DNA of 64,000 nucleotides from Fabrea salina. Taxonomy: Eukaryota > Ciliophora > Heterotrichea > Heterotrichida > Fabreidae. The notes beneath the pieces are model-generated. The model saw only the letters and a list, made by a program, of their open reading frames with translations, ran no database searches and was not told the origin of the DNA. Below are positions 1 to 64,000 of this stretch, piece after piece (the stretch's first letter is position 1; each line of letters starts with the position of its first letter). The DNA lies in NCBI GenBank assembly GCA_022984795.1, contig JALIHJ010000006.1, positions 248,001 through 312,000 of the forward strand, read 5' to 3'. A program made the translations under genes and the position numbers.

Positions 1-443
1 TGAAAAGTTCTGTCGTAGTACCCTCCTCCGTAGCCTATTCTCATAAGCCTGTTGTCGAAGCCGAGCAAAGGGGTAAGTATTACGTCTGGAACCACTTCTG
101 GGAAGCTTTGTTCTGGACAAGGAATTCCGAATTTGCCAACTTTTAGAGAGTGTTCTTGGCAGTCCCACTCCCTAAAAACCAAAGAAGACCTAGTTGCCTT
201 AACAACTGGAAGACTTACTCTGAAGCCTTTCTGCTTCAATAATTTTAATACGAATTTGCAGTCGAACTCAGAATCGAGTGGGTAGAACCCCCCAATAACA
301 CTGTCAGGAGGAATCCTAGACAACAACTCCGGGAGTACTATTTCCTCCAAGTTCTGATAGTATTTTTCTATGTTAACTTTTTCTTGCCAGCACTTAGCTC
401 TTCTAACTTTAAGTTCTTTCCTCAAATCTCTTTTAAGTTCCAT
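1..443 (-). CDS. MTHFS: 5-formyltetrahydrofolate cyclo-ligase (3' end outside window)
   Basis: The minus strand reads without a stop from an ATG at 443 to the window edge, giving 147 codons. The protein carries the family signatures LTPLLGFD and GYGGGYYDR near its visible end, and a basic N-terminus with the LRKELKVRRA start typical of the family. Known role of the family: ATP-dependent conversion of 5-formyltetrahydrofolate to 5,10-methenyltetrahydrofolate in folate one-carbon metabolism. The last roughly 40 to 50 residues should lie beyond position 1. It is divergent from the next gene, with 19 nt between the start codons. Confidence 0.88.
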   Translation of the reverse strand, partial: MELKRDLRKELKVRRAKCWQEKVNIEKYYQNLEEIVLPELLSRIPPDSVIGGFYPLDSEFDCKFVLKLLKQKGFRVSLPVVKATRSSLVFREWDCQEHSLKVGKFGIPCPEQSFPEVVPDVILTPLLGFDNRLMRIGYGGGYYDRTF

Positions 444-462
444 TAACTAAATTCAAATATAA

Positions 463-1236
463 ATGCAGGAGCTTTCAAGCGACTTAGAGCAAGAAATTAA
501 GCAACTTTGTCAGCACAAAGAACAGTGCGTGCAACAAGGAGACTACTTACAAGCCGAAAAAATCTTTAAAAGGATAAAAAGCTTACAAAAGCAATCTTCA
601 CAGCAAAAGAAACACCAACTCAAAGCAAAACAAGACCAAGAAACTGAAGACGCAAAACACCAAGAACACCAGTTCTGGAAAAACTTCAACCAGCAATGGG
701 AACAAGTTACTCAAAAGTTCCAGCACGACTTCCAACTCCACTTTGAGCAAACCAAGCAGAAACAAGCCACTGAGTTCCAAAACTTTAAAAGAAACCTAGA
801 AACTACCATACCTCTGAAGCCCAAACCCCTTTCAAAGAAACTCGAGTTCATCAAGTGCAGAGACAAAGCTATCAAGCAAGAAGACTACAAAACTGCCCAC
901 TACTACTCGCAAGAAATCAAAGCTTGTGAAGAACAAGAACTCAAAATAGCAGAAGAGTCCCGCAGAAGACAAATTGAGTCAGCCCTTGAAAAAAAAGCCA
1001 TGCAACAAAAAAACGAACTTGAAGCCTTCAAAGAAAAAACGCGGCGCCAGTTTGACGAAATTAAAAAAAAGAGAGAAAGCGAAATGGAAAAAGCTAGCAA
1101 GAAAATAGTTAACTCCCAAAAGGTCTTAGAAAGAGCCCAGTCTTACGAAAAAAACTTTGCAGAGGGAAGTCTTAAGAACCCAACAGCTAGCAGGGTTTTC
1201 TCAGGTAGAAACACTCCTTTGTCTAAAACTGAATAA
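463..1236 (+). CDS. Lys/Glu/Gln-rich coiled-coil protein
   Basis: 257 residues, almost entirely predicted charged helix with no membrane segment. Two related stretches are visible, QGDYLQAEKIFKRIKSL near residue 25 and KQEDYKTAHYYSQEIKAC near residue 135, which look like helical hairpin repeats. The tail is Ser/Thr-rich (ASRVFSGRNTPLSKTE). The start is preceded by AAATATAAATG, the start context seen at many genes here. I do not recognise a family; a cytoskeletal or ciliary structural protein is possible but not shown. Its coding sequence runs head to head with MTHFS and ends 12 nt before the aldo-keto reductase on the other strand. Confidence 0.75.
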   Translation: MQELSSDLEQEIKQLCQHKEQCVQQGDYLQAEKIFKRIKSLQKQSSQQKKHQLKAKQDQETEDAKHQEHQFWKNFNQQWEQVTQKFQHDFQLHFEQTKQKQATEFQNFKRNLETTIPLKPKPLSKKLEFIKCRDKAIKQEDYKTAHYYSQEIKACEEQELKIAEESRRRQIESALEKKAMQQKNELEAFKEKTRRQFDEIKKKRESEMEKASKKIVNSQKVLERAQSYEKNFAEGSLKNPTASRVFSGRNTPLSKTE

Positions 1237-1248
1237 TTTTCCTATACA

Positions 1249-2151
1249 TTAATCAAAAAGGTGTATTCCAAACAACTCGTAAGGGTCACAGTGCATCTCT
1301 CTAGTGGAAATTGAATCTATTGCTTGGATGTCTTCTTGTGTGAGCTCAAGACTTGCACTGTCTAAGTAGTGCCTCATAGTGTCTAGGCAAACACACTTCA
1401 CAATCGGAGCACAGCCTTTAACTAGACACCACTTCAAAAGCACCTGGGCAGGGGTTTTGTGGTGTTTCTGGGCTACTTCTGCAAGGGTCTCGTCATCAAT
1501 AACTCTTTTGTGGCTAGAAAGCCCATGGATATCTCTATAGGCACAAGGCACCACTCCAAGCTTTTTGCAGAAGTCCACTAGTTTGCTTCTAGGCAAGTAA
1601 GGAGTTACTTCTATCTGGTTGACTATCGGAGGAATCCTTGCGTAACTCATCATGTCGTTTAGCAAAGCTACGGTCCAGTTACAAACTCCTACGTGCCTTA
1701 CAAGTTTGAGTTCAACTAACTCCTCCATTTGACTCCAAACTGCTTGCAAAGGGAACTGGTCTAACTCCACTTCTCCAAACTCAACCTTAGGTGGGTCTTG
1801 GTCATCGTACTTCAAAGCTAAGGGCCAATGTAACAAATACAAGTCTAGATAGTCTACTTTCAGGCGCTTCAAAGAGTTGATGCAGGCTTGCTTCACGTCT
1901 CTATAGTGAGAAGGCCACACTTTGCTAGTTAAAAAGAGCTGGTCGCGTGAAACCACTTGACTCTTGAAAATGTGAGCCAGAGTGTCTCCTATGATAGCTT
2001 CGTTGTGGTAAGCCGAAGCTGTGTCAATGTGTCTGTAGCCAGTGTTGATGGCGTTAATAAGTGTCCTTTCTATTTCGTCTTCCTGGACGTTGTAAGTTCC
2101 AAGTATCAACAAAGGCATCTTCTGACCAGTCGGAAGTTCGATTTCAGTCAT
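1249..2151 (-). CDS. Aldo-keto reductase
   Basis: 300 residues, the usual length of an AKR TIM barrel. The catalytic tetrad is visible: Asp and Tyr in DTASAYHNE (about residues 42-50), Lys in LTSKVW, and His in YLLHWP. VGVCNW corresponds to the conserved VGVSN(F/W) strand, and a C-terminal cofactor-binding region follows. The family reduces aldehydes and ketones with NADPH; the substrate cannot be told from sequence. ATG at 2151 is preceded by CTATAAAT. The start lies only 13 nt downstream of the SECIS-like hairpin of the peroxidase gene before it on the same strand, so its promoter must overlap that gene's 3' UTR. Confidence 0.9.
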   Translation of the reverse strand: MTEIELPTGQKMPLLILGTYNVQEDEIERTLINAINTGYRHIDTASAYHNEAIIGDTLAHIFKSQVVSRDQLFLTSKVWPSHYRDVKQACINSLKRLKVDYLDLYLLHWPLALKYDDQDPPKVEFGEVELDQFPLQAVWSQMEELVELKLVRHVGVCNWTVALLNDMMSYARIPPIVNQIEVTPYLPRSKLVDFCKKLGVVPCAYRDIHGLSSHKRVIDDETLAEVAQKHHKTPAQVLLKWCLVKGCAPIVKCVCLDTMRHYLDSASLELTQEDIQAIDSISTREMHCDPYELFGIHLFD

Positions 2152-2164
2152 ATTTATAGTTATT

Positions 2165-2210
2165 AGTTCTCCAGCTACTCCTAACTTTCAGAGCAGCCTT
2201 CACTTGAACT
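2165..2210 (-). promoter_or_regulatory. SECIS element of glutathione peroxidase gene A
   Basis: On the minus strand the hairpin begins 6 nt after the stop codon. Basal strands are AGUUC and GAACU. The core has UGAA opposite GGAG, giving the tandem G.A pairs of a SECIS quartet. The upper stem GCUGCUC pairs with GAGUAGC, and the apical loop UGAAAGUUAG has its A-run exactly 11 nt after the core UGA. These are the sequence hallmarks of eukaryotic selenocysteine insertion elements. Confidence 0.85.
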
Positions 2211-2216
2211 CAAAGT

Positions 2217-2720
2217 TTACAACAACTTTTCAATGTCTTGAGTGAACTCCGAAGGGAAAGTCCTTGGGCCGTAGTATCCCTTTACTTCTCCGTTTCTGTC
2301 AACTAAAAACTTGCCGAAGTTCCAGCCAATTTTTCCTCCTTTCAGGCTGCTGTGGTACCTCAAGTACCAGTACAAGTCGTGGGCGTCTTTTCCGTTCACG
2401 TCTACTTTCTCGAAAAGAGGGAAATTGGCATTTCTGCTGCGGGCAAATTCTTGGATTTCTTGAGGGGTGCCTGGCTCTTGTCTCAGAAACTGGTTGCAAG
2501 GAAAGGCTAGCACAGAGAAACCTCTGTCTTGGTAGTTGCTTTGGAGTTCTCTTAGTTGTTGGTAGTGCTTTTCAGTGGTGCCTCATTTGCTCGCTACGTT
2601 GACTATGAGCAGCACCTTTCCGCTGTATTCGTTCATAGTTATGGGAGTTCCGTCGATTAACTTGACTGGAATCTCGTACAGAGACGAGTACCTGGGTGGG
2701 GCCATTGGTTTGTTCCCCAT
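2217..2720 (-). CDS. Selenocysteine glutathione peroxidase A (TGA = Sec46)
   Basis: The frame opens at MGNKPMAPP (2720) and runs to TAA at 2217, 167 residues, with an in-frame TGA at 2585-2583. That TGA sits in LLIVNVASK-U-GTTEKHY, exactly the catalytic selenocysteine site of glutathione peroxidases. The rest of the catalytic tetrad is present: Gln in FPCNQF, and Trp-Asn in GWNFGKFLVD. The short monomeric form resembles GPx4/PHGPx, which reduces hydroperoxides with glutathione or thioredoxin. Frame and homology continue unbroken on both sides, so TGA is read as Sec, not a nonsense mutation. It is the last of three tandem paralogues on the minus strand. An upstream ATG at 2768 exists, but the paralogues support the MGNK start. 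Confidence 0.93.
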
Positions 2721-2823
2721 TATTATCAGATTCCAAGAATAAATGAAGGAAAAATTTGTCGGTAGCACTCCAAGTCAGGAAACTAAAAATGGAACAGAAG
2801 GATTTTTCAGTATTTTAGGTGAA

Positions 2824-2985
2824 TTAATTAAATCTCTTGGAAGTCTCAATCAGAAACTTGCCAAAGTTCCAACGCAGTTTGGAGGCTTCTATGTGTTTTT
2901 TGTAGCTTGACCACAAGTTCCTAGCTGTTATCCTGAGAAAGTCCAGGCTCCCTAGACTTTTCTGTAGCCATTCAGGCTTCACCAT
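2824..2985 (-). CDS. Small ORF resembling a glutathione peroxidase C-terminal fragment
   Basis: A 53-codon reading frame (ATG at 2985, TAA at 2824) lies between peroxidase genes B and A. Its middle reads KLRWNFGKFLIE, matching the WNFGKFLVD strand of the neighbouring enzymes, and it is preceded by NLWSSYKKHIEASK, which loosely aligns with LYWYLRYHSSLKGGK. It lacks the VNVAS-U and FPCNQF parts, so it cannot be an active peroxidase. No SECIS-like hairpin follows it. Most likely it is the remnant of a fourth array member or a partial duplication; whether it is expressed is unknown. Confidence 0.55.
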   Translation of the reverse strand: MVKPEWLQKSLGSLDFLRITARNLWSSYKKHIEASKLRWNFGKFLIETSKRFN

Positions 2986-3007
2986 TATAATTTATTAACT
3001 TAACTTT

Positions 3008-3055
3008 TAAGTTCTCAGGCAGAGACAAACTTTGGTCAAAGCCGTCACTTGAACT
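3008..3055 (-). promoter_or_regulatory. SECIS element of glutathione peroxidase gene B
   Basis: It begins 6 nt after the stop codon. Basal strands AAGUUC and GAACUU pair. The core is UGAC opposite UGAG. The upper helix has GGC/GCC and GAC/GUC separated by a small internal loop, and an AAA lies 11 nt after the core UGA. Basal helix and spacing match the other two elements, but the upper helix is weaker. Confidence 0.8.
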
Positions 3056-3061
3056 TTGGAC

Positions 3062-3559
3062 TTACAACAACTTTTCAATGTCGGGAACTATGTCGTTGGG
3101 AGCGGTGTTAGGTTCGTAGTACTCAATAACGTTTCCTTTCTTGTCAACTAAAAACTTGGCAAAGTTCCAAGGAATGTTTCCACCCTGCAGTCTGCTGTGG
3201 TACCTTAAGTACCAGTACAAGTCGTGGGCATTTTTGCCAATAACGTCTATTTTCTCAAACATGGGGAAATTTACCCCTAACCTGGAAGTAAAAGTTCTGA
3301 TTTTTTCAGAGTCGCCTGGTTCTTGCTTGCCGAACTGGTTGCAAGGAAATCCTAATACCACAAAACCTCTGTCTCTGTACCGCTCTTGTAGTTCCACTAG
3401 TTGTTTATAATCCCTTTCAGTGTAGCGTCACTCACTAGCTACATTCACTATAAGTATTACTTTATCGATGAACTTCCCCATGGTGGTGGTAGTTCCATCT
3501 AGGTAATTCGCTTGTATTTCATAGATGGTGTTTTGAGCTGGGGGCTGTTTATTCCCCAT
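3062..3559 (-). CDS. Selenocysteine glutathione peroxidase B (TGA = Sec44)
   Basis: ATG at 3559 (MGNKQPPAQ) to TAA at 3062, 165 residues, interrupted only by TGA at 3430-3428. The codon lies in LIVNVASE-U-RYTERDY, the catalytic site. GFPCNQFGKQEPG and IPWNFAKFLVD supply the Gln, Trp and Asn of the tetrad. Residues flanking Sec differ from gene A (SE-U-RYT against SK-U-GTT), so the copies are old enough to have diverged while the TGA was kept. This is a monomeric GPx4-like enzyme. It is transcribed in the same direction as genes A and C and has its own SECIS. Confidence 0.93.
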
Positions 3560-3622
3560 AATGTTTATAAATCAACCATTTTAGGTAAGTATTTTTCAGT
3601 ACTTAAAAAGGTGTTTAATTAT

Positions 3623-3670
3623 AAGTTCTCGAGTTAAGACAGGATTTAGCCTTAACTTTCACTTGAACTT
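3623..3670 (-). promoter_or_regulatory. SECIS element of glutathione peroxidase gene C
   Basis: The cleanest of the three hairpins, starting 5 nt after the stop codon. AAGUUC/GAACUU basal helix, UGAA opposite CGAG in the core, and a perfect 7-bp upper stem AGUUAAG/CUUAACU. The 12-nt apical loop GCUAAAUCCUGU has its AAA 11 nt after the core UGA. The upper stem shares no sequence with that of gene A yet pairs fully, which supports a conserved fold. Confidence 0.88.
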
Positions 3671-3675
3671 GTAGC

Positions 3676-4176
3676 TTAAAGCAAGTTTTCGATGTCGCTG
3701 ACGAACTCGCTAGGAGAGACCCTAGGCTCGTAGTAACCAGCAATGTTTCCGCTTCTGTCAAGTAAAAACTTTCCAAAGTTCCAGCTAATATCTCCACCAT
3801 TCAAACTGCTGTTGAGTCTTAGGAACCTGTAAAGAGGGTGGGCGTTAACTCCATTGACTTCTACTTTCTCAAACATTGGGAAGTTAACTCCTTTAGAAGC
3901 GGCAAAGGCTGATATCTCTTCCGGAGTGCCTGGCTCCTGCCCTCCGAACTGGTTGCAGGGGAACCCCAGCACTGAAAAGCCTCTGCTTCCGTAGCGGTTC
4001 TGGATTTCTACGAGTTCTTTGTAGGTTTTGCTTGTCAGACCTCACCTACTGGCTACGTTGACTAGAAGCAGCACGTTTCCTTTGAACTGCTCTAAGCTCG
4101 CAGCGGTTCCGTCGAGCTTTTTGAGGGGGATTTCAAAGATTGAAGAAAACTGAGGCGGTGTCACGTTGCCCCTCAT
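3676..4176 (-). CDS. Selenocysteine glutathione peroxidase C (TGA = Sec45)
   Basis: ATG at 4176 (MRGNVTPPQF) to TAA at 3676, 166 residues, with an in-frame TGA at 4044-4042 inside LLVNVASR-U-GLTSKTY. FPCNQFGGQEPG and ISWNFGKFLLD carry the other catalytic residues. It is the first gene of the array on the minus strand, 25 nt after the SAM-domain gene. As in the paralogues, no conserved part of the enzyme is lost at the TGA, so decoding as selenocysteine is the simplest reading. Its substrate class (lipid hydroperoxides) is inferred from the short GPx4-like architecture. Confidence 0.93.
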
Positions 4177-4201
4177 ATTTATTAGAACATTCGATGGTTA
4201 A

Positions 4202-4738
4202 TTATCCGTACATCTCAAGGTCAGGGCTTGACACCTGGGCTTTGGCCATCTCTTTGAGTTTGCTGAGTTCTTCTAAAGCTCTGGAGTACTGCTCAAGGTC
4301 AAGGTTAGCTATTGCCTGCAAGGTGCCCATCACATCATTTCTCACTTGAATCAGGTTGTCCAACTGGTTCTGCACTCCTGTGAGTTGGGAGTCGATTTGG
4401 TGGGTGTTTCCATTGTAAGACTGTGGTTTGTGGACTGCTGTAACTTGGGGTTCAAGTTGGGGAGCGTTTCCATTGTAGGGTTGTGTGCACTGGGGAGTTT
4501 CTACTTCCATGGTGTTTTTGTGTGTGTCTGCTGGTGGTCCTTTGAGCTTGGTTTCTTCAATGAACCTTCTGAGTTTGAATGTGTGTCCTTTAAGCATTCC
4601 AGCATTCCTCATAATGCTTTCAAGGTCGTTTGGAGAAAGGTCTACTAGTTGTTGGAGGCTGTTGATGTTTTGTTTTTGGAAGTTAGGTGTGTAGTTCCCT
4701 AAGGAAATACTATCCAAGGCTTGTTGTATTGTAGTCAT
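4202..4738 (-). CDS. SAM-domain protein
   Basis: 178 residues. Residues about 10-65 read as a sterile alpha motif: LGNYTPNFQKQNI, LVDLSPNDLESI and AGMLKGHTFKLRRFIEE match the helix pattern, including the final G-H-x-x-K-L-R-R helix. The middle is Gln/Asn/Pro-rich with imperfect repeats of QPYNGN and QSYNGN. The C-terminal part (NQLDNLIQVRND onward) is a short coiled coil. SAM domains mediate protein oligomerisation or RNA binding; which applies here is not visible. It lies 25 nt upstream of peroxidase gene C on the same strand. Confidence 0.8.
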   Translation of the reverse strand: MTTIQQALDSISLGNYTPNFQKQNINSLQQLVDLSPNDLESIMRNAGMLKGHTFKLRRFIEETKLKGPPADTHKNTMEVETPQCTQPYNGNAPQLEPQVTAVHKPQSYNGNTHQIDSQLTGVQNQLDNLIQVRNDVMGTLQAIANLDLEQYSRALEELSKLKEMAKAQVSSPDLEMYG

Positions 4739-4773
4739 TTAAGTTTATTAGGGGGGTCTATTTTAGTTATTAG

Positions 4774-7404
4774 CTAAGTATTTATTTCTTTGCGGTCTGA
4801 GTTTTCTTCATCCACTTTTGCAGAGTAGGGGTTTCCAGGCCCTATGAAACAAAGCACTGCAGGCAAAAACACCAGTCCGTGTGCCATTCCAAACACTACA
4901 ATTCCGAAGAAGCACTTAAAAAAGGCTGTGAAGATGTAGGAGTCCGCAACACTCAGCATAAGTACAGCTAACAAAGTAGAGATCCCTCCATTGAGCACAC
5001 TGATTCCAATCTTGTCAAGTGCTTCAATTACTCTAAGTTTCTTGGTGTCTCCTGAAGAGACCTTGAAAGTATGAGTCACATGGGAAGTGTAGTCTACTGA
5101 TATCCCAATAGCAATGATTACCTGGGTAATTGTAACTACATTCAGAGTTTCGTCCCAAAAGTAAAGCAGACCTAAAAGGTCCACTACAATCATCCCTACT
5201 AAACTAACCACGAAAAAAGCTGCATACAAGTCAGCCATTAAAAATAAAATGATTGTAAATACTGCCACTAAGGAGCACGTTATTGAAATCGCAGTTTCTC
5301 TTCCGAAGACTGCGTAGTGCTCTGCCCATATTAGTGACTCGCTTAGTGGAAAAGTATAGCCAGGTCCGTAGTCATCAGTAATCTTTCTGATGTCTTCCAT
5401 AAAGTCCAGAAACTCCTGTGCTTTAACTAACCTCCTGATGGAAGCTTTAATTATAGTGCCTTGAATGCTTCCTTCCTCCATGTTGATAACTCCTTGGAAA
5501 ATCTTTCCTTGGTCAGTCAGCCAGGTGCTAAGGTACTCACTAAAGCTACTTTCAGGAACTAAACCATCCTCATCCAAGTTGCCTTGTCCACCTACCCAAG
5601 AGTTGAACTCTTTGTACCAACTGCTTAGAGTTCCCTCTATGATCCAGTTTTCAGTGCACCCCTCACAGCTTTCGAGTTTGTCATACAAAGTTTTGAACTG
5701 TGTTTGGGCTTGCTTTGAGTAAAAGTCTGCTTTTTCTGTAAAGATGTTTAGTTCACTGAGTTGGTTTGCAAAGTACTCGTCTCTAACGTCAATAGTTTCT
5801 TTAATATAAAAATCGTCTTCTACAAACCATTCAACGTCAAAGTCAAGTTGCAGCTGACTGAGTCCATAAATACTCACACCTAAAAACGCAACAAAGCAAA
5901 CAATCACCGAAATGCTTACTGCAGGCTGTACTACAGCTTTGGCGTAGTAGTCACGCATCAACTTCTTGGAAAAAGACTCTTTTTCAGTTCCGTCTTCTTT
6001 CACAGTGAACTTACAAGCAACCTCAGGCTTCCAGAAGCAAGCTCCCCAGCAGTCGCCTATTTTCTTAGAAGACCTCCAAACGTCGTAAACCAGCACAGCT
6101 GAAAACAAAGTCAGCAAATTCACGTAAGCCAAAAGCAACCCAATAGAGGCATAAATGCAGAAACTCCTAATTGCAAACAAAGAAGTGATGCTTCCCATCA
6201 AAAAGCTCAGAACGTTAGTCAGGGTAGTTATAGTCACAGACACCCCTGCATGCTTCATCATGTACCTTATCTTGTCCCCAGGTTCAAGTTCTTCAGGAGC
6301 TTGTTCTAGGTTAAATACCAAAACAAACATGTCGTCAACTCCTATTCCCAGTAGCAAGAAAGGCAGCACTTGCGTTACTATTGACCCGTCTAGTCCAAAG
6401 TAACTCCCTATGCCTATGGCCTCGATGTAAGAAGCCCCCACACTTAAAATCCCTATGAAAGCCATGAAGAGTCTGGACTTGTAGGTGTACAGTTTGCCCA
6501 AAGCTAAGAAACACCACACTATTATAAGCACAAGTCCAAACTGGACCAGTTGGAGGTCGCCCTCTACTGACTCGTCAGTGCCTCTGTCTATGCCTGTTGA
6601 GCAATAGAGGTAAACTTGTATGAACACAGAGTCTTTGTTGAAATCCTGTGCAAATTCTTCCATAGCTTCTTCGTAGCCCCTGAGTCTCTCAAAGTTGTCA
6701 TCTAGTTCTAAGTTGAACTGCCAAGAAATGGCCTGGGCTTCTAGAATGTCGTTAGAACCATCAGAGTTAGTCACCACTGTTTCAGGAGTAGTTTTTCCAA
6801 AAAGCCCATTTACAGTGATGTAAGAAGTTGTTTCTTCCGAGAAAGCGTTTTTTCCTGACTGGATTTGATCTAGCAGTTCGTCATTGTTTGCAGCTTCTAT
6901 GCTGTAAACAGTAGGTTCTTTTTCATAGAACTCAAGTGGGTGGGAACTAACATCACAAGGGGACTCAGGAGTAGGCCTAGTGCATATGTCTCCATAAGTT
7001 TCGCCTTCGTACTTTACTTCACTCTTGAGTCTAGTGTCGAATTTCTGGATTTCTTTGAAAACTTCTAGATCAATTACGTTTTTTCCAGGTTCTTTGTGAG
7101 TCAAGTAAACAGTAGTAGGCCGAGCGTCGCTTTCAAAAAGCTCGTTTGCCCTGTCCTTGTCGTTGATTCCACGTGAGTTTTGGGGAACCCACAGCTTGAC
7201 TCCATCTTCTTCTTCGTTGTGCAAAGAAAATCCATACCCAAAGGCTGGAATCACTAGTAAAGAAATTAGTATAACTAGCCAAGGCTTCTTGTACACAAAC
7301 TTGCCCCAGGAGTCGAAGTAGTCCTCCAGTTTTTGGTTCAGTTTGCTTGAGAACCTTGAAAGGCACTTCTTTGACTTTGTGAGGCATTCTTTAAGTCCCT
7401 TCAT
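4774..7404 (-). CDS. Patched/NPC1-like RND membrane transporter with sterol-sensing domain
   Basis: 876 residues with two halves, each a single TM helix, a large luminal or extracellular loop and a five-helix bundle, giving about 12 TM segments. GIGVDDMFVLV (first half) and GISVDYTSHVTH (second half) are the paired acidic motifs of RND permeases in TM4 and TM10. The segment around LLLGIGVDD also covers the sterol-sensing domain. Loop cysteines (DICTRPTPESPCD, CEGCTENW) suggest disulphides. The length and lack of a cytoplasmic tail are closest to PTCHD-type Patched-related proteins. Lipid or sterol transport is inferred from the family; the cargo is unknown. Confidence 0.88.
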   Translation of the reverse strand: MKGLKECLTKSKKCLSRFSSKLNQKLEDYFDSWGKFVYKKPWLVILISLLVIPAFGYGFSLHNEEEDGVKLWVPQNSRGINDKDRANELFESDARPTTVYLTHKEPGKNVIDLEVFKEIQKFDTRLKSEVKYEGETYGDICTRPTPESPCDVSSHPLEFYEKEPTVYSIEAANNDELLDQIQSGKNAFSEETTSYITVNGLFGKTTPETVVTNSDGSNDILEAQAISWQFNLELDDNFERLRGYEEAMEEFAQDFNKDSVFIQVYLYCSTGIDRGTDESVEGDLQLVQFGLVLIIVWCFLALGKLYTYKSRLFMAFIGILSVGASYIEAIGIGSYFGLDGSIVTQVLPFLLLGIGVDDMFVLVFNLEQAPEELEPGDKIRYMMKHAGVSVTITTLTNVLSFLMGSITSLFAIRSFCIYASIGLLLAYVNLLTLFSAVLVYDVWRSSKKIGDCWGACFWKPEVACKFTVKEDGTEKESFSKKLMRDYYAKAVVQPAVSISVIVCFVAFLGVSIYGLSQLQLDFDVEWFVEDDFYIKETIDVRDEYFANQLSELNIFTEKADFYSKQAQTQFKTLYDKLESCEGCTENWIIEGTLSSWYKEFNSWVGGQGNLDEDGLVPESSFSEYLSTWLTDQGKIFQGVINMEEGSIQGTIIKASIRRLVKAQEFLDFMEDIRKITDDYGPGYTFPLSESLIWAEHYAVFGRETAISITCSLVAVFTIILFLMADLYAAFFVVSLVGMIVVDLLGLLYFWDETLNVVTITQVIIAIGISVDYTSHVTHTFKVSSGDTKKLRVIEALDKIGISVLNGGISTLLAVLMLSVADSYIFTAFFKCFFGIVVFGMAHGLVFLPAVLCFIGPGNPYSAKVDEENSDRKEINT

Positions 7405-7442
7405 ATTAATTACACTGAAATAACTGAGTTACTAGTACATAT

Positions 7443-8336
7443 TTACTTTCCAAAATAAGGAGTGCTGGAATTATTTTCAAAAGACTCTCTGAAACAAGAA
7501 AGCCTTAGGTCTACTTCGCCAGTGTCATTGCTCATAAGGGACTCGATTTGGTTCCTAACTCGAATTAAGGCTAGTCTTGACTCTTGTATTTCTTTTTCAA
7601 GACTTCTGTTTTCTTCTGAAGCCGATTTTATCTGGTCTTGGAGTGTGTAGATCTGTTGTTTGTAGCTTTTAACTTGAGTTTTCAGTTGAGAGTTCTTTTG
7701 CAGGTAAACTTCATGTTCTTCCTGGATGTTTTCTAGTTTCTTCCAGTTTTTTTGTATTTGCAACTGTTTATTTTTGGCTTTTTCCAGTACTGCTTTCCTT
7801 TGGTTTTGGATGTCTTTCAGGGCAGAGTCCCTTTTAGCTCCGATGATGATGCTTCTTAACTGCTTCAGTTCTTTTTGGTTCAAAAAAACAGCTCTATTCA
7901 CACTCAGCAACTTAGAGAAAACATCTATTTTGGCTTCTGCGGACTTCATTACAACTACTTCTTGTTCAGTTTGTTTGTTTGTATACACACTGGGGAACTT
8001 TTCTTTTTGGACACTTCCGTGTTTGAACTGGTCACGCAACACTCCTGACAGTTCAGATGCGAACTTCACCTGAGCTGGAAAGTCCCTGAACTCAAGGTCT
8101 AAGGACTCGCCTCCTTGGAGACTGAAAAGTTTCAGCAAGATTTCTATAAGTGACCCTATTTCTTGCTGGTACTGTCTGTGTTCAATTGTTTTTTCTAGTT
8201 GGGACTCGTAGTCCGACACCTCCTCAACGTCTACAGTGCTGTCGAGTCTAGTAAGTGTGTACTCCTCGTTAGGTAGCTTTGTTTCTAAGGCAAGTGACTT
8301 CCGATTAGTTGCAAAAAAGGTCTTCCTGGGTTCCAT
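7443..8336 (-). CDS. Coiled-coil protein
   Basis: 297 residues, mainly heptad-rich helix from about residue 135 (AEAKIDVFSKLL) to 275. The N-terminal part is acidic and less ordered, and the C-terminus ends in a short tail after a Cys (RLSCFRESFENNSS). No catalytic or membrane motif is seen and no family is recognised. Its start codon is only 6 nt from that of the divergent MFS gene, so both must be driven from a minimal or shared promoter. Confidence 0.7.
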   Translation of the reverse strand: MEPRKTFFATNRKSLALETKLPNEEYTLTRLDSTVDVEEVSDYESQLEKTIEHRQYQQEIGSLIEILLKLFSLQGGESLDLEFRDFPAQVKFASELSGVLRDQFKHGSVQKEKFPSVYTNKQTEQEVVVMKSAEAKIDVFSKLLSVNRAVFLNQKELKQLRSIIIGAKRDSALKDIQNQRKAVLEKAKNKQLQIQKNWKKLENIQEEHEVYLQKNSQLKTQVKSYKQQIYTLQDQIKSASEENRSLEKEIQESRLALIRVRNQIESLMSNDTGEVDLRLSCFRESFENNSSTPYFGK

Positions 8337-8342
8337 TTAAAA

Positions 8343-9671
8343 ATGCGAAACAAGTACCTCTTAGGATTTCTGACTCTAAGTAACATTCTGATATACATAG
8401 ACAGAGGAGTGATTGCAGCTTTAATTTACAAACTTAAAGAAGACTTAGACTTAAAAGACTCACAAGCAGGAGTACTAGGCAGTCTCTTCATGTTAGGGTT
8501 TATGTCTACCAGTCCTGTTTTTGCGCACTGGTCACAAAAAGTCCCCCCTATAAAGCTGATATCTATTGGCCTTTGCATTTGGGAACTTGGAACACTGCTA
8601 GCCTCACTGAGTAACTCTTTTTCCATGATACTAGTTGCAAGGGTCCTTACAGGTGTGGCAGAAGCACCAATATGCCCATTGGCACCTCCACTGATACTAG
8701 ACTACTCTCCTAAGAAGAGCAAAAGTGTAAGGACTACTTAGTTGTGGTTAGGAGTGTACTTTGCAGCACTTCCTATTGGCAACGCACTGGGGTTTTTGTT
8801 CGGGGAGTTTGTAGCTTCAGCTTTGGGTAACTGGAGGTGGCCTTACTTTTTAGAGTGTAACTTTTAAGCAGTTGTGTTAATGGCGCCTTTGTGCGCTGCA
8901 AGTTTCTTTTTGGACTTGGAAGAAAAAATGCTTGAAAAAAAACAAGAAACTGAGCACTTAACTTTTTGGAACCAACTCAAAGAACTCAGTCAGAACCCAC
9001 TTTACAAGTGCATAGTACTTGGCCAAGCTGCTTACTGCTTTACTGTAGGCGGAATAGCTTTTTGGGGGAACTACTACATTGAGACTTACTACAAAGTAGA
9101 CCCTTCACTTGCAGTATTAAGTTTCGGAGGAGCAACTGTGGTGACTGGACTTTTAGGAACGTTCTTGGGTTCTTTGTTGCTGGACTGGATGCTTAAGCCC
9201 TACCTTGTGTAACCCTTACTTAGTGAGTTCAGTTTTTCGCAAGTTCCTCCAGAGCAACTAGAGGTTGTGAGAACTGTGAAAAGCACAGGTATAATGTTTA
9301 GTTCTACAGGGTGTGCAGTTTTTTTAGCAGTTGTAGCGGTGATGTGCAGTAGTTTCTTGGGGTTCATGGTGTTTTTGTTTTTAGCAGAGCTTGTTCTTTT
9401 TATGAACACTTCTTGTTTGGGGATTTCTATCATGAGCAGTGTGTCCAAGGAGCTGAGAGGCCAAGCCAACGCAGTAAGTATATTCTTTTTGCACTTGCTA
9501 GGTGACTTCCCTTCGCCTTACTTCATAGGTCTCTTCAACGAGTTACTAGGAAAACAAGTTAGTATGCTGATGCTTGTGCTGTGGCTGATTTGGGCTTTTA
9601 TCTTTTGGGGTTTGTCTTGGAACTTGGCCAAAACCAACCAAACTAAACTAACTCACAACTATTTACATTAG
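8343..9671 (+). CDS. Spinster-like major facilitator transporter (three 15-nt introns)
   Basis: Removing introns at 8727-8741, 8857-8871 and 9209-9223 gives one 427-residue protein. The opening LLGFLTLSNILIYIDRGVIAALI and the LKEDLDLKDSQAGVLGSLFMLGFM segment match Spinster/SPNS MFS proteins, and about 12 TM helices are present. ARVLTGVAEAPICPLAPPLI follows the family loop pattern. SPNS proteins export sphingosine-1-phosphate, lysophospholipids or sugars from lysosomes or cells; the substrate here is unknown. Exons of 384, 115, 337 and 448 nt sum to a multiple of three. The stop codon overlaps the stop of the convergent CX9C gene by 3 nt. Confidence 0.88.
8727..8741 (+). other. 15-nt intron 1 of the Spinster-like gene
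   Basis: GTAAGGACTACTTAG. It contains an in-frame stop, and its removal joins KKSKS to LWLGVYFAA in frame. Confidence 0.9.
8857..8871 (+). other. 15-nt intron 2 of the Spinster-like gene
   Basis: GTAACTTTTAAGCAG. It contains a stop, and its removal joins YFLEF to VLMAPLCAAS. Confidence 0.9.
9209..9223 (+). other. 15-nt intron 3 of the Spinster-like gene
   Basis: GTAACCCTTACTTAG. Removal restores the frame from KPYLV to EFSFSQVPPEQ. Confidence 0.9.
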
Positions 9672-9991
9672 AACTTAGAGTTCCTAAACCTGTCTTCGTA
9701 GTAGAGTTTGTACTTGTTTTTGCACTCATGCAAGTTGTGTGCAAGCTCTATGCACCTTTGAGGGTACTGGTAGTTTTCCCTTATGCAGTTTTCGTACTTA
9801 CTTATGTTCTCTTGGCAAGGGTCGCCTTGCATGTGAGTAGTTCCGTGTTGTTTGGATAGTTTTCTGAAGTGAGGTCCGTTGAACGCATCAGGTTTGCGGA
9901 GAGAAACTCCTGGTTCGTCAGCTATTTGGGAGCTTTCTGTTCCTGCAATGTTTTTAGTACCTTCGCTAATTTTGATGTTTTTGTCTGACAT
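9668..9991 (-). CDS. Twin CX9C (CHCH) protein, probably mitochondrial intermembrane space
   Basis: 107 residues. The C-terminal half has two CX9C pairs, CQENISKYENC and CIELAHNLHEC, the hallmark of CHCH proteins imported into the mitochondrial intermembrane space and oxidised by the Mia40 relay. The N-terminal half is polar and probably disordered. Many such proteins are assembly factors for respiratory complexes, but the particular member cannot be named. Its TAA lies within the convergent MFS gene's end (shared bases 9669-9670). Confidence 0.8.
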   Translation of the reverse strand: MSDKNIKISEGTKNIAGTESSQIADEPGVSLRKPDAFNGPHFRKLSKQHGTTHMQGDPCQENISKYENCIRENYQYPQRCIELAHNLHECKNKYKLYYEDRFRNSKF

Positions 9992-10025
9992 TTTATTTCT
10001 TTAGTTACTTAAGTTCTGTTTATGC

Positions 10026-10547
10026 TTAAAAACTATTTAAATAACCTGAAATCAGCCCTAAAGCCTTGACTGAGTTCGGAGTGAATAACTCACCTTTGCT
10101 AAGTCTTTTTTTGATTTCACTTAAGTCCATCAAGGCCACGTCTTCTACTTCGTTTGGGTCAGGAGTCACCTCTCCGTCCCACTGCATGGAATAGTAAACA
10201 GCCCACCAGTACCAACCCTCGTTCATTATGCCTATTGTTCCTAGTTCTTTTAAGTCCCCTTCTATTCCCATTTCTTCCTTAATTTCGCGTCTAGCAGCTC
10301 TTAAGTCTGACTCCGAAGCTAGTACCACGCCGCCTGGAGCAATGTCCCAGTACCCTGCAAACACGTACTTGTTTTTAGCTCTTTTCTGTACAAAGAGTTG
10401 TTTGTGGGAATTGTGAATGGCAACCTGGACTGTTCTGAAGTAGAGTTTTTTCAAAGTCATAATGTTGCGAGGTTGTTTGTCCACGTAGTCGTTAATCGCA
10501 TTTACAATCTTAACAGGTTCAGAGCTTGAAAAGTGCCTTCTGATCAT
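10026..10547 (-). CDS. Nudix hydrolase
   Basis: 173 residues with a complete Nudix box starting at GGVVLASE and continuing through SDLRAARREIKEEMGI, matching GX5EX7REUXEEXGU. The catalytic Glu cluster (REIKEE) that binds divalent metal is intact. The surrounding HNSHKQLFVQKRAKNKYVFAGYWD resembles the YfcD / isopentenyl-diphosphate-isomerase-like branch. Members hydrolyse nucleoside diphosphates linked to another moiety; the substrate is not predictable here. The start codon is 6 nt from that of the divergent ABCG gene. Confidence 0.88.
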   Translation of the reverse strand: MIRRHFSSSEPVKIVNAINDYVDKQPRNIMTLKKLYFRTVQVAIHNSHKQLFVQKRAKNKYVFAGYWDIAPGGVVLASESDLRAARREIKEEMGIEGDLKELGTIGIMNEGWYWWAVYYSMQWDGEVTPDPNEVEDVALMDLSEIKKRLSKGELFTPNSVKALGLISGYLNSF

Positions 10548-10553
10548 TACAAA

Positions 10554-12419
10554 ATGGAGACTCAGTCTAAATCCTACATCTTTTCTGAGTACTCACCTGT
10601 TCACGACTCTCAAGTCAGAGTTGCTGTTTCCTGGGAAAACATTTCTTACACAGTAAAAACTAAGAAAAAAACTACAGAGGTCCTAAAAGGCATTTCGGGC
10701 TTTGCAAACCCTGGGGAACTAGTTACTATCTTAGGGAGTTCAGGCGCCGGAAAAACTTGTTTTCTAAACATTCTGGCAAAAAAGACCACTAACTCGCGTA
10801 AACAAATAGTTACTGGCCAAGTGTATGCAAACGAAGTTCTTGTTTCGGAACTGAACTACGGAGACCTTGCAGGGTACGTAACCCAAGAAGACATACTCCT
10901 GCCTGTGCTGACTCCTGAAGAAGCCATTACCTTCTCAGCCAAACTGCGCTGCAGGGAAAAAGACATTCCTCAAAGGGTAAAGTCAGTAATCCAGGAACTG
11001 AACCTCACTGAAGTTGCTAAAAACTACATTGGAAGTGTAGAACAAAAAGGGATTTCTGGTGGGGAAAGAAAACGTGTGTGCATTGCTGTGGAACTAGTTT
11101 CTGACCCCAGTGTGTTGTTTTTAGATGAGCCTACTTCAGGAGTGGATACCTTTACTGCCGAGATGCTTCTGGACTTGTTGATCAATCAAACTCGAAAAGG
11201 AAGAACTGTGATTACTACTGTTCACCAACCCAGCAGTGCAATGTTTGCTAAGTTCCAAAAACTAATTCTGATGAGTGAAGGCCACATAGTTTACCAAGGG
11301 GACTCTTCACGAAGTGTAGAGTACTTTAGGTCTTTAGGTTATACTTGTCCTAGACACATCAACCCCACTGACTACTTCATGAAGGTGCTCCACGTAGTTG
11401 ACCGGAACCAACTCACAGAAGAAGAAAGTCACAGACTAAACCTGTTTGTAAGTACTTACAAACACCAAGAGTCACAAGTGCTTTCTGAGAAGCAAACTGA
11501 AAACCTCACAGAACTAAAAAAGTTCAAAAGGAAAAGAGCTTCAAGTCGCTTAGTGCAGCTAAAGGAACTTATGCAAAGAGCTGGTAAAAACGCAGCAAGA
11601 AACCCAGCTTTGTCAAGAGTCAAGCTACTCCAAACAATTGGAATTGCTTTACTAGTTGACTTGGTGTTTTATGACTTAAACACAGACTTGGAAGGAATTC
11701 AAAGCATCAACGGAGTGCTTTTTTTCCTGGTTATCAACCAAGCCACTTTTGGAAGCCAAAACGCTACTTTGGCATGTAAGTTCTAAGCAGTTCCTTCAGA
11801 AAAACCAGTTTTGCTGAAAGAGTACAAACTGTCTATGTACGGAGCAACAGTTTACTACATTACAAAGTCGTTATCTGAGTTACCAGGGATTTTACTAGCT
11901 CCTTTAGTACTGAGTTTGCTGGTGTACTGGGTAGTGGGATTAAACAACCAAGCAGACAAGTTCTTTATATTCTGTAAGAACTACTTAGATTTGGGATTAG
12001 CCCTTATGCAGTTTGCAGGCAGTGGATACGGCTACGTAGCTGGAGCCCTTGTAAACAGCACTCAAGCTGCTATTACTATTTCTCCACTTTTGCTGACCCC
12101 CTTTTTGATGTTTGCAGGGTTCTTTTCAAACAAAGACTCAATTCCTGATGCTTTTGGTTGGATTAAGTTTGCATCGGTAAGTGTTATACAGCCTTTCTTT
12201 TACGGGTTTAGAATTTTAGCTATCAATGAGTTTACAAACCGCCAACTAGACTGTGAGATCTGTAGAAGAGGAGTTTGTGCAGAATGCGACCCTCTTTCTC
12301 AACTAAACATTGACTCTACTGTGTGGGAGAACGCAGTGTATTTAGTGCTTTTGTCATTAGCAATCAGAGCTTTAGCTTTAGGTTTTCTGTACATATCAGT
12401 TAAAAGGTTCAACGGTTAA
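10554..12419 (+). CDS. ABCG-family half-transporter (two 15-nt introns)
   Basis: Spliced length 611 residues. The N-terminal ATPase has Walker A GSSGAGKT, signature SGGERKR, Walker B VLFLDEPTSG and the H-loop TVHQPSS. The C-terminal half has six TM helices, the ABCG (White/BCRP) order. Intron 11776-11790 restores the frame and yields the family motif FPSEKPVLLKEY. A second match, 11974-11988, has length divisible by three and no stop, but its removal improves the fit to the family (FFIFYLGLAL). ABCG half-transporters dimerise and export lipids, sterols or xenobiotics. ATG at 10554 is used because the upstream in-frame start would be GTG. Confidence 0.9.
11776..11790 (+). other. 15-nt intron 1 of the ABCG gene
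   Basis: GTAAGTTCTAAGCAG. It carries a stop in frame, and removal gives ATLAFPSEKP. Confidence 0.9.
11974..11988 (+). other. Probable in-frame 15-nt intron 2 of the ABCG gene
   Basis: GTAAGAACTACTTAG differs at one position from intron 1 of the neighbouring MFS gene. It has no in-frame stop, so the frame reads through it, adding the five residues CKNYL-like inside a TM helix. Confidence 0.75.
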
Positions 12420-12427
12420 TAGTGTAA

Positions 12428-13807
12428 TTAGAATTCATTACTTAACAATTCTGCTATTTTAGGGTAGGTCATTATGTTTTTGAGTTTGGCTTCAAACAAC
12501 TGAGAAACAGTTCTAACTACTTCTTCAAGGGTGTTTACTTTTTCTTTCATTTCTTCAATGTGAGAAGTGGTGCTTTCTTGTATTGACTTAAACTCTTCTT
12601 TGAGTTTTCTGTTGCGGGTTTCCATTTCTTGGATTCTTTGGAAGACTCCAGTGGGCTCTTCAATGTCTTCTACAAACATGTCAGGTTCAGCTTGTTGAGG
12701 CTTTTCTACCAACACAAACTCGGGTGCGAACTTAACTTGTTTGGATTCTTCAGGGAGTTCTTTAGTCAGGGGTTTAGGGGAGGTTTTAAGGTTGCTTTTG
12801 GAAGGTTGGTTTTCAGGAACTTCGACTAGGTCTCCTTTTTTTAGGTGTTCTGCAGCTTTGAAGAAGTTAGGGTTGGCTTCTCGCAAAGAAGGGTTTCGTT
12901 TTTTGTGTTTTTTTTCTTCTTTGAAGTTAAACTTTTCTTTGAACACAGTAATGGCTTCGGCACTTATTTCTCTGACTGCTTTTGCCCGGTCACTTTTGGT
13001 TTTCTGAAGCATGCTCATGATGTTGGGAGCTTCTTGTTGTATGCCTTGAGGCACTATAGAAGCTAAAGTGTACAACATCTGCACACTTTGCTTTCTGGTG
13101 TTTACGTTAGAGTTGGAAGCTAGTTTGAGTACCAAGGGCACAAAGTTCTTAGCTAGGTTTTCAAAGTGCTTTTCAACCGAGAGCACCAGAGCTATCAGCC
13201 CTTCAAGTACTTCTCCTGGGCACTTGCACACCTGGAGTACTTCAAGTATTTTGTTAGCTAGCTTTTCTAAGGAGTAGTTAAGACACTCTACAGGAGAGTG
13301 CTGGATTACTTTAGTCAAACTCAAAGCTGCAGCTTGCTGAGCAAGTCCCCCTGAGTTAGACAAAGTCCAAAAAATACCCCTTAAGAGTTTGTTGAGTTCC
13401 TGACAAGCAGAGCCTACATCCTGGAGAGTGTGAAGGGTGTTGTGCACAAGCATAGCAAAGCTAAAGCTAATGGCTTCGTGGAACACTCCAGGTTCTTCTC
13501 TGATCTTTTTATTGAGTGCGGCAACTATTTTGGGGAAGTACTTGAGAGTTTCTGCTTCGAGTTCTTCAGCAAGCACTCCGTAGAGTTTTATGAATTCTTT
13601 TTTCTGTTGGTTAGAAAGCACGTGTGCTTTGCTGGTAGAAATTGCTGAAAGGAACAATTCAACTTTGCGAGGGAACTGGCCTTGGGACTGGAGGAGGGCT
13701 TTTATTTCGTCTAAGCCTTTTTGAGAAGTGTGTAGCGAAGAGAGCTTGTCAAGGGCTGCTTGGAGTTGGGTTTGGAAGTCCGCGTTGGGTATTTCTTTTT
13801 TTTGCAT
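12428..13807 (-). CDS. HEAT/ARM-repeat protein with C-terminal coiled coil
   Basis: 459 residues. Residues about 15-270 form alternating amphipathic helices of HEAT/ARM type (for example KFVPLVLKLASNSNVN and QSVQMLYTLASIVPQG). A Lys/Pro-rich linker follows (KKHKKRNPSLREANPNFFK), then a coiled coil from about residue 395. The layout is reminiscent of TOG-like microtubule regulators, but that is inference. Its ATG shares one base with the stop of the upstream seven-TM gene (TAATG at 13809-13805), so it has no separate upstream region. Confidence 0.7.
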   Translation of the reverse strand: MQKKEIPNADFQTQLQAALDKLSSLHTSQKGLDEIKALLQSQGQFPRKVELFLSAISTSKAHVLSNQQKKEFIKLYGVLAEELEAETLKYFPKIVAALNKKIREEPGVFHEAISFSFAMLVHNTLHTLQDVGSACQELNKLLRGIFWTLSNSGGLAQQAAALSLTKVIQHSPVECLNYSLEKLANKILEVLQVCKCPGEVLEGLIALVLSVEKHFENLAKNFVPLVLKLASNSNVNTRKQSVQMLYTLASIVPQGIQQEAPNIMSMLQKTKSDRAKAVREISAEAITVFKEKFNFKEEKKHKKRNPSLREANPNFFKAAEHLKKGDLVEVPENQPSKSNLKTSPKPLTKELPEESKQVKFAPEFVLVEKPQQAEPDMFVEDIEEPTGVFQRIQEMETRNRKLKEEFKSIQESTTSHIEEMKEKVNTLEEVVRTVSQLFEAKLKNIMTYPKIAELLSNEF

Positions 13808-15150
13808 TAATTATTTAGAAGTTTAGCAAGTTTTATAGAGTTATCAGGAAGTGCAGTTGCTATTATGCACTCTGAAGAAACTGACTTTTTGGCTGTTTGG
13901 TAAAAAGGAATTATGGACCTAGAAACAGGTTGTTCCATTTCAAACACTAGCAAAGAAAAGTATCTTCCTAGGTACCTAGCTCTGTACAAGAAAAAGATAT
14001 TCGTTAGAATCACTAGTTCCATTGCTTCGTGGAAACTGTACCATATTGCTATTTTGGTCTGCATGTAAGCGTCCAATTCCACAAACAAATTCTCCACTAC
14101 GAAGTGAATCAGTGCTTCTGCCAAAAAGTACCCAAAAAACAACAACATGAACCTAGAAAACATCACCTTTTTGTACTCGCAAACAGCAGACAGGTGGTTA
14201 ATTCCTGCTTGCTGCACTAAGTCTATGTGGGTTTGTATTCCTTTCCAAGTGCTGTAGCAGTAAGTAGCCCCGTGGAACATCAACCCAGCGTACATGAAAA
14301 AAGTCATAAAAGCTACAGGAGAGCCTATGATGTTGGTGGCACTGTCCATAATGTACACTCCAATCAGAACCAAAACTATGTAGTTGAACTCGTTCCTAGA
14401 CATGTTGTTCCGGGACACCAACCACCCCTTACTCAGTAACAGAATCAAACTGAAAAAACTAGTTTCGTAAAGAGTCCGGCACTGCTTCCTCATCAAGCCC
14501 AAGAGTTCAGATGACACACTTGTAGGAGGGCAGTTTTTGACCTCACTTAAACTGGCCAAAATGTTCAGAAACTTAAACACCAAAACTAAAGTTGAGAGTT
14601 TGTGGAAGTGCTCGGCATGTTCAGCGTTCTTGTAGTGGTTGTTGTAGAACCACCACCCCAAGAACCCCAACCATAAGTAAAGCAGTATTTCAAAAAGAAC
14701 TTCCAAGTACTTAAGTCGTTCGCAGTGGTCTAAATAGTCTTTACATTTGAAGTAGTATACTAAGTTGCCCCAAGCGTACTCAACTGAGTTTACTTCTTCA
14801 GTTAGCTTTTGTCCTTCAGTTTGGTTCATTCTAAAACCAGTGTAGTTAAGTGGCCATTCAATTTCTGTTTCATCAGTGATCAATATAACAGCTGAGGCGT
14901 TTAAACTTTCTGAGTAAGAAATAGTTTCGTTGAGGTTCTTTCCTAAGTAAGCTACGACAATCACACTAGAGTCTTCTTTACTGCAAAGTCCCTCCAAACA
15001 CACCAACCCACTTGAGTTAAAGTGTTTCTGTTTAGAACTTACGTTAACTCCTAAACTAGTTAGGTTAGGGTAAACAGAACTAACTCCAGTTAAGTGCAGT
15101 TCGCCTGTCCACTCTCCAACTGCAAACCCAATCACTAAAAAAACCCACAT
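13807..15150 (-). CDS. Seven-TM protein with luminal N-terminal domain (GOST / Lung_7-TM_R-like)
   Basis: 447 residues: a signal peptide (MWVFLVIGFAVGEW), a glycosylation-rich ectodomain of about 135 residues with NxS/T sites, then seven TM helices starting near LEVLFEILLYLWLGFLGWWFY. The HAEHFHKLSTLVLVFKFLNIL segment after TM1 resembles the loop and TM2 of GPR107/TMEM87/PTM1-type proteins, which act in the Golgi secretory route. This assignment is by layout and weak motif similarity. The stop overlaps the next ATG by one base, and the gene before it ends only 6 nt upstream. Confidence 0.6.
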   Translation of the reverse strand: MWVFLVIGFAVGEWTGELHLTGVSSVYPNLTSLGVNVSSKQKHFNSSGLVCLEGLCSKEDSSVIVVAYLGKNLNETISYSESLNASAVILITDETEIEWPLNYTGFRMNQTEGQKLTEEVNSVEYAWGNLVYYFKCKDYLDHCERLKYLEVLFEILLYLWLGFLGWWFYNNHYKNAEHAEHFHKLSTLVLVFKFLNILASLSEVKNCPPTSVSSELLGLMRKQCRTLYETSFFSLILLLSKGWLVSRNNMSRNEFNYIVLVLIGVYIMDSATNIIGSPVAFMTFFMYAGLMFHGATYCYSTWKGIQTHIDLVQQAGINHLSAVCEYKKVMFSRFMLLFFGYFLAEALIHFVVENLFVELDAYMQTKIAIWYSFHEAMELVILTNIFFLYRARYLGRYFSLLVFEMEQPVSRSIIPFYQTAKKSVSSECIIATALPDNSIKLAKLLNN

Positions 15151-15156
15151 TTATAT

Positions 15157-17040
15157 TTAACCATTAGAAGAAGGCCTGTCACCTTGCTTGCTTACTGGAG
15201 GAAAAGAAACTCCGTCAGTGTTGTTGAGGTGGTCTTCTTCGTAAGCTGAAGTTGGCGAGTGAGGGCGGTGCTTGTTCCGGTTGGTAAGGAGTTCGGGCTG
15301 GACAGTAGCTAGCATTCGTGAGAAGCCTGGTCCTGCACGTGCTATTCTATCTTGGGGATCTCTATGCGGTAGTTTGTTCCAGGCGTTGAAAGAACCTACT
15401 CGTCCCATTAGCTTTTCGAGTTGTTTGGCACACGAAGCACAGGACCAGCCTCCTAGAGGTTTAGTAGCGAACATAGCGTCCTCTCCTTCCCTTTTGGTTT
15501 TGGGAATTGGGTTCAACTCGTTGATTTTCTTTTCTAAGTAAAGCAGTCCTTTTTTCAGTTCGTTTTTGGTAGCGAATTTCTTGCCCATCTCGTCACACAC
15601 TGCAATGACTCTTTCCTGGATTTCGTTTTTAAGGGCTTCTAGGTCCCCGAAACCACACTTGGAACTCAGTAAGTCCTCTACTTCTTTGAACCTGTTCAAA
15701 ATGTCCCTCCATATCTTGTCAAGTTTGTCGCTAAGTTCTAGAATATCGTCTCTGTTCCTGTAAACTTGTTGGATGACACTAAGTAAGTCTTCGTCTTCAG
15801 GCAAAAGCAAGCTTCTTAACTGTTCTTCGGCTAAGTTGAGTCTTCTGTTTATAGAGTTCAGTTTTGAAGAGTCCACGCTTGGAGAGCTTACTAAGGGTGA
15901 CTCTCCTCCAGTAGGTGCAGGCCTGTCTTCTAAGCTCTTAGTGATGCTTTCGAGTCTGTCAAGTTCGTTTCTGAGTTTCCTTATTTGCTTTTGCAGTTCG
16001 TCTAAGTTGCTTTTGTCAGCTTTTTTGGTGAGTTCAGACTCAAGTCCTGAAAGCCGTGACAAAATGTCTTGAAGTAGTTCTGGCGTGAAGTCTTTGAGGT
16101 TTTCGAGTTGCTGGCGTTGTTCTTCGAACTTTTTACTGAGTTCACGCAGTAAGTTTAGGTCTTTGGTAGAAATGCTAGGTCCTGGTTGCGAACCACCGGA
16201 TCCACTTGCTTGGGAGCGCAAGGCGTCAAAGTCGTCTGAGTCTACTTTTTGTCTTAAGCTTTCTTCTAGTTCTTTCAGTTTGTCTTTAAGGGTATCTATT
16301 TCTGAGTGGTTCTTTTCAGTTCGGTTTTGGTTGTCTTGACAGAGTTTTTCAAGTTCACTCAAAGCATTTTGTTGTGAGTTACTTTCAAGTGCTTTGACTT
16401 GGGCTTCGAGTTCGTATACTTTAGTTAGTATATCTTGTATTCTAGCATCTAGTTCGCTATAGTCTCCGTTTGAGTCAGTTTTGGGGGGTTCTGGGGTTTG
16501 TGCAGGTAAGTTTTTAAAGTTATTGAGGACTTCCTGGACTTTTCCTTCAAGTTGTTCTATTCTTTTTTCGTTACTTTCGATAGAGCTTTGGTTTTGCTCG
16601 ATTTTTTGGGAGTTGGAAACTAAGTTGTTTGAGTTGTTGTCCACTAATGTTCTTAAAGAGTTCAATTCCTCTCTGAGACTTTCTACGTTTCCTTCGAGTG
16701 CCGACAGCCTGTTCTGGATTTCAGAGGAGTTTTCAGAAGGACTCTCAGCTGGAGTTTCTCGGGATTCTGAGAGTTGGTTTAGCTTTTCTTGTTGCAAGGA
16801 GGAAGCTTCCTGTAAAGCAGCTATTTGCTGTTTAAGGGACTCAAGGTCTTCTTGGGAGTTGTTTGGAGGATGCGACTCCACAGGCATGCTGCTGAATTTC
16901 TCTTCGTGGGTGCTTAGCTGCTGTAGAATAAACTCAAACAGAAGTTTTAGGTTCTCAGTGTTGTAGTTAATAGTTAGAATATTCTCTAGTGAAACGGGGT
17001 ACTCAAGTTTCACCTTAACAGAGGGTTCTTCTTCAGCCAT
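15157..17040 (-). CDS. Long coiled-coil protein with conserved Cys-containing C-terminus
   Basis: 627 residues. Residues 45-500 are heptad-rich with short Pro/Ser breaks. The C-terminal region differs: LGGWSCASCAKQLEKLMGR and then DPQDRIARAGPGFSRML look like a folded module with a CxxC pair. This architecture recalls the DUF4795 region of ciliary QRICH2-type proteins, but I cannot confirm it. It is first of three closely packed minus-strand genes; only ATATAA separates its TAA from the next ATG. Confidence 0.7.
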   Translation of the reverse strand: MAEEEPSVKVKLEYPVSLENILTINYNTENLKLLFEFILQQLSTHEEKFSSMPVESHPPNNSQEDLESLKQQIAALQEASSLQQEKLNQLSESRETPAESPSENSSEIQNRLSALEGNVESLREELNSLRTLVDNNSNNLVSNSQKIEQNQSSIESNEKRIEQLEGKVQEVLNNFKNLPAQTPEPPKTDSNGDYSELDARIQDILTKVYELEAQVKALESNSQQNALSELEKLCQDNQNRTEKNHSEIDTLKDKLKELEESLRQKVDSDDFDALRSQASGSGGSQPGPSISTKDLNLLRELSKKFEEQRQQLENLKDFTPELLQDILSRLSGLESELTKKADKSNLDELQKQIRKLRNELDRLESITKSLEDRPAPTGGESPLVSSPSVDSSKLNSINRRLNLAEEQLRSLLLPEDEDLLSVIQQVYRNRDDILELSDKLDKIWRDILNRFKEVEDLLSSKCGFGDLEALKNEIQERVIAVCDEMGKKFATKNELKKGLLYLEKKINELNPIPKTKREGEDAMFATKPLGGWSCASCAKQLEKLMGRVGSFNAWNKLPHRDPQDRIARAGPGFSRMLATVQPELLTNRNKHRPHSPTSAYEEDHLNNTDGVSFPPVSKQGDRPSSNG

Positions 17041-17114
17041 TATAATTAACTGTTATTGGTTTTTTTAACTTAGACTGCGCACAACTACTTGCATGCTCGG
17101 ACTTAATAATAAAT

Positions 17115-17990
17115 ATGCTCCAAAGAACTCTCCGCCGTAACTTTGCAGCTAACGAGCAAGCACTCAAAGCAAGAATCAAAACAGTAACCAATATTGGAAA
17201 AATCACCAAAGCTATGAAGATGGTTGCCGCCGCTAAAATGAGATCAGAATTAGCACGACTTACTGAAGGAGGCGAATTCGGCCATCAACTAGCTAGCAAC
17301 TGGTTCAAAGGCGACGAGACCGCAAGACGCTTCTTGCCTGAATTCAACGAAGAAACCAAAACTTTGATAGTTCCTTTTACTTCAGACAAGGGTTTGTGTG
17401 GCGGAGTGAACTCCAGCATCGTCAGAGAAATCAAAAACAACATGGCTCACAAACGCCGTGACAGGTTCGTCATTTTCCCAGTAGGAGAAAAAGGCACCCT
17501 TGGACTGCTGAGACCTTTCCCCGACATCCTGCACAAAGCCATCACTAACTTGCAGACTCCTGTGAGCTACGCAACTGCTGCTTCTATTGCCCACCACATT
17601 GAAGAAGTTGCTAAGGAAACTGGCTGCGAACGTGTTGAACTTGTTTACAACTACTTCAAAAACGTAGTGACTCAGAAAGTTGACAGAAAAGAACTCATGA
17701 CTCGTCCTGGGTTCAGAAACGGCCACTACAAGTCTGTTTACGAAATAGAAGAACCTGACTTCCCCCTTGCCACTGAGATTTACTACGAATTATACTTGGC
17801 TAGTAATGTCTATAATGCTCTGCTGCACAGTGCAAGTTCTGAGCAGTCTGCCAGAATGTCTGCTATGGAAACAGCTTCTAAGAACTGTCAAGAGATGATC
17901 GGCAAACTCGGCTTGGAGTACAATAGGGTCAGGCAAGCTAAGATCACCAAAGAACTTTGCGAAGTCATTTCTGGAGCTGAAGCACTTTAA
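17115..17990 (+). CDS. ATP5F1C: Mitochondrial ATP synthase subunit gamma
   Basis: 291 residues, the normal length. The N-terminal helix ALKARIKTVTNIGKITKAMKM and the C-terminal helix NRVRQAKITKELCEVISGA form the two-helix rotor shaft that rotates inside the F1 alpha3beta3 ring. FTSDKGLCGGVNSSI is the conserved core signature. MLQRTLRRNFAAN fits a mitochondrial targeting peptide. The start is preceded by TAATAAATATG. It is divergent from the coiled-coil gene and convergent with a two-TM protein that could also be mitochondrial. Confidence 0.96.
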   Translation: MLQRTLRRNFAANEQALKARIKTVTNIGKITKAMKMVAAAKMRSELARLTEGGEFGHQLASNWFKGDETARRFLPEFNEETKTLIVPFTSDKGLCGGVNSSIVREIKNNMAHKRRDRFVIFPVGEKGTLGLLRPFPDILHKAITNLQTPVSYATAASIAHHIEEVAKETGCERVELVYNYFKNVVTQKVDRKELMTRPGFRNGHYKSVYEIEEPDFPLATEIYYELYLASNVYNALLHSASSEQSARMSAMETASKNCQEMIGKLGLEYNRVRQAKITKELCEVISGAEAL

Positions 17991-18016
17991 GTAATACAGC
18001 TTATAACCTTAAATGC

Positions 18017-18604
18017 TTAGTTATAGCTTAAAGAAAGCTGGATGAGTTTTGACTGAACAATAGGCAAAGCGGGCATTTGATGGAATTTGCCTTGGTTTTC
18101 CTCTGCCCAGACTTTAGCTTTCCTTTTTTGGAGTACCCAGTCAGTGAAGTCTACCATCTCGCCCAGTTGCAGTTTAAGACTCCTCCTTTGTATGCCTACC
18201 ATGAAGATGTAGTTCATGAGTCCAGGCACCACTAGCCAAGAAGAAGACTTTGCAAACCTTTGGGCCAACAGTGACATGAACGCCCACGTTCCTAAGCCTG
18301 CAAGGCTCAAGTAGGAAGACTTGCCTCCTGTGAAGTAGTCGTAAACTTTGTAGAACTTGGGGTTGAAGCTGCAGAAAAGGTCTAGTTCTTCCCGGTGTAC
18401 TTTTCCAATCAGCTGCATGTTTTCAGCGTATTGGCGTTTAAGCAGCCGTTCTTGGTAAAAGGCTGGGTACATCCTGGAGGTGAAAAAAGTGTTTGCGGGT
18501 TTCTGCAAAGCGTAGGAGTAAAGGTTTTTGTAGTACTGCCAATATTCTTTGTATTCCTTGAATAGTGCATTCCATGCTGAATACTCAGGGAGCTTCTCCA
18601 CCAT
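18017..18604 (-). CDS. Two-TM protein of unknown function
   Basis: 195 residues. An aromatic N-terminal region (YKEYWQYYKNLYSY) is followed by two hydrophobic segments, YLSLAGLGTWAFMSLLAQ and WLVVPGLMNYIFMVGIQ, and a hydrophilic C-terminus. No family is recognised. Size, composition and the position next to ATP synthase gamma would suit a lineage-specific mitochondrial inner-membrane subunit, but adjacency is weak evidence in a genome this compact. It lies 17 nt after the upstream DEAD-box helicase gene. Confidence 0.65.
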   Translation of the reverse strand: MVEKLPEYSAWNALFKEYKEYWQYYKNLYSYALQKPANTFFTSRMYPAFYQERLLKRQYAENMQLIGKVHREELDLFCSFNPKFYKVYDYFTGGKSSYLSLAGLGTWAFMSLLAQRFAKSSSWLVVPGLMNYIFMVGIQRRSLKLQLGEMVDFTDWVLQKRKAKVWAEENQGKFHQMPALPIVQSKLIQLSLSYN

Positions 18605-18621
18605 TTTAATTAGGGTTATAG

Positions 18622-19929
18622 TTACTTAAACCTTCTTTTCTTAGGCTTCTTTTTGGAAGCAGTGGGGGCTACTCCTTCTTCGTCCATTTCAGGTTCTTCT
18701 TCTTCAGCTTCTTTTTCCTTCATTTCTTGAGCGGCTTTTCTGCTGGACTCCAGAACTTGCTGGTGGTACTCCATAACTCGGTCTTGGTCGTTGGGGAACT
18801 CAGCCATCTTGATGCTAAGCAGTGACTCTACACGCTGGAACAACTGCACGTCATACTGTGTTACTAAGTTTAAGGCCCTGCCTGCCTTGCCTGCTCTTGC
18901 GGTTCTGCCTACTCTGTGTATGTAGGACTTGCTTTGTTGTGGAATGTCGTAGTTTACAACTAAGTCTACATTGGGAATATCCAGTCCCCTACTAGCTACA
19001 TCTGTGGCCACCAGTATGTTGCGCCCTTTGGACTTGAACTTGTTGAGTGCTTCCAAGCGTTTGTTTTGTGTGAGTTTGCCGAACAAAGCTACTGCTTTGA
19101 AGTTTAGAAAAGAAAGCAAGTGACTTACTCGCAGGGCAGCCAAACTTGTGTCTGTGAAGATTATAATTGAGTTGCCCATGAACTGGCTGAGCACATAAAC
19201 TAAGTAAGTGTCTTTGTACTGTGAAGGAATGAACAAGTACTCCTGTCTAAGACTATCGACTGTTTCATACTTAGAAGAAGCGTATACCTTTACAGCGTCT
19301 TTTTTAAGACAGGCTCTTTGGAGTTTCTGGACTTTGTTGGTCATTGTGGCTGAAAACAAGTAAGTAGTTCTTTCTTTGGGAGAAGCCCCCACTATCACGT
19401 TGATTTCTTTTTCGAAGTCCATGTTCAGCAGTCTGTCAGCTTCGTCCAAAACAAGCACTTTCAAGTTGTTCAAGTTGAAGCCTTTGGTGTTTTGGAGGTG
19501 GTCCACGACTCTTCCCGGAGTCCCGATGATGACGTGTGGCTTCTTGCTGAGTTCTATAGTTTGCTCCATCAAGTCAAGTCCTCCTATGAGAGTAGCGGTC
19601 TTCAGTTCAATGTTGGCTCCTAAACTCATGAACTGCTCTCTTATTTGTATGGCGAGTTCACGTGTAGGAGTCAGCACCAAAGCAAAGAAAGGCGAAGGGT
19701 TTTCTAGTAGTTTTTGCAGAACTGGAATTGCAAAAGCTGCTGTTTTTCCAGAACCAGTCACAGCAAGTCCAATAAGGTCTTTTCCTTTAAGGGCGTAAGG
19801 AATGGTTTCTTGCTGGATTTTAGAAGGAGTTGTGAAGTTTAATTTTTCACAGGCTAAACAAAGCTCTGGACAGATTCCTAACTCTTCAAATGTTGAGTCA
19901 GTCTTGGCTTCGTATATGGGTTCTTCCAT
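18622..19929 (-). CDS. DDX47: DEAD-box RNA helicase, DDX47/Rrp3 type
   Basis: 435 residues with every helicase motif: Q motif (FTTPSKIQQETIP), I (AVTGSGKT), Ia (PTRELAIQ), Ib (GTPGRVVDHL), II (LDEADRLLNMDFEKEI), III (SAT), V (ATDVASRGLDIP) and VI (HRVGRTARAG). The sequence around DEADRLLNMDF and the Lys-rich tail (SKKKPKKRRFK) fit DDX47/Rrp3, a nucleolar helicase needed for 18S rRNA processing. The acidic stretch before the tail (EEEEPEMDEEG) is typical of nucleolar proteins. The three tRNA-like genes lie just upstream. Confidence 0.9.
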   Translation of the reverse strand: MEEPIYEAKTDSTFEELGICPELCLACEKLNFTTPSKIQQETIPYALKGKDLIGLAVTGSGKTAAFAIPVLQKLLENPSPFFALVLTPTRELAIQIREQFMSLGANIELKTATLIGGLDLMEQTIELSKKPHVIIGTPGRVVDHLQNTKGFNLNNLKVLVLDEADRLLNMDFEKEINVIVGASPKERTTYLFSATMTNKVQKLQRACLKKDAVKVYASSKYETVDSLRQEYLFIPSQYKDTYLVYVLSQFMGNSIIIFTDTSLAALRVSHLLSFLNFKAVALFGKLTQNKRLEALNKFKSKGRNILVATDVASRGLDIPNVDLVVNYDIPQQSKSYIHRVGRTARAGKAGRALNLVTQYDVQLFQRVESLLSIKMAEFPNDQDRVMEYHQQVLESSRKAAQEMKEKEAEEEEPEMDEEGVAPTASKKKPKKRRFK

Positions 19930-19985
19930 TGTAAAACTATGGTTGGAAGTTTTTATTGCTGCAGAGTTAAAATGTTCAGAGTTAC

Positions 19986-20057
19986 TCAGAGGTAGTGAAA
20001 CGGTATCACTCCAGACCTCCGAAGCCGGTATTCCAGGTTCAAATCCTGGCCTCTGAC
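19986..20057 (+). tRNA. tRNA-like gene 1 (Arg-CCG-like loop, imperfect anticodon stem)
   Basis: Acceptor strands TCAGAGG and CCTCTGA pair over 7 bp. D-arm GTG/CAC and T-arm CCAGG/CCTGG with loop TTCAAAT are intact, so the A and B boxes of Pol III promoters are recognisable, and a CCCTTTT terminator follows. The anticodon loop reads CTCCGAA, suggesting CCG (Arg), but the stem CAGAC/GCCGG has two mismatches. It may be a divergent tRNA, a pseudogene or a tRNA-derived RNA. Confidence 0.5.
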
Positions 20058-20094
20058 CCTTTTATTGCTGCAGAGTTTAAATGTTCAGAGTTAC

Positions 20095-20167
20095 TCAGAG
20101 GTAGTGAAAATGGCATCACTCCAGACCTTCTAAGCCGGCATTCCAGGTTCAAATCCTGGCCTCTGAC
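20095..20167 (+). tRNA. tRNA-like gene 2 (Arg-TCT-like loop, imperfect anticodon stem)
   Basis: It is a tandem copy of gene 1, including about 35 nt of shared upstream sequence (TTATTGCTGCAGAGTT then ATGTTCAGAGTTAC). Acceptor, D and T arms are kept. The loop reads CTTCTAA, suggesting TCT (Arg), on the same mismatched stem CAGAC/GCCGG. The anticodon bases are among the few positions that differ from gene 1. CCCTTTT follows. Confidence 0.5.
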
Positions 20168-20198
20168 CCTTTTAGTTCCGCATTAGCAGTCATTTCAA

Positions 20199-20270
20199 TC
20201 AGAGGTAGTGTAGTGGTATCACTCCTGAATTGCACCACGGGGACCCCAGGTTCGAATCCTGGCCTCTGAC
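20199..20270 (+). tRNA. tRNA-like gene 3 (isotype unclear)
   Basis: It has the same acceptor (TCAGAGG/CCTCTGA) and T-stem, a canonical D-arm (GTGTAGTGGTATCAC) and a perfect B box GGTTCGAATCC, followed by CCTTTT. The anticodon arm (CCTGAATTGCACCACGG) does not form a proper 5-bp stem; TGC or GCA could be the anticodon depending on register. The upstream flank differs from copies 1 and 2. Confidence 0.45.
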
Positions 20271-20291
20271 CTTTTACCATACAAAAATAAC

Positions 20292-21650
20292 TTAATTACG
20301 GGGACTTCTTGAACGACATCTTTTTCTTGGAGGTTTCTTCTGAGCTAAAGTCTTCAGCTCAGAAGGAACTTCTTGGCCAGCTTCTTCAAGTAGCTCCACA
20401 AACTCCTGTGCACTTCTAGAGTTTTCACTAGTAAACAAAACCACAGCTCTGCCCTTCCTTCCGCCTCTGGCAGTTCTACCTATTCTGTGTACATAGTCTT
20501 GCATTCTTCTAGGAAAATCGTAAATCACTACGTTTTCCAGGTCCCTTACATCAAGTCCTCTGCTGGCTAAGTCAGTAGATACCAGTATGTAAGTCCTTCC
20601 AGCTCTGAAGTCTAGCAAAGCTTCCATCCTTTCCTTTTGGGACTTTTGTCCATGGAGAGTAGCAACCTTGTAGTTCCTGTCTTTAAGGTTGTCAGCTAGT
20701 TCTTCGCAAGCTGCCTTTGTGTCACAGAATATCAGCACACGGGTTTCTTGGAGAGGTTCCAGTGTTTCAAGCAAAGCTGAAAACTTGTCTTCAACACAAC
20801 GCACTTCTTGAGTAATCATTTGGTTGACACTGAGTTTGGAAGTTCCTATGTGGACGTACTTGGGGTCCTTCATAAAGGACTCAGCTATGCTGTTGAGAGT
20901 TTCTAGCCAAGTAGCTGTCCACATAAGGGTTTGTCTGTCAGGGCGTGCTTGTGAAAGGATCTTAGTAAGTTGCTGTTCAAACCCCATGTCGAGCATTTTG
21001 TCTGCTTCGTCAATGACTAAGTAAGAAGTTCTTTTCAGGTTCACTATTCCATTTTCCAAAAAGTCCAAAAACCTACCTGGAGTAGCCACTATCACCTGAG
21101 GGTTGACTTCTAAGTCCTTCATCTGGAACTTGCGCCCGTTGCCTCCGTACAAGCAAACACACTTAATTTCCATTCCTTTGGCAAACTTGTTGCACTCAAA
21201 CACTATTTGCTTAGCAAGTTCTCTAGTAGGTGAAAGCACTAGCATTATGGGAGCCTCCCCTGGTTCCAGTGGATTTTGTGAGTGAACGTGTGTAAGTCCA
21301 GGCAGCAAGTAAGCTAAAGTTTTGCCACTTCCAGTAGCAGCAACTCCAACAAGGTCTTTTCCTTCAGAAATTGGACCCCAGCAAGAAGCCTGGATCTCTG
21401 TGGGCTCTGAAAACTTAGAGTTCTCTAACTCAGTTAAGATGCTTTCGTGGAACTGAGCAAAGGAGCTCAAAGAGCCCTTTGGGACTGAGGGCAGTTTTTG
21501 GATCTGCTTAAGTTCTTGAGCTTCCCAGTTGATTGGGTCTAAAGAACTTCCTAGCTTTTCAAAGTCCAAAGGAGGAAGGGCGTTGGGGTCAGAGTTTTCT
21601 TGTTCGCAGGTTGTTTGTGCGCCCCAGTTCGAAGAACTAAAATCACTCAT
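20292..21650 (-). CDS. DEAD-box RNA helicase, DBP2/DBP3 (DDX5) type
   Basis: 452 residues. Motifs: Q motif (FSEPTEIQASCW), I (AATGSGKT), Ia (SPTRELAKQ), Ib (TPGRFLDFLE), II (IDEADKMLDMGFEQQL), III (TATW), V (STDLASRGLDVRD), VI (HRIGRTARGG). The IQASCWG segment and LDMGFEQQ resemble the DDX5/Dbp2 and Dbp3 groups, which act in ribosome assembly and mRNP remodelling. The C-terminus is a short Arg/Ser tail (PPRKRCRSRSPRN), consistent with nuclear location. It lacks long RGG extensions. The exact orthologue is uncertain. Confidence 0.88.
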   Translation of the reverse strand: MSDFSSSNWGAQTTCEQENSDPNALPPLDFEKLGSSLDPINWEAQELKQIQKLPSVPKGSLSSFAQFHESILTELENSKFSEPTEIQASCWGPISEGKDLVGVAATGSGKTLAYLLPGLTHVHSQNPLEPGEAPIMLVLSPTRELAKQIVFECNKFAKGMEIKCVCLYGGNGRKFQMKDLEVNPQVIVATPGRFLDFLENGIVNLKRTSYLVIDEADKMLDMGFEQQLTKILSQARPDRQTLMWTATWLETLNSIAESFMKDPKYVHIGTSKLSVNQMITQEVRCVEDKFSALLETLEPLQETRVLIFCDTKAACEELADNLKDRNYKVATLHGQKSQKERMEALLDFRAGRTYILVSTDLASRGLDVRDLENVVIYDFPRRMQDYVHRIGRTARGGRKGRAVVLFTSENSRSAQEFVELLEEAGQEVPSELKTLAQKKPPRKRCRSRSPRN

Positions 21651-21720
21651 TATAAGCAGTGGGGGCTGAGTTGAATTTAAGTTAAGTATTTGGCGTTAGG
21701 CACCCCTATTGACTAAATGG

Positions 21721-24459
21721 TTATTTAAGGAACTGGATTTCCCAGGGCTCGTTGACTCTGACTCTCGGCAGTTTAACTGCTATGTAGTTTGAGTACTCAT
21801 AAAACCCAACGTTGTATTTCTTATCAGTTGTCTTCACCTGGACCCGGCTGGGAGTGTATCCTAGACCTACCACTTCTATTCTCTCAACTTCGTTTTCTGC
21901 TTTCCACTTTTTGACTAAGTTGTTCCTCAGAGTGCCTTCGCTTAGCTCCAGTGTTGAGTAGAGGTAGTTGCCTGCTTTGTACCTAAAAGTTTCTCCGTCA
22001 TCCAAGAAAAGAGTCCCGTTGGCTGATCCCAAAACGTCGCAGGCAACTACCAGAGTGTAGGGGTCCCTAGTCATAGCTTTAGTGCTTCTGCGGACTCTTT
22101 CTTGCTTGGGCAGGATACTTCCGCCCCTTAGAAGAACAGGGATCCGGTCTTGCTCAACCGGCAGGTTTCCTTGAGTTACTTCTTCGTAAGTGTGGTAGTT
22201 AAACCACCTGCCCTTAGGTAGGTATATAGATACTTGGGTGTCTTCAGGCGAGTAGACGCCTGTTACTAAGAGAGCAGGGCCTAGATGAAAGGACCTGTCG
22301 ACTTGAGGAGAGTTGTTGTCTTCGGGGTACTCCAGGAACAAAGGCCTCATGACAGGAGTGCCCTGAGTGGAGTACTCGTAAAACAAAGTGTACAAGTAAG
22401 GAATTAGTGAGTACCTTTGTCTAAGGGCTTCTTGTATCCTTGAAAAATGGGGTTCAGGAAACAGGTAAGGTTCTCTTCGCTTAGTTTCAATGTGCGCGTG
22501 GGCTCTGAAGAAAGGAATGAAAGCACCCAACTGGTACCACCTTACTAGAAGCTCTGGAGAAGGGTCTCCGAAGAACCCTCCTACATCTGCTCCGCAGAAA
22601 CTAATGCCTGAAACACTTAGAGAAAGACACATCGGAACAGAGTAGTACAGGTACTCCCACTTTGCAGCGTTGTCTCCTGTCCAAATAGCTCCGTACTTCT
22701 GAGTCCCTGCAAAGAAACTCCTCGAAAGCACAAACGGTCTTTCATTGTTACTGCGCTTGATGAGTCCTTCAAAAGTAGACCTGTGCATGTACATTCCGTA
22801 GATGTTGTGGACGTCTCTGTGCTCAAACTCTCCGTGCATGCTTCCTTTGGGCATTGTTTTTTCAGGACCGTTGAAAACTGCAGGTTCGTTCATGTCGTTC
22901 CAAATGTGAAGTATAGGAGTGGAGTCTTGGTACTTGCTGTAAGAAAACTGACTTGCCCAAAAGTCCCTTACTTCAGGTCTTGTGAAGTCAGGCCAACTCG
23001 AACTTCCAGGCCAGCAGTGTCCGTCGTAGTCTTCTCCTTGCTCGTTCTTCACGTAGTAACTCACGTCTTCAAGCAACCCAGATATCCAGGACTTCCCTCC
23101 TGTTTGGGCTAACTTGTGCACATAGTAGTTTTCGTTGCGCTTCAAGTGGGGGTCTACAATAGTTACTAGCTTTCTTTGGGTCATTGAAAGGTAGTCTTGC
23201 ATTTCCATAGGACTGGGGAACTTTTGTTTGTCCCACATGAAGTACTGCCTTTCAGGAGTGTGCTCGATGTCCAGCCAAAACACGTCTACAGGCAGCTCGT
23301 AGTGCTCGAAGCTCTTTGCTACGTTCATAAGGTCTTCCTGGTCGTTGTAGTTCCAGCGGCACTGGTGGTACCCTAGTGAAAACAAAGGAGGGAGCACTGG
23401 AGGGCCTGTCAGCATTGTGTACTTCTGAGTCACTTCTAAAGGACTCCCTGCTAGCACAAAGAACTCCATTGTTCCTGATTCCGAGATCCAGTGGGTTCTT
23501 TCTGAGTCTACGTCAACCCAGGTTTCTGAAGGGTTTGCCCAGAACACCCCTGCACTTTGTCCTGAAGGCGTTCGACTCATCACGTAAGGAACTGCTCCGT
23601 AAAGTGCCATTCGGGAGTCAATTTCGTACTCAAACACATCCAAGTTAAACAATCGGTAAGGTTCTTTAGAAACAGTGTTTTTCAAAGGAAGGGCGTCAGC
23701 ATGCTCTGAAAGTCCGTACAAGTGAGTGGACTCGTGGAAGGTAAAGTCCATTGCTACACTGCTGGGGCCTTTTTTCTTCTGGTCGGTAAACCCATTGAAC
23801 TTTTCCTCCCAAAGGTCTTCAAAGAACTTGTAAGAGTCTTCTTGTTTAACTAAGAGTTCTGCAGTGTCTCTGATTTGAATAGGAACGCTGGGGTCAAGAG
23901 ACTCTAAGTCAAAAGGTTTGTAGTCTTTTGGTCTGTACCTTTCGAAGTTCATCAAACTCCTTTCGTTGGCAGTCAGTATGATCTTTCCAGAAATGTACAC
24001 CTCTACTTTGAACTCTTCTAAGTACAACAAGTACTGAGTGTTTCCTAGCACCCACTCTACTTTTTGGTTGTCTACTGAAATGGGGTTGACTCTTCCCAAC
24101 TGAGAAAGGTCAGCCACGTCGTTTGGAGGAATTCTGTACCTAGGGTGCTTTGGTTCTATTTCTTCACACACAACTTGCAAAGCCCCGTTTGAGTAAAGCA
24201 CTGCTGAGGTGTTTAAGAAAGGCACAGAGTCAGAAAAGGCTTCTAGGCTTAGGTTGACTCCTCCTGGAATTGGTTTAAGGGACCCACTGTGTGCCCTGTA
24301 GCGTAAGTCGAATCTCAGACCTTCTTGAGTGCTTTTGGCAGAAAACTGCGAAAGGTGCCTGTTTCGGTTGCAGAAGCCTGACTGTTCGCAAGTCTTAAAG
24401 TCACTTTTGATCACTGCCATGCTGCCTCCCAATAGTATAAGCAACAACAAGTGCTTCAT
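21721..24459 (-). CDS. GANAB: Glucosidase II alpha subunit (GH31)
   Basis: 912 residues, the usual length. A signal peptide (KHLLLLILLGGSMAVIKS) is followed by the DFKTCEQSGFCNRNR motif typical of ER glucosidase II alpha. The GH31 catalytic nucleophile lies in IWNDMNEPAVF, the acid/base Asp in WTGDNAAKW, and DVFWLDIEHT and GADVGGFFG are further family signatures. The enzyme trims the two inner glucoses from N-glycans in the ER during the calnexin cycle. The start codon is 26 nt from that of the divergent RRM gene. Confidence 0.94.
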   Translation of the reverse strand: MKHLLLLILLGGSMAVIKSDFKTCEQSGFCNRNRHLSQFSAKSTQEGLRFDLRYRAHSGSLKPIPGGVNLSLEAFSDSVPFLNTSAVLYSNGALQVVCEEIEPKHPRYRIPPNDVADLSQLGRVNPISVDNQKVEWVLGNTQYLLYLEEFKVEVYISGKIILTANERSLMNFERYRPKDYKPFDLESLDPSVPIQIRDTAELLVKQEDSYKFFEDLWEEKFNGFTDQKKKGPSSVAMDFTFHESTHLYGLSEHADALPLKNTVSKEPYRLFNLDVFEYEIDSRMALYGAVPYVMSRTPSGQSAGVFWANPSETWVDVDSERTHWISESGTMEFFVLAGSPLEVTQKYTMLTGPPVLPPLFSLGYHQCRWNYNDQEDLMNVAKSFEHYELPVDVFWLDIEHTPERQYFMWDKQKFPSPMEMQDYLSMTQRKLVTIVDPHLKRNENYYVHKLAQTGGKSWISGLLEDVSYYVKNEQGEDYDGHCWPGSSSWPDFTRPEVRDFWASQFSYSKYQDSTPILHIWNDMNEPAVFNGPEKTMPKGSMHGEFEHRDVHNIYGMYMHRSTFEGLIKRSNNERPFVLSRSFFAGTQKYGAIWTGDNAAKWEYLYYSVPMCLSLSVSGISFCGADVGGFFGDPSPELLVRWYQLGAFIPFFRAHAHIETKRREPYLFPEPHFSRIQEALRQRYSLIPYLYTLFYEYSTQGTPVMRPLFLEYPEDNNSPQVDRSFHLGPALLVTGVYSPEDTQVSIYLPKGRWFNYHTYEEVTQGNLPVEQDRIPVLLRGGSILPKQERVRRSTKAMTRDPYTLVVACDVLGSANGTLFLDDGETFRYKAGNYLYSTLELSEGTLRNNLVKKWKAENEVERIEVVGLGYTPSRVQVKTTDKKYNVGFYEYSNYIAVKLPRVRVNEPWEIQFLK

Positions 24460-24485
24460 TTAAGTATTTATTGAAATAATCTAAA

Positions 24486-25637
24486 ATGAAGCCCCTTAAA
24501 CGGAACGGACCGCCCCAAGACCACAATTACCTTAAAAAGCCAAAATTGAAGCCTAGCGAGTACACTCCGAGCAAAGTCCTTTTTATGAGAGGACTTGCAC
24601 CTACTTGCACTTACGAAGACATTTTAAAGCTGTGTTCGGAATTTGGAGTTATTTTGCATATACTCTTTTTAAGTCACAAAGGCCAGGCATTTGTAGAGTT
24701 AGACTCTTTAGAAGCTGCAAGCCTTTGTTTAGCTCACTTTTCAAAGAACCCTGCTTGCTTAGGAACCAATCGCCTTGACTTTTCTTACTCAGGCAGAGAA
24801 CAAATAGAAACCCAAGAACCTTCCTGTCCCTCCGACACCCTTTTACTCAAGGTTTCAGACGTTAAGTACCCTGTTACTCCAGAAGTGCTATCTGAAGTCT
24901 TCAGTCCTTACGGGAAAATCCTCAAATCCAAAATCTTTCCTCGCAAGTTTGGGTACCAGTGCTTAGTGAAACTAGAGTCTACTGAAAAAGCGGTACCTGC
25001 CAAGACAGAACTTGAAGGCAAGTGCATTTACTCAGACTGCAACTACATCCAAACTGAGTACTCCCAAGTGCCTTTGCTCTTGAATAGAGAATCTGAGTCT
25101 AAAGACTCAAACGTAGTGTTTCTCTGCAACATGGGCCCAGGAGCCACTCCCGACATGCTTTTTAATTTGTTTTCAGTTTACGGAAAAGTCCAGCGAGTCA
25201 AGGTGCTTTTTAACCGGAATGACTTAGGCTTGGTGCAGTTTGAAACCGACCAAGAAGCTTTGAAGGCCAAAGAGAACCTGCACAACGTTCCTTTTTGCGG
25301 CAAGTCTTTAAATGTGACTATTTCTAAAAGCAGCTACATCAACATGCACGAGAACCCAACTATGTGCAAAGAGTTCGGAGATCCAGCTTTGCAAAGGACC
25401 AGAGAACCAGTGGCTCCTAGAGCAGTGTTGGAGTTTTCAAACTTGATTGAAGGTATGGACGAGGACTACTTCAAAGCACTGTTTGAAGAACTAGAAAGCT
25501 TTAAAAAACTTAAAAAGCGCTCTGCACTAGTTAAGTTCAAAAGTCTCAGTTCAGCTGTCACAGCACTTGCACTTTACCACAACCAAAGCCTCCAAGGCAG
25601 TTATTTAAACATTTCCTTTTCTAATGCTAATTTTTAG
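24486..25637 (+). CDS. PTB/hnRNP-L-like protein with four RRMs
   Basis: 383 residues. Four RNA-recognition motifs can be traced at about 30-95 (VLFMRGLAPTCTYEDILKL), 113-195, 205-280 (VVFLCNMGPGATPDMLFNLF) and 310-380. The MRGL and short RNP1-like strands (GQAFVELD, LGLVQFET) with few aromatics are characteristic of polypyrimidine-tract-binding proteins. PTB-family proteins regulate splicing, polyadenylation and mRNA localisation; the target here is unknown. A basic N-terminus (KKPKLKPSEYTPSK) could be a nuclear signal. Confidence 0.85.
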   Translation: MKPLKRNGPPQDHNYLKKPKLKPSEYTPSKVLFMRGLAPTCTYEDILKLCSEFGVILHILFLSHKGQAFVELDSLEAASLCLAHFSKNPACLGTNRLDFSYSGREQIETQEPSCPSDTLLLKVSDVKYPVTPEVLSEVFSPYGKILKSKIFPRKFGYQCLVKLESTEKAVPAKTELEGKCIYSDCNYIQTEYSQVPLLLNRESESKDSNVVFLCNMGPGATPDMLFNLFSVYGKVQRVKVLFNRNDLGLVQFETDQEALKAKENLHNVPFCGKSLNVTISKSSYINMHENPTMCKEFGDPALQRTREPVAPRAVLEFSNLIEGMDEDYFKALFEELESFKKLKKRSALVKFKSLSSAVTALALYHNQSLQGSYLNISFSNANF

Positions 25638-25725
25638 GTTGAACATAAACATGAAACCTCTCAGTATCTTTAATTGAATGTTCTTCGTCATAGAAATTTA
25701 ATGTTCATTTTGAAGTAAACTTAAG

Positions 25726-26352
25726 ATGCAGGACAATAACGTCAAAAACCTCTTCAAAGTATGCAGAAGGATCAGTTCTGACCTAGAAGTACTCAACTCC
25801 CTAATTGAAGAAGTAGAAACCGGTTCGCAAGGGGAAGTTCTTTCGAGTTTAAATAGCAGTTTGTCAGCAATAACAGCAGAAGACTTAGGCTTCACTCCTC
25901 AAAACTACTATAAGCCAGGGTTCATCACATACTCAGAAGTCTACGAAGACACAGACCTGTCTATGGGTCTTTTCGGTATGAGTAAAGGTACAGGCTTTCC
26001 TATCCACGACCACCCATACATGATTGCTATCAGTGCGGTTTTGCAGGGCAGAATGAAGTACAGAAACTTAGATCTGGTCTCTAAGGAATCTTCAGAGCAC
26101 TGCACTGCAAGGACACTTAAGCAGGGCGAAGTAGTTGGGCCGGCTATTTTGTATTTGACTCCTAACATGGGGAACCTGCACGAGCTCTACGCTTTAGAAG
26201 ACACTGTGTTTTTAGATATATTCATGCCTAGTTACAACGACCACGATCGCACCTGCACCTCTTACTACGAGTACGAAACTGGCAAACTTCAAGTATTTCA
26301 GCCTGAGATTTACTTCAGAGGAATTTCTTACATGGGAAAAGCTCTGGAGTAG
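25726..26352 (+). CDS. Thiol dioxygenase of the PCO/ADO family
   Basis: 208 residues forming a cupin. The metal ligands are visible as PIHDHP (about residues 86-91) and the later NLHELYALED, giving the three-His iron site of this family. TPNMGN and DTVFLDIFMPSYND are further ADO/PCO signatures. ADO oxidises cysteamine and N-terminal Cys residues; plant PCOs mark proteins for oxygen-dependent N-degron turnover. Either role is possible here. The 88-nt upstream gap has a short inverted repeat (TGAACAT at 25640, ATGTTCA at 25701) of unknown meaning. Confidence 0.88.
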   Translation: MQDNNVKNLFKVCRRISSDLEVLNSLIEEVETGSQGEVLSSLNSSLSAITAEDLGFTPQNYYKPGFITYSEVYEDTDLSMGLFGMSKGTGFPIHDHPYMIAISAVLQGRMKYRNLDLVSKESSEHCTARTLKQGEVVGPAILYLTPNMGNLHELYALEDTVFLDIFMPSYNDHDRTCTSYYEYETGKLQVFQPEIYFRGISYMGKALE

Positions 26353-26372
26353 TCTAAGAGTAGTTAGCTAAT

Positions 26373-27569
26373 TTAAAACAAAGATTTAAGGTGCATTAAC
26401 ACTGACTCCATAGAAGCTTCTTGGGGAAGTTTGAGTTTTTTGCGGGCTACTTTGAGGAAGTTGCTGAGTTCTTGGATGGTTAAAAACACTGAGTTCATGG
26501 TTTCTTCTGCCTGGCTCATAGTTTCTACTTCAAAGAGCAAACAGAACTTTTGGGAAAAAGCAGAGTGCTTGAGGATTTCTTCGTAGGTGGTGTTTTTGGG
26601 AAGCGACAGGTAAGTGGTTAGTTGGTGTTTGAACTTTTTGAGTTGGCTGAGTTCTGTGAGTTGGTGTTTGAGTTGAGGAACTACTTCTTCTAACTGGGAA
26701 GTTTTGGTTTTAGTTGAGTGTTGGACTAAGTTGCAGATTTCTTTTATAAAAGCTTCTAAGTGGGGAACTGCCCTGAGGACTTTTTCTAGTTTCTGTACAG
26801 CTTTTACTAAGTGGTTGGGGTTCTTGAGTGCAAGGATTTGGCAGACTTGTTCTACTATTTGTTTGTTGTCCTGGGAGTCCAGCTGGTTGCATTTGTGTTC
26901 CAAAACTTGGTTTTTGTGCTGGACTTCGTCAAGTGCTTTTTGATAACTGCTTTTAAGTGAGTTGTGGCTGGAAAAGAACTCGTTTTTCATGTCTTTTATT
27001 TCGTTTTGCAGTGTGAGGATCTTGCGCTGCATAGCTCGTTTTTGGTTTTCAAACATGTTAACTAGTTGCAGAATGCTAGAGTCGTCTTTACTAGTTTCGT
27101 CGTATTTTCTGCGGAAAAACTTTTCGAAGACTTGGTTCTGGTCTTTTTCGCCTGCAAGCACAAAGTCTAGTTTCTCAAGTACGTTTTTGAGGCTTGTGAG
27201 TAAGTCTTCTTTTTGGAAGTCCGTTTGAATCTTGTCGAAGCTGAACTTTTCCAGGAGTTGGTTCACTTGGTTCAGTTGAGTAGGGTGTTTGGAAAGCTGG
27301 TTCATTTGGTCTTGGAAAACTTTGGACTCTTTAAGGAAAATGTTGGCTGAGTCTCTTAACAAATAAGCATTCCGCTCTATTGACTCGTCCAGGTCCGAGA
27401 TAACCCTTCGCTTCTCTAAGTTGTTTTCTCCGTAAAGGTCCCCGTTGTCCAGAGGCATTGACTCGTCGCTTTGCAAGTCAAGCACCTCTGCAAAGGCATT
27501 CCTAGCTAGGTTCTGCGACTTAGAAGTTTTGTACAGCCAAAGCGGTGCTTGGTTTTCGTCTAGAGCCAT
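26373..27569 (-). CDS. Coiled-coil protein, possibly centrosomal/basal-body
   Basis: 398 residues with long heptad-rich stretches at about 75-215, then a compact helical part containing VEQVCQILALKNPNHLVKAVQKL and LRAVPHLEAFIKEICNLV, and a further coiled coil to the C-terminus. The PHLEAFIKEIC block recalls basal-body proteins such as CEP70, but I cannot confirm it. The N-terminus (NQAPLWLYKTSKSQNLARN) is conserved-looking and not coiled coil. No enzymatic motif is seen. It is convergent with the thiol dioxygenase gene and 60 nt after a same-strand gene. Confidence 0.65.
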   Translation of the reverse strand: MALDENQAPLWLYKTSKSQNLARNAFAEVLDLQSDESMPLDNGDLYGENNLEKRRVISDLDESIERNAYLLRDSANIFLKESKVFQDQMNQLSKHPTQLNQVNQLLEKFSFDKIQTDFQKEDLLTSLKNVLEKLDFVLAGEKDQNQVFEKFFRRKYDETSKDDSSILQLVNMFENQKRAMQRKILTLQNEIKDMKNEFFSSHNSLKSSYQKALDEVQHKNQVLEHKCNQLDSQDNKQIVEQVCQILALKNPNHLVKAVQKLEKVLRAVPHLEAFIKEICNLVQHSTKTKTSQLEEVVPQLKHQLTELSQLKKFKHQLTTYLSLPKNTTYEEILKHSAFSQKFCLLFEVETMSQAEETMNSVFLTIQELSNFLKVARKKLKLPQEASMESVLMHLKSLF

Positions 27570-27629
27570 TTTAAATTTGAATTCTAAATAAAGTTATCAT
27601 TATGAACAAAAACCTCAATATAAACAAGT

Positions 27630-28514
27630 TTACTGACACAGAATGTCGTACAAACTGCCACCCAACAACTTCTTGACGTCGTCAGCTTCCAAGTCGGGGT
27701 GCTTCACACTCACTCCCAGTCCGTCCACAGGCATGCTCAAAACATACCCGTTGGGGTCCCTTTCGAATATAACATACTCATAAGGAGGGTGGGCTTTACG
27801 GTACTCTTCCATTTTGTGGCGGGCGTAATGGGCGTCTCCAACTACTACTCCAGCTTCGTTGAGCCACTCTACCTTGTGAGTGTCCCAGGAGCTGTAGCCT
27901 TCTAAAGTTTTGCGTGCAGAAGAGTGGCTGTTGAAGTGTAAAACTGCGTAAAAGGCCTGCTTGGAGTTTTCTTCTTTTTGGAGTTCTACTTGTTTGATGC
28001 GCACTGGGTTTTCAAAAAGTGCTAGGACTGTTTCACGATCATCAGAAGCAGATAATCCTGAAACTTTGAGGCTTTTGTGCATAGCGTTTGCAGAGTTGGC
28101 GTGTTTCTGGAGCGTTGAGTAGAGGTTATTGAATTTAGTCAGGTCTTTCGAGAACAAGTGTTTGTAGCTGTTCAGCAACTCACAGGCCTCGTTAGTTTTG
28201 CCTCTTTGGTGCATTAAACTCGCTAAGTCTTTCACGGCGCTCTTTGTGCGGTCGCCGTGCTTTATGGCTTTTTTGTATAAGTACTCTGCTTTAGACAGGT
28301 TCCTCTCTTTGTACTCGGCTTTTTTAGCCAACGCGTAGGGAGAGGAGCCTTTCGGGAGAGGTAAGGCAGTTTCTTCGCCGCTGCCGTTTTTGTCCTCGGA
28401 GTAGGGTTTCTCGGCTTTAGTAGACCTTTTAGTGGCTTTGCTTATACTAGTTTTGGAGTTTACAAAGCGTTTTCTTTGTTGTAAGCACACGTTGTAAGAA
28501 ATATCCCCTGCCAT
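27630..28514 (-). CDS. TPR-like protein with possible RRM-like domain
   Basis: 294 residues. After a basic N-terminal tail (KRFVNSKTSISKATKRSTK), residues about 75-140 form TPR-like helices (LSKAEYLYKKAIKHGD, AVKDLASLMHQRGKTNEACELL). Residues about 145-225 alternate strands and helices with RRM-like spacing (LKVSGLSASDDRETVLALF, AFYAVLHFNSHSSARKTLEGY). The C-terminus is unassigned. An RNA-binding role is plausible from the RRM-like part, but no family is recognised. Confidence 0.6.
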   Translation of the reverse strand: MAGDISYNVCLQQRKRFVNSKTSISKATKRSTKAEKPYSEDKNGSGEETALPLPKGSSPYALAKKAEYKERNLSKAEYLYKKAIKHGDRTKSAVKDLASLMHQRGKTNEACELLNSYKHLFSKDLTKFNNLYSTLQKHANSANAMHKSLKVSGLSASDDRETVLALFENPVRIKQVELQKEENSKQAFYAVLHFNSHSSARKTLEGYSSWDTHKVEWLNEAGVVVGDAHYARHKMEEYRKAHPPYEYVIFERDPNGYVLSMPVDGLGVSVKHPDLEADDVKKLLGGSLYDILCQ

Positions 28515-28615
28515 AATTTATTATAATCAGCCAATTCACTAAAAAATATGTAAGTATTTTGGGTGAAAAAATGGCAAGCTGGAATTTTTGTGAGTAATTT
28601 TAATAGTAATAAAAA

Positions 28616-28645
28616 GGGGCTTCTGAGACCTCACCAGGGTCTATC
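28616..28645 (-). other. Short hairpin followed by a T-run in a 154-nt gap
   Basis: On the minus strand AGACC-(7 nt)-GGTCT forms a 5-bp hairpin, followed by CAGAAGCCCC and TTTTT. The gap 28515-28668 holds no gene. The T-run could be a Pol III stop of a small RNA or part of the 3' end of the basic-protein gene. Confidence 0.25.
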
Positions 28646-28668
28646 TTAGGCCAATGGGCTTATAGAAG

Positions 28669-29187
28669 TTAATTATTATTCATCACTCTGATAGGAGTTC
28701 TTCCTCTTTTGAAGTCAAAGTCACTTATTGAGTCAAAGCTCAACTTCTTGACAACAGAAGCAGTTCTTCTGTGGGACCTGACTTGACTCGAAGCAGGCGA
28801 AGAGAACCTGGGAGTGGATGCTCGGAAAGTACTGGCTTGTTTCCGCTTGATTTTTTCTTGATCTGCCCAGAACCCAGCGTGTGTAAGAGGGGGACAGGGA
28901 CTTGGGCTTCTATCAGCAACTTGTCTTCTTCGCTTTCTTAATACAGCTTGTGTGTAGTCTTGCAAGTGGACTTGCTTGTCGTAGCACTGCATAAGCGAGC
29001 TAGTTCTGGGACGGATGCAACTTCTGCAAAACGAAGCGTGTTTGAGGGGTGAGGAGTAGACTAGGGGTCCAGGGACTTCGTTGCTAGGGAGCTCTGAGTT
29101 AGGTGGAAGTGCTATTGTTGATTGGAAGGTCGAAGAAATCCAACTGTTATTTTTAACTTGTATTGACATTAATTTTACTGTTATCAT
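28669..29187 (-). CDS. Ser/Arg-rich basic protein of unknown function
   Basis: 172 residues, low-complexity, rich in Ser, Arg and Pro (SPSPCPPLTHAGF, RASTPRFSSPASSQVRSHRR). No folded domain is evident. Repeated SP and TP dipeptides would suit phosphorylation by cyclin-dependent or MAP kinases. An internal ATG at 29169 (MSIQVKNNS), preceded by AAATTA, is an equally good start and would remove six residues. Codon use and frame length support it being real. Confidence 0.5.
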   Translation of the reverse strand: MITVKLMSIQVKNNSWISSTFQSTIALPPNSELPSNEVPGPLVYSSPLKHASFCRSCIRPRTSSLMQCYDKQVHLQDYTQAVLRKRRRQVADRSPSPCPPLTHAGFWADQEKIKRKQASTFRASTPRFSSPASSQVRSHRRTASVVKKLSFDSISDFDFKRGRTPIRVMNNN

Positions 29188-29307
29188 GGAGTGTTTAATT
29201 AGTTAAACTAAGAATCAGTTACTTCATTTAACTAATAGTTAAAATCAACACAAAAACAATATGAAAAGTGAAACACCCCTAGCGTTCTATGCTTATAGTA
29301 TACCAAG

Positions 29308-30714
29308 ATGGAGCAGGAAACTGGCGGGAAACTCCAAAAAGTAGTAGAGCCTTACTCAGTTACTCTGAACCAAACAGACCTTTCTTACGGACAAAAAGGC
29401 CACAACAAGTTTTACATAATACAAGTTCTAGAAGGGTACTCTCTATACACAGAGTGGGGACGCGTAGGGGTTGCTAATCCTTCTTGCAAACTAGAACCCT
29501 GTGCCTCCAAAGAACAAGCTATTGAACTCTTTAAAAAGAAATTCAGAAGCAAAACTGCTAATGACTGGGGACAGCCCTTCACTCCTGTAGAAGGAAAGTA
29601 CCAAATGTTGGATGTCCAGTCTGGTGCCAAAAGAGCCCAAACTGCTGCTAAACTCGAAAACAAACGCAGACAACTCAGTCAAGAAGCCATGAACTTCCAG
29701 ATGCACTGCAACCCCCAGGTCGGGAACCTGATGGCGTTCATTTGGGACTTCGAACGAATGAAGAAAACCATGAAGGAACTCAACTTTGACCCCCAAAACT
29801 GTCCACTAGGCCAGCTTTCCAAACAACAAATCCAAAAAGGCTACAAAATCCTTAAGAGCCTTAAAAACGAAATAACTACTTCTAAAAGAGAGTCCAAAAT
29901 ATTAGACTTAAGCAACCAGTTCTACACCCACATTCCTCAAAGTTTTGGCATGAACAGACCTCCTCCCATCAACCACATGATGAAACTAAGGGAAAAACTA
30001 ACCTTACTAGACACCCTTGCAGACCTAGAAATTGCCAACACCCTTTCTGTGAGGTCTCTCCAAATGCTTAAAACTACCCACCCTTACGACGTGTACCTTT
30101 CCCAGCTCAACTGTAGAGTCCACCCTGCAGACCTAGCAACCCTGAGTTCTTTGCAAGAACTAGTAACCGGCACTACTTCCCACGAGTTTTCTTTAACAGT
30201 TACAGAAGCTTTCAGTATAGACCGTCCCCAAGAAAACCCTAGTTTCTGGCCTTTTTCCAAACTGCCCAACCAAAAACTGCTTTGGCATGGTTCCCGAGCT
30301 ACCAACTTCGTAGGAATACTTTCTAAAGGACTCAGAGTAGCTCCTAAAGAAGCTCCTAGTTCAGGCTACATGTTTGGCAAAGGAATTTACTTAGCAGACT
30401 TGTCAAGCAAAGCTGCCCAGTACTGCAGAGTTTCTCAGGGCGAAGGCCTGTTGTTGTTGTGCCAAGTAGCTCTAGGCAACATGCACGAAGTAAAAAGTGC
30501 TTGTGCTTTCAAAAAGCCCCTTAAAGGCTACCACAGTGTCAAAGGAGTGGGTAGAAACGCACCTACTTCCTGCACCCAATTAGACTCAGTAGAAGTGTAC
30601 TCAGGAAACATAACTGAACAAGAACCTTCAAGTGACCTTAAGTTCAACGAGTACATAGTTTACGACGTAGGTCAGGTTAAAGTTAAGTACCTCCTAAAAT
30701 GCACTTTTAATTAA
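29308..30714 (+). CDS. Poly(ADP-ribose) polymerase (WGR, regulatory and catalytic domains)
   Basis: 468 residues. A WGR domain covers about 30-115 (YTEWGRVG). The helical regulatory domain (about 140-235) has the family GYKILKSLKNEI and LDTLADLEIA helices. The catalytic domain ends the protein with the H-Y-E triad: His in LLWHGSRATN, Tyr in FGKGIYLADLSSKAA, Glu in FNEYIVYD, so true polymer-forming activity is expected. The domain order matches PARP2/PARP3, DNA-break-activated enzymes. There is no N-terminal zinc finger. Its TAA shares one base with the ATG of the next gene. Confidence 0.94.
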   Translation: MEQETGGKLQKVVEPYSVTLNQTDLSYGQKGHNKFYIIQVLEGYSLYTEWGRVGVANPSCKLEPCASKEQAIELFKKKFRSKTANDWGQPFTPVEGKYQMLDVQSGAKRAQTAAKLENKRRQLSQEAMNFQMHCNPQVGNLMAFIWDFERMKKTMKELNFDPQNCPLGQLSKQQIQKGYKILKSLKNEITTSKRESKILDLSNQFYTHIPQSFGMNRPPPINHMMKLREKLTLLDTLADLEIANTLSVRSLQMLKTTHPYDVYLSQLNCRVHPADLATLSSLQELVTGTTSHEFSLTVTEAFSIDRPQENPSFWPFSKLPNQKLLWHGSRATNFVGILSKGLRVAPKEAPSSGYMFGKGIYLADLSSKAAQYCRVSQGEGLLLLCQVALGNMHEVKSACAFKKPLKGYHSVKGVGRNAPTSCTQLDSVEVYSGNITEQEPSSDLKFNEYIVYDVGQVKVKYLLKCTFN

Positions 30715-31631
30715 TGTCTGACAAAATCTTCAGAATAGAAGAAGCCCAAATTCCCAAAAGTAACTTTTCACTGCCTTCTAACATTGACTTGAAAAAAGTA
30801 GTTGACCGAGTCACCCAAAGCCAAAAAAGCCCTAAACTCTGGAAACAGTTTTTAAGCAACGAAAACTCTAAACAAGTAATAAGTTGTTTTTTTTGGTACA
30901 CTCTGGTTACTCTGGTTCACCCCAACCAGGAAACCCAGAACTTCCTTAAAGCTAAAATATCCCACCACTACCTAGACTTATTTTCATCTACTAGTCACAA
31001 ACAAAAAGCAGTGTTTTTTCCCAAGTTCCACAACGTTTTGGGCCAAACTATTTACTACTGTCTTTTTTTAGCTTTTCCTAAAAGCAGAGCACGTTTAACT
31101 CAGGACGAGTTCAAAAGGAAGTTCTACGAAACCGTCTGCAATGAGTTTTTGGGAGTCCCTCAAAGCTCAGGCCAGTACCAGCAATGGGAACTAGACATGG
31201 GTGCTGGGAACTTACTAGCAGGCAAGCCTTCTTACTCACAAACCACTCTTCAAAAAAAGGACTTTTCTGTTGTAGAACTGAATGTTTCGCCTGTCCTCGA
31301 AAGGTACTTAAAGTCCACTAAGAGAACCAGCAACCTAAAAAGCAGAAGGATGAAACTTAGCGTCAAAGACTACCAAAAACAGGAGTTCAAAGACTCTAAG
31401 TTCAAAGAGTACAGAAGAACAGCTGACGAAGTACTTAGAAACACCAGGAGCAGGTTCAAGCAGTTCGAGAACTACGAAAAAGACTCCCAAAAGAACATTT
31501 TGCAGAAAAAAAGAAGCACAGCACGACTTGGAAGGTTCTTGGAAGAACGTGTGGGTCAGATAACTAAAAACAACCCTAATGAGTACGGCAACTACATAGC
31601 AACTATTGGAGGAGTTTTTTCAGAACTATAG
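30714..31631 (+). CDS. FAM227-like protein
   Basis: 305 residues. The central region contains LFLAFPKSRARLTQDEFKRKF with a preceding VISCFFWYTLVTL helix, which resembles the conserved core of FAM227 proteins found in ciliated organisms. The C-terminal third is a basic helical tail (RFKQFENYEKDSQKNILQKKR). The function of the family is unknown; an axonemal link is inferred from its phylogenetic spread. The ATG overlaps the PARP stop codon (TAATG), so no intergenic sequence exists. Confidence 0.6.
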   Translation: MSDKIFRIEEAQIPKSNFSLPSNIDLKKVVDRVTQSQKSPKLWKQFLSNENSKQVISCFFWYTLVTLVHPNQETQNFLKAKISHHYLDLFSSTSHKQKAVFFPKFHNVLGQTIYYCLFLAFPKSRARLTQDEFKRKFYETVCNEFLGVPQSSGQYQQWELDMGAGNLLAGKPSYSQTTLQKKDFSVVELNVSPVLERYLKSTKRTSNLKSRRMKLSVKDYQKQEFKDSKFKEYRRTADEVLRNTRSRFKQFENYEKDSQKNILQKKRSTARLGRFLEERVGQITKNNPNEYGNYIATIGGVFSEL

Positions 31632-31643
31632 ATAGTTAAACAG

Positions 31644-32183
31644 TTAAGTATTAGCAATTCCAGATAGCACACTAGTGGCCTCTATGTACCTTACAATCAC
31701 GTGGGCAAGAGTCCAAGCTACCTGCCACATGTAGGAGCCTGACCCACTGTTAGCTACTCTAACAAGAGTTTTGATGAACCTGCTGAAACCACCTGGAAGT
31801 TTTCTATAGTTCTCTGCAAGCAAAATTAAAGCAAAAGCTGGAAACATAACTAAGAACAAAGTCTTAAAAGTTTTGAAACTCACAGTCAAAAAAACCTGCA
31901 TCCTGGACCGGTTTTCCCTTATGCTGAAGGACTGCAGCCGTTCTGAGTACTCTTTAGGGAAGAGGTCCTTTATAAGAGTTTCAAGCAAAATGTTCACCCT
32001 GAACTTGGATTTGGGCAAAGACGAACGGCAAATCGGGCACTTCAAGTTAGAAAAAGAACTTCCGCGGAGGGAGTCCAGGCAGTTCTTGCAGAAGTTGTGG
32101 CCACAAGGAGTTGAAGAGGGTCTGCAGAGCAACTCCAAACACACTCCACACTCCAAGCATTTGAAATCCGATTGTGGTTCCAT
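31644..32183 (-). CDS. RING-finger membrane protein, probable E3 ubiquitin ligase
   Basis: 179 residues. Residues about 9-53 form a C3HC4 RING: CLECGVCLELLC, TPCGHNFCKNCL and LKCPICR supply the zinc ligands. Two hydrophobic segments follow, TLFLVMFPAFALILLAE and YMWQVAWTLAHVIVRYIEA, so the protein should be membrane-anchored with the RING in the cytosol. Such proteins recruit E2 enzymes for ubiquitylation; the substrate is unknown. It is divergent from the mitochondrial release-factor gene, with 34 nt between starts. Confidence 0.85.
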   Translation of the reverse strand: MEPQSDFKCLECGVCLELLCRPSSTPCGHNFCKNCLDSLRGSSFSNLKCPICRSSLPKSKFRVNILLETLIKDLFPKEYSERLQSFSIRENRSRMQVFLTVSFKTFKTLFLVMFPAFALILLAENYRKLPGGFSRFIKTLVRVANSGSGSYMWQVAWTLAHVIVRYIEATSVLSGIANT

Positions 32184-32217
32184 TTTTTCACTTCAAAGAC
32201 GAGTTGGCTGGTTAACT

Positions 32218-32658
32218 ATGATTTTAAAAAGGTTTTTCAGCAGAGTTCCAGTTAACAAATTAGAAGTTTCTTTCAGCAGGTCTTCAGGTCCAGGAGGACA
32301 AGCTGTGAACAAGCAAAACACCAAGGTGGACTTGCGGTTCAAGCTTTCAGAAGCTGACTGGATTCCCGAAGCAACCAAAACTAGACTGAACGAACTGTAC
32401 TCAAACAACATCAACAAAGAAGGCGAACTTTACGTGAGTTCCCAAAGTAACTACTAAACAGAGTACCGAAACCAAAAACAGAACTATGATGACGCTGTGC
32501 AGAAGATCGAAGCAATGATTGAAGTAGCCAGCAAACCTAAAGTTGAACGCGTGATCAAAATGAAAGAAGAAACCCAAAAAGAAGAAGACTTCAGAATCAA
32601 ACAAAAAAAACGCAGAAGCGAATTCAAACAACTCAGAAGCGAAAAGTTCGAGTTTTAA
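32218..32658 (+). CDS. ICT1: ICT1/MRPL58-type peptidyl-tRNA hydrolase (one 15-nt intron)
   Basis: Exons 32218-32446 and 32462-32658 give 141 residues. RSSGPGGQAVNKQNTKV holds the GGQ tripeptide and its invariant surroundings, the catalytic loop that releases nascent chains from ribosomes. VDLRF and the basic C-terminal helix (KKRRSEFKQLRSEKFEF) fit the codon-independent ICT1/YaeJ class, which lacks codon-recognition domains and rescues stalled mitochondrial ribosomes. The N-terminus MILKRFFSRV looks like a mitochondrial presequence. The intron at 32447-32461 contains an in-frame stop. Confidence 0.9.
32447..32461 (+). other. 15-nt intron of the ICT1-type gene
   Basis: GTAACTACTAAACAG. Removal joins VSSQK to YRNQNYDDAVQ. 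Confidence 0.9.
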
Positions 32659-32677
32659 CTTAATCACTGATATAAAA

Positions 32678-32911
32678 ATGATGTTCGCGAGAACTCTAAA
32701 AAGCACCCTGCGCTTAACTTCGAGTTTCAAGCACCAAACCCGAGTGTACTCCCAAATGTAAACTTAAAGTAGGTACCAACTCCAAGCTTACCGCAACAAA
32801 CTAGTTACAAGCCACATACACAACCTGGCCTACCTGCACATGGGAGCCAGCAACTACTTGGACCTTAACGACCTAGAAGACTCTGAAGACCTTGAAGAAG
32901 ACCCAACGTAA
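32678..32911 (+). CDS. Small protein with mitochondrial-type N-terminus (one 15-nt intron)
   Basis: Exons 32678-32757 and 32773-32911 give 72 residues. The N-terminus (MMFARTLKSTLRLTSSFK) is basic and hydroxylated like a mitochondrial presequence. The middle is helical (AYRNKLVTSHIHNLAYLHMG) and the C-terminus is acidic (NDLEDSEDLEEDPT). No family is recognised. Both exons are short, so the gene is easily missed. The start follows 19 nt after the ICT1 stop on the same strand. The first of two adjacent ATGs is used. Confidence 0.65.
32758..32772 (+). other. 15-nt intron of the small mitochondrial-type gene
   Basis: GTAAACTTAAAGTAG. Removal joins VYSQM to YQLQAYRNK. Confidence 0.85.
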
Positions 32912-32993
32912 GTGATTTTTTATGTAGTATGAGCATTTCTAAGACAACGGGCGCCGTAGCGTAACTTAATACTCCATTTCACTCTAATTAAAC

Positions 32994-35264
32994 ATGTCAT
33001 CAGGAAGTCATTTGTCCAAAGAACTGTTTGAACTCGTGAAGTCAATAGGTGAGTCGCGCAGCAAACAAGAAGAAGACAAAATAATCACTCAGGAACTTTC
33101 TACCCTCAAAGCCAAAATTGCAGAACCTTCAATACCCCCCAAAAAGATGAAGGAGTACCTTGTCAGAGCCATCTACATAGAGATGCTGGGCCACGACGCT
33201 TCCTTCGCCTACATCCACGCCATCAACCTCACCCGGTCCACTTCTGTCCAGGCCAAAAGAATAGGTTACATGACTTGTGCTCTCAGTCTGCCCCAAGACT
33301 CCCAGCTTTTGATCCTTTTAGTAGCCACTTTGCAAACAGACCTCAAGAGTTCTAACTACTTAGAAGCTTCTGGGGCACTTTCAGCAATTCTCAAGCTAGT
33401 CAATTCAGGAATGGTCCATGCTTTAAGTGACTCAGTGGTCAAACTAGTTAGTTCTCCTAACGAAATCATCAGGAAAAAGGCCATCATGGCTCTTATGAAG
33501 TTCACCAAACTGAACCCCTCCCTCATGAACGAGTACGACGTGCACTTCAGAAAGGCCCTTTGCGACAAGGACCCTTCTGTGATGGGTGCGTCTCTGAACT
33601 ACTTTTGGGACATGCTTCAAGAAGAAAGACTCAGACCTTACTACAAAGACTTGATTCCTTCCTTCGTTGTAATACTCAAACAAATAATAGACCACAGACT
33701 CCCCAGGGACTACGACTACCACAGAATGCCTGCTCCTTGGCTCCAAATCAAGATTCTAGAGATCTTGGGTTTGCTAGGCCAGGACGACCAAAGGGCCAGT
33801 GAGCAAATGTACGAAATCTTAAGCGACGTTATGCGGAGAGCTGACGACACAGGAATCAACGCAGGTTACGCTATAGTTTACCAGTGCCTTAAAACTATCA
33901 CTACCATCTACCCCAACTCAGGTCTTATCGAAAACGCTGCCCACTGCATTTCTAGGTTTTTGACTAGTGAAAACCACAACCTGAAGTACACTGGAATTAC
34001 AGGGTTGATTTCAATCGTGAAAATAAACCCTACTTACGCCTCGCGTCACCAAATGGTAGTTGTTGACTGCCTCGAAGACACAGACGACACTCTTAAAAAG
34101 AAAACCCTTAACTTGCTGTTCAAAATGACCAACCCCAACAACATCAGAATCATCATTGAAAAGCTCATGAACTTCCTTAGGTCTGCAACCTTCGACCCCC
34201 ACCTCAAAGAAGAACTTGCTACTAAAATCAGCGACGTTGCTGAAAGGTTTGCTCCGGACTCTAAGTGGTACTTGCACACTATGAACACTGTTTTGGAACT
34301 GGCAGGCGAACACGTTAAACCTAGCATAGTCAACAACTTAGTCAGACTCGTTGACGAGTGGAGAGAAGACCCAGACATCGTCAAGTATACTGCTGAACAG
34401 TACTTAAAGATTTTGGAGGGTTCCAGCAACATCCAAGACCCCATGATGCGCACTGCGGCTTGGGTGTTGGGGGAGTTTGGCGACTACTTAGATTCTGAAA
34501 AACAAGAAAAGATCATGAAGGTGCTGTGCAAAGCACTTTCTAGACAGTTCGAAAACCCCCTAACTAAGGGCTGGGTCTTAACTGCTCTTTTGAAGTCAGG
34601 CAAAGGAATTCCCTCTGACGAGGTGAGGGAACTGGTCAGTAGGTTTTCAGCTTCAAGGAACGAAGACCTCCAGCAAAGGTGTTACGAGTTCGCAGGGATC
34701 TGCACTAAACTTTCCAATCCTGTGAGCTTCAAAGAGAACCAAGGGTTGTCTATAGACTTTGAACTGGGTTTTCTAGACAACTACGTGCAGGAACAAATCA
34801 TGCAAGGCGCAAGGACTTATGACCAAGAACGCAACCGCAGAGGAATTTCTTATATCATTTCAAAAAGCAAAGACAGTGGCAAGAGCTCGCAGCCTTTTGA
34901 AGGACTTAAGACCGAACCCTACGCTGCCCCTGTAGTGGAGAACCCTGCACCCTTCTTAGTGTCTACTCCACAAGAACCGCAAGTTGCTTCAGGCCTCCAA
35001 ATCAAACAAAAAGTATGGTCAAAGCAAGGCTACATAGGACAAATGCCTGCCAAAGAACCCAAACCAGCTCCCCCAGCTCCTGTGCCAACTAGTAACCCCT
35101 CTGCCCAGCGTTCTTACGCTCCACGCCAAAAAACTCAGAAAGAAATCGAGAAAGAAAAGTTCGCAGCTTCTCTGTTCGGAGGACTTAGTGAAGAACCCCC
35201 TGTAACTCAACAAGAACCCAAACCCAAAACCCAAGACCAAGGAAGCCTTTTAGACTTAATATAA
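32994..35264 (+). CDS. AP4E1: AP-4 adaptor complex epsilon subunit, without an ear domain
   Basis: 756 residues. The N-terminal trunk (about 1-600) is an adaptin alpha-solenoid; EYLVRAIYIEMLGHDASFAYIHA and IRKKAIMALMKF are close to AP-4 epsilon rather than AP-1 gamma or AP-2 alpha. AP-4 forms non-clathrin coats at the trans-Golgi network. The hinge (about 600-756) is Pro/Gln-rich with a SLFGGLSEE motif, and the protein ends without room for the C-terminal appendage found in longer family members. The stop shares one base with the next ATG. Confidence 0.82.
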   Translation: MSSGSHLSKELFELVKSIGESRSKQEEDKIITQELSTLKAKIAEPSIPPKKMKEYLVRAIYIEMLGHDASFAYIHAINLTRSTSVQAKRIGYMTCALSLPQDSQLLILLVATLQTDLKSSNYLEASGALSAILKLVNSGMVHALSDSVVKLVSSPNEIIRKKAIMALMKFTKLNPSLMNEYDVHFRKALCDKDPSVMGASLNYFWDMLQEERLRPYYKDLIPSFVVILKQIIDHRLPRDYDYHRMPAPWLQIKILEILGLLGQDDQRASEQMYEILSDVMRRADDTGINAGYAIVYQCLKTITTIYPNSGLIENAAHCISRFLTSENHNLKYTGITGLISIVKINPTYASRHQMVVVDCLEDTDDTLKKKTLNLLFKMTNPNNIRIIIEKLMNFLRSATFDPHLKEELATKISDVAERFAPDSKWYLHTMNTVLELAGEHVKPSIVNNLVRLVDEWREDPDIVKYTAEQYLKILEGSSNIQDPMMRTAAWVLGEFGDYLDSEKQEKIMKVLCKALSRQFENPLTKGWVLTALLKSGKGIPSDEVRELVSRFSASRNEDLQQRCYEFAGICTKLSNPVSFKENQGLSIDFELGFLDNYVQEQIMQGARTYDQERNRRGISYIISKSKDSGKSSQPFEGLKTEPYAAPVVENPAPFLVSTPQEPQVASGLQIKQKVWSKQGYIGQMPAKEPKPAPPAPVPTSNPSAQRSYAPRQKTQKEIEKEKFAASLFGGLSEEPPVTQQEPKPKTQDQGSLLDLI

Positions 35265-36175
35265 TGGGTAAAAATAAGGGCCTTAAGCTAAAACTTGTTC
35301 CTTTAGAAGGCGACAGCTCCCGAATGGTGTTTGCTCCAGTTGATTACGACGAAGACAAACTTTCACGCCTTAAGTCTTTAATAGGGAAAAAGTACTTTGG
35401 AGAAGAAGACTCAGAAGACTACGACGAAGTAGACATAGACCTGGACCCCAGCGCTATGGACAAAGAACAAATAGAAGTTCTAGAGGCTTTGTACGACGAA
35501 GACGAAGCAGAGATTCCTGACGACTTCTTGATGGTAGCTAACCAAGAACTAGACAAAGTCCTCGAAGAGTACTCTGACTCTGAAGAAGAGCCTCAACAAA
35601 CAATCAACCAAGAAGACCTCCGCGAAGCCATGAACGAGTTCATATCAGAACACCCAGCTATGTTCCAAAACGTAGAGGTTGACCTTCCAGAGTTCACTAG
35701 CGACGGACTAGTGATTCTCAGGAAGAAAAACTGCCAGCCCGAAAAAATAACCTTTGAAGAAGACCACGTGCTCCAAGAAATACTTCAAAGGGAAGAAGAA
35801 GAGGAAGTAGAAGACCTTCCAGAACCCCCCCAAAGAGACTTCAACGTAGACATTCAGTCTGTGACCAGCACCTGGTCCAACATAGACAACCGGCCCAAAG
35901 TCATCCAACTCGTTCCTAAACACAAAAAAGAAAAACCTAAGAAAGAAACCCCTCAAGTTGAGGAAAAAGAACCAGTTCAGTTCAAACGAGAACAAAGTGA
36001 GTCTAAAGAAGACAAAAAACAACGCAAACTCAAAGTCAAAGAACTCAAAAAAGCCAGCAGAGAAAGAAAAAAGGCCCTTAAAGAAACAGCAACTAGACAA
36101 AAACTCCAACACAACTCAGCACAAGCTAGAGGCTACGACATTGCACAAGGAGTTTCGGTATTAAAACTAAAGTGA
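35264..36175 (+). CDS. LTV1: LTV1-like 40S ribosome-assembly factor
   Basis: 303 residues, very acidic with a basic C-terminal helix. DYDEVDIDLDPS, ALYDEDEAEIPDDFLMVANQE, and the end KKALKETATRQKLQHN...SVLKLK resemble LTV1, which escorts the 40S subunit during nuclear export and head maturation. The assignment rests on these features and overall composition. It ends in TGA, one of at least two genes here that do, showing that TGA can terminate. The start overlaps the AP-4 epsilon stop by one base. Confidence 0.65.
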   Translation: MGKNKGLKLKLVPLEGDSSRMVFAPVDYDEDKLSRLKSLIGKKYFGEEDSEDYDEVDIDLDPSAMDKEQIEVLEALYDEDEAEIPDDFLMVANQELDKVLEEYSDSEEEPQQTINQEDLREAMNEFISEHPAMFQNVEVDLPEFTSDGLVILRKKNCQPEKITFEEDHVLQEILQREEEEEVEDLPEPPQRDFNVDIQSVTSTWSNIDNRPKVIQLVPKHKKEKPKKETPQVEEKEPVQFKREQSESKEDKKQRKLKVKELKKASRERKKALKETATRQKLQHNSAQARGYDIAQGVSVLKLK

Positions 36176-36186
36176 TTACTTAATAA

Positions 36187-37599
36187 CTACTCTGTCCAAC
36201 TAAAATCCAGAAACTTTCCACAAGTTTCAAAAGGCAGCAGAAAAGTAGCAACTAGCATCAGTCCGTTAGTTACAAGTAGTAGTATGAACGGCCCTGCTTT
36301 AGTCCAGTCCAGCAGCACTGTGAACACAAACGGAGCAAACAAGGTTGCAGCTCTGCCTATTGCGTTTTGAATAGAGAACCCCAGTTCCCTGAGTTCAGTC
36401 TCGTAAACCTCAGAAGTGTAAGTGTACAGCATGCAAAAAGTACTGTTGTTCAAAGAGTTAATCAAAATAACCAGCACATATAATGCAAAGCTGTCTGCCA
36501 AGGGAATGCTTGCAGCACTCAACAACACTAGGAAGAAAAAAGACAACTCGAGAGTGCCCTTTCTGCCTAAAGCAGGCAGGTCTATCAAGTAAGTGCTTCC
36601 TAAAGTGATGAAACACTGCGCCCCTATTGCTATCAAAATCAAGTACAAAACAGAACTGTCTTCTTCGTCCGTGCCAAAAAGCCTCGGAAGTATGTAGAAC
36701 AATCCATAGTAAGAAAATATCGCACAACTCCATAAACACACCAAAAGCAAAGTTGTGAGTCTGTGGGTTTTGTCAAACAGAAAAGAAAACCTAGTAGGAC
36801 CTCTTTCTACGTGCAGAGGAAAAGTTAAGTACACGTTATCGTACTCTTCTTCGTTGAGTGGCGGCTTTTTGTTAACTTTGGCTATATACTCTAAAGAGTT
36901 ACTTGCAACCGAGTACCTTTGTTTTCTGGCTGAAAACAAAGGACTCTCCACTGCAAACATACTAAACACTATTCCTATTATTATTGGAATTGCAGCAGCA
37001 ATCAGTAACTCCCTCCACCTGTCTGACTCTAAGTTAGGTGCCAGCCACATAGCTATCAGCACTATGTAGATCTGCCCCACTCCAAATACCAACTCTACAA
37101 TCATCACGTAGGCTCCTCTTTGCTCAGTAGTGCAGGACTCCACTGAGAGTGCAATGTACGGAGGAACGCTCATTGATATAGCCACTCCTGCAAAGGCCCT
37201 CAGCACAATGAAACTCCAGAACTCAGGCATCAGGGCTGAGGCTATTCCTAGCAGAAACAAAGCTGCATAAGTGTACTTAACTACCTCCAAGCGGCCCCAC
37301 TCGTCTCCATAAATGCCTATTATGATGTAGCCCAAACTCATTCCTCCAAATATAATGCCTCCCATTAAGCCTAGTTGCAAAGTAGACAAGCTCCATTCGT
37401 CTTCAAGCATAAAAGACACCAAACTAAAAATAGTTACTTCAGCTCCGTCTGCAAAGGAACCAGTTCCAGTGACTCCGAAAAGCAAGTATTGATAAACTCC
37501 AAAGCCGATTCTATTGAGAATCTTTTCTATTCTGTTGTTGGCTTGGTCTTTTCGGTCTTCTTCCTGAACAAGAGGGTTGGTTTCTTTGTCTGCACACAT
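36187..37599 (-). CDS. Major facilitator transporter, SV2/organic-ion type
   Basis: 470 residues with about 12 TM helices. The opening FGVYQYLLFGVTGTGSFADGAEVTIFSL and the loop GDEWGRLEVV (between TM2 and TM3) match the SV2 and organic cation transporter branches, and the PPYIALSVESCTTEQRGAY segment corresponds to the E-x(6)-R motif after TM4. FGTDEEDSSVLYL is an external loop. Substrate not predictable. It follows another transporter gene on the same strand by 12 nt. Confidence 0.86.
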   Translation of the reverse strand: MCADKETNPLVQEEDRKDQANNRIEKILNRIGFGVYQYLLFGVTGTGSFADGAEVTIFSLVSFMLEDEWSLSTLQLGLMGGIIFGGMSLGYIIIGIYGDEWGRLEVVKYTYAALFLLGIASALMPEFWSFIVLRAFAGVAISMSVPPYIALSVESCTTEQRGAYVMIVELVFGVGQIYIVLIAMWLAPNLESDRWRELLIAAAIPIIIGIVFSMFAVESPLFSARKQRYSVASNSLEYIAKVNKKPPLNEEEYDNVYLTFPLHVERGPTRFSFLFDKTHRLTTLLLVCLWSCAIFSYYGLFYILPRLFGTDEEDSSVLYLILIAIGAQCFITLGSTYLIDLPALGRKGTLELSFFFLVLLSAASIPLADSFALYVLVILINSLNNSTFCMLYTYTSEVYETELRELGFSIQNAIGRAATLFAPFVFTVLLDWTKAGPFILLLVTNGLMLVATFLLPFETCGKFLDFSWTE

Positions 37600-37611
37600 A
37601 TTTATGCGTTA

Positions 37612-38898
37612 TTATAAAAAAAAGCAAAACAGGGAGCCTATGAAGGAAGAAATCCCTGCAGTCAGCAGTCCGAACTTGTTGTCGTCTTGTTCTGGCCACA
37701 TCACAAAAGCACAAGGAAACACTCCTAACACCAAAATCTGTGCAAAAAACAATGAAACTTGCAAAAGGTGGTTCCAAGGAGTGCTTTTGTCTGAGTTCTT
37801 GAAAGAGTTCATGAGTTCGTAAGGCAACACACAGTTACTCCCTATTGCAAAGCCACAAAGCGGAATCAGCACAAAAACAGACCTAAAGTCTTCTACGAAG
37901 AAAGTAGGCACTAGCAACACCGAACACAGCAAATTAGAAATCCCTAAAAAGTAAGAACTCGGAATGAGCTTGTCTTCTTTCAGTTTGTAAATTAAAAGAA
38001 TCGAAGTTAAAGTGATGATTCCCGTCAGCAGCAAAGAAAAAGCCCCCCAAGACACTCCTACATCAAACACGTGTCTGTCAAAGCTCAAACTCGAAGTCCC
38101 CAGTAAAGAAAAAGTCACCCAAGAAGAAGCATAAAGCGATATCAAAACGTTACTTCCAATACAAAAAAAGTAGCCTGCACTCAAAACCCAGATCTTCTTG
38201 GGAGCTCTTTTAAACAGCTTCAGTGACTTCAAAGGGTTTGCAAGTGGCTCTTTGAACTCAGGAATGCTGGGAACCCCCGCAAAAGCCCCTAGTAAAAAGA
38301 ACACTCCTGACAGCAGGTAACTAAAAGTCATGTTGTCTCCTACTGCGTAGTACAAATACAAAGAGTACTTTTCAAATATGTTGCAAGAAGCCACGAAAAA
38401 CCCTCCTATTCTGCCCAAACACCCTGAGCCCAGTAACAATTGGGACTGAGTCACTTCTGACAGCAAACAACACAGTCCAGAGTGACTCACTCCCATCAAA
38501 GCAAACCCCAAGAACCCTGCAGCCACTGCTACTGAACGCACCTTCCAGCCCTTTTCCACGGATTCTCCGAAGTACCACTCAGCTATTCCTCCGGAAAAAA
38601 CGAATATCCCAATGCCTGCCACCATTACTCCACACAAAGAGTAAACCAAACACTTCATTCTGTTGGCTTCAAAGGCTTTGTTGCTTGCAGGGTAGATCCC
38701 AAACAGTCCGTAAACTGGAACTAACCAAATAAAAGCTACGTGCAAACTCGAGCACCCTAGTCTCATAAAGTAGGGGTTAATAAACACTGACTGCAAAGCA
38801 TAATCTAAATATAGCGTACGGAACTCCAAAGAAAACACAAAGAAACACAACGCCCAAGGACTGGAAGTAGAAGTCCTTAGCATCTTGTTTGACTCCAT
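37612..38898 (-). CDS. Polytopic membrane transporter (MFS-like)
   Basis: 428 residues from MESNKMLRTS, with about 12 hydrophobic segments in two groups of six and a central hydrophilic loop (SIPEFKEPLANPLKSLKLFKR). LYLDYALQSVFINPYFMRLG and GRIGGFFVASCNIF resemble MFS sugar-porter-like proteins such as SLC45, but the match is weak. The frame stays open to an ATG at 38958, but that would overlap the divergent gene; 38898 is preferred, leaving 5 nt between the start codons. The downstream SV2-like transporter... lies upstream in coordinates (ends at 37599). Confidence 0.75.
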   Translation of the reverse strand: MESNKMLRTSTSSPWALCFFVFSLEFRTLYLDYALQSVFINPYFMRLGCSSLHVAFIWLVPVYGLFGIYPASNKAFEANRMKCLVYSLCGVMVAGIGIFVFSGGIAEWYFGESVEKGWKVRSVAVAAGFLGFALMGVSHSGLCCLLSEVTQSQLLLGSGCLGRIGGFFVASCNIFEKYSLYLYYAVGDNMTFSYLLSGVFFLLGAFAGVPSIPEFKEPLANPLKSLKLFKRAPKKIWVLSAGYFFCIGSNVLISLYASSWVTFSLLGTSSLSFDRHVFDVGVSWGAFSLLLTGIITLTSILLIYKLKEDKLIPSSYFLGISNLLCSVLLVPTFFVEDFRSVFVLIPLCGFAIGSNCVLPYELMNSFKNSDKSTPWNHLLQVSLFFAQILVLGVFPCAFVMWPEQDDNKFGLLTAGISSFIGSLFCFFL

Positions 38899-38903
38899 AA
38901 TAA

Positions 38904-41630
38904 ATGGAACCTGGAGTTTCTTCAAGACAAGAGTCCCAGTCTTCAGGCGCAATGGCACTTTACAGAATGACTATCAACCAAGAAGACAGACTGCTCAGTA
39001 AACTTTCAAAAGCCTCTTTAGGCATGGCTTTCCCCAGTTGCCTCATTGGAGTCTTGGGGTTGGCAGCTTATTTGAAAACCAGCCACATTTTCCTCATAAT
39101 CCCTCCTTTTGTTTCTTTAGTAGCGTTTGGGGGGTCCGTTGCTACTTACTTAAGTGCTAAGTACGCCAGGGCGAACTTAACGCGGCAAAGAGCAATGATA
39201 GGTTCCTGGAAAGGGTTGGTAGCTCAGGACACGTTGATGTATTCACTGTACTTTTTGCACGTAGCTGCGAGTTTTTACTTCTTTTTAGGAGTGATTTCTT
39301 TGATTTCCCAAGAAGTACTTATGGGGCCTATAGACGACGAAGAGCAGAAGTGGAAGATCAGGTGGTTGCTTTTTTTCATAAGTGGAGGGTGTTTGAAGTA
39401 CATTTTGGGGTACCTTTACATTTTCTGGGTTGCGTGTAAGCTTGCAGTGGACTACGAAAACATCCAGAACTACTTCCAGGTGATCCAGTACACCTTGAAC
39501 TGCATGGGAGTTGCTTTGGTGTTTTGTCCCACAGTGTACTGGTGGTACTGGAGTGCTTTTAGCATACAAGAAGAACTCAACCCCATAATCATCAAGGCAG
39601 GAGTGCTCCTTGGAGTCTTTATACTGAGTATTTCTATGCTGAACTACTACTCTGCTTACAAAGAAAAGCCCAACCAACTTGTTTTGTCTATGATTTTGCA
39701 AATCATTTCTATTATATTTTGCAGTTTCTACGTAGTAATGATTGTTGTTTACACACAAAGCTACTTGAATTCTCTTTACCCCAATTGTTATGACATCTTG
39801 CGCATGATGTCTTCTACCCACATCCAAAAACTAGGGTGTCCTTCTAAGTACTTGGCACTCTCAGACTCTACTAACTTTAACTGTACAAAAGGCCAAACTT
39901 CTTTAGCCTGGGAGGAACCCAGCCACTACGGGTGTCTGAATCCTCAGTGCTGCGACGTGATCTCACAGTCTTCTACTGCGGGACTGGACTACATGATTGG
40001 CTTCGCCGTCACTGCCATGCTGATGCTGAGTTTGACTTTTTACTCTTCTCGTTACTTGCTGCGCAAGATCCAGAAGTTTGGACTCAGTCAAGACAAACGA
40101 GTAGACGACAAAATATTTCTAGTTATTGTACTCAGCTTCTTCGTAGTGATGGCCTGGGCCTTTGCAGCTAAGTTCGAAGTAGACATTGCCGTTCCTCGAA
40201 CAGGCGTAAGTGTTCAGGTAAAAGACGCAGGTGCACTTCCTAGTAAATATCTGACTGAAGAATACTGTGTAAAAGGAATAGACATAGACATAGGTAGTAA
40301 CTGGAACTTAAGACGTGAGTTCTTAGTAGAGGTAAGTGCCCAAGGAGCTGAACTCAGAATTCTTGAGGGGCCTGAGTTCACAGCAACTGCTGTGGAAACC
40401 AAAAGAATTCTTAAGGAGTCAAGGTTGTGTCCCCACTACTTAGGAGTGCCTATTTTGGTTTCAGTGGAGTTGTGGGAAACACGGAGACTCCAAGAAGACT
40501 ACGAAGAAGACTACGAAGAAGACTACGAAGAACTTCCTCCCCAGCCAAAGTAAGCTTTACTTAGCTTTTTGTTCCAAAAAAACATAACTATCCATCCTGT
40601 GTCCTACAGCCAAGTTTCTCTAGCTGTGTTGGACGGAAAGCAACCCCTGGAAAACACTACTATTCAAAGCAAAAGCCACATACCACCCTTTGAGCACCAC
40701 TTGCCCAACCTAACTCTCCAGCTGCCCTTGGCTCCTAGAGCTTACTTGTCCTCAGTAAGCATCAGCAACCCTTTTTTTGCAGACACTACTTACAGTATTA
40801 GAGTGGGTGCTCTGCCTTACGGGAACTACTCAGTTCCAAGTGTGCACCTTGCTCCAGCAATTAACCAAACACTTTGCTTAAACGGCACAGTTCACGACTT
40901 CCATATGAACGAAAGAGTACCAAGTGGCAAAGCAGTGCTTAAAAAAGGAGCTTACTCAGCAAGTGCTTTTTTAACTCAAGCCTTCCAAAACAACACTTTT
41001 AGTTTCTGTAACTTGGAACCAGGGGTCTACACTCTGGAAGTTTCAGCAGACAAAAAGCACACAGCAGTGCTGTTAGTAACTCTCAGCCAAAACAAACAAC
41101 TTAGGGTGCCTGTGACTCCGTTTAACTTATCGCCTGACATGGTTAGATTTGTTTTGGGCTGGGAAGGCCAAACAGACCTAGACATCCACGCAGTTTTCAA
41201 CACAAACAAGTCCCAAACTTGTCTAGTAGACTTTGCAAACCCTAAATGCGGAGGTGCGAAACTCAAATCTTCCGAGAACCAAGAAAGTTTGACTCTAAGA
41301 GAAGTAGGAACAAGCCACTACCTTTTGTTTGTTAAGAAATACTCAAAGTCAGAAGGCACTCTAGGAACAACTGGAGCTTGGCTGAGCACTTACATTGCAA
41401 ACCACCACGAGCCAGTAAGCATTGTAGGAATTCCTTACGAAGACTCCCAGAAAGACGCTTGGTTGGGTTTGTGCTTAGAAGGAAGAAGAGGAGTCAAAAG
41501 TTTAGTTGCAGTGAACCAACTTCTCGAGTACAACTACTCCACAAACTACAAGCAAGTGTGCAAAACCCTGCTAGGAAAAGAAAGGTGGCCTCAAGAAGAA
41601 CTTGAAGCTGGCGAGATTCTAGTAGAATAA
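38904..41630 (+). CDS. Multi-TM protein with large C-terminal ectodomain (one 15-nt intron), family unknown
   Basis: Exons 38904-40549 and 40565-41630 give 903 residues. About eight TM helices span residues 35-430 (for example WLLFFISGGCLKYILGYLYIFW). Then come a likely extracellular stretch, a tandem EDYEEDYEEDYEE run next to the intron, and a roughly 350-residue beta-rich domain with many NxS/T sites and cysteines. RFVLGWEGQTDLDIHAVF resembles the TDLDLHV strand of YfaP/DUF2135-type beta domains. The overall combination is not one I recognise. A receptor, channel or adhesion role is possible but not shown. Confidence 0.75.
40550..40564 (+). other. 15-nt intron of the 903-residue membrane protein gene
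   Basis: GTAAGCTTTACTTAG. It begins with an in-frame TAA, and removal joins LPPQPN to FLFQKNITIHPV. Confidence 0.88.
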
Positions 41631-41639
41631 GAAAGTTAG

Positions 41640-43169
41640 TTAGTACTTCCTGGGGGACTTAGGAGTCACCTCGTTCAAGAACTCAGAGTAAGAAACTCTT
41701 CCGTCCCTGTCTTTGTCGTATCTATCCATTAAACTCTCTACGTCTTTCTTGCTTGCGAAAATTCCGTGGTCTTGTAAAACTGACTGAAATTCGTCCATAG
41801 TGATGTACCCGTTCCTGTCGCGGTCCACTGACTGAAAAGCGTCCAGCAAACTAAACAAAGGACGCCTGTCTAGTTTTTGCCTGATTGACTCAGCCACGCT
41901 TTCGCTTTCAAGGGAGATCTGCATGGCCCTTGTGATCCTGTAAGTAGTTTCAGAGGTAAAGACTCTGCGTCTTTCAGACCTAGTCACGTTGTAGGGAGAC
42001 CTGTTCCTGATGAGTCTAGCGTACTCAGGGTCTTTGGGAGTGAAGAGTTCGTTGAACTCTGAGTAACGCAGTCTTCTTTCCCCAGTGCTGCTGTAGTGTT
42101 TGAAAAGCAAAGAAATCTCGTCCCTCACTGGCCTGATTCCCAACTCCACCAAAGTTTCTTCAAAGTCAAGTTCGTTAACGTAGCCTTTGTCGTCAATGTC
42201 AAACATCCTAAAAGCGTCAATCAAGTTAAAGTCTGCCCTCAAAGAAAGGTCTTTAATAACAGCGTCTAAGTCACGAGCTAAGTTTATTTGCTGGAAGAAA
42301 ATACTCACGAGTTCTGACTCTTCCGAAACAGTTAAAGGTGAACGTCCAGATACCCTTGAAGGAGAAGCTCTGGTAGGCGAGCCCCGGCTAGGAGAACCCC
42401 GACTGGGGGAACCATAGGAGTTCCTAACAGGAGACCCAGACCTACGCAGGGGAGAAGAGTTTCTATAGGGACTCCTTCTGGAAGGAGAAACAGGAGAGTA
42501 GCCAGTCGTTTGAAGTGCTTCCACAAACTCTGAGTAACTCAGGCTTTCGTCCCCGTCAGTGTCTAGTCTCCTTAAAATAGCATCAACGTCTTCGTCAAAC
42601 AAAGGCACACCTTGTCTTCTGGCGAAGCTCAAAAACTTGTCCCTACTTATGAAACTAGTGCTGGGGTAGTCCATGACCTTAAATGCATCTAGGTTAGTGA
42701 AGTCTGGCCTGATTACTACGTCTTTGCGAGCTCCTTCAATGCGAGACTGCGACTGGCACTCTTTTTCCAAAAGTCTAGCAAGTAAGTACTCTGCGTCAAG
42801 GCTGAGTCTGGGGTAGGAAGTCCTAGAGACAGCCAAGTCCCTCAAAGCCATATTGGTGGAAGGCAGAGCTAGTTGCTGGAAGTCAGTCAGCTGGAGTCTT
42901 CCGTCAGAATCAGAGTCGTACTGCTTGACAAGCTGAGTGATTTCAAAATCAGACATAACTACGCGGTTTCTGTCAAGAAACTCGCGAATGTCCAGAAAGT
43001 TCAAATAACCGTTACTCAGTCGGTCCAAATGTTGGAAAGCAGAGTAGGGTTCGAAGCTCCTGTTTTCGCAAAGAGAGATTCTGCACAACTCAACATCTCT
43101 TTCGCACTGAGAAACTGTTTTGAAGAACTCAGCTAGTCTGCTTTCAGTTTCTAGACTTAATCTTGCCAT
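41640..43169 (-). CDS. Multi-EF-hand calcium-binding protein
   Basis: 509 residues. At least three canonical loops are visible: DSDSDGRLQLTDF, DTDGDESLSYSEF and DKDRDGRVSYSEF, plus DRDRNGYITMDEF, and degenerate ones such as DIDDKGYVNELDF, arranged in paired domains. A central linker (about 220-265) is built of SPSR/GSPTR repeats and should be disordered and phosphorylatable. Loops with D at 1, 3 and 5 and E/F near position 12 should bind calcium. It could be a cytoskeletal calcium sensor, which heterotrich ciliates use for contraction, but no specific family is assigned. It starts 9 nt after the upstream kinase gene's stop. Confidence 0.85.
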   Translation of the reverse strand: MARLSLETESRLAEFFKTVSQCERDVELCRISLCENRSFEPYSAFQHLDRLSNGYLNFLDIREFLDRNRVVMSDFEITQLVKQYDSDSDGRLQLTDFQQLALPSTNMALRDLAVSRTSYPRLSLDAEYLLARLLEKECQSQSRIEGARKDVVIRPDFTNLDAFKVMDYPSTSFISRDKFLSFARRQGVPLFDEDVDAILRRLDTDGDESLSYSEFVEALQTTGYSPVSPSRRSPYRNSSPLRRSGSPVRNSYGSPSRGSPSRGSPTRASPSRVSGRSPLTVSEESELVSIFFQQINLARDLDAVIKDLSLRADFNLIDAFRMFDIDDKGYVNELDFEETLVELGIRPVRDEISLLFKHYSSTGERRLRYSEFNELFTPKDPEYARLIRNRSPYNVTRSERRRVFTSETTYRITRAMQISLESESVAESIRQKLDRRPLFSLLDAFQSVDRDRNGYITMDEFQSVLQDHGIFASKKDVESLMDRYDKDRDGRVSYSEFLNEVTPKSPRKY

Positions 43170-43178
43170 TTAACGTTA

Positions 43179-44759
43179 TTACACTTGGAGCCAAGGGTGA
43201 GAAAGGGCTTCCCGGGCACTGAGTCTGTTTCCTGGGTCAACTTGCAGCAAGCAAGTCAAGAAGTTCAGTAGCAGTTGGTCTTCCCCAGCTATTTCTTGCA
43301 AAGTCTTCCCAGAAACTTGGGGGGTGTCTTGAGTCCTGAGCATTCCATCTCTAATGTACATTTCAAGGAGCTTTCCTTGGGTAGGCAACTGCTGAGTAAC
43401 CTTTTCTACTTTAAGTAGGAACTCCTCAATGGTTTCCCAGCTGAACAAAATGTCTCCAGAAAGAATCTCTGCTACCACGCACCCCAAACTCCACATGTCG
43501 ATTTTGCAGTCGTAGGGTCCTCCCATAACAACTTCAGGAGCTCGGTAGGACTTCGACTGGATGTAGGTCGTCAGCTCGTCAGTCGTGAAACAACTGTTCC
43601 CGAAGTCAATCAGTCTGATAGAACAGTGTGTAGGCGAGTGGACGCGTTTCCGCAGAGGAGTAGCAACTAAGATGTTTTCAGGCTTGATGTCAGCGTGGAT
43701 GACTCCTTGGGAGTGGATGAAGTCAAGGGCTGTGAGGACTTGACTAACGATGCTTTTGACCTGGGACTTGAGAATCCAGGACACTTCAGGCTGTGTATTG
43801 ATGTTAAAGAGGTTCTCTCCTAGTAATTCATACACTATAAACAAATGCTCCCTGTAGTAGAAGTACTCGTACAAAGCTACGATGCACTGCTGAGCCAAGT
43901 CGTTAGCAGCACACCTAGCAAGTTCCTTCATGACTTTGATTTCGTCAAGTCCTTGGTCGAAGGTTTCCTTTTCGTTATGTATGATTTTAAGGCAAACTTG
44001 TCTTTTAAGGCGTATGTCGTAGCACTCTATGACGGTGCTGAAGTTAGAGGAAGCAATGATACGTTCTATTTTGTACCGTTCTGCCAAAACTTCGCCCAAC
44101 AACAGTGGAATGTTCTTGGTAGCTTCGTAACCAGTTTTGCGGGGCTTGTAAATGAAGGGCAAGTACATCACTTCGTTTTCCTGCGAAAAGTTTTCTTGGA
44201 GGCACTTGGACTCTTCGCGTGCCAGGAACTTTTCGAACTCAATGGTTTCTTTGTCAGGTTGTCTGTAGGGGAAGTTCACTTCTATGTTCTCGTCTATTTC
44301 ACCAAAGGAGAAGTTGGAGGTTTCGTCGCCCTCGTTGTTTGAAAACGAAAAGTCCCCTGGAGACCGGGTTCTTCCTCGCAACTGTGTGGGGAAGGCACAA
44401 GTAGACCCATGCATGCTTCCTGCAAAACCTAACTTTTCGTTAAGCCGCATTTCGAGTTGGTGCATGCGTCGCATCTTATCGTCTAGGTTCTCTAGTTCTA
44501 TAGACAGGTGGTTGAGTCCGCGCTGGAACATCAGTTCTAACTGCAGCACGTCTTCTGTTTTGTCCTTGTAAAGCAGCTTCAGGGCTTCTAGTTCTTTTCT
44601 GAGCGAGGAAATTTCTTTGTTTTGGCGCTTACTGGATTTCTCAGGGATGGTGGAACTAGTGGGGTGCTCAGAGCACATGCAAGACGTGAATTCTTCGTAC
44701 CTCCTTCTTCCCAGGTCTTTCAAGCACTCTTCCAAACTAGAGTCATATTGCCTTGACAT
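43179..44759 (-). CDS. DYRK-family-like protein kinase
   Basis: 526 residues. The N-terminal 210 are coiled coil and low-complexity. The kinase domain (about 230-525) has VAIK-like VCLKII Lys, HADIKPEN catalytic loop, LIDFGNSCF for DFG, SYRAPEV and DMWSLGCVVAE. HADIKPEN and the Tyr before the RAPEV motif (QSKSYRAPEV) point to the DYRK/HIPK/PRP4 group. The glycine loop (IIASSNFSTVIECYD) is unusual, with Ser and Asn in place of glycines, so activity should be tested. Coiled-coil N-terminus plus DYRK domain is uncommon. It lies just upstream of the EF-hand gene. Confidence 0.85.
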   Translation of the reverse strand: MSRQYDSSLEECLKDLGRRRYEEFTSCMCSEHPTSSTIPEKSSKRQNKEISSLRKELEALKLLYKDKTEDVLQLELMFQRGLNHLSIELENLDDKMRRMHQLEMRLNEKLGFAGSMHGSTCAFPTQLRGRTRSPGDFSFSNNEGDETSNFSFGEIDENIEVNFPYRQPDKETIEFEKFLAREESKCLQENFSQENEVMYLPFIYKPRKTGYEATKNIPLLLGEVLAERYKIERIIASSNFSTVIECYDIRLKRQVCLKIIHNEKETFDQGLDEIKVMKELARCAANDLAQQCIVALYEYFYYREHLFIVYELLGENLFNINTQPEVSWILKSQVKSIVSQVLTALDFIHSQGVIHADIKPENILVATPLRKRVHSPTHCSIRLIDFGNSCFTTDELTTYIQSKSYRAPEVVMGGPYDCKIDMWSLGCVVAEILSGDILFSWETIEEFLLKVEKVTQQLPTQGKLLEMYIRDGMLRTQDTPQVSGKTLQEIAGEDQLLLNFLTCLLQVDPGNRLSAREALSHPWLQV

Positions 44760-44854
44760 TTCAATATTAATTAAATTCTTCCATATATGTAACAGAACTC
44801 ATTTATTACGGTGCTTCCAAGTAGTATCCAGAACTTTCTATAGTGTTAAACAAA

Positions 44855-45769
44855 ATGGAAAGTGTCCACTTAGGGAACTCTTTTTTCTTGCAAGACAACT
44901 TCACTGAGTCTGCCAAACACTACAAAGCTGCTTTGGAACAAGAACCTAACCTTTTGGAAGCCCTTCTCAACTTAGGCTACTCTTACATCAAACAAGGAGC
45001 CTTCGAGCTTGCCTGTGAAGTACTTGACAAAGCAATCTTAGCAGACCCCCACTCTGAACTTGCAGCCTTCAGGAAAGGACAGGCTCTTTTTTACTCCGAA
45101 AGGTTCTCAGAAGCCCTGTCCCTCTTCGAAAAGGCCCAAGCCCACTTATGGGCCAGGAAAGCTGCCAGCGAACTTAACAAGTCCAGCCTTCCTCCTGGAA
45201 AAGAACCCTACACTTGGTTCCAAAGCACTGACCAACTCTTTGTAGTAGCCAACGTAAAACCCCGCTCTGAACAAGAAGTCTCAGTAAAGATCCAGCCTGA
45301 CTTCCTTAGTCTGACCGCAAAGACCCAACAAGGTTCCGACTTCCACTTCAAAGTCCAACTGCTGCGCCAAGTAGTGCCTGAGCAAAGCACCTACGAAGTC
45401 AAACCCAACAAAGTTGAAGTTACTCTTAAAAAAGCAGAAGAACTTAACTGGAGCAGTTTGGAACCCCAAACACAAGAGTCCAAACCTTCGTACCCAAGTT
45501 CTTCTCGAAAAAAGAAAGACTGGAGCCAAATCGACAAAGAAATCGACCAAGAACTCAAAAAAGAAAAACCTGAAGGCGAAGAAGCCCTCCAGGAACTCTT
45601 CAAACAAATCTACGCCAACGCCGACGAAGACACCAGACGCGCCATGATCAAGTCTTACCAGACCTCAGGCGGAACAGTGCTTTCTACCAACTGGGGCGAA
45701 GTCAGCCAAAAAGACTACGAAGGAAGAGACAAACCCGAACCCCCCGAAGGCCAACAGTGGGCTAAGTAA
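44855..45769 (+). CDS. SUGT1: SGT1 co-chaperone (TPR, CS and SGS domains)
   Basis: 304 residues from ATG 44855 (MESVHLGNSFF); the frame's earlier start is GTG and is not used. TPR repeats cover about 1-100 (LEALLNLGYSYIKQGAFELACEVL), the CS domain about 115-205 (YTWFQSTDQLFVVANVK) and the SGS domain the C-terminus (DWSQIDKEIDQELKKEKPEG, IKSYQTSGGTVLSTNWGEV). All three are in the standard order. SGT1 links HSP90 to client proteins, kinetochore assembly and SCF ubiquitin ligases. Confidence 0.93.
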   Translation: MESVHLGNSFFLQDNFTESAKHYKAALEQEPNLLEALLNLGYSYIKQGAFELACEVLDKAILADPHSELAAFRKGQALFYSERFSEALSLFEKAQAHLWARKAASELNKSSLPPGKEPYTWFQSTDQLFVVANVKPRSEQEVSVKIQPDFLSLTAKTQQGSDFHFKVQLLRQVVPEQSTYEVKPNKVEVTLKKAEELNWSSLEPQTQESKPSYPSSSRKKKDWSQIDKEIDQELKKEKPEGEEALQELFKQIYANADEDTRRAMIKSYQTSGGTVLSTNWGEVSQKDYEGRDKPEPPEGQQWAK

Positions 45770-45849
45770 CTCTGTTTAAATTTAAGTCAGTAAGGTAAGT
45801 TCAGAACCCAACAACCTAGATACGCTCTATATCCATTTACAATTGCACA

Positions 45850-46056
45850 ATGGACTTCCAAACACAGTTTTCCACCTACAAAGGTTCCCAGAACTCCTTC
45901 AACTCGCACAATCTAGCCCAGATTACTCCAAAAAGAGATGAAAGTTACTTTGGACAGCTGCGCAAAGAACTCCAGATGTTTTTTGTGTCAAGTGCAGCTC
46001 TTTCAGTCGAGGACGTTTGGGCGGTTCGTAAAATTAACTCTAATTTGAGCCATTAA
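45850..46056 (+). CDS. Small hypothetical protein
   Basis: 68 residues, mostly polar; the second half (YFGQLRKELQMFFVSSAALSVEDVW) could form one amphipathic helix. No family is recognised. It is supported by frame, an ATG after CAC AATTGCACA, and its location in an otherwise empty gap. A second TAA follows its own, and the next gene's ATG comes directly after that (TAA-TAA-ATG). Confidence 0.45.
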   Translation: MDFQTQFSTYKGSQNSFNSHNLAQITPKRDESYFGQLRKELQMFFVSSAALSVEDVWAVRKINSNLSH

Positions 46057-46059
46057 TAA

Positions 46060-46473
46060 ATGACAACTTTTAAGCAGGCTAAAGAAAAAGGTCAGCCCTG
46101 GCCCCAGGGCCCTGATGACATGTGCCCCTCAAAAGTGCAAAACCAATACCTCTACGGAGGAGGCCGCACTTTCAAACTCAAGTTGCTTTTAGGTAACATT
46201 TCTGTGGCTTGGTTGGCCGGAACCGTTTATCTAGACAAGTACCTCACAAAGAACAGGCACATGGTCAAGCAAAACTACTTTTTGGAACGTTTATGCCTCA
46301 ACTCTGTGCGATACATGTGGCCAGTCTTCTTTGTACTGTGGTTTGGACTTCCTCACAGTCAGTGGTTGTATTGGAAGATCCTTGACTTGGCTGTAGGAGC
46401 CAAACCCCTGACAAGGGACCCCAGACCTAACTGGAAGCCTGATGAAGGCATTTTAGCCAAACTCGAGCAGTAA
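46060..46473 (+). CDS. Small membrane protein, possibly mitochondrial
   Basis: 137 residues. Two hydrophobic stretches (LKLLLGNISVAWLAGTVYL and MWPVFFVLWFGLPHSQWLY) sit between a Gly/Pro-rich N-terminus and a basic C-terminus (RDPRPNWKPDEGILAKLEQ). It has no signal peptide. The pattern resembles lineage-specific subunits of ciliate respiratory complexes, but no homology is claimed. Its ATG is 3 nt after the stop of the preceding small gene, and its stop is 8 nt from the convergent Myb gene. Confidence 0.6.
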   Translation: MTTFKQAKEKGQPWPQGPDDMCPSKVQNQYLYGGGRTFKLKLLLGNISVAWLAGTVYLDKYLTKNRHMVKQNYFLERLCLNSVRYMWPVFFVLWFGLPHSQWLYWKILDLAVGAKPLTRDPRPNWKPDEGILAKLEQ

Positions 46474-46481
46474 CTAACCAG

Positions 46482-46766
46482 TTATATTTTTAAGAACTGA
46501 GTATTTGGGAAGTAGACTCCTTCTCCGTACTGCGTTGACTTGTCTTGGGTGGGAACAGGTTCTTTTTTATCTTGTTTCTGAGCTAGCTTCAAACTTGCCT
46601 CTTTCAAAAAGTACTTTTGTGCGTGACTCCTTACTTGGGTGGGACTGCGTGTTTTGACCAGAGAGGAGATTTTTTTCCAGTTTCTTCCAAACAGAGAAAG
46701 TCCATCTAAAAACAAAGACTGTTCTTTAGCAGTCCACCTGCCTGACTTGCAGTTTGAGTAGTTCAT
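46482..46766 (-). CDS. Single-repeat Myb-like protein of the SHAQKYF class
   Basis: 94 residues. RWTAKEQSLFLDGLSLFGRNWKKISSLVKTR followed by RSHAQKYFLKEA is a complete single Myb/SANT repeat of the SHAQKYF type, a group of DNA-binding regulators best known from plants and also common in protists. Only one repeat is present and there is no recognisable activation domain. The C-terminus is short and basic. It probably binds I-box-like DNA (GATAA), which is known for the class, not shown here. Confidence 0.85.
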   Translation of the reverse strand: MNYSNCKSGRWTAKEQSLFLDGLSLFGRNWKKISSLVKTRSPTQVRSHAQKYFLKEASLKLAQKQDKKEPVPTQDKSTQYGEGVYFPNTQFLKI

Positions 46767-46816
46767 AGATTTAAATTATACAAGATACACAATATGGCAG
46801 GATCTTATTTACAAAC

Positions 46817-47275
46817 TTACAAGAGTCCAGAAGTGTAGGGTTTGAAGTTAAGTGCTTCTCTGGCAGTAGTGGTGCAAACTACTCTTGGGTTGAGTTTAAG
46901 GGGCTTGGCTTTGCTTTCCCAGTTAGTTTCTGTTGCGTTCCACAACTCCTGAGTGTTTTGTTGTCTGTAGAGTTCTTCAAAAAACACTTCATTAACTCTT
47001 AAGTCAAAGTCTGTTTCGTTATGCACAACCAACAAAGAATGGGGACCTAGTTCTAAAGGGCAACAAAAGTTCTCGAAAGCAGGAGTTTTTCCTTCAAACC
47101 TGACGACTCCGTTTAGCTTAACCTTTTTTTTGTTGGTGAACTTGCTGTTTAAGAACTCCACTGAAACCTCTTTGTGGTCGATTCTGAGTTTCCAAAAGTA
47201 ACGCGTTTTGCTGTGTTTGAAAGTCTTTCCAATTTGGTCTTTTTGGCAGTAAAGAGCTTGTATAGGACTTGACAT
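46817..47275 (-). CDS. Hypothetical beta-rich protein
   Basis: 152 residues. The first 90 alternate short strands (RYFWKLRIDHKEVSVEFLNS, KVKLNGVVRFEG, SLLVVHNETDFDLRVNEVFF), like a compact beta sandwich or barrel; the tail is unstructured and basic. No family is recognised with confidence. The start is preceded by CTTATAAACATG, a good match to the start context common in this window. Confidence 0.6.
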   Translation of the reverse strand: MSSPIQALYCQKDQIGKTFKHSKTRYFWKLRIDHKEVSVEFLNSKFTNKKKVKLNGVVRFEGKTPAFENFCCPLELGPHSLLVVHNETDFDLRVNEVFFEELYRQQNTQELWNATETNWESKAKPLKLNPRVVCTTTAREALNFKPYTSGLL

Positions 47276-47310
47276 GTTTATAAGCTGTTTCTATATAATT
47301 TTGACTAACT

Positions 47311-48462
47311 ATGTCTGAAAGCGACCAGGAAAGGAACTACTTGAAGCAGATGGTTGGAATCAAAAGCGAAAGAGACAACCTGAAACGCAGCAACCAGTAC
47401 TACGTAAAACAAGTAAGCCAAATGGAAGTTAAAATCAGCGAACTCAAAGCAATGCTCCAGGCAAAGGACTCTGAAATACAGTACTATAAAAATAAACTAC
47501 TCCACCTCGAAGAAGAAAACAGCCGAGCAATGACAGACACCATGGAAATGTCTTCGCGCTCCATTCACGAGTTAGAATCCAAACTCGTAATGCTTGAAGA
47601 AGAAAACGAACACCTTAAGTCCCTAACTAACAACTCAGACATACTTGACCTCAAAGTGCAACTTGAACACGCCTTGCTAATGAAAGACACCTTTGAAGAA
47701 AAGTACCGCGAAGCCAGACACGAACTCCTGAAAAACGAAGCCTTGGATGAGTCCAACAGAAGCCTGCAAGAAAAACCCAAACTCCAAAAAGAGACCCAAG
47801 TCTCTCAGGAAAACTACAAACTCAAACAAGAACTCCAACAACTCAAACAAGAACTCCAACAACTCAAAAACTCAAATAACGAACTTTCCCAACAAAACAA
47901 CCAGCTCCAACAAAAGCACACACAAGTCACTAAAGAAAAAGAAAACCTAGCTAAAGACAAAAACAGGCTTTCTGAAGAGTTTTCTCAACTCGAAAGACAA
48001 CTAGAAGAAGTCACACAGGAAAAACTCCACTCAGAAGCCAAACTCCTGGAACTCAAAAAGGACTCTGTTTTCTTCCAACCTGAACACATGGAAAAGCAGA
48101 ACTACTTCCGTCACACCGAACCTAGTTTCGAAGAGTTCGAAACCTTCCACAGACCCAAGACTCAAAGGTCAGGCGAGTTCTACTCAACCTCCAGCACTCC
48201 TTCACAGAAAAAAGCAGCTTTTCCAAACGTCCAGATTCCCCAACAGTCCCCTACAAGACCAAGAATGCTCAAAGATTTAAAAAAGTCCTCTACTTCTTCC
48301 TTGTCTTCTTACAATCAAACTTCTGTCAACAAGCCAGTAGACTTTGTTCCTAGTTTTATGCGTGCTAAAAAACCCATGCACAAAAACCACGTGATTGACC
48401 TAGACGGCAGTGGGCCTGACTCTTTTGCTGACGACTTTCCTGATGAGGATGAGCTTGCTTAA
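47311..48462 (+). CDS. Long coiled-coil protein
   Basis: 383 residues. Nearly continuous coiled coil from about residue 10 to 240, including an internal tandem of KQELQQLKQELQQLK. The C-terminal 130 residues are polar with SxxP and basic patches (TRPRMLKDLKKSSTSSL) and an acidic end (DDFPDEDELA). It may be a cytoskeletal or basal-body component, as inference only. Its TAA overlaps the stop of the convergent gene at TTAA (48459-48462). Confidence 0.7.
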   Translation: MSESDQERNYLKQMVGIKSERDNLKRSNQYYVKQVSQMEVKISELKAMLQAKDSEIQYYKNKLLHLEEENSRAMTDTMEMSSRSIHELESKLVMLEEENEHLKSLTNNSDILDLKVQLEHALLMKDTFEEKYREARHELLKNEALDESNRSLQEKPKLQKETQVSQENYKLKQELQQLKQELQQLKNSNNELSQQNNQLQQKHTQVTKEKENLAKDKNRLSEEFSQLERQLEEVTQEKLHSEAKLLELKKDSVFFQPEHMEKQNYFRHTEPSFEEFETFHRPKTQRSGEFYSTSSTPSQKKAAFPNVQIPQQSPTRPRMLKDLKKSSTSSLSSYNQTSVNKPVDFVPSFMRAKKPMHKNHVIDLDGSGPDSFADDFPDEDELA

Positions 48463-49181
48463 TTTAACAGAGACCTTAATCTTTTTTTGTTGGAAGTAAT
48501 TATCTTTTCGAACTTGAATTTGCGTTCAAGGTCCCCTTGATACTTAGCAGACCCTTCGTTCATGTAGTCTTGGGTTCCGCTTTTTTGTTTTCGGTGGACT
48601 TCAAAATGTCTAGGTTTGCGCACTAAAAAGCGTCTTTTGAAGCCAAGTTCTTTTTCTAGGTACTTCTGCATCTTCTTTTGCAAAGTGATTTTTTCTCTGT
48701 AGTTGGTTTCGTTGAGTGACTGAGAAACTTCATTTCTGTTAATCTTGGGCAAAATTTCTTTGTTCTGACTAGAAGGTGAGTGTGAATTTTCTCCAAATTT
48801 TCTTTTGTTTACTCTGAAAGCTTCGTGCAAAGGGTGCTTTTTGATGGAGTCAAAAGTTAAGTTGAGTTTGCTTTCGGGGGTCTTGATTTGTTCTATGGTT
48901 TTTTGCACCTCAAGTTTTGTTTTGATGTTTTTTTGGTGGCGCTTGTCAATGTATTTCTGTAACTTGCTGTTCTGAGTCAAGGAATTAATGCGAGCCTTTT
49001 TGATCAAGAGTTCAGTTTCCTTCAACAAGTTGTTACTTTGCTTTAGGTTACTTAAACTCCGGACTGAAGCTTGTTCCCTTTCGGTTTTGGCGTGGTTTCT
49101 GATTGACTCACACTGCTCTAAGAGTTGGTCTAGGTCTAGTTTTAAGTTCTGGGCTTTGGGCTTTTTCTTATTTAGCTTCAT
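48459..49181 (-). CDS. Lys-rich helical protein of unknown function
   Basis: 240 residues, strongly basic and largely helical (LLKETELLIKKARINSLTQ, KYIDKRHQKNIKTKLEVQKTIEQI). The C-terminal region has an EKITLQKKMQKYLEKELGFKR-like stretch, then basic motifs. No domain is recognised. Basic charge and lack of TM or signal suggest a nuclear or cytoskeletal protein. It is divergent from the CRC-domain gene across about 135 nt of AT-rich sequence. Confidence 0.65.
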   Translation of the reverse strand: MKLNKKKPKAQNLKLDLDQLLEQCESIRNHAKTEREQASVRSLSNLKQSNNLLKETELLIKKARINSLTQNSKLQKYIDKRHQKNIKTKLEVQKTIEQIKTPESKLNLTFDSIKKHPLHEAFRVNKRKFGENSHSPSSQNKEILPKINRNEVSQSLNETNYREKITLQKKMQKYLEKELGFKRRFLVRKPRHFEVHRKQKSGTQDYMNEGSAKYQGDLERKFKFEKIITSNKKRLRSLLN

Positions 49182-49316
49182 TTTCTTAAAATCTACTAGT
49201 TACCATAAACGTTTATTTAAATATTAGTCCCTCTTAGCAACTTGCAAAGCAACAACTAACTCATATTAGTTGAATTTAAAATAGCATTGGCCAAAATTTT
49301 AAAAATTAAATTCCAG

Positions 49317-49937
49317 ATGGAAACAAAATCATTGGACTGCCTAGGAGAAAAAACAACACACATATACACTCCTGTCCCCTACAGGGCTTACAGAACCCCT
49401 GTGACTTCTCCTGCGTTCGGGTTGCCTTATTGCCATAAATCATTGTCTCCCTCAGGAGCTTTTCAAAAAGTGAAAAGTTTTCCCTTCAAACTGTTTCCCC
49501 TAAATCTAGGGGTTCTGAAAATGACACAAGACCAACCGGAAGAGGCACTGCTGTCCCTCTCTGCCGGAAAGCCCTTCAAGAGACCTCGCACCAGCTGCAA
49601 TTGCGTCAAGTCCAAATGCCTTAAGCTGTACTGCGAGTGCTTTTCTTCAGGACAAACGTGTGTGGGATGTAACTGCACAGGCTGCCACAACTCTGAAGAG
49701 TTCGACGAACAAAGACGCCAAGCTGTAACAAATGTACTCGACAGGAACCCCCAGGCTTTCAAACCCAAAGTCAGGACTGTACTCCACAACGGGTCCCACC
49801 ACTTACTCAACGGCAAAGGCTGCAGCTGTTCTAAGTCCGGCTGCATGAAAAAGTACTGTGAATGTTTTCAACTAGGAGCTCCGTGTACTACCTTTTGCAG
49901 GTGCAAAGGTTGCAAAAACCAAACCATAATTCCTTAA
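49317..49937 (+). CDS. Tesmin/TSO1-like CRC-domain protein (LIN54 type)
   Basis: 206 residues from ATG 49317 (METKSLD); an in-frame TTG at 49287 is not used. Two cysteine-rich CXC motifs, CNCVKSKCLKLYCECF and CSCSKSGCMKKYCECF, flank the diagnostic RNPQAFKPK linker. In LIN54 and TSO1 these two motifs bind CHR promoter elements (TTYGAA) as part of the DREAM/MuvB complex that controls cell-cycle genes. The domain is at the C-terminus. A CDC20-like cell-cycle gene follows 36 nt later on the same strand. Confidence 0.92.
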   Translation: METKSLDCLGEKTTHIYTPVPYRAYRTPVTSPAFGLPYCHKSLSPSGAFQKVKSFPFKLFPLNLGVLKMTQDQPEEALLSLSAGKPFKRPRTSCNCVKSKCLKLYCECFSSGQTCVGCNCTGCHNSEEFDEQRRQAVTNVLDRNPQAFKPKVRTVLHNGSHHLLNGKGCSCSKSGCMKKYCECFQLGAPCTTFCRCKGCKNQTIIP

Positions 49938-49973
49938 GTAATTAGGGTTAGCATTCAAAAGGGGGACTTAATA

Positions 49974-51197
49974 ATGTTTAAAACTCCCAAGAAGTCTTTC
50001 CAGGTGCAAACTAACACCCAACACACTGGAGGCAGATACATCCCCAACCGCGTATCTTCTACACTCAGCGGTTTCACTAAGTCCGAACCACTTCCTAACA
50101 AACTCTCTTACTCCAAGATTTTAGAGTCCTTGCTGCCTCTCCCTACTAACTTGTTAAATTACAAACCCCTTCCTGTATCTAGTCCAGACATTTCATCTAG
50201 TTTTTCTACCCTACTTCCTCTCCGAAGCTACTTGCCCAGACAAGTCCCCCACTCTCCCTACAAAATCCTAGACGCTCCAGGCTTCCCAGATGACTATTAC
50301 TTGAACATTCTGGACTGGGGTCCCAACAACCAAATTGCAGCAGGCTTGGCACAAAACGTGTTTATACTCCACCCAATCACGGGAAAAGTAACTAAGTTCT
50401 GCAACTTGCAAAACCCAGTTACCTCTCTAAGTTTCAACTCCTCTGGAAACCAGCTAGCCGTTGGAACTTCTTCAGGAAGTGTCTTGGTTTACGACACCCA
50501 AGTGGGCAGAGTTACTTCAAGTTTCTACTCCCACAGTGACCGTGTGGGAGTTCTTTCCTGGAACAGCACTGTAATCAGTTCAGGGTCTGCAGATCACAAC
50601 ATTTCACACAGCGACTCTAGGTCCAAAGACACCTTTGCCAAGTTCCAGTTCCACAAAGACGAAGTTTGTGGCTTGAAGTGGAACGCAGACGGAAGACTAG
50701 TAGCTTCAGGGGGCAACGACAACACTGTAGTTTTGTGGAGCATCAGGCACTCACGCCCGGTGTTTAAGTTCACAGAGCACACTGCTGCAGTAAAAGCACT
50801 GGCTTGGTCTCCCCACAAGTATTGTGAGCTTGCTTCAGGCGGAGGCAGTTCTGATAAAACTATTCGGGTCTGGGACACGCAAACCCTCACTAAGTCCTGT
50901 GCTGTTAACACTCAGTCGCAAATCTGCAGTTTGGTTTTTTCGAACACAAGCAACGAGCTAGTCTCAGCCCACGGACCTCCCCAAAACGAAATAGCTGTTT
51001 GGGAACTGCCTGGAATGCAGAAAGTAGGCGTTATGCTAGGGCACTCAAGCAGAGTTTTGCACCTTGCCTTGTCTCCAGATTCCAAGTCTCTTCTTTCGGG
51101 TTCTGGAGACGAAACCCTAAGGTTCTGGAAAGTCTTTTCCTGCACCAAAAACACAGAATTGAAATGGATGATTCCATCCGAGCATTTCCCTAGATAA
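49974..51197 (+). CDS. CDC20/CDH1-type APC/C activator (WD40)
   Basis: 407 residues. A C-box (GRYIPNR, about residues 20-27) precedes the WD40 propeller, which starts with the signature PYKILDAPGFPDDYYLNILDW. Seven blades follow, with DKTIRVWDTQ and DETLRFWKV as clear repeats. Proteins of this type bring substrates to the anaphase-promoting complex in mitosis or G1. The C-terminus is SEHFPR; a typical Ile-Arg tail, which docks on APC3, is not present, the last two residues being Pro-Arg. Whether it is CDC20 or CDH1 cannot be decided. Confidence 0.9.
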   Translation: MFKTPKKSFQVQTNTQHTGGRYIPNRVSSTLSGFTKSEPLPNKLSYSKILESLLPLPTNLLNYKPLPVSSPDISSSFSTLLPLRSYLPRQVPHSPYKILDAPGFPDDYYLNILDWGPNNQIAAGLAQNVFILHPITGKVTKFCNLQNPVTSLSFNSSGNQLAVGTSSGSVLVYDTQVGRVTSSFYSHSDRVGVLSWNSTVISSGSADHNISHSDSRSKDTFAKFQFHKDEVCGLKWNADGRLVASGGNDNTVVLWSIRHSRPVFKFTEHTAAVKALAWSPHKYCELASGGGSSDKTIRVWDTQTLTKSCAVNTQSQICSLVFSNTSNELVSAHGPPQNEIAVWELPGMQKVGVMLGHSSRVLHLALSPDSKSLLSGSGDETLRFWKVFSCTKNTELKWMIPSEHFPR

Positions 51198-51207
51198 TAT
51201 TTATAAC

Positions 51208-51831
51208 ATGGACAAAGAAAAAAACCTTATGCTCAAAGTACTTAAGGACATTTCCCAGCCAACTCCCCAACTTCCGCAAAAGCGCAAACCCTCCACTGGA
51301 GTCTCTACTAACTGGAAGAAAAACCCCAACTACCGGGCCACTAAAAAACACACATCTCTGCCCTATGTTGCTTTGGACTGCGAAATGGTCAGCACTGAAA
51401 AAGACCCTAACACCCTAGCGCAAGTGGCAATAGTGGACTTTGATGGCCACGTGCTTTTGAACGAGTACGTAAAGCCTGACTCAGAAGTCAAGAACTACCG
51501 AAGCTCCATTACAGGAATCAGGTCCAAGCACCTGAAAAACGCCAAGTCATTTCCACAAGTCCAGGCTTTAGTCAAAAACATTATTGAAGACAAAATAGTA
51601 GTGGGACACTCTATTTCCCACGACTTAAAAGCTTTGGACCTGCAACTAGACCAAGAAAAAGTTAGAGACACCCAGAAGTTGTTTAAGGCCAAAACCCAAG
51701 TCAAAGCAGTGAGTTTGCAGAAGCTTTCTTTTGACGTGCTGGGCAAAGTGATCCAGTTAGGGAAGCACTGTCCTGTTGAAGACGCTCGTTCTACTATTCA
51801 AATTTTCAAAGCCCTTTTTCTGCATAAGTAA
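51208..51831 (+). CDS. REXO4: RNA exonuclease 4 (DEDDh 3'-5' exonuclease)
   Basis: 207 residues. YVALDCEMVST provides the first acidic pair, VGHSISHDLKALD the second Asp, and HCPVEDARSTIQIF the His-Glu-Asp end, matching the DEDDh site of the REXO4 family. The N-terminus is Lys-rich, typical for nucleolar members. Related proteins (yeast Rex4) act in pre-rRNA processing. It sits between CDC20-like and VPS35L genes with gaps of 10 and 8 nt on the same strand. Confidence 0.9.
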   Translation: MDKEKNLMLKVLKDISQPTPQLPQKRKPSTGVSTNWKKNPNYRATKKHTSLPYVALDCEMVSTEKDPNTLAQVAIVDFDGHVLLNEYVKPDSEVKNYRSSITGIRSKHLKNAKSFPQVQALVKNIIEDKIVVGHSISHDLKALDLQLDQEKVRDTQKLFKAKTQVKAVSLQKLSFDVLGKVIQLGKHCPVEDARSTIQIFKALFLHK

Positions 51832-51839
51832 GAGATAAA

Positions 51840-54407
51840 ATGGAAATTGCTTCTTGGCAAACAAGGAGAAGAAACTACATCCTCGAAAACTCCAAAGCTA
51901 AAGTGCAACTCACTCAAACAGACAAACAGCCCCTAGCTGTGACTAAACTCCAAAAAGAAATCCCTGACCCTCTTGGCATCTTTGGTCCCGTCAAAGTCAA
52001 ACAGGAATTTACTGAAAACCCCAAAGAAGACCCTTCTCAGTACTGGTCCCACCTCACTCAAGTTGTTTCTTCTAAGTTCGAAAGTTCTTCTCAGTTCAAA
52101 ATAGCAACTAACACCCAGGAAGTCCCTGAGTCCAGAACAGTCTCCCCAACTTACTCGCGACTAGAAGTTCTGCAGGCCTCCAAAAAACCCAAAGACGAGT
52201 TTTCATACGTTTCACACCAGGAGTTCCTGGCCCACATTGAAATGCTCTGTAGGGAAATGGAACAAGCTTGGTCACTCAACGACCGCGTGAAAACTCTTAA
52301 GTTAGTTATTCAGACCGTGAAAATGATGAGGGACGTGGTGAACACTTCCCACTACCCAGCTGTTTTCTTCAGTGCTATGAAGATGCTTGACAACTTTGAA
52401 CACCTAGTTTACAACCGGTTGTTTTCAATAGCCTTCAGTGGAGCAGCTTCTGAAGAGTTTTTGCCAAACCAAGTAAACGAAGAAGCTAAGGACACTGCCA
52501 ACAACTGGTTTTTGAAAATATCCTGCATAAGAGAGTTGCAGCCCAGAATCTTTGTAGAAATAGCTTTGTTGAAGTGCTACAGGTTTAAGTGGATTGACAA
52601 GTACCCAGAAGTAATGACAAGGCTAGTTCACCAAATAAGAGGAATAGGCAACCCTATTATGTCCTGCTACGCAGGAATGTACCTTGCTTTACAAACAGTC
52701 AAACTCAACCTTAAAAGCAAAGACCACTTGGACTTGCTGCTCCAGGACCTGTGTGAGTTTGTGTCTTTGGTTTCCCAAGAACAGTACGAGATTTGTAAAC
52801 CTGCCCTTCAGTGGTTGTTTTACTGTGTAAGTTACAATTCACAGCCTGAATTGATTGTTGAAATAGTGGAAAAACTCAGACCTAGCATTGAAAGGAAACC
52901 TATACTTCTGGGTTTAATCATTGAGGAATTTCCTTCTCACCAAGTTACTTCGCACATAAATTTCTTTATGGAAATCTTTAACAACGTGCAGAACCCCAAC
53001 GACATCATGAAAGTAGCTATTTCGCTTACAAAAGCCGTTTACAACTCAAGCATGTCCAAAAGCATCCTTAAAGTGCTTAATTTGGTTTGGGACAAAATCA
53101 ACGAGAACTCTCAGTCTCAGTTGGAACTCTACGTAGAAGCAGTGGAAATCTTCATCCAAATCATGCTTAAGCACGACTACTTGTCACAAGCCAACTCTGT
53201 GATCAAAGACTTTATTTCAAACTTGAAGTCCAAAAAGTCCCAAGTTCCTGAAAGTTTGGAAAAAATCATGAGGACACTTTTGCTTTACTCAAAGAACTTC
53301 TCTACTTTGCTGTCGATTGAGGACTTCCTGTCCATCCTAGACGAGTTTCCTCTGAAGAAAAAAACTGAACTTTGCCACAAAATAGTTGAACACTACGCAC
53401 GTGACGAAATCAAAATGGAAGTTTCCAACCCCTTCATGATCCATACACTGTTTACTGTTATGAGGATAGTCCACGACAGCATTGACTTCAGAGAAAGCAG
53501 TCCTGAGTACATCAAACGCATTTCACAACTAATTTGCAGCTTCCTGAAAAACCTCAACTTCGGAAAGAACTTGGAACAGCACCTAAACGTGCTTTCTGAA
53601 GCAAGAGCTAGTTTCTCAAGTATGGAGATGGTCATGGAAACTCTAATCCAGGCTTCCTTGGAAATCTGCATGCGTGCTCACCAGTTCGTGAAGGGCAAAC
53701 ATAACTTAAAAACACTAGCTTTCCTCAAAGCTTGCATTTCCTACGCACATATCACTATTCCCTCTTTGGAAGACTTGCCTACTCAGTTCAAGCTTTTCGT
53801 GCTTTCTAGCCAAGTTGCACTTGTCAACGGACTCATAGGAGAAGCTGAAGCTCTAGTGAAAGCTGCGGTTTCTTTGATTCCTGAACTAGAAAAAACAATC
53901 CATGAAATAGAACCCAGCATCCATTCACTAGTTTCCCAAATGGTGTTTCTTCCCGAAAACCCTGCTTCAACCAGTGGGTTCCTTCTCCCTGCCAACGGAC
54001 TCTTCAACTCCATCAGAGACCTCCACAAAAACCAAACTCCCCTCAAAGTGAGAGTCTTAATTAGCTTGATGCGTTACTTAAACACTCAAACCCAACTGAG
54101 ACTGCCTGCCACTATTTTCAGAGTGGACTCCAACGACAAACTTATGTCCGGAAACGAACAGTTTGCAAAAGACCTCAGAGAGCTTTTGTCAGTAGTTGTG
54201 GAGGAACTCATGGAAATACTCAGTCAAATCTACGAAGCCAAAGACCTGTCCCAGGAAAACCTAGAACTCATAGTTTCAATCTACATGGCCCTCGAGGACG
54301 TGTATGACAGAGAGGAGACCTCCCAACTTGACGCTTTGCTCACCAGAATGGCCCAGTTCTGCAAGCAGAAAAAACCTGAAGCTTATATCGTTAAGTATCT
54401 CAACTAA
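51840..54407 (+). CDS. VPS35L: VPS35L, retriever subunit of the Commander complex
   Basis: 855 residues of alpha-solenoid. NWFLKISCIRELQPRIFVEIALLKC and the start region YVSHQEFLAHIEMLC resemble VPS35L (C16orf62) rather than retromer VPS35. VPS35L with VPS26C and VPS29 forms retriever, which recycles integral membrane proteins from endosomes. It is somewhat shorter than animal VPS35L, with the difference mostly in the disordered N-terminus. Three same-strand genes precede it closely, but their functions are unrelated. Confidence 0.85.
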   Translation: MEIASWQTRRRNYILENSKAKVQLTQTDKQPLAVTKLQKEIPDPLGIFGPVKVKQEFTENPKEDPSQYWSHLTQVVSSKFESSSQFKIATNTQEVPESRTVSPTYSRLEVLQASKKPKDEFSYVSHQEFLAHIEMLCREMEQAWSLNDRVKTLKLVIQTVKMMRDVVNTSHYPAVFFSAMKMLDNFEHLVYNRLFSIAFSGAASEEFLPNQVNEEAKDTANNWFLKISCIRELQPRIFVEIALLKCYRFKWIDKYPEVMTRLVHQIRGIGNPIMSCYAGMYLALQTVKLNLKSKDHLDLLLQDLCEFVSLVSQEQYEICKPALQWLFYCVSYNSQPELIVEIVEKLRPSIERKPILLGLIIEEFPSHQVTSHINFFMEIFNNVQNPNDIMKVAISLTKAVYNSSMSKSILKVLNLVWDKINENSQSQLELYVEAVEIFIQIMLKHDYLSQANSVIKDFISNLKSKKSQVPESLEKIMRTLLLYSKNFSTLLSIEDFLSILDEFPLKKKTELCHKIVEHYARDEIKMEVSNPFMIHTLFTVMRIVHDSIDFRESSPEYIKRISQLICSFLKNLNFGKNLEQHLNVLSEARASFSSMEMVMETLIQASLEICMRAHQFVKGKHNLKTLAFLKACISYAHITIPSLEDLPTQFKLFVLSSQVALVNGLIGEAEALVKAAVSLIPELEKTIHEIEPSIHSLVSQMVFLPENPASTSGFLLPANGLFNSIRDLHKNQTPLKVRVLISLMRYLNTQTQLRLPATIFRVDSNDKLMSGNEQFAKDLRELLSVVVEELMEILSQIYEAKDLSQENLELIVSIYMALEDVYDREETSQLDALLTRMAQFCKQKKPEAYIVKYLN

Positions 54408-54416
54408 TTATTTAAT

Positions 54417-55268
54417 TCAAAGCTTCATATACTCTGGCTTCAGAGACTTTACGTGCCAAAAATTAGACTCAAACACAAGTATTTGGTCACAACTAGCCTC
54501 AATAGCAAAAACTCTGCCTAAGTAAGTCTTAGCTTCAGTGTTGAACCTCCAGTTGCCTTGGGGCAATTGAGGGCCTTTAAGCAGACTGAAATCTGAAATC
54601 TTCAGCCAGTAAGAGTCCCTGCCACCAAATACTAAAATCAAATTAGGTGCAACCCTAGCAAGCCCAACTTCCAAAATTGAAACTGGCAGCACTCCCAAAG
54701 TTTCCCACTGGTTTTCCTCTGGCAAGAATCTTTCGATTTTGTTCATTGCTTCTGGACCTGAGTGTCCCCCCATTACAAGTATTTGGGACTCAGTAGCTAA
54801 AGCAGTGGAGTTCCTTCTGCCTTGTGGAATAGAGTTTAAAGTCCTCCACTCTGCTTCTTCGAAACTGTACTTTTCAACAGTAGTCACTATTAAGTTTTTG
54901 TCATTGCACCCTGAAATAATGTAAACTTCGCTTTTGTAAGCAGCAATAGCAAAGTCTGAACGGGGAGATGTCAGGTCTGCAAGACGCTTAGGAGTCCAAG
55001 TACTACTAGGTATAAAGTAACAGTTAAGTATCCCAACTCTGGGACGCAAACACCCTCCGCCCACAAAAATGTCTTTTCCTACCCAGCAGAAACCAAAGCC
55101 AGGCCCTAGGTTTATATTGACTGCTTGCTCTGTGTAAGTGCCTTTTTCAATGCTGTAAATTCCTAAAGTAGGAGTCCCATTGGTACTGAAGTGCACCATT
55201 TGGTCTAAGCTGTTGGGAAAAGAGTACTCACTTACGCACGAAATTCTGGAGTTAGCTCCACAGCCCAT
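54417..55268 (-). CDS. Kelch-repeat protein
   Basis: 283 residues. Repeats with the Gly-Gly and Tyr/Trp spacing of kelch blades include IYIISGCNDKNL, ILVMGGHSGPEAMNKIERF and ILVFGGRDSYW, enough for roughly five to six blades of a beta propeller. No BTB, F-box or other partner domain is seen, so it may be an adaptor. The N-terminus MGCGANSR could be acylated. It ends in TGA (54419-54417), the second clear TGA stop in this window, with a TAA two codons later. Confidence 0.8.
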   Translation of the reverse strand: MGCGANSRISCVSEYSFPNSLDQMVHFSTNGTPTLGIYSIEKGTYTEQAVNINLGPGFGFCWVGKDIFVGGGCLRPRVGILNCYFIPSSTWTPKRLADLTSPRSDFAIAAYKSEVYIISGCNDKNLIVTTVEKYSFEEAEWRTLNSIPQGRRNSTALATESQILVMGGHSGPEAMNKIERFLPEENQWETLGVLPVSILEVGLARVAPNLILVFGGRDSYWLKISDFSLLKGPQLPQGNWRFNTEAKTYLGRVFAIEASCDQILVFESNFWHVKSLKPEYMKL

Positions 55269-55317
55269 TATCTGTTTTAAATAAATTAATTTTCATAATA
55301 CGGACAAATGTGACAAT

Positions 55318-55629
55318 TTAATTAGGTTTAAATGAATGCGAAGCAGTTTTCACCACCTTAGCGCCTATAACTAGTTTGGCGTTGCCTGCGTACACGTAAG
55401 CCTCCTGAAGTCCCAAGTCGTTCAAAATCGGAGTGATGCCTTCAAGTCCGTAGTATTCCAGAACTACTTCTTTGCAAGTTTTGTTTTCTAGCTCTATTTC
55501 GTGCACCACTCTCAGCAACTCTTCCAAACTTTTAGGTCTTTTGTCCAAAGCAACTCTGTTGTCCTGTATAACTATTTCCAAAGGTGCAGTGTAAGGCACC
55601 GTTTCAGAGCAAGAACAATTACACCCCAT
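55318..55629 (-). CDS. Small protein with acylation-type N-terminus MGCNCSC
   Basis: 103 residues. MGCNCSCSE has Gly2 for possible N-myristoylation and nearby cysteines for palmitoylation, so membrane anchoring is likely. The body alternates strands and helices (LEIVIQDNRVALDKRPKSLEELL, VVLEYYGLEGITPIL), like a small ubiquitin- or PB1-like fold, but I do not recognise the family. The tRNA-Glu gene lies just upstream. Confidence 0.65.
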   Translation of the reverse strand: MGCNCSCSETVPYTAPLEIVIQDNRVALDKRPKSLEELLRVVHEIELENKTCKEVVLEYYGLEGITPILNDLGLQEAYVYAGNAKLVIGAKVVKTASHSFKPN

Positions 55630-55662
55630 TATAATTTAATAAGTTGCAAAACCCAACAAAAA

Positions 55663-55736
55663 TTCCGCAACCGGGACTCGAACCCGGGTCTTTCGGGTGA
55701 GAGCCGAAGATCCTAACCAGACTAGACTATTGCGGA
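55663..55736 (-). tRNA. tRNA-Glu (CTC)
   Basis: Full cloverleaf. Acceptor TCCGCAA pairs with TTGCGGA, the D-arm has GTCTAGTCTGGTTAGGAT, the anticodon stem TTCGG/CCGAA carries loop CTCTCAC with anticodon CTC, and the T-arm is CCGGG TTCGAGT CCCGG. No intron. A TTTTT terminator follows the 3' end on the minus strand. Confidence 0.95.
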
Positions 55737-55810
55737 TTGGTTTTATAGTCTACCTAAGCTTTTTATATCTTTAGTGGCAACAACTGGCGCACCAGCAACT
55801 ACTTATAAAT

Positions 55811-56074
55811 ATGTCAGAGTCCAAAGAAGCCTTCACGAGGTTACTGAGAACCATTCCCAAAGTTGAGCACGGACCCGGGTTCAGTACGGACTCTCTGTAC
55901 CAGCAGTTCTACACCCAAGAAAAGCCACTTATCATTGAAGGAATTCTCAGCCCTTTCTTTCTGAACTCAGTCAAACTTGCTAGTTCCAGGCAAGACCAAT
56001 ACAACCTTCTCTACGGAAAGTACAAGCAAATTTCTAACCTCATGCAGGAACTCTTTCAGCTTAAAAATCAATAA
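55811..56074 (+). CDS. Small hypothetical protein
   Basis: 87 residues, no TM or recognised motif. Predicted helical at the C-terminus (QYNLLYGKYKQISNLMQELF). It is supported by a TATAAATATG start and a coding-like frame in an otherwise empty interval. It lies 74 nt downstream of the tRNA-Glu gene on the other strand. Confidence 0.5.
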   Translation: MSESKEAFTRLLRTIPKVEHGPGFSTDSLYQQFYTQEKPLIIEGILSPFFLNSVKLASSRQDQYNLLYGKYKQISNLMQELFQLKNQ

Positions 56075-56137
56075 CAATTACTAGTCAAAATGGGCTATTT
56101 AACACTTAGGTAATAATTAAAGGTAATCTATAATAAT

Positions 56138-58036
56138 ATGGGCGAACCTATAAAACTTGGCCAAGAGCCAATTCAACTAGGCCAAGAATTCAGGGACTTC
56201 AAGTCGATTTCCAGAACAAAGCCTGAAGTTTCTTCTTTCTACCTGTGCTTTGGAACAGCTCTTTTGGAGGCCATAAACCGCTTTAAGTTGTCACCTCCAC
56301 ACTACAATGCTATCACAAAAAAACTCAGCAGTTGCCTTGACCACATGATCACCGACATAAACGAAAACGGAACTAACCAACAAAAAGCCAACCTCGAAAG
56401 AATCGGAATTTTCAGGCAGCTGCTAGGCATCATGCAGGACAAAACTAACTATGACATTGCAACTTGCAAAAGGTTCGTTAACTACTACTTGAATGAACAG
56501 AACCAAAGCCAAAGAGCAGGCCAGTCCATAGAGTGGACTGTCCGCGAACTCATGTGCCACGCCAACCGAGGGAAAAGGGACATAGTTAACGAAATACAAA
56601 ACAGACAGGCCTTTAAGGTCGGAGTAAGGGAGGTTAACCTTCAAAACATGCTTAACTCTCTTAAAGTGCACCTTCTAATCATAGGATCTCAACAGGCCAA
56701 GTTCATTCAGTGCAACGACAACAACCAACTGCCCCTCATAACTCTTTACTTAGAAGGCGACTCCAACTACTCCTTGATTTACCACCAAAGGCATCTAGAA
56801 GTTGATGAAAGTGGCCAGGCTAGTCTCTCAATTGATAATTACCCCTTCATAACTACTTCTCAAGAAGAACAGAAAAAAACCTCTCCATCCAACCACGCAC
56901 CTGTGCAAGTACTCCCTCAAAACCTCGTCCAAAGTTCTACATCCGTCTCTGACTCGTCTTTAACCTCTCTCTTTGAGGCAATCATCCCTGCTATTGACTT
57001 TTCCAAGCTTGAAGATCCTGAAAAACTCCAAAGTCATTTGCAAAAGGTCCAAGAAAGCAACCCTGAACTCCAGAAAACCCTTGAAAAGATCACTCGGTCT
57101 TTAAAACAACAACCAACTAACCAATTTGCACCTGCCCAGCCTACTCCTAAACAAAATTCCTACCCCCCAGTTCAAACTCCTTCTGGACCCCAATTTCCCC
57201 AAGTAAAGGCTCCTGCTAACCAAGGACCCCCGGTCTCTCCACCTGTTCAGAATTATCAAGCACATAACCCCATGGAAAACCAATTCCAGCAATTGTCAGA
57301 TTCTGGGCACCAATTTCCCCAAGTACAGGCTCCTGGAAACCAAGGATATTCTCCGGCAACTCCGCCTAGGCAAGGACCTCCACCAGTGGTTCCACCTAGC
57401 CAAGGACCTCCACCAGTGGCTCCACCTATTCAGGGTTCTCAAGCATATCAGCCACCTCTTGTGCGTCCTCCAGTAAATACACCTAACCAAGGACCTCCGA
57501 TCTCTCCACCTATTCAGGGTTCTCAAGCACATCAGCCACCTGCTGTGCGTCCTCCGGTAAACCCACCTAACCAAGGACCTCCGGTAAATCCACCTGCTGT
57601 GCGTCCTCCGGTAAACCCATCTAACCAAGGGCCTCCGATCTCTCCACCTATTCAGAATTATCAAGCACATCAACCACCTCCTGTGCGTCCTCCAGTAAAT
57701 ACACCTAACCAAGGACCTCCACCAGTGATTCCACCTAACCCGATGAAAAACCAATTCCAGCAATCGCAAAACTTCCCCTCTGTATTTCCGCTCAACCAAC
57801 CTAAAAATCAGCCTCCTTTAGTCCGACCTCCAGTGTCTTCAAGGCCACCCTGCGTTGCTTGCAGAAACCAAAAAGACGATGATGAATTTTCAATTGTCTG
57901 TCCAGAACATAAAATATGCAATCTGTGCAGAGTTTCAAATTTCAAATCTGGAGACCAATCCTGTCCGAGATGCAAAAGAGACTATTCACCAGGAGAAGTT
58001 GAAACTTTACAAGTTTTACAGTTCAGTCTGGGTTAA
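56138..58036 (+). CDS. Proline-repeat protein with C-terminal RING-like zinc finger
   Basis: 632 residues. Residues about 15-230 are a folded helical/beta region of unknown type. Residues about 330-565 are Pro/Gln-rich with 28-residue units (PPIQGSQAHQPPAVRPPVN followed by PPNQGPP). The C-terminus holds CVACRNQKDDDEFSIVC...HKICNLCRVS...CPRCKRDY, spaced like a RING-type zinc finger of the C3HC4-like class, which suggests a ubiquitin ligase. The DNA repeats in the middle have an 84-bp period, so copy number may vary. Confidence 0.7.
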   Translation: MGEPIKLGQEPIQLGQEFRDFKSISRTKPEVSSFYLCFGTALLEAINRFKLSPPHYNAITKKLSSCLDHMITDINENGTNQQKANLERIGIFRQLLGIMQDKTNYDIATCKRFVNYYLNEQNQSQRAGQSIEWTVRELMCHANRGKRDIVNEIQNRQAFKVGVREVNLQNMLNSLKVHLLIIGSQQAKFIQCNDNNQLPLITLYLEGDSNYSLIYHQRHLEVDESGQASLSIDNYPFITTSQEEQKKTSPSNHAPVQVLPQNLVQSSTSVSDSSLTSLFEAIIPAIDFSKLEDPEKLQSHLQKVQESNPELQKTLEKITRSLKQQPTNQFAPAQPTPKQNSYPPVQTPSGPQFPQVKAPANQGPPVSPPVQNYQAHNPMENQFQQLSDSGHQFPQVQAPGNQGYSPATPPRQGPPPVVPPSQGPPPVAPPIQGSQAYQPPLVRPPVNTPNQGPPISPPIQGSQAHQPPAVRPPVNPPNQGPPVNPPAVRPPVNPSNQGPPISPPIQNYQAHQPPPVRPPVNTPNQGPPPVIPPNPMKNQFQQSQNFPSVFPLNQPKNQPPLVRPPVSSRPPCVACRNQKDDDEFSIVCPEHKICNLCRVSNFKSGDQSCPRCKRDYSPGEVETLQVLQFSLG

Positions 58037-58040
58037 TTAA

Positions 58041-60476
58041 TTAAACTTTGTCAGTGAAGCTTCCAGAGTTGGACTGGTTTTCCTCCAAAGAGTCCACACT
58101 TTCCGTGAACTTTACTATGGAGTCTTCTTTGTCTGAAAGGTTGTCTACGGGGATTCTGAGAGTGCTTTTTTTCTCTTCGATGTTTCTGGAGTACCGCAAA
58201 CTAGTTTCTACTCCGTAGGGTTCTTTGGGGAGTTCTGGCGAAAAGTCCGAAACTGAACCTTGGTTGAAGTTTTGGGTACAGGACCTTCTAGGCTTGTACA
58301 CGAAGCTTCTGTCCATAAGTGCTTTTTGGGAGTACTTGTGGAAGTGGTTGCGACTTCCAAACACTTCTACTATTTTTTCAGTGTTTCTGGAAGAGTTCCT
58401 TCGCAAAGTAGAGTTGAAGGAAACTTCCCTTGAGTAAAGCTTCATCTCTGTTTGGTGGGGCTTTACTCTGTGCTTCCCATAGTCTTTTTCAAGTCTCTTG
58501 GCAAAGAACCTTTCGTCTAGGAAAAAAAGAACACCTCCCACGAACCTTATGCAGAGTATTGCAGCTCCTATCAACCCAATCATGTACACTATCCAGTAGT
58601 TCCCCCCCTCTCCTTCTTCAGCAGCCTTTTCTTGGTTTATCTTGTCAAGAGTGTCTAGGAAGTACGCAAAGGACCCGTTACTAAGTACCCAAACTATCAC
58701 CCAACGTCCTCTGAACTCTTCAAACTCTTCCAGCTTGCTTTTCTCGTCTTCGTTTAGTTGGTCAGGACGGTTCCCCCAGGTGCAGTCGTGGACATTGCAA
58801 ATCGAGTAGATCAAAAACATGTTCACGTAAGTAGGAGTTAAAAACACAAACTGCAGAACTCCTTTCAACACTACAACAACTGCATTGTTGATCAGTATTA
58901 TAATTGCAAAGGCCAGAATCGAACCATACATTATGTAAGCTATCCACTGCTGGTCGAACTCTGCACTTGCTAAGTAACTTGCCATGAAAAACATCGCAAG
59001 CAGCATGTAGGCCCCCAGAACTACTGAAATGATGTTTAAAGTCGACTCAATTCTTTTAGGCTTCACACTCAGTGAAAGTATCAACAGCAAAACCAGTATA
59101 GCTACGTACAAAAGGATAAACGCACGTCCTGAGTCAATTACGTTGTCAAACTCGTAACCCAGAGTGGAGTTCCTCACTGTGATGGAAAATACCAAGTAAA
59201 AAGACCCCACCATGAGCCAAGTAAATATTACATTGACTACATAATACAACATCAAAAAGCAAATTGCAAGTTTCCTGCAACACGAGTGGTTGCTGTTGCA
59301 GATGCGGTTGCACTTCCTCAAAGTGTCAATCAAAGCAAACCAAGAACCGTTAATCCACCTTCTGCGCTGTGCCAAAAGTATCGGCAGTTTGTCAGGAACG
59401 TCTGTCCCAGCTACTGACTCGCGCACGTAACGCAGTATGTTGTTGCGACCTTCTTTGCAAACCAAAGAGTGACACAAAACCCTGTCTTCCGCTAAGTAAA
59501 TGTTAGAGTTGAAAGCGTCCATTTTGTGAGGCCACCTCAAAGACTTGAAGTAGTCTTGCCACAAACTGTCTCCCTGGAGTGCTTCCCACCGGTAAGCACT
59601 GAAGGCTCCAGGAAGCACTGTGATGTACCCCACAATGCTTTCAAGAGCTTTGTCGAAGATGTGGCCGAATTTGTACTCCACTACTTGGGCCGAAACTACG
59701 AAGTTCCACATGTTGGTAGTGATGGGTTTGATTTCTCCACAGCACCCAGCCACTCTGGGGTCTACTTCCATTGCTTCAAACAAGTAAAAAAGTGCTTTTT
59801 CGTCAGGTTTGGTGCCTACGTCTAGAAGCATGCAGTATTTGGGCTGGATGGCTTCGCAAAAGCCTCCGAAGTACCAAAGGTGGGAGTTAAGTTTGCGCTT
59901 GTTGGCTTGTTTGACACACCAAAACAAGTTCAAAGGCAACTTTTCATTGCCTTCGCTTTCGTACTGCTGCATAAAGCAATGTGCTATTTCGTCGTACTCG
60001 TTTTCAATTCCTACGTCGAAGTTAAGTAAGTTTTCGCAGTTGTACCTGTTCTTTATTAAGTCAGCGTCAAAGAACCTTTGGAAGAATTCGTGTTCTTGGT
60101 AAACTTTGAGGAAGGGACCCATTCCGTCAACAATCACAATGCAGGCTATTTCTTCAGGGGGAATCCCCCCTGACTCAAAGTGCCTTAAGTTGTCGCAAAT
60201 CCCGTCTAGGGTCTGTATCACTTCTTCGGGGTTTTCGTTGTACATAGCAATCACTATCAAGAACTTGCACTCGCCTTCCGATAGTCTGGTCAGTAGGTTG
60301 GAGTCTTTGTTGTCAATGAGTTCCAAACCCGATGCTCTTTTGAGACAGTGGACAGTTTTTCCTTCTTTTGAACTTTCTAAGTTCACTTCTTTCCTCAGTT
60401 TAAGTAGTTGGTACTCCATTCTGTGTCTTTCAGTACTTAGTGACTCAGTGCCATAGTTAGACTCGCCGGGTTTCAT
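58041..60476 (-). CDS. Chitin synthase
   Basis: 811 residues. A family-2 glycosyltransferase domain (about 70-385) has VIVDGMGP, CCGEIKP, the acceptor LAEDRVLCHSLV and the chitin synthase signature QRRRWINGSWFA. Six or more TM helices follow for extrusion of the polymer, and a long cytosolic C-terminus. The enzyme polymerises UDP-GlcNAc to chitin. In ciliates chitin occurs in cyst walls and loricae, which would suit this gene. The start follows GATATAAATATG. Confidence 0.93.
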   Translation of the reverse strand: MKPGESNYGTESLSTERHRMEYQLLKLRKEVNLESSKEGKTVHCLKRASGLELIDNKDSNLLTRLSEGECKFLIVIAMYNENPEEVIQTLDGICDNLRHFESGGIPPEEIACIVIVDGMGPFLKVYQEHEFFQRFFDADLIKNRYNCENLLNFDVGIENEYDEIAHCFMQQYESEGNEKLPLNLFWCVKQANKRKLNSHLWYFGGFCEAIQPKYCMLLDVGTKPDEKALFYLFEAMEVDPRVAGCCGEIKPITTNMWNFVVSAQVVEYKFGHIFDKALESIVGYITVLPGAFSAYRWEALQGDSLWQDYFKSLRWPHKMDAFNSNIYLAEDRVLCHSLVCKEGRNNILRYVRESVAGTDVPDKLPILLAQRRRWINGSWFALIDTLRKCNRICNSNHSCCRKLAICFLMLYYVVNVIFTWLMVGSFYLVFSITVRNSTLGYEFDNVIDSGRAFILLYVAILVLLLILSLSVKPKRIESTLNIISVVLGAYMLLAMFFMASYLASAEFDQQWIAYIMYGSILAFAIIILINNAVVVVLKGVLQFVFLTPTYVNMFLIYSICNVHDCTWGNRPDQLNEDEKSKLEEFEEFRGRWVIVWVLSNGSFAYFLDTLDKINQEKAAEEGEGGNYWIVYMIGLIGAAILCIRFVGGVLFFLDERFFAKRLEKDYGKHRVKPHQTEMKLYSREVSFNSTLRRNSSRNTEKIVEVFGSRNHFHKYSQKALMDRSFVYKPRRSCTQNFNQGSVSDFSPELPKEPYGVETSLRYSRNIEEKKSTLRIPVDNLSDKEDSIVKFTESVDSLEENQSNSGSFTDKV

Positions 60477-60491
60477 ATTTATATCTCGTTA

Positions 60492-60779
60492 ATGAGTCAA
60501 GTTTACTCCAAGTTAGAAGAACTGCTTACTAAAGCCAACTCTAAACTCAAGCAGTGCCAGGAACTACTTGAAAATATAAATGACTCTAGGTTTGGACTCC
60601 CCCAACCACTTTGTCCTGTTTGTGACTGGAGTTTCCCCAAAAACTTCACTGAACAAGAAAAAACCCACCACGTTGAAAGGTGTTTGGAAGAAGAAAGTTT
60701 AGCACTTCCTGCCAAACGCTATTTAAGTCCAAAGCCCCACAAAGCAAAAAAGAGAATTAAAGCTACCAAAACCACTTAA
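60492..60779 (+). CDS. Small zinc-finger protein
   Basis: 95 residues. LCPVCDWSFPKNFTEQEKTHHVERC offers a C-x2-C ... H-x3-C ligand set, like UBZ or related single-zinc modules. The N-terminus is a coiled coil (YSKLEELLTKANSKLKQCQELL) and the C-terminus a Lys-rich nuclear-type tail. A ubiquitin-binding adaptor is possible but not demonstrated. It starts 15 nt from the divergent chitin synthase ATG. Confidence 0.65.
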   Translation: MSQVYSKLEELLTKANSKLKQCQELLENINDSRFGLPQPLCPVCDWSFPKNFTEQEKTHHVERCLEEESLALPAKRYLSPKPHKAKKRIKATKTT

Positions 60780-60784
60780 AAACA

Positions 60785-61219
60785 TTAGTTCTGTTTAAGC
60801 TTGTTTTTGTAGTTCCTGTACTGTGTTGAAATGTTTTCGTACTTTTGTCTCAACTCGTGGTTTGGAGACTTGAAGATAAGTACTGCCCTCGCAGCTTGGC
60901 CTGCTTCAGAGGGCTTTTCAGCTATAGTCTCCATCATCTCTGCTAAGTAGTAAGGACTCAAAAGCAACTTAATGGTGAAGAACCCACAACCCATGAAAAA
61001 AAGCCTCAAAGGCCACCTCTTCATAAAGGTAAGTGAAGCACCCACTGTAGCAGCAATGCACACCAAAGTAGAGCGTCCTTGTCTCGCACGGATTTGTTCT
61101 AGGTCCTCCGAGTCAGGCACCACCAACTGCAAAGAGTTGATTTTTTCCAAAGCCACTCTAGCAGCCTTCTGCCTTTCTATTTCTTTTTCGAACTTTTCTT
61201 TGAAAACTCGGTAGTACAT
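60785..61219 (-). CDS. Small protein with two hydrophobic segments
   Basis: 144 residues. An N-terminal amphipathic helix (VFKEKFEKEIERQKAARVALEKI) is followed by two hydrophobic stretches, STLVCIAATVGASLTFM and PLRLFFMGCGFFTIKLLL, and a polar C-terminus. There is no recognised family; the size and layout suggest a mitochondrial or ER membrane protein. It ends 5 nt from the convergent zinc-finger gene. Confidence 0.6.
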   Translation of the reverse strand: MYYRVFKEKFEKEIERQKAARVALEKINSLQLVVPDSEDLEQIRARQGRSTLVCIAATVGASLTFMKRWPLRLFFMGCGFFTIKLLLSPYYLAEMMETIAEKPSEAGQAARAVLIFKSPNHELRQKYENISTQYRNYKNKLKQN

Positions 61220-61251
61220 CCTGCTTTTTATTAACTTAATTGGACACTTAA

Positions 61252-62271
61252 TTATTCCTGGACTTCAAAAAACAAACCCGTTTCGTCTTTTTGTCGGTAG
61301 TTGAAAGGCAGGAACCAAAACCAAGGGTTCCTTCCCAGGGCCTCTTGGAAGTTTTTGTAAGTCCCCAAGTCAAAGGGCGACTTTTGGCTGTATAAAGTGT
61401 GCTTTTTCTGGCGTCTTTTTTCGCAGTACTCAATTGTGGTGTAGTTGTTGGAAATCATCCAAAAATGGAAAATGCAAAACCCTATCAAGGCCACCCCCAG
61501 CATCACCATCAACGAGTAAGAAAGCACTATGTAAAAGCTCAAAAAAGCTGACTGGTCGGGGTCAGCCACTGTCACCACCACTGTTTCCCAAAAGGTCCCC
61601 ATAAATACTGCCAAAGCCAACGCTCCGTAAAATACCATTTGGAAAAAGTATTTGTAGTTGTAAAAGCCCACACAGTTAGCCACCCAGTTGCAGTGGTGGT
61701 CCATCTTAAGGTTGCACCTGTCACACTGTTTGCAGTGATGAGTCCGGTCAGGCTTCCTCTTAGTGCACCTTCCACAAGTGCGTACGTCGCCAGTTTCGGA
61801 TCGTTCAACAAGCCGCAAACGAGTTTCGGAGTCAGAAGAGTTGGAGTCTTCGTCACTTGGGATATCCCAAGGCTTTTCTTGGGGTATGGACCCTGGGTCT
61901 ACTCTGATGCACTGGACATGCGCTACTGAAATGCAGCCTACAGTCCAAGTCACCACTGCAAAAAAGATCCACCCTCTCAAGCGGGCGTTGCTTTTTTCAG
62001 AGTCAGTGTGCCAGTAGTAGAGTTCAGGGGGGTCATCCTTGTCTGTAACTAAAGGAACTACATAAAAAGCTACGTAAGTGGTGTAGCCTACCACAACTAG
62101 CAGGGTCAAAACCACCACTGGCATGTAAATAGCTAAGTAGTACAAAGCGAGTCTTAGGCGCTGGGTGAAACTTGCCTCTTTCCAAGGAGGAATGGCATCT
62201 TTGATTTCTTCCTTAGCTTGTTCATATAAACTTTCATAGTTGAGGGAACCACGCGATTCTGAAAATGCCAT
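61252..62271 (-). CDS. DHHC palmitoyltransferase
   Basis: 339 residues. The cysteine-rich domain (about 167-215) contains CGRCTKRKPDRTHHCKQCDRC and MDHHCNWVANCVG, so the active site is DHHC. Four TM helices flank it, two on each side, with the active site facing the cytosol. The N-terminal TM pair is followed by VDPGSIP, which resembles the DPG motif of the family. It transfers palmitate to cysteines of membrane proteins. The start codon is 19 nt from the divergent Sfi1-like gene. Confidence 0.95.
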   Translation of the reverse strand: MAFSESRGSLNYESLYEQAKEEIKDAIPPWKEASFTQRLRLALYYLAIYMPVVVLTLLVVVGYTTYVAFYVVPLVTDKDDPPELYYWHTDSEKSNARLRGWIFFAVVTWTVGCISVAHVQCIRVDPGSIPQEKPWDIPSDEDSNSSDSETRLRLVERSETGDVRTCGRCTKRKPDRTHHCKQCDRCNLKMDHHCNWVANCVGFYNYKYFFQMVFYGALALAVFMGTFWETVVVTVADPDQSAFLSFYIVLSYSLMVMLGVALIGFCIFHFWMISNNYTTIEYCEKRRQKKHTLYSQKSPFDLGTYKNFQEALGRNPWFWFLPFNYRQKDETGLFFEVQE

Positions 62272-62290
62272 TTATTCGTTTTCATACAAT

Positions 62291-63673
62291 ATGAATTCAC
62301 AAAAGATCCAGTCTTTCAAAAAAGACATTCTACTGCTGTCTGAATATGCTAGTTCCCAACAAAGGTTTTCTCAAAAAATGCAGACTTTGCTTCAAAAACT
62401 GACACTTGAACTCCAAGAAGTAGGAGTTGACACTCAAGAAGTAGTCCAAACTCTGGAGTCTGGAGACAATTGTTACCAACCAAGGGGTTTGATGATGGCT
62501 TTGTGCTTAAACAAACCCTACAGAAGAACTTCGCGGAGTTTTTTGAATTTTGGGTTCCACCTCCTCAAAGGACTGTTCAAAGACTCCAAAAGAACTAGTT
62601 CTCGCGCCAGAACTTCTTCGAAAAGTCACTCCTTTAAAAGAGTTACTGCCAAAACCATGTCAGTTCTCCTCGCTCAGGTCTTTTCGAAAAGACTCAGTTC
62701 CTCCTTCTGCCAAATGAAGTCTTTGTCCCAAATGAAAGCTTTTTCAGAGGCTACTTCCAAAAAAGTTCTTTGCAGGCACTTTTTTGCTTGGAAGAGTTCT
62801 TTTAAAGTTCTTTTAAAAAGGAAAACTGCCTTGAAAAGCTGTGTGTGCATTTTCAAGAGAAAACTAAACACTAAGTTGCAAACATTTTATAGAAATGGCT
62901 TAAGAACCGCCAAGTGTGCTCAACACTTAACTAAACTCTTTCGGGTTTGCCGAAGGTATGCTTTGAGTTCCACTCTAACACTGTGGAGCAGCAAGTTGTT
63001 TAAAAAAACCTCACTCAAACCCAAGTTCGTGCCCAAAACAAAACTGCTCTACAAGCAAATTGCTCAAAAGTTCAGGTCCCGGAAAACCCACATTCCAACT
63101 AGTCCACTTAAGTCAATCCAAGCCTTCAACAAAAATCACTTCTATTCAACTCAAAAGGCCTTTAAAAAGTGGGCCTTGGAGTCTAAAGAATTCACTAAAA
63201 AACTAGATACTTTCAGACTCAAAAGGTTGTTCAAGGGGTGGAGAAAAGCTCTGGAAGTCCAAAAGTACATCAAAGTTAACTTTCTTTGCAGCGTCTTAAA
63301 CAACCTCTCGACCAAAAAACTCAGAAGTCAGCTTTGTTTAAGCTTCAAACAACTCAAAGAAGCCTCTGCAGTCGACTTTGCAAGAGTCATCAAAACAGTC
63401 AAGTTAGTTCACACCTTTAGAAAACTGTACATCAGAAAACTTGCGAACTGTTTTGCCCTTTGGTATGCCTTTAACCTCCGCAGCAAAGTGTTACTCTGTG
63501 AGTGCCAAACTACCACTAGCCAAAAGTACCTAGAGACTCCCTCCAACATCCACCACTACATTGACCAAATGTACAAGTACTCTGGGTACAACTCCCGGAT
63601 TTCTTACTACTCAAATGTTTCTACTTCTCCGCCTAGTTTTTACTCCAACAGTTCTTCGCCTTTCCAAATTTAA
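62291..63673 (+). CDS. Sfi1-like protein with FxxW-type repeats (possible centrin binder)
   Basis: 460 residues from ATG 62291; an earlier in-frame start would be non-ATG and overlaps the DHHC gene. The body is basic helix with spaced hydrophobic-Trp units: RHFFAWKSSF, STLTLWSSKLF, AFKKWALESK, RLFKGWRKAL and NCFALWYAF, at roughly 30- to 100-residue intervals. Such repeats occur in Sfi1, which scaffolds centrin in basal bodies and contractile fibres. Heterotrich ciliates use centrin/Sfi1-type fibres for rapid contraction, but that link is inference. Confidence 0.65.
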   Translation: MNSQKIQSFKKDILLLSEYASSQQRFSQKMQTLLQKLTLELQEVGVDTQEVVQTLESGDNCYQPRGLMMALCLNKPYRRTSRSFLNFGFHLLKGLFKDSKRTSSRARTSSKSHSFKRVTAKTMSVLLAQVFSKRLSSSFCQMKSLSQMKAFSEATSKKVLCRHFFAWKSSFKVLLKRKTALKSCVCIFKRKLNTKLQTFYRNGLRTAKCAQHLTKLFRVCRRYALSSTLTLWSSKLFKKTSLKPKFVPKTKLLYKQIAQKFRSRKTHIPTSPLKSIQAFNKNHFYSTQKAFKKWALESKEFTKKLDTFRLKRLFKGWRKALEVQKYIKVNFLCSVLNNLSTKKLRSQLCLSFKQLKEASAVDFARVIKTVKLVHTFRKLYIRKLANCFALWYAFNLRSKVLLCECQTTTSQKYLETPSNIHHYIDQMYKYSGYNSRISYYSNVSTSPPSFYSNSSSPFQI

Positions 63674-63826
63674 TTAAATCTCATAATTACTATTAATTAG
63701 CCTCCCTGGACTCTGCTGGGGACTTTTTTCTTTAGGAGAGTTTTTGTCGTTGCGAACTAAGGGCTTTTCTTCGGATAACACAGCTTCCGAACTAACTTCA
63801 TTGCACACACTACAGCAACTTCCCAT
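63674..63826 (-). CDS. Small protein with MGSCC N-terminus, probably acylated
   Basis: 50 residues. MGSCCSVCNE carries Gly2 and three nearby cysteines, the pattern of N-myristoylated and palmitoylated proteins. The rest is polar (SEEKPLVRNDKNSPKEK). It ends in TAA at 63674, directly abutting the stop of the convergent Sfi1-like gene at 63673. It has no family match and was judged real from its start context and N-terminal motif. Confidence 0.45.
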   Translation of the reverse strand: MGSCCSVCNEVSSEAVLSEEKPLVRNDKNSPKEKSPQQSPGRLINSNYEI

Positions 63827-63853
63827 TTTAATTACTATTCAAATGATAATTAA

Positions 63854-64000
63854 ATGGAATCCAAAGAGAAAAAATTAAGGTGCTGCAAGTCTCAAAGTGA
63901 GCTCATTATGGAAGACGCAGAAGACCTACAAGTACTTAAGCAGCATACACTCAAACAGGAAACCCAGTTGGTCTCTATCAAACACCAAATTTCCGAAATA
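63854..64000 (+). CDS. Helical protein, 3' end beyond the window
   Basis: Open frame from ATG 63854 to the right edge, 49 codons. It begins MESKEKKLRCCKSQSEL and continues as charged helix. The start is divergent from the MGSCC gene by 27 nt. Too little is visible to name a family; the early Cys pair is the only feature of note. Confidence 0.55.
   Translation, partial: MESKEKKLRCCKSQSELIMEDAEDLQVLKQHTLKQETQLVSIKHQISEI

What the first reader, a model, noticed from the sequence alone, without database searches (positions are those of the whole stretch)
2217..4176. Three tandem glutathione peroxidase genes each with in-frame TGA at the selenocysteine site
Seen: three consecutive minus-strand genes have a TGA at exactly the catalytic position (2585-2583, 3430-3428, 4044-4042) in VNVAS-x-U. 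Flanking residues differ between copies, so the TGA has been conserved by selection and not by recent copying. Known: GPx uses Sec, Gln, Trp and Asn, and all four positions are present. This suggests that a heterotrich ciliate with the standard code runs selenoprotein synthesis, with an expanded GPx set.
Basis: partly seen in the sequence, partly recalled or inferred. Interest (0 to 1): 0.85.

Follow-up and report, generated by a model that had tools for sequence, protein, structure and literature searches.

The report
Three tandem selenocysteine glutathione peroxidase genes
A single-celled eukaryote, very probably a heterotrich ciliate, carries three side-by-side antioxidant enzyme genes in which the stop codon UGA is read as the rare amino acid selenocysteine, and each gene is followed, six bases after its real stop codon, by a very small RNA hairpin of the kind that directs this re-reading.

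Summary
Three adjacent minus-strand genes (2720-2217, 3559-3062, 4176-3676) are GPX4-type glutathione peroxidases. Each has one in-frame TGA, at the catalytic selenocysteine (Sec) position, and all have the U/Q/W/N tetrad. Synonymous sites are saturated between copies (dS 1.3 to over 2, dN about 0.33), so the TGA has survived long divergence. The upper stems differ but partly covary. The motif occurs three times in 64 kb, only at these genes (0.03 expected). Stop-codon use, Pfam-complete TGA-free neighbours and 15-nt introns with the branch A at position 10 support a heterotrich-like ciliate in which TGA is otherwise a stop. Sec in heterotrichs is already published: all seven Stentor coeruleus GPx carry Sec, and Condylostoma has SECIS and tRNA-Sec. 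The Stentor genes were reported without detectable SECIS, so the new part is the compact, stop-proximal SECIS set. The Sec machinery could not be tested because no genome is held. New member of a known kind, of moderate interest.

The parts
2217..2720 (-). gpxA: GPX4-type glutathione peroxidase, 167 aa, Sec46, terminal TAA
   Evidence: Pfam GSHPx E 7.7e-39; PDB GPX4 chains E about 1e-40
2583..2585 (-). TGA (Sec) codon of gpxA, context GCG AGC AAA TGA GGC
2165..2210 (-). SECIS-like hairpin of gpxA: 5-bp lower stem, GUGA/GA core, 9-bp upper stem, 8-nt loop with AAA; begins 6 nt after the TAA and ends 13 nt before the next gene's ATG
3062..3559 (-). gpxB: GPX4-type glutathione peroxidase, 165 aa, Sec44, terminal TAA
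   Evidence: Pfam GSHPx E 2.7e-38
3428..3430 (-). TGA (Sec) codon of gpxB, context GCT AGT GAG TGA CGC
3010..3055 (-). SECIS-like hairpin of gpxB: same register, upper stem with three central pyrimidine mismatches (6 of 9 paired)
3676..4176 (-). gpxC: GPX4-type glutathione peroxidase, 166 aa, Sec45, terminal TAA
   Evidence: Pfam GSHPx E 3.3e-38
4042..4044 (-). TGA (Sec) codon of gpxC, context GCC AGT AGG TGA GGT
3624..3669 (-). SECIS-like hairpin of gpxC: 9 of 9 upper-stem pairs, AAA loop
   Evidence: fold z-score -3.5
2824..2985 (-). 53-codon ORF with a C-terminal GPx-like segment (LRWNFGKFLIE), between gpxA and gpxB; probable remnant of a fourth copy, with no Sec codon and no SECIS
   Evidence: no Pfam match

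Best explanation
The three genes encode monomeric GPX4-type selenoperoxidases. During translation the in-frame UGA at the catalytic position is decoded as Sec, directed by a minimal type-I SECIS hairpin 6 nt after the UAA stop (372 nt after the UGA), while UGA remains a rare stop codon elsewhere. By analogy with known eukaryotic Sec synthesis, an SBP2-type L7Ae protein would bind the GUGA/GA kink-turn core and deliver EFSec with Sec-tRNA. The enzymes would then reduce hydroperoxides through the Sec/Gln/Trp/Asn centre. Shown here: the genes, the UGA position, the hairpins and their register, and purifying selection. Inferred: SBP2/EFSec/tRNA-Sec in trans, Sec in the protein, monomeric state and peroxidase activity.
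For: TGA only at the Sec46-equivalent site in three saturated paralogues. GUUC..GUGA..GAGAAC motif in each 3' region and nowhere else in 64 kb, 0.03 expected. Invariant GUGA, AAA and GA with diverged upper stems: 92.9% of cells paired against 81.6% in shuffles and at most 50% when slid, and five pairs changed on both sides. A descriptor built from the general eukaryotic SECIS rules, at its strictest setting, returns only the gpxA and gpxC hairpins in the window. The 6-nt spacer is conserved in length but not in sequence. The GUGA/GA core, 9-position stem and 8-nt loop with adenines fit the published eukaryotic SECIS model (PMC11227280). None of the three proteins has a Cys in the FxxxxxxxNFP segment, where I recall (untested) that the resolving Cys of Cys-GPx lies. 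Heterotrich Sec decoding is documented: tRNA-Sec and SECIS in Condylostoma (PMC4967479), seven Sec-GPx in Stentor (PMC7409322).
Against: No Sec machinery seen, as only 64 kb are available. gpxB's upper stem is weak (6 of 9 pairs; fold z-score -0.4). Rfam's SECIS model does not match even at E 10, although no positive control was run. With three sequences the covariation evidence is limited. No expression or protein data.
Confidence: 0.94

Rival explanations
1. TGA is reassigned to Cys genome-wide (Euplotes-like code), so these are ordinary Cys-GPx.
For: GPx relatives use Cys at this position; TGA is rare as a terminator here (2 of 52).
Against: About 18,000 other codons hold 310 TGT/TGC Cys codons, and no gene needs an in-frame TGA; Pfam-complete neighbours (ATP synthase gamma, GH31, adaptin, PARP, DEAD) are TGA-free. 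A kelch-repeat ORF ends in TGA. It would not explain the SECIS elements, which lie only after the TGA genes.
Confidence: 0.02
2. TGA is reassigned to Trp (Blepharisma-like code).
For: Blepharisma, a heterotrich with tiny introns, reads UGA as Trp (PMC9942806).
Against: Trp at the peroxidatic position would destroy the catalytic residue in all three genes; 199 TGG codons and no in-frame TGA in the other ORFs.
Confidence: 0.005
3. Each TGA lies in a tiny intron and is spliced out.
For: gpxC has a 15-nt GT...AG stretch over the TGA (GTGAGGTCTGACAAG); gpxA and gpxC each have a 16-nt one.
Against: None matches the GTAA....TA...AG form of the window's introns; the 15-nt one lacks A at position 10 and its removal would delete the catalytic loop; removing 16 nt would break the frame; gpxB has no 15- or 16-nt candidate.
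Confidence: 0.01
4. Selenoprotein relics or pseudogenes: UGA and SECIS remain but the genes are no longer functional.
For: A GPx-like remnant lies in the array (2985-2824); ciliate GPx with relic SECIS have been reported (PMC7409322).
Against: All three frames are intact apart from the TGA, pN is far below pS, the tetrad is complete, and SECIS core and spacer length are kept in all three.
Confidence: 0.025

Closest known systems
Stentor coeruleus Sec-GPx (SteGPx1-7; SteGPx4-6 have consecutive locus tags SteCoe_40903-40905), PMC7409322
   Same: Heterotrich reported to use the standard code, multiple GPx all with Sec, some apparently clustered, several with SXU/Q/W/N centres like the three here.
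   Different: Those genes were reported without detectable SECIS; here each gene has one right after its stop. SteGPx6 has a CXU/X/X/N pattern that none of the three here shows. Window CDS GC3 is 47.8%, against 22.7% in S. coeruleus and 34.2% in S. roeselii (PMC10384029).
Condylostoma magnum / Parduczia Sec decoding (SECIS in thioredoxin reductase; tRNA-Sec in C. magnum), PMC4967479
   Same: Heterotrich or karyorelict Sec decoding with SECIS in very short 3' UTRs.
   Different: There UGA is also Trp and stop and the described gene is thioredoxin reductase; here UGA is otherwise a stop and the genes are GPx with the SECIS 372 nt from the UGA.
Eukaryotic type-I SECIS element
   Same: RUGA...GA core, upper stem, adenines in the apical loop, lower stem.
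   Different: Only 46 nt (ciliate GPx SECIS of 59-82 nt reported in PMC7409322), 5-bp lower stem, GUGA in place of the usual AUGA, 6 nt from the stop; not matched by the Rfam model.
Vertebrate GPX4 (phospholipid hydroperoxide GPx)
   Same: Size, Sec46 position, U/Q/W/N tetrad; best matches among solved structures, E about 1e-40, against 1e-23 for GPX1.
   Different: Tandem array of three; about 46-nt stop-proximal SECIS; no peroxidase assay.

Membership tests
Glutathione peroxidase (GPX4-like) | GSHPx domain over its full length | tested here: met
   Pfam PF00255 1-108/108 in all three
Glutathione peroxidase (GPX4-like) | Catalytic tetrad Sec/Cys, Gln, Trp, Asn | tested here: met
   U46, Q81, W133, N134 (gpxA numbering) invariant in the three
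Glutathione peroxidase (GPX4-like) | Peroxidase activity | not testable with these tools
   needs expressed enzyme
Eukaryotic selenoprotein gene | In-frame UGA at a position occupied by Sec or Cys in homologues | tested here: met
   aligned with Cys/Sec of GPX4 chains and Cys in 80 of 80 viral-contig relatives
[quoted passage not shown]
   sequence and fold only, function not assayed; gpxB stem weaker
Eukaryotic selenoprotein gene | UGA otherwise a stop codon in the genome | tested here: met
   TGA ends a kelch-repeat ORF and one unidentified ORF; no other in-frame TGA found in the 64 kb
Eukaryotic selenoprotein gene | tRNA-Sec, EFSec, SBP2, SPS2 in the genome | not testable with these tools
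   no genome held; none of the four tRNAs in the window is Sec
Type-I eukaryotic SECIS (Rfam SECIS family) | Match to the curated covariance model | tested here: not met
   no SECIS match at E up to 10 in 2100-4250
Type-I eukaryotic SECIS (structural definition, PMC11227280) | RUGA/GA core, upper stem 7-15 bp, apical loop 8-20 nt with adenines | tested here: met
Heterotrich ciliate genome | 15-16 nt introns with branch A at position 10 or 11, very short intergenic spaces | tested here: met
   11 GTAANNNNTANNNAG sites against 2.1 expected; four restore conserved frames; median tandem gap 36 nt, convergent 10 nt. No species-level phylogeny was possible

The most novel reading that the evidence does not exclude
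Heterotrich ciliates use a lineage-specific minimal SECIS (about 46 nt, GUGA core) placed a fixed 6 nt after the stop codon, so that its core lies just beyond the reach of the terminating ribosome. The 3' UTR is little more than the SECIS, which would explain why standard SECIS searches failed on Stentor GPx and would mean that heterotrich selenoproteomes are under-annotated.
Probability: 0.45. Interest if true: 0.55.

Novelty: new member of a known kind. Interest (0 to 1): 0.42.

Why it matters
Published ciliate GPx data held a paradox: Sec-GPx without SECIS, including all seven of Stentor (PMC7409322). In this heterotrich-like genome, three Sec-GPx each carry a small but well-formed SECIS hidden directly behind the stop codon. 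That gives a concrete search pattern (stop, 6 nt, AGUUCAAGUGA...AAA...GAGAACU) for Stentor and other heterotrichs. It also offers a test of how a SECIS works when the 3' UTR hardly exceeds the SECIS itself, in a group whose 3' UTRs (median 21-23 nt, PMC4967479) are otherwise too short to hold one.

Tried and rejected
Whole-genome search for GPx and Sec machinery: no genome is held. Rfam gathering-level scan of the window: tRNAs only; permissive scan of 2100-4250: no SECIS. First protein alignment used a wrong frame for gpxA, redone. Covariance model of the three hairpins: no fourth in the window. Viral-contig search for Sec-type GPx DNA: none. The exact SECIS pattern hit two viral contigs, but these share one sequence whose supposed stem does not follow the layout here by eye (GTCAAGTTCCG / CTATTCACTATGAT), so it was treated as chance. 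Looser SECIS descriptors gave numbers near the random expectation (11 against 9.9), so only the strict setting and the positional coincidence carry weight. Alternative codes and splicing were considered and rejected (see rivals). Two TGA-terminated ORFs were checked for read-through extension: nothing recognisable.

Full report
Observation. The window's minus strand holds three consecutive genes at 4176-3676, 3559-3062 and 2720-2217, each open except for one TGA and each ended by TAA. The TGA codons are at 4044-4042, 3430-3428 and 2585-2583, as stated. Pfam GSHPx covers each product over the whole domain at E 8e-39 to 3e-38, and the best natural solved relatives of gpxA are GPX4-type enzymes (E about 1e-40), well ahead of GPX1 (E 3.5e-23). 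In the aligned proteins, Sec46, Gln81, Trp133 and Asn134 (gpxA numbering) are invariant, in the contexts VNVASKU, VNVASEU and VNVASRU.

Selection. Pairwise nucleotide identity is 63-67%, pS 0.62-0.71 and pN 0.26-0.28; dS is 1.3 to 2.1, effectively saturated, and dN 0.31-0.35. The copies are old and under purifying selection. The distance from the TGA to the hairpin described next is 372 nt in all three (from the coordinates).

The missing element. Behind each UAA stop come 6 nt that differ in sequence (ACTTTG, GTCCAA, GCTACA), then AGUUC-AA-GUGA-N-[9]-N-AAA-[4]-[9]-NGA-GAACU. The 9-nt stretches pair to an upper stem (9 of 9 in gpxA and gpxC, 6 of 9 in gpxB) and AGUUC/GAACU forms the lower stem. 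Fold z-scores are -2.2, -0.4 and -3.5 for A, B and C. On the three-row alignment 92.9% of cells pair, against 81.6% in shuffles and 26-50% in slid versions, with five pairs changed on both sides. The invariant lower stem says nothing for or against pairing. The motif occurs three times in the window, all here, 0.03 expected by chance, and a covariance model finds no fourth copy (matches to its own training sequences do not count as evidence). A descriptor written from general SECIS rules, at its strictest setting, gives two hits in the whole window, the elements of gpxA and gpxC (random expectation 0.55); looser settings, needed to include gpxB, are no better than chance. The case therefore rests on position, register and invariant core, not on fold energy alone. 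Core, stem and loop agree with the published eukaryotic SECIS model, in which GUGA is the rarer core variant (PMC11227280). Rfam's model does not recognise the elements.

What organism. No genome or taxonomy is given. Split genes in the window are restored by 15-nt introns of the form GTAANNNNTANNNAG; 11 such sites occur against 2.1 expected, and all ten I take as introns have A at position 10. That is the feature described for Stentor (90.9% of introns, PMC9505925). Gene spacing is extremely tight: median tandem gap 36 nt and convergent gap 10 nt, about 91% coding. Window CDS GC3 is 47.8% against 22.7% and 34.2% in S. coeruleus and S. roeselii (PMC10384029), so it is probably another heterotrich. 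This is inference, not phylogeny.

Genetic code. Of 52 ORFs of at least 100 codons, 43 end in TAA, 7 in TAG and 2 in TGA. One TGA-terminated ORF is a kelch-repeat protein, and nothing recognisable follows either TGA. ORFs were defined by stops, so their lack of TGA is partly by construction; the argument rests on Pfam-complete proteins without interruption (ATP synthase gamma, GH31, adaptin, PARP, DEAD helicases). Splicing of the TGA is excluded by frame, branch-site position or absence of a candidate.

Mechanism. By established knowledge of eukaryotic Sec insertion (SECIS, SBP2, EFSec, Sec-tRNA), the hairpin directs UGA decoding upstream. A terminating ribosome covers 11-12 nt after the stop in Condylostoma (PMC4967479). 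Here the lower stem's 5' arm is at +7 to +11 after the stop, the GUGA core at +14 to +17 and the upper stem from +19. The core thus begins just outside that footprint. This is an inference from coordinates and a testable idea. Downstream of gpxA only 13 nt remain before the next gene's ATG, so the 3' UTR is essentially the SECIS.

Comparison with the known. All seven S. coeruleus GPx were reported with Sec and no detectable SECIS (PMC7409322), and Condylostoma has SECIS and tRNA-Sec (PMC4967479). The genes are thus new members of a known kind. The compact stop-proximal SECIS set is the informative part and may be a lineage-specific variant, which needs other heterotrich genomes to show. All 80 GPx relatives fetched from viral contigs have Cys.

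Not shown: Sec machinery in this genome, expression, Sec in the protein, enzyme activity, and species identity.

Noticed in passing
window 2985-2824 (-): A 53-codon ORF between gpxA and gpxB ends in a GPx-like segment (LRWNFGKFLIE; BLASTP E 3e-06 against gpxA) without the Sec region and without SECIS: probable remnant of a fourth GPx copy.
   Followed up: partly
window 19986-20271 (+): Cluster of three similar tRNA-like genes. ARAGORN calls two tRNA-Arg (CCG and TCT) and one unassigned (four-base anticodon reading tgca), all with near-identical ends and 3' halves, which suggests anticodon shifts among recent copies.
   Followed up: no
window 8727-12191 (+) and 14730-15042 (-): 15-nt GTAANNNNTANNNAG introns (for example 8727-8741, 8857-8871, 9209-9223, 11776-11790) join split ORFs of an MFS transporter and an ABC transporter.
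   Followed up: yes
window 13807, 30714 and 35264: Neighbouring same-strand genes overlap by one base (stop TAA and start ATG as TAATG), with no room for separate untranslated regions at these junctions.
   Followed up: no
window 58041-60476 (-): Chitin-synthase-like glycosyltransferase (Pfam Chitin_synth_1/2, E about 1e-26) in a putative ciliate.
   Followed up: no
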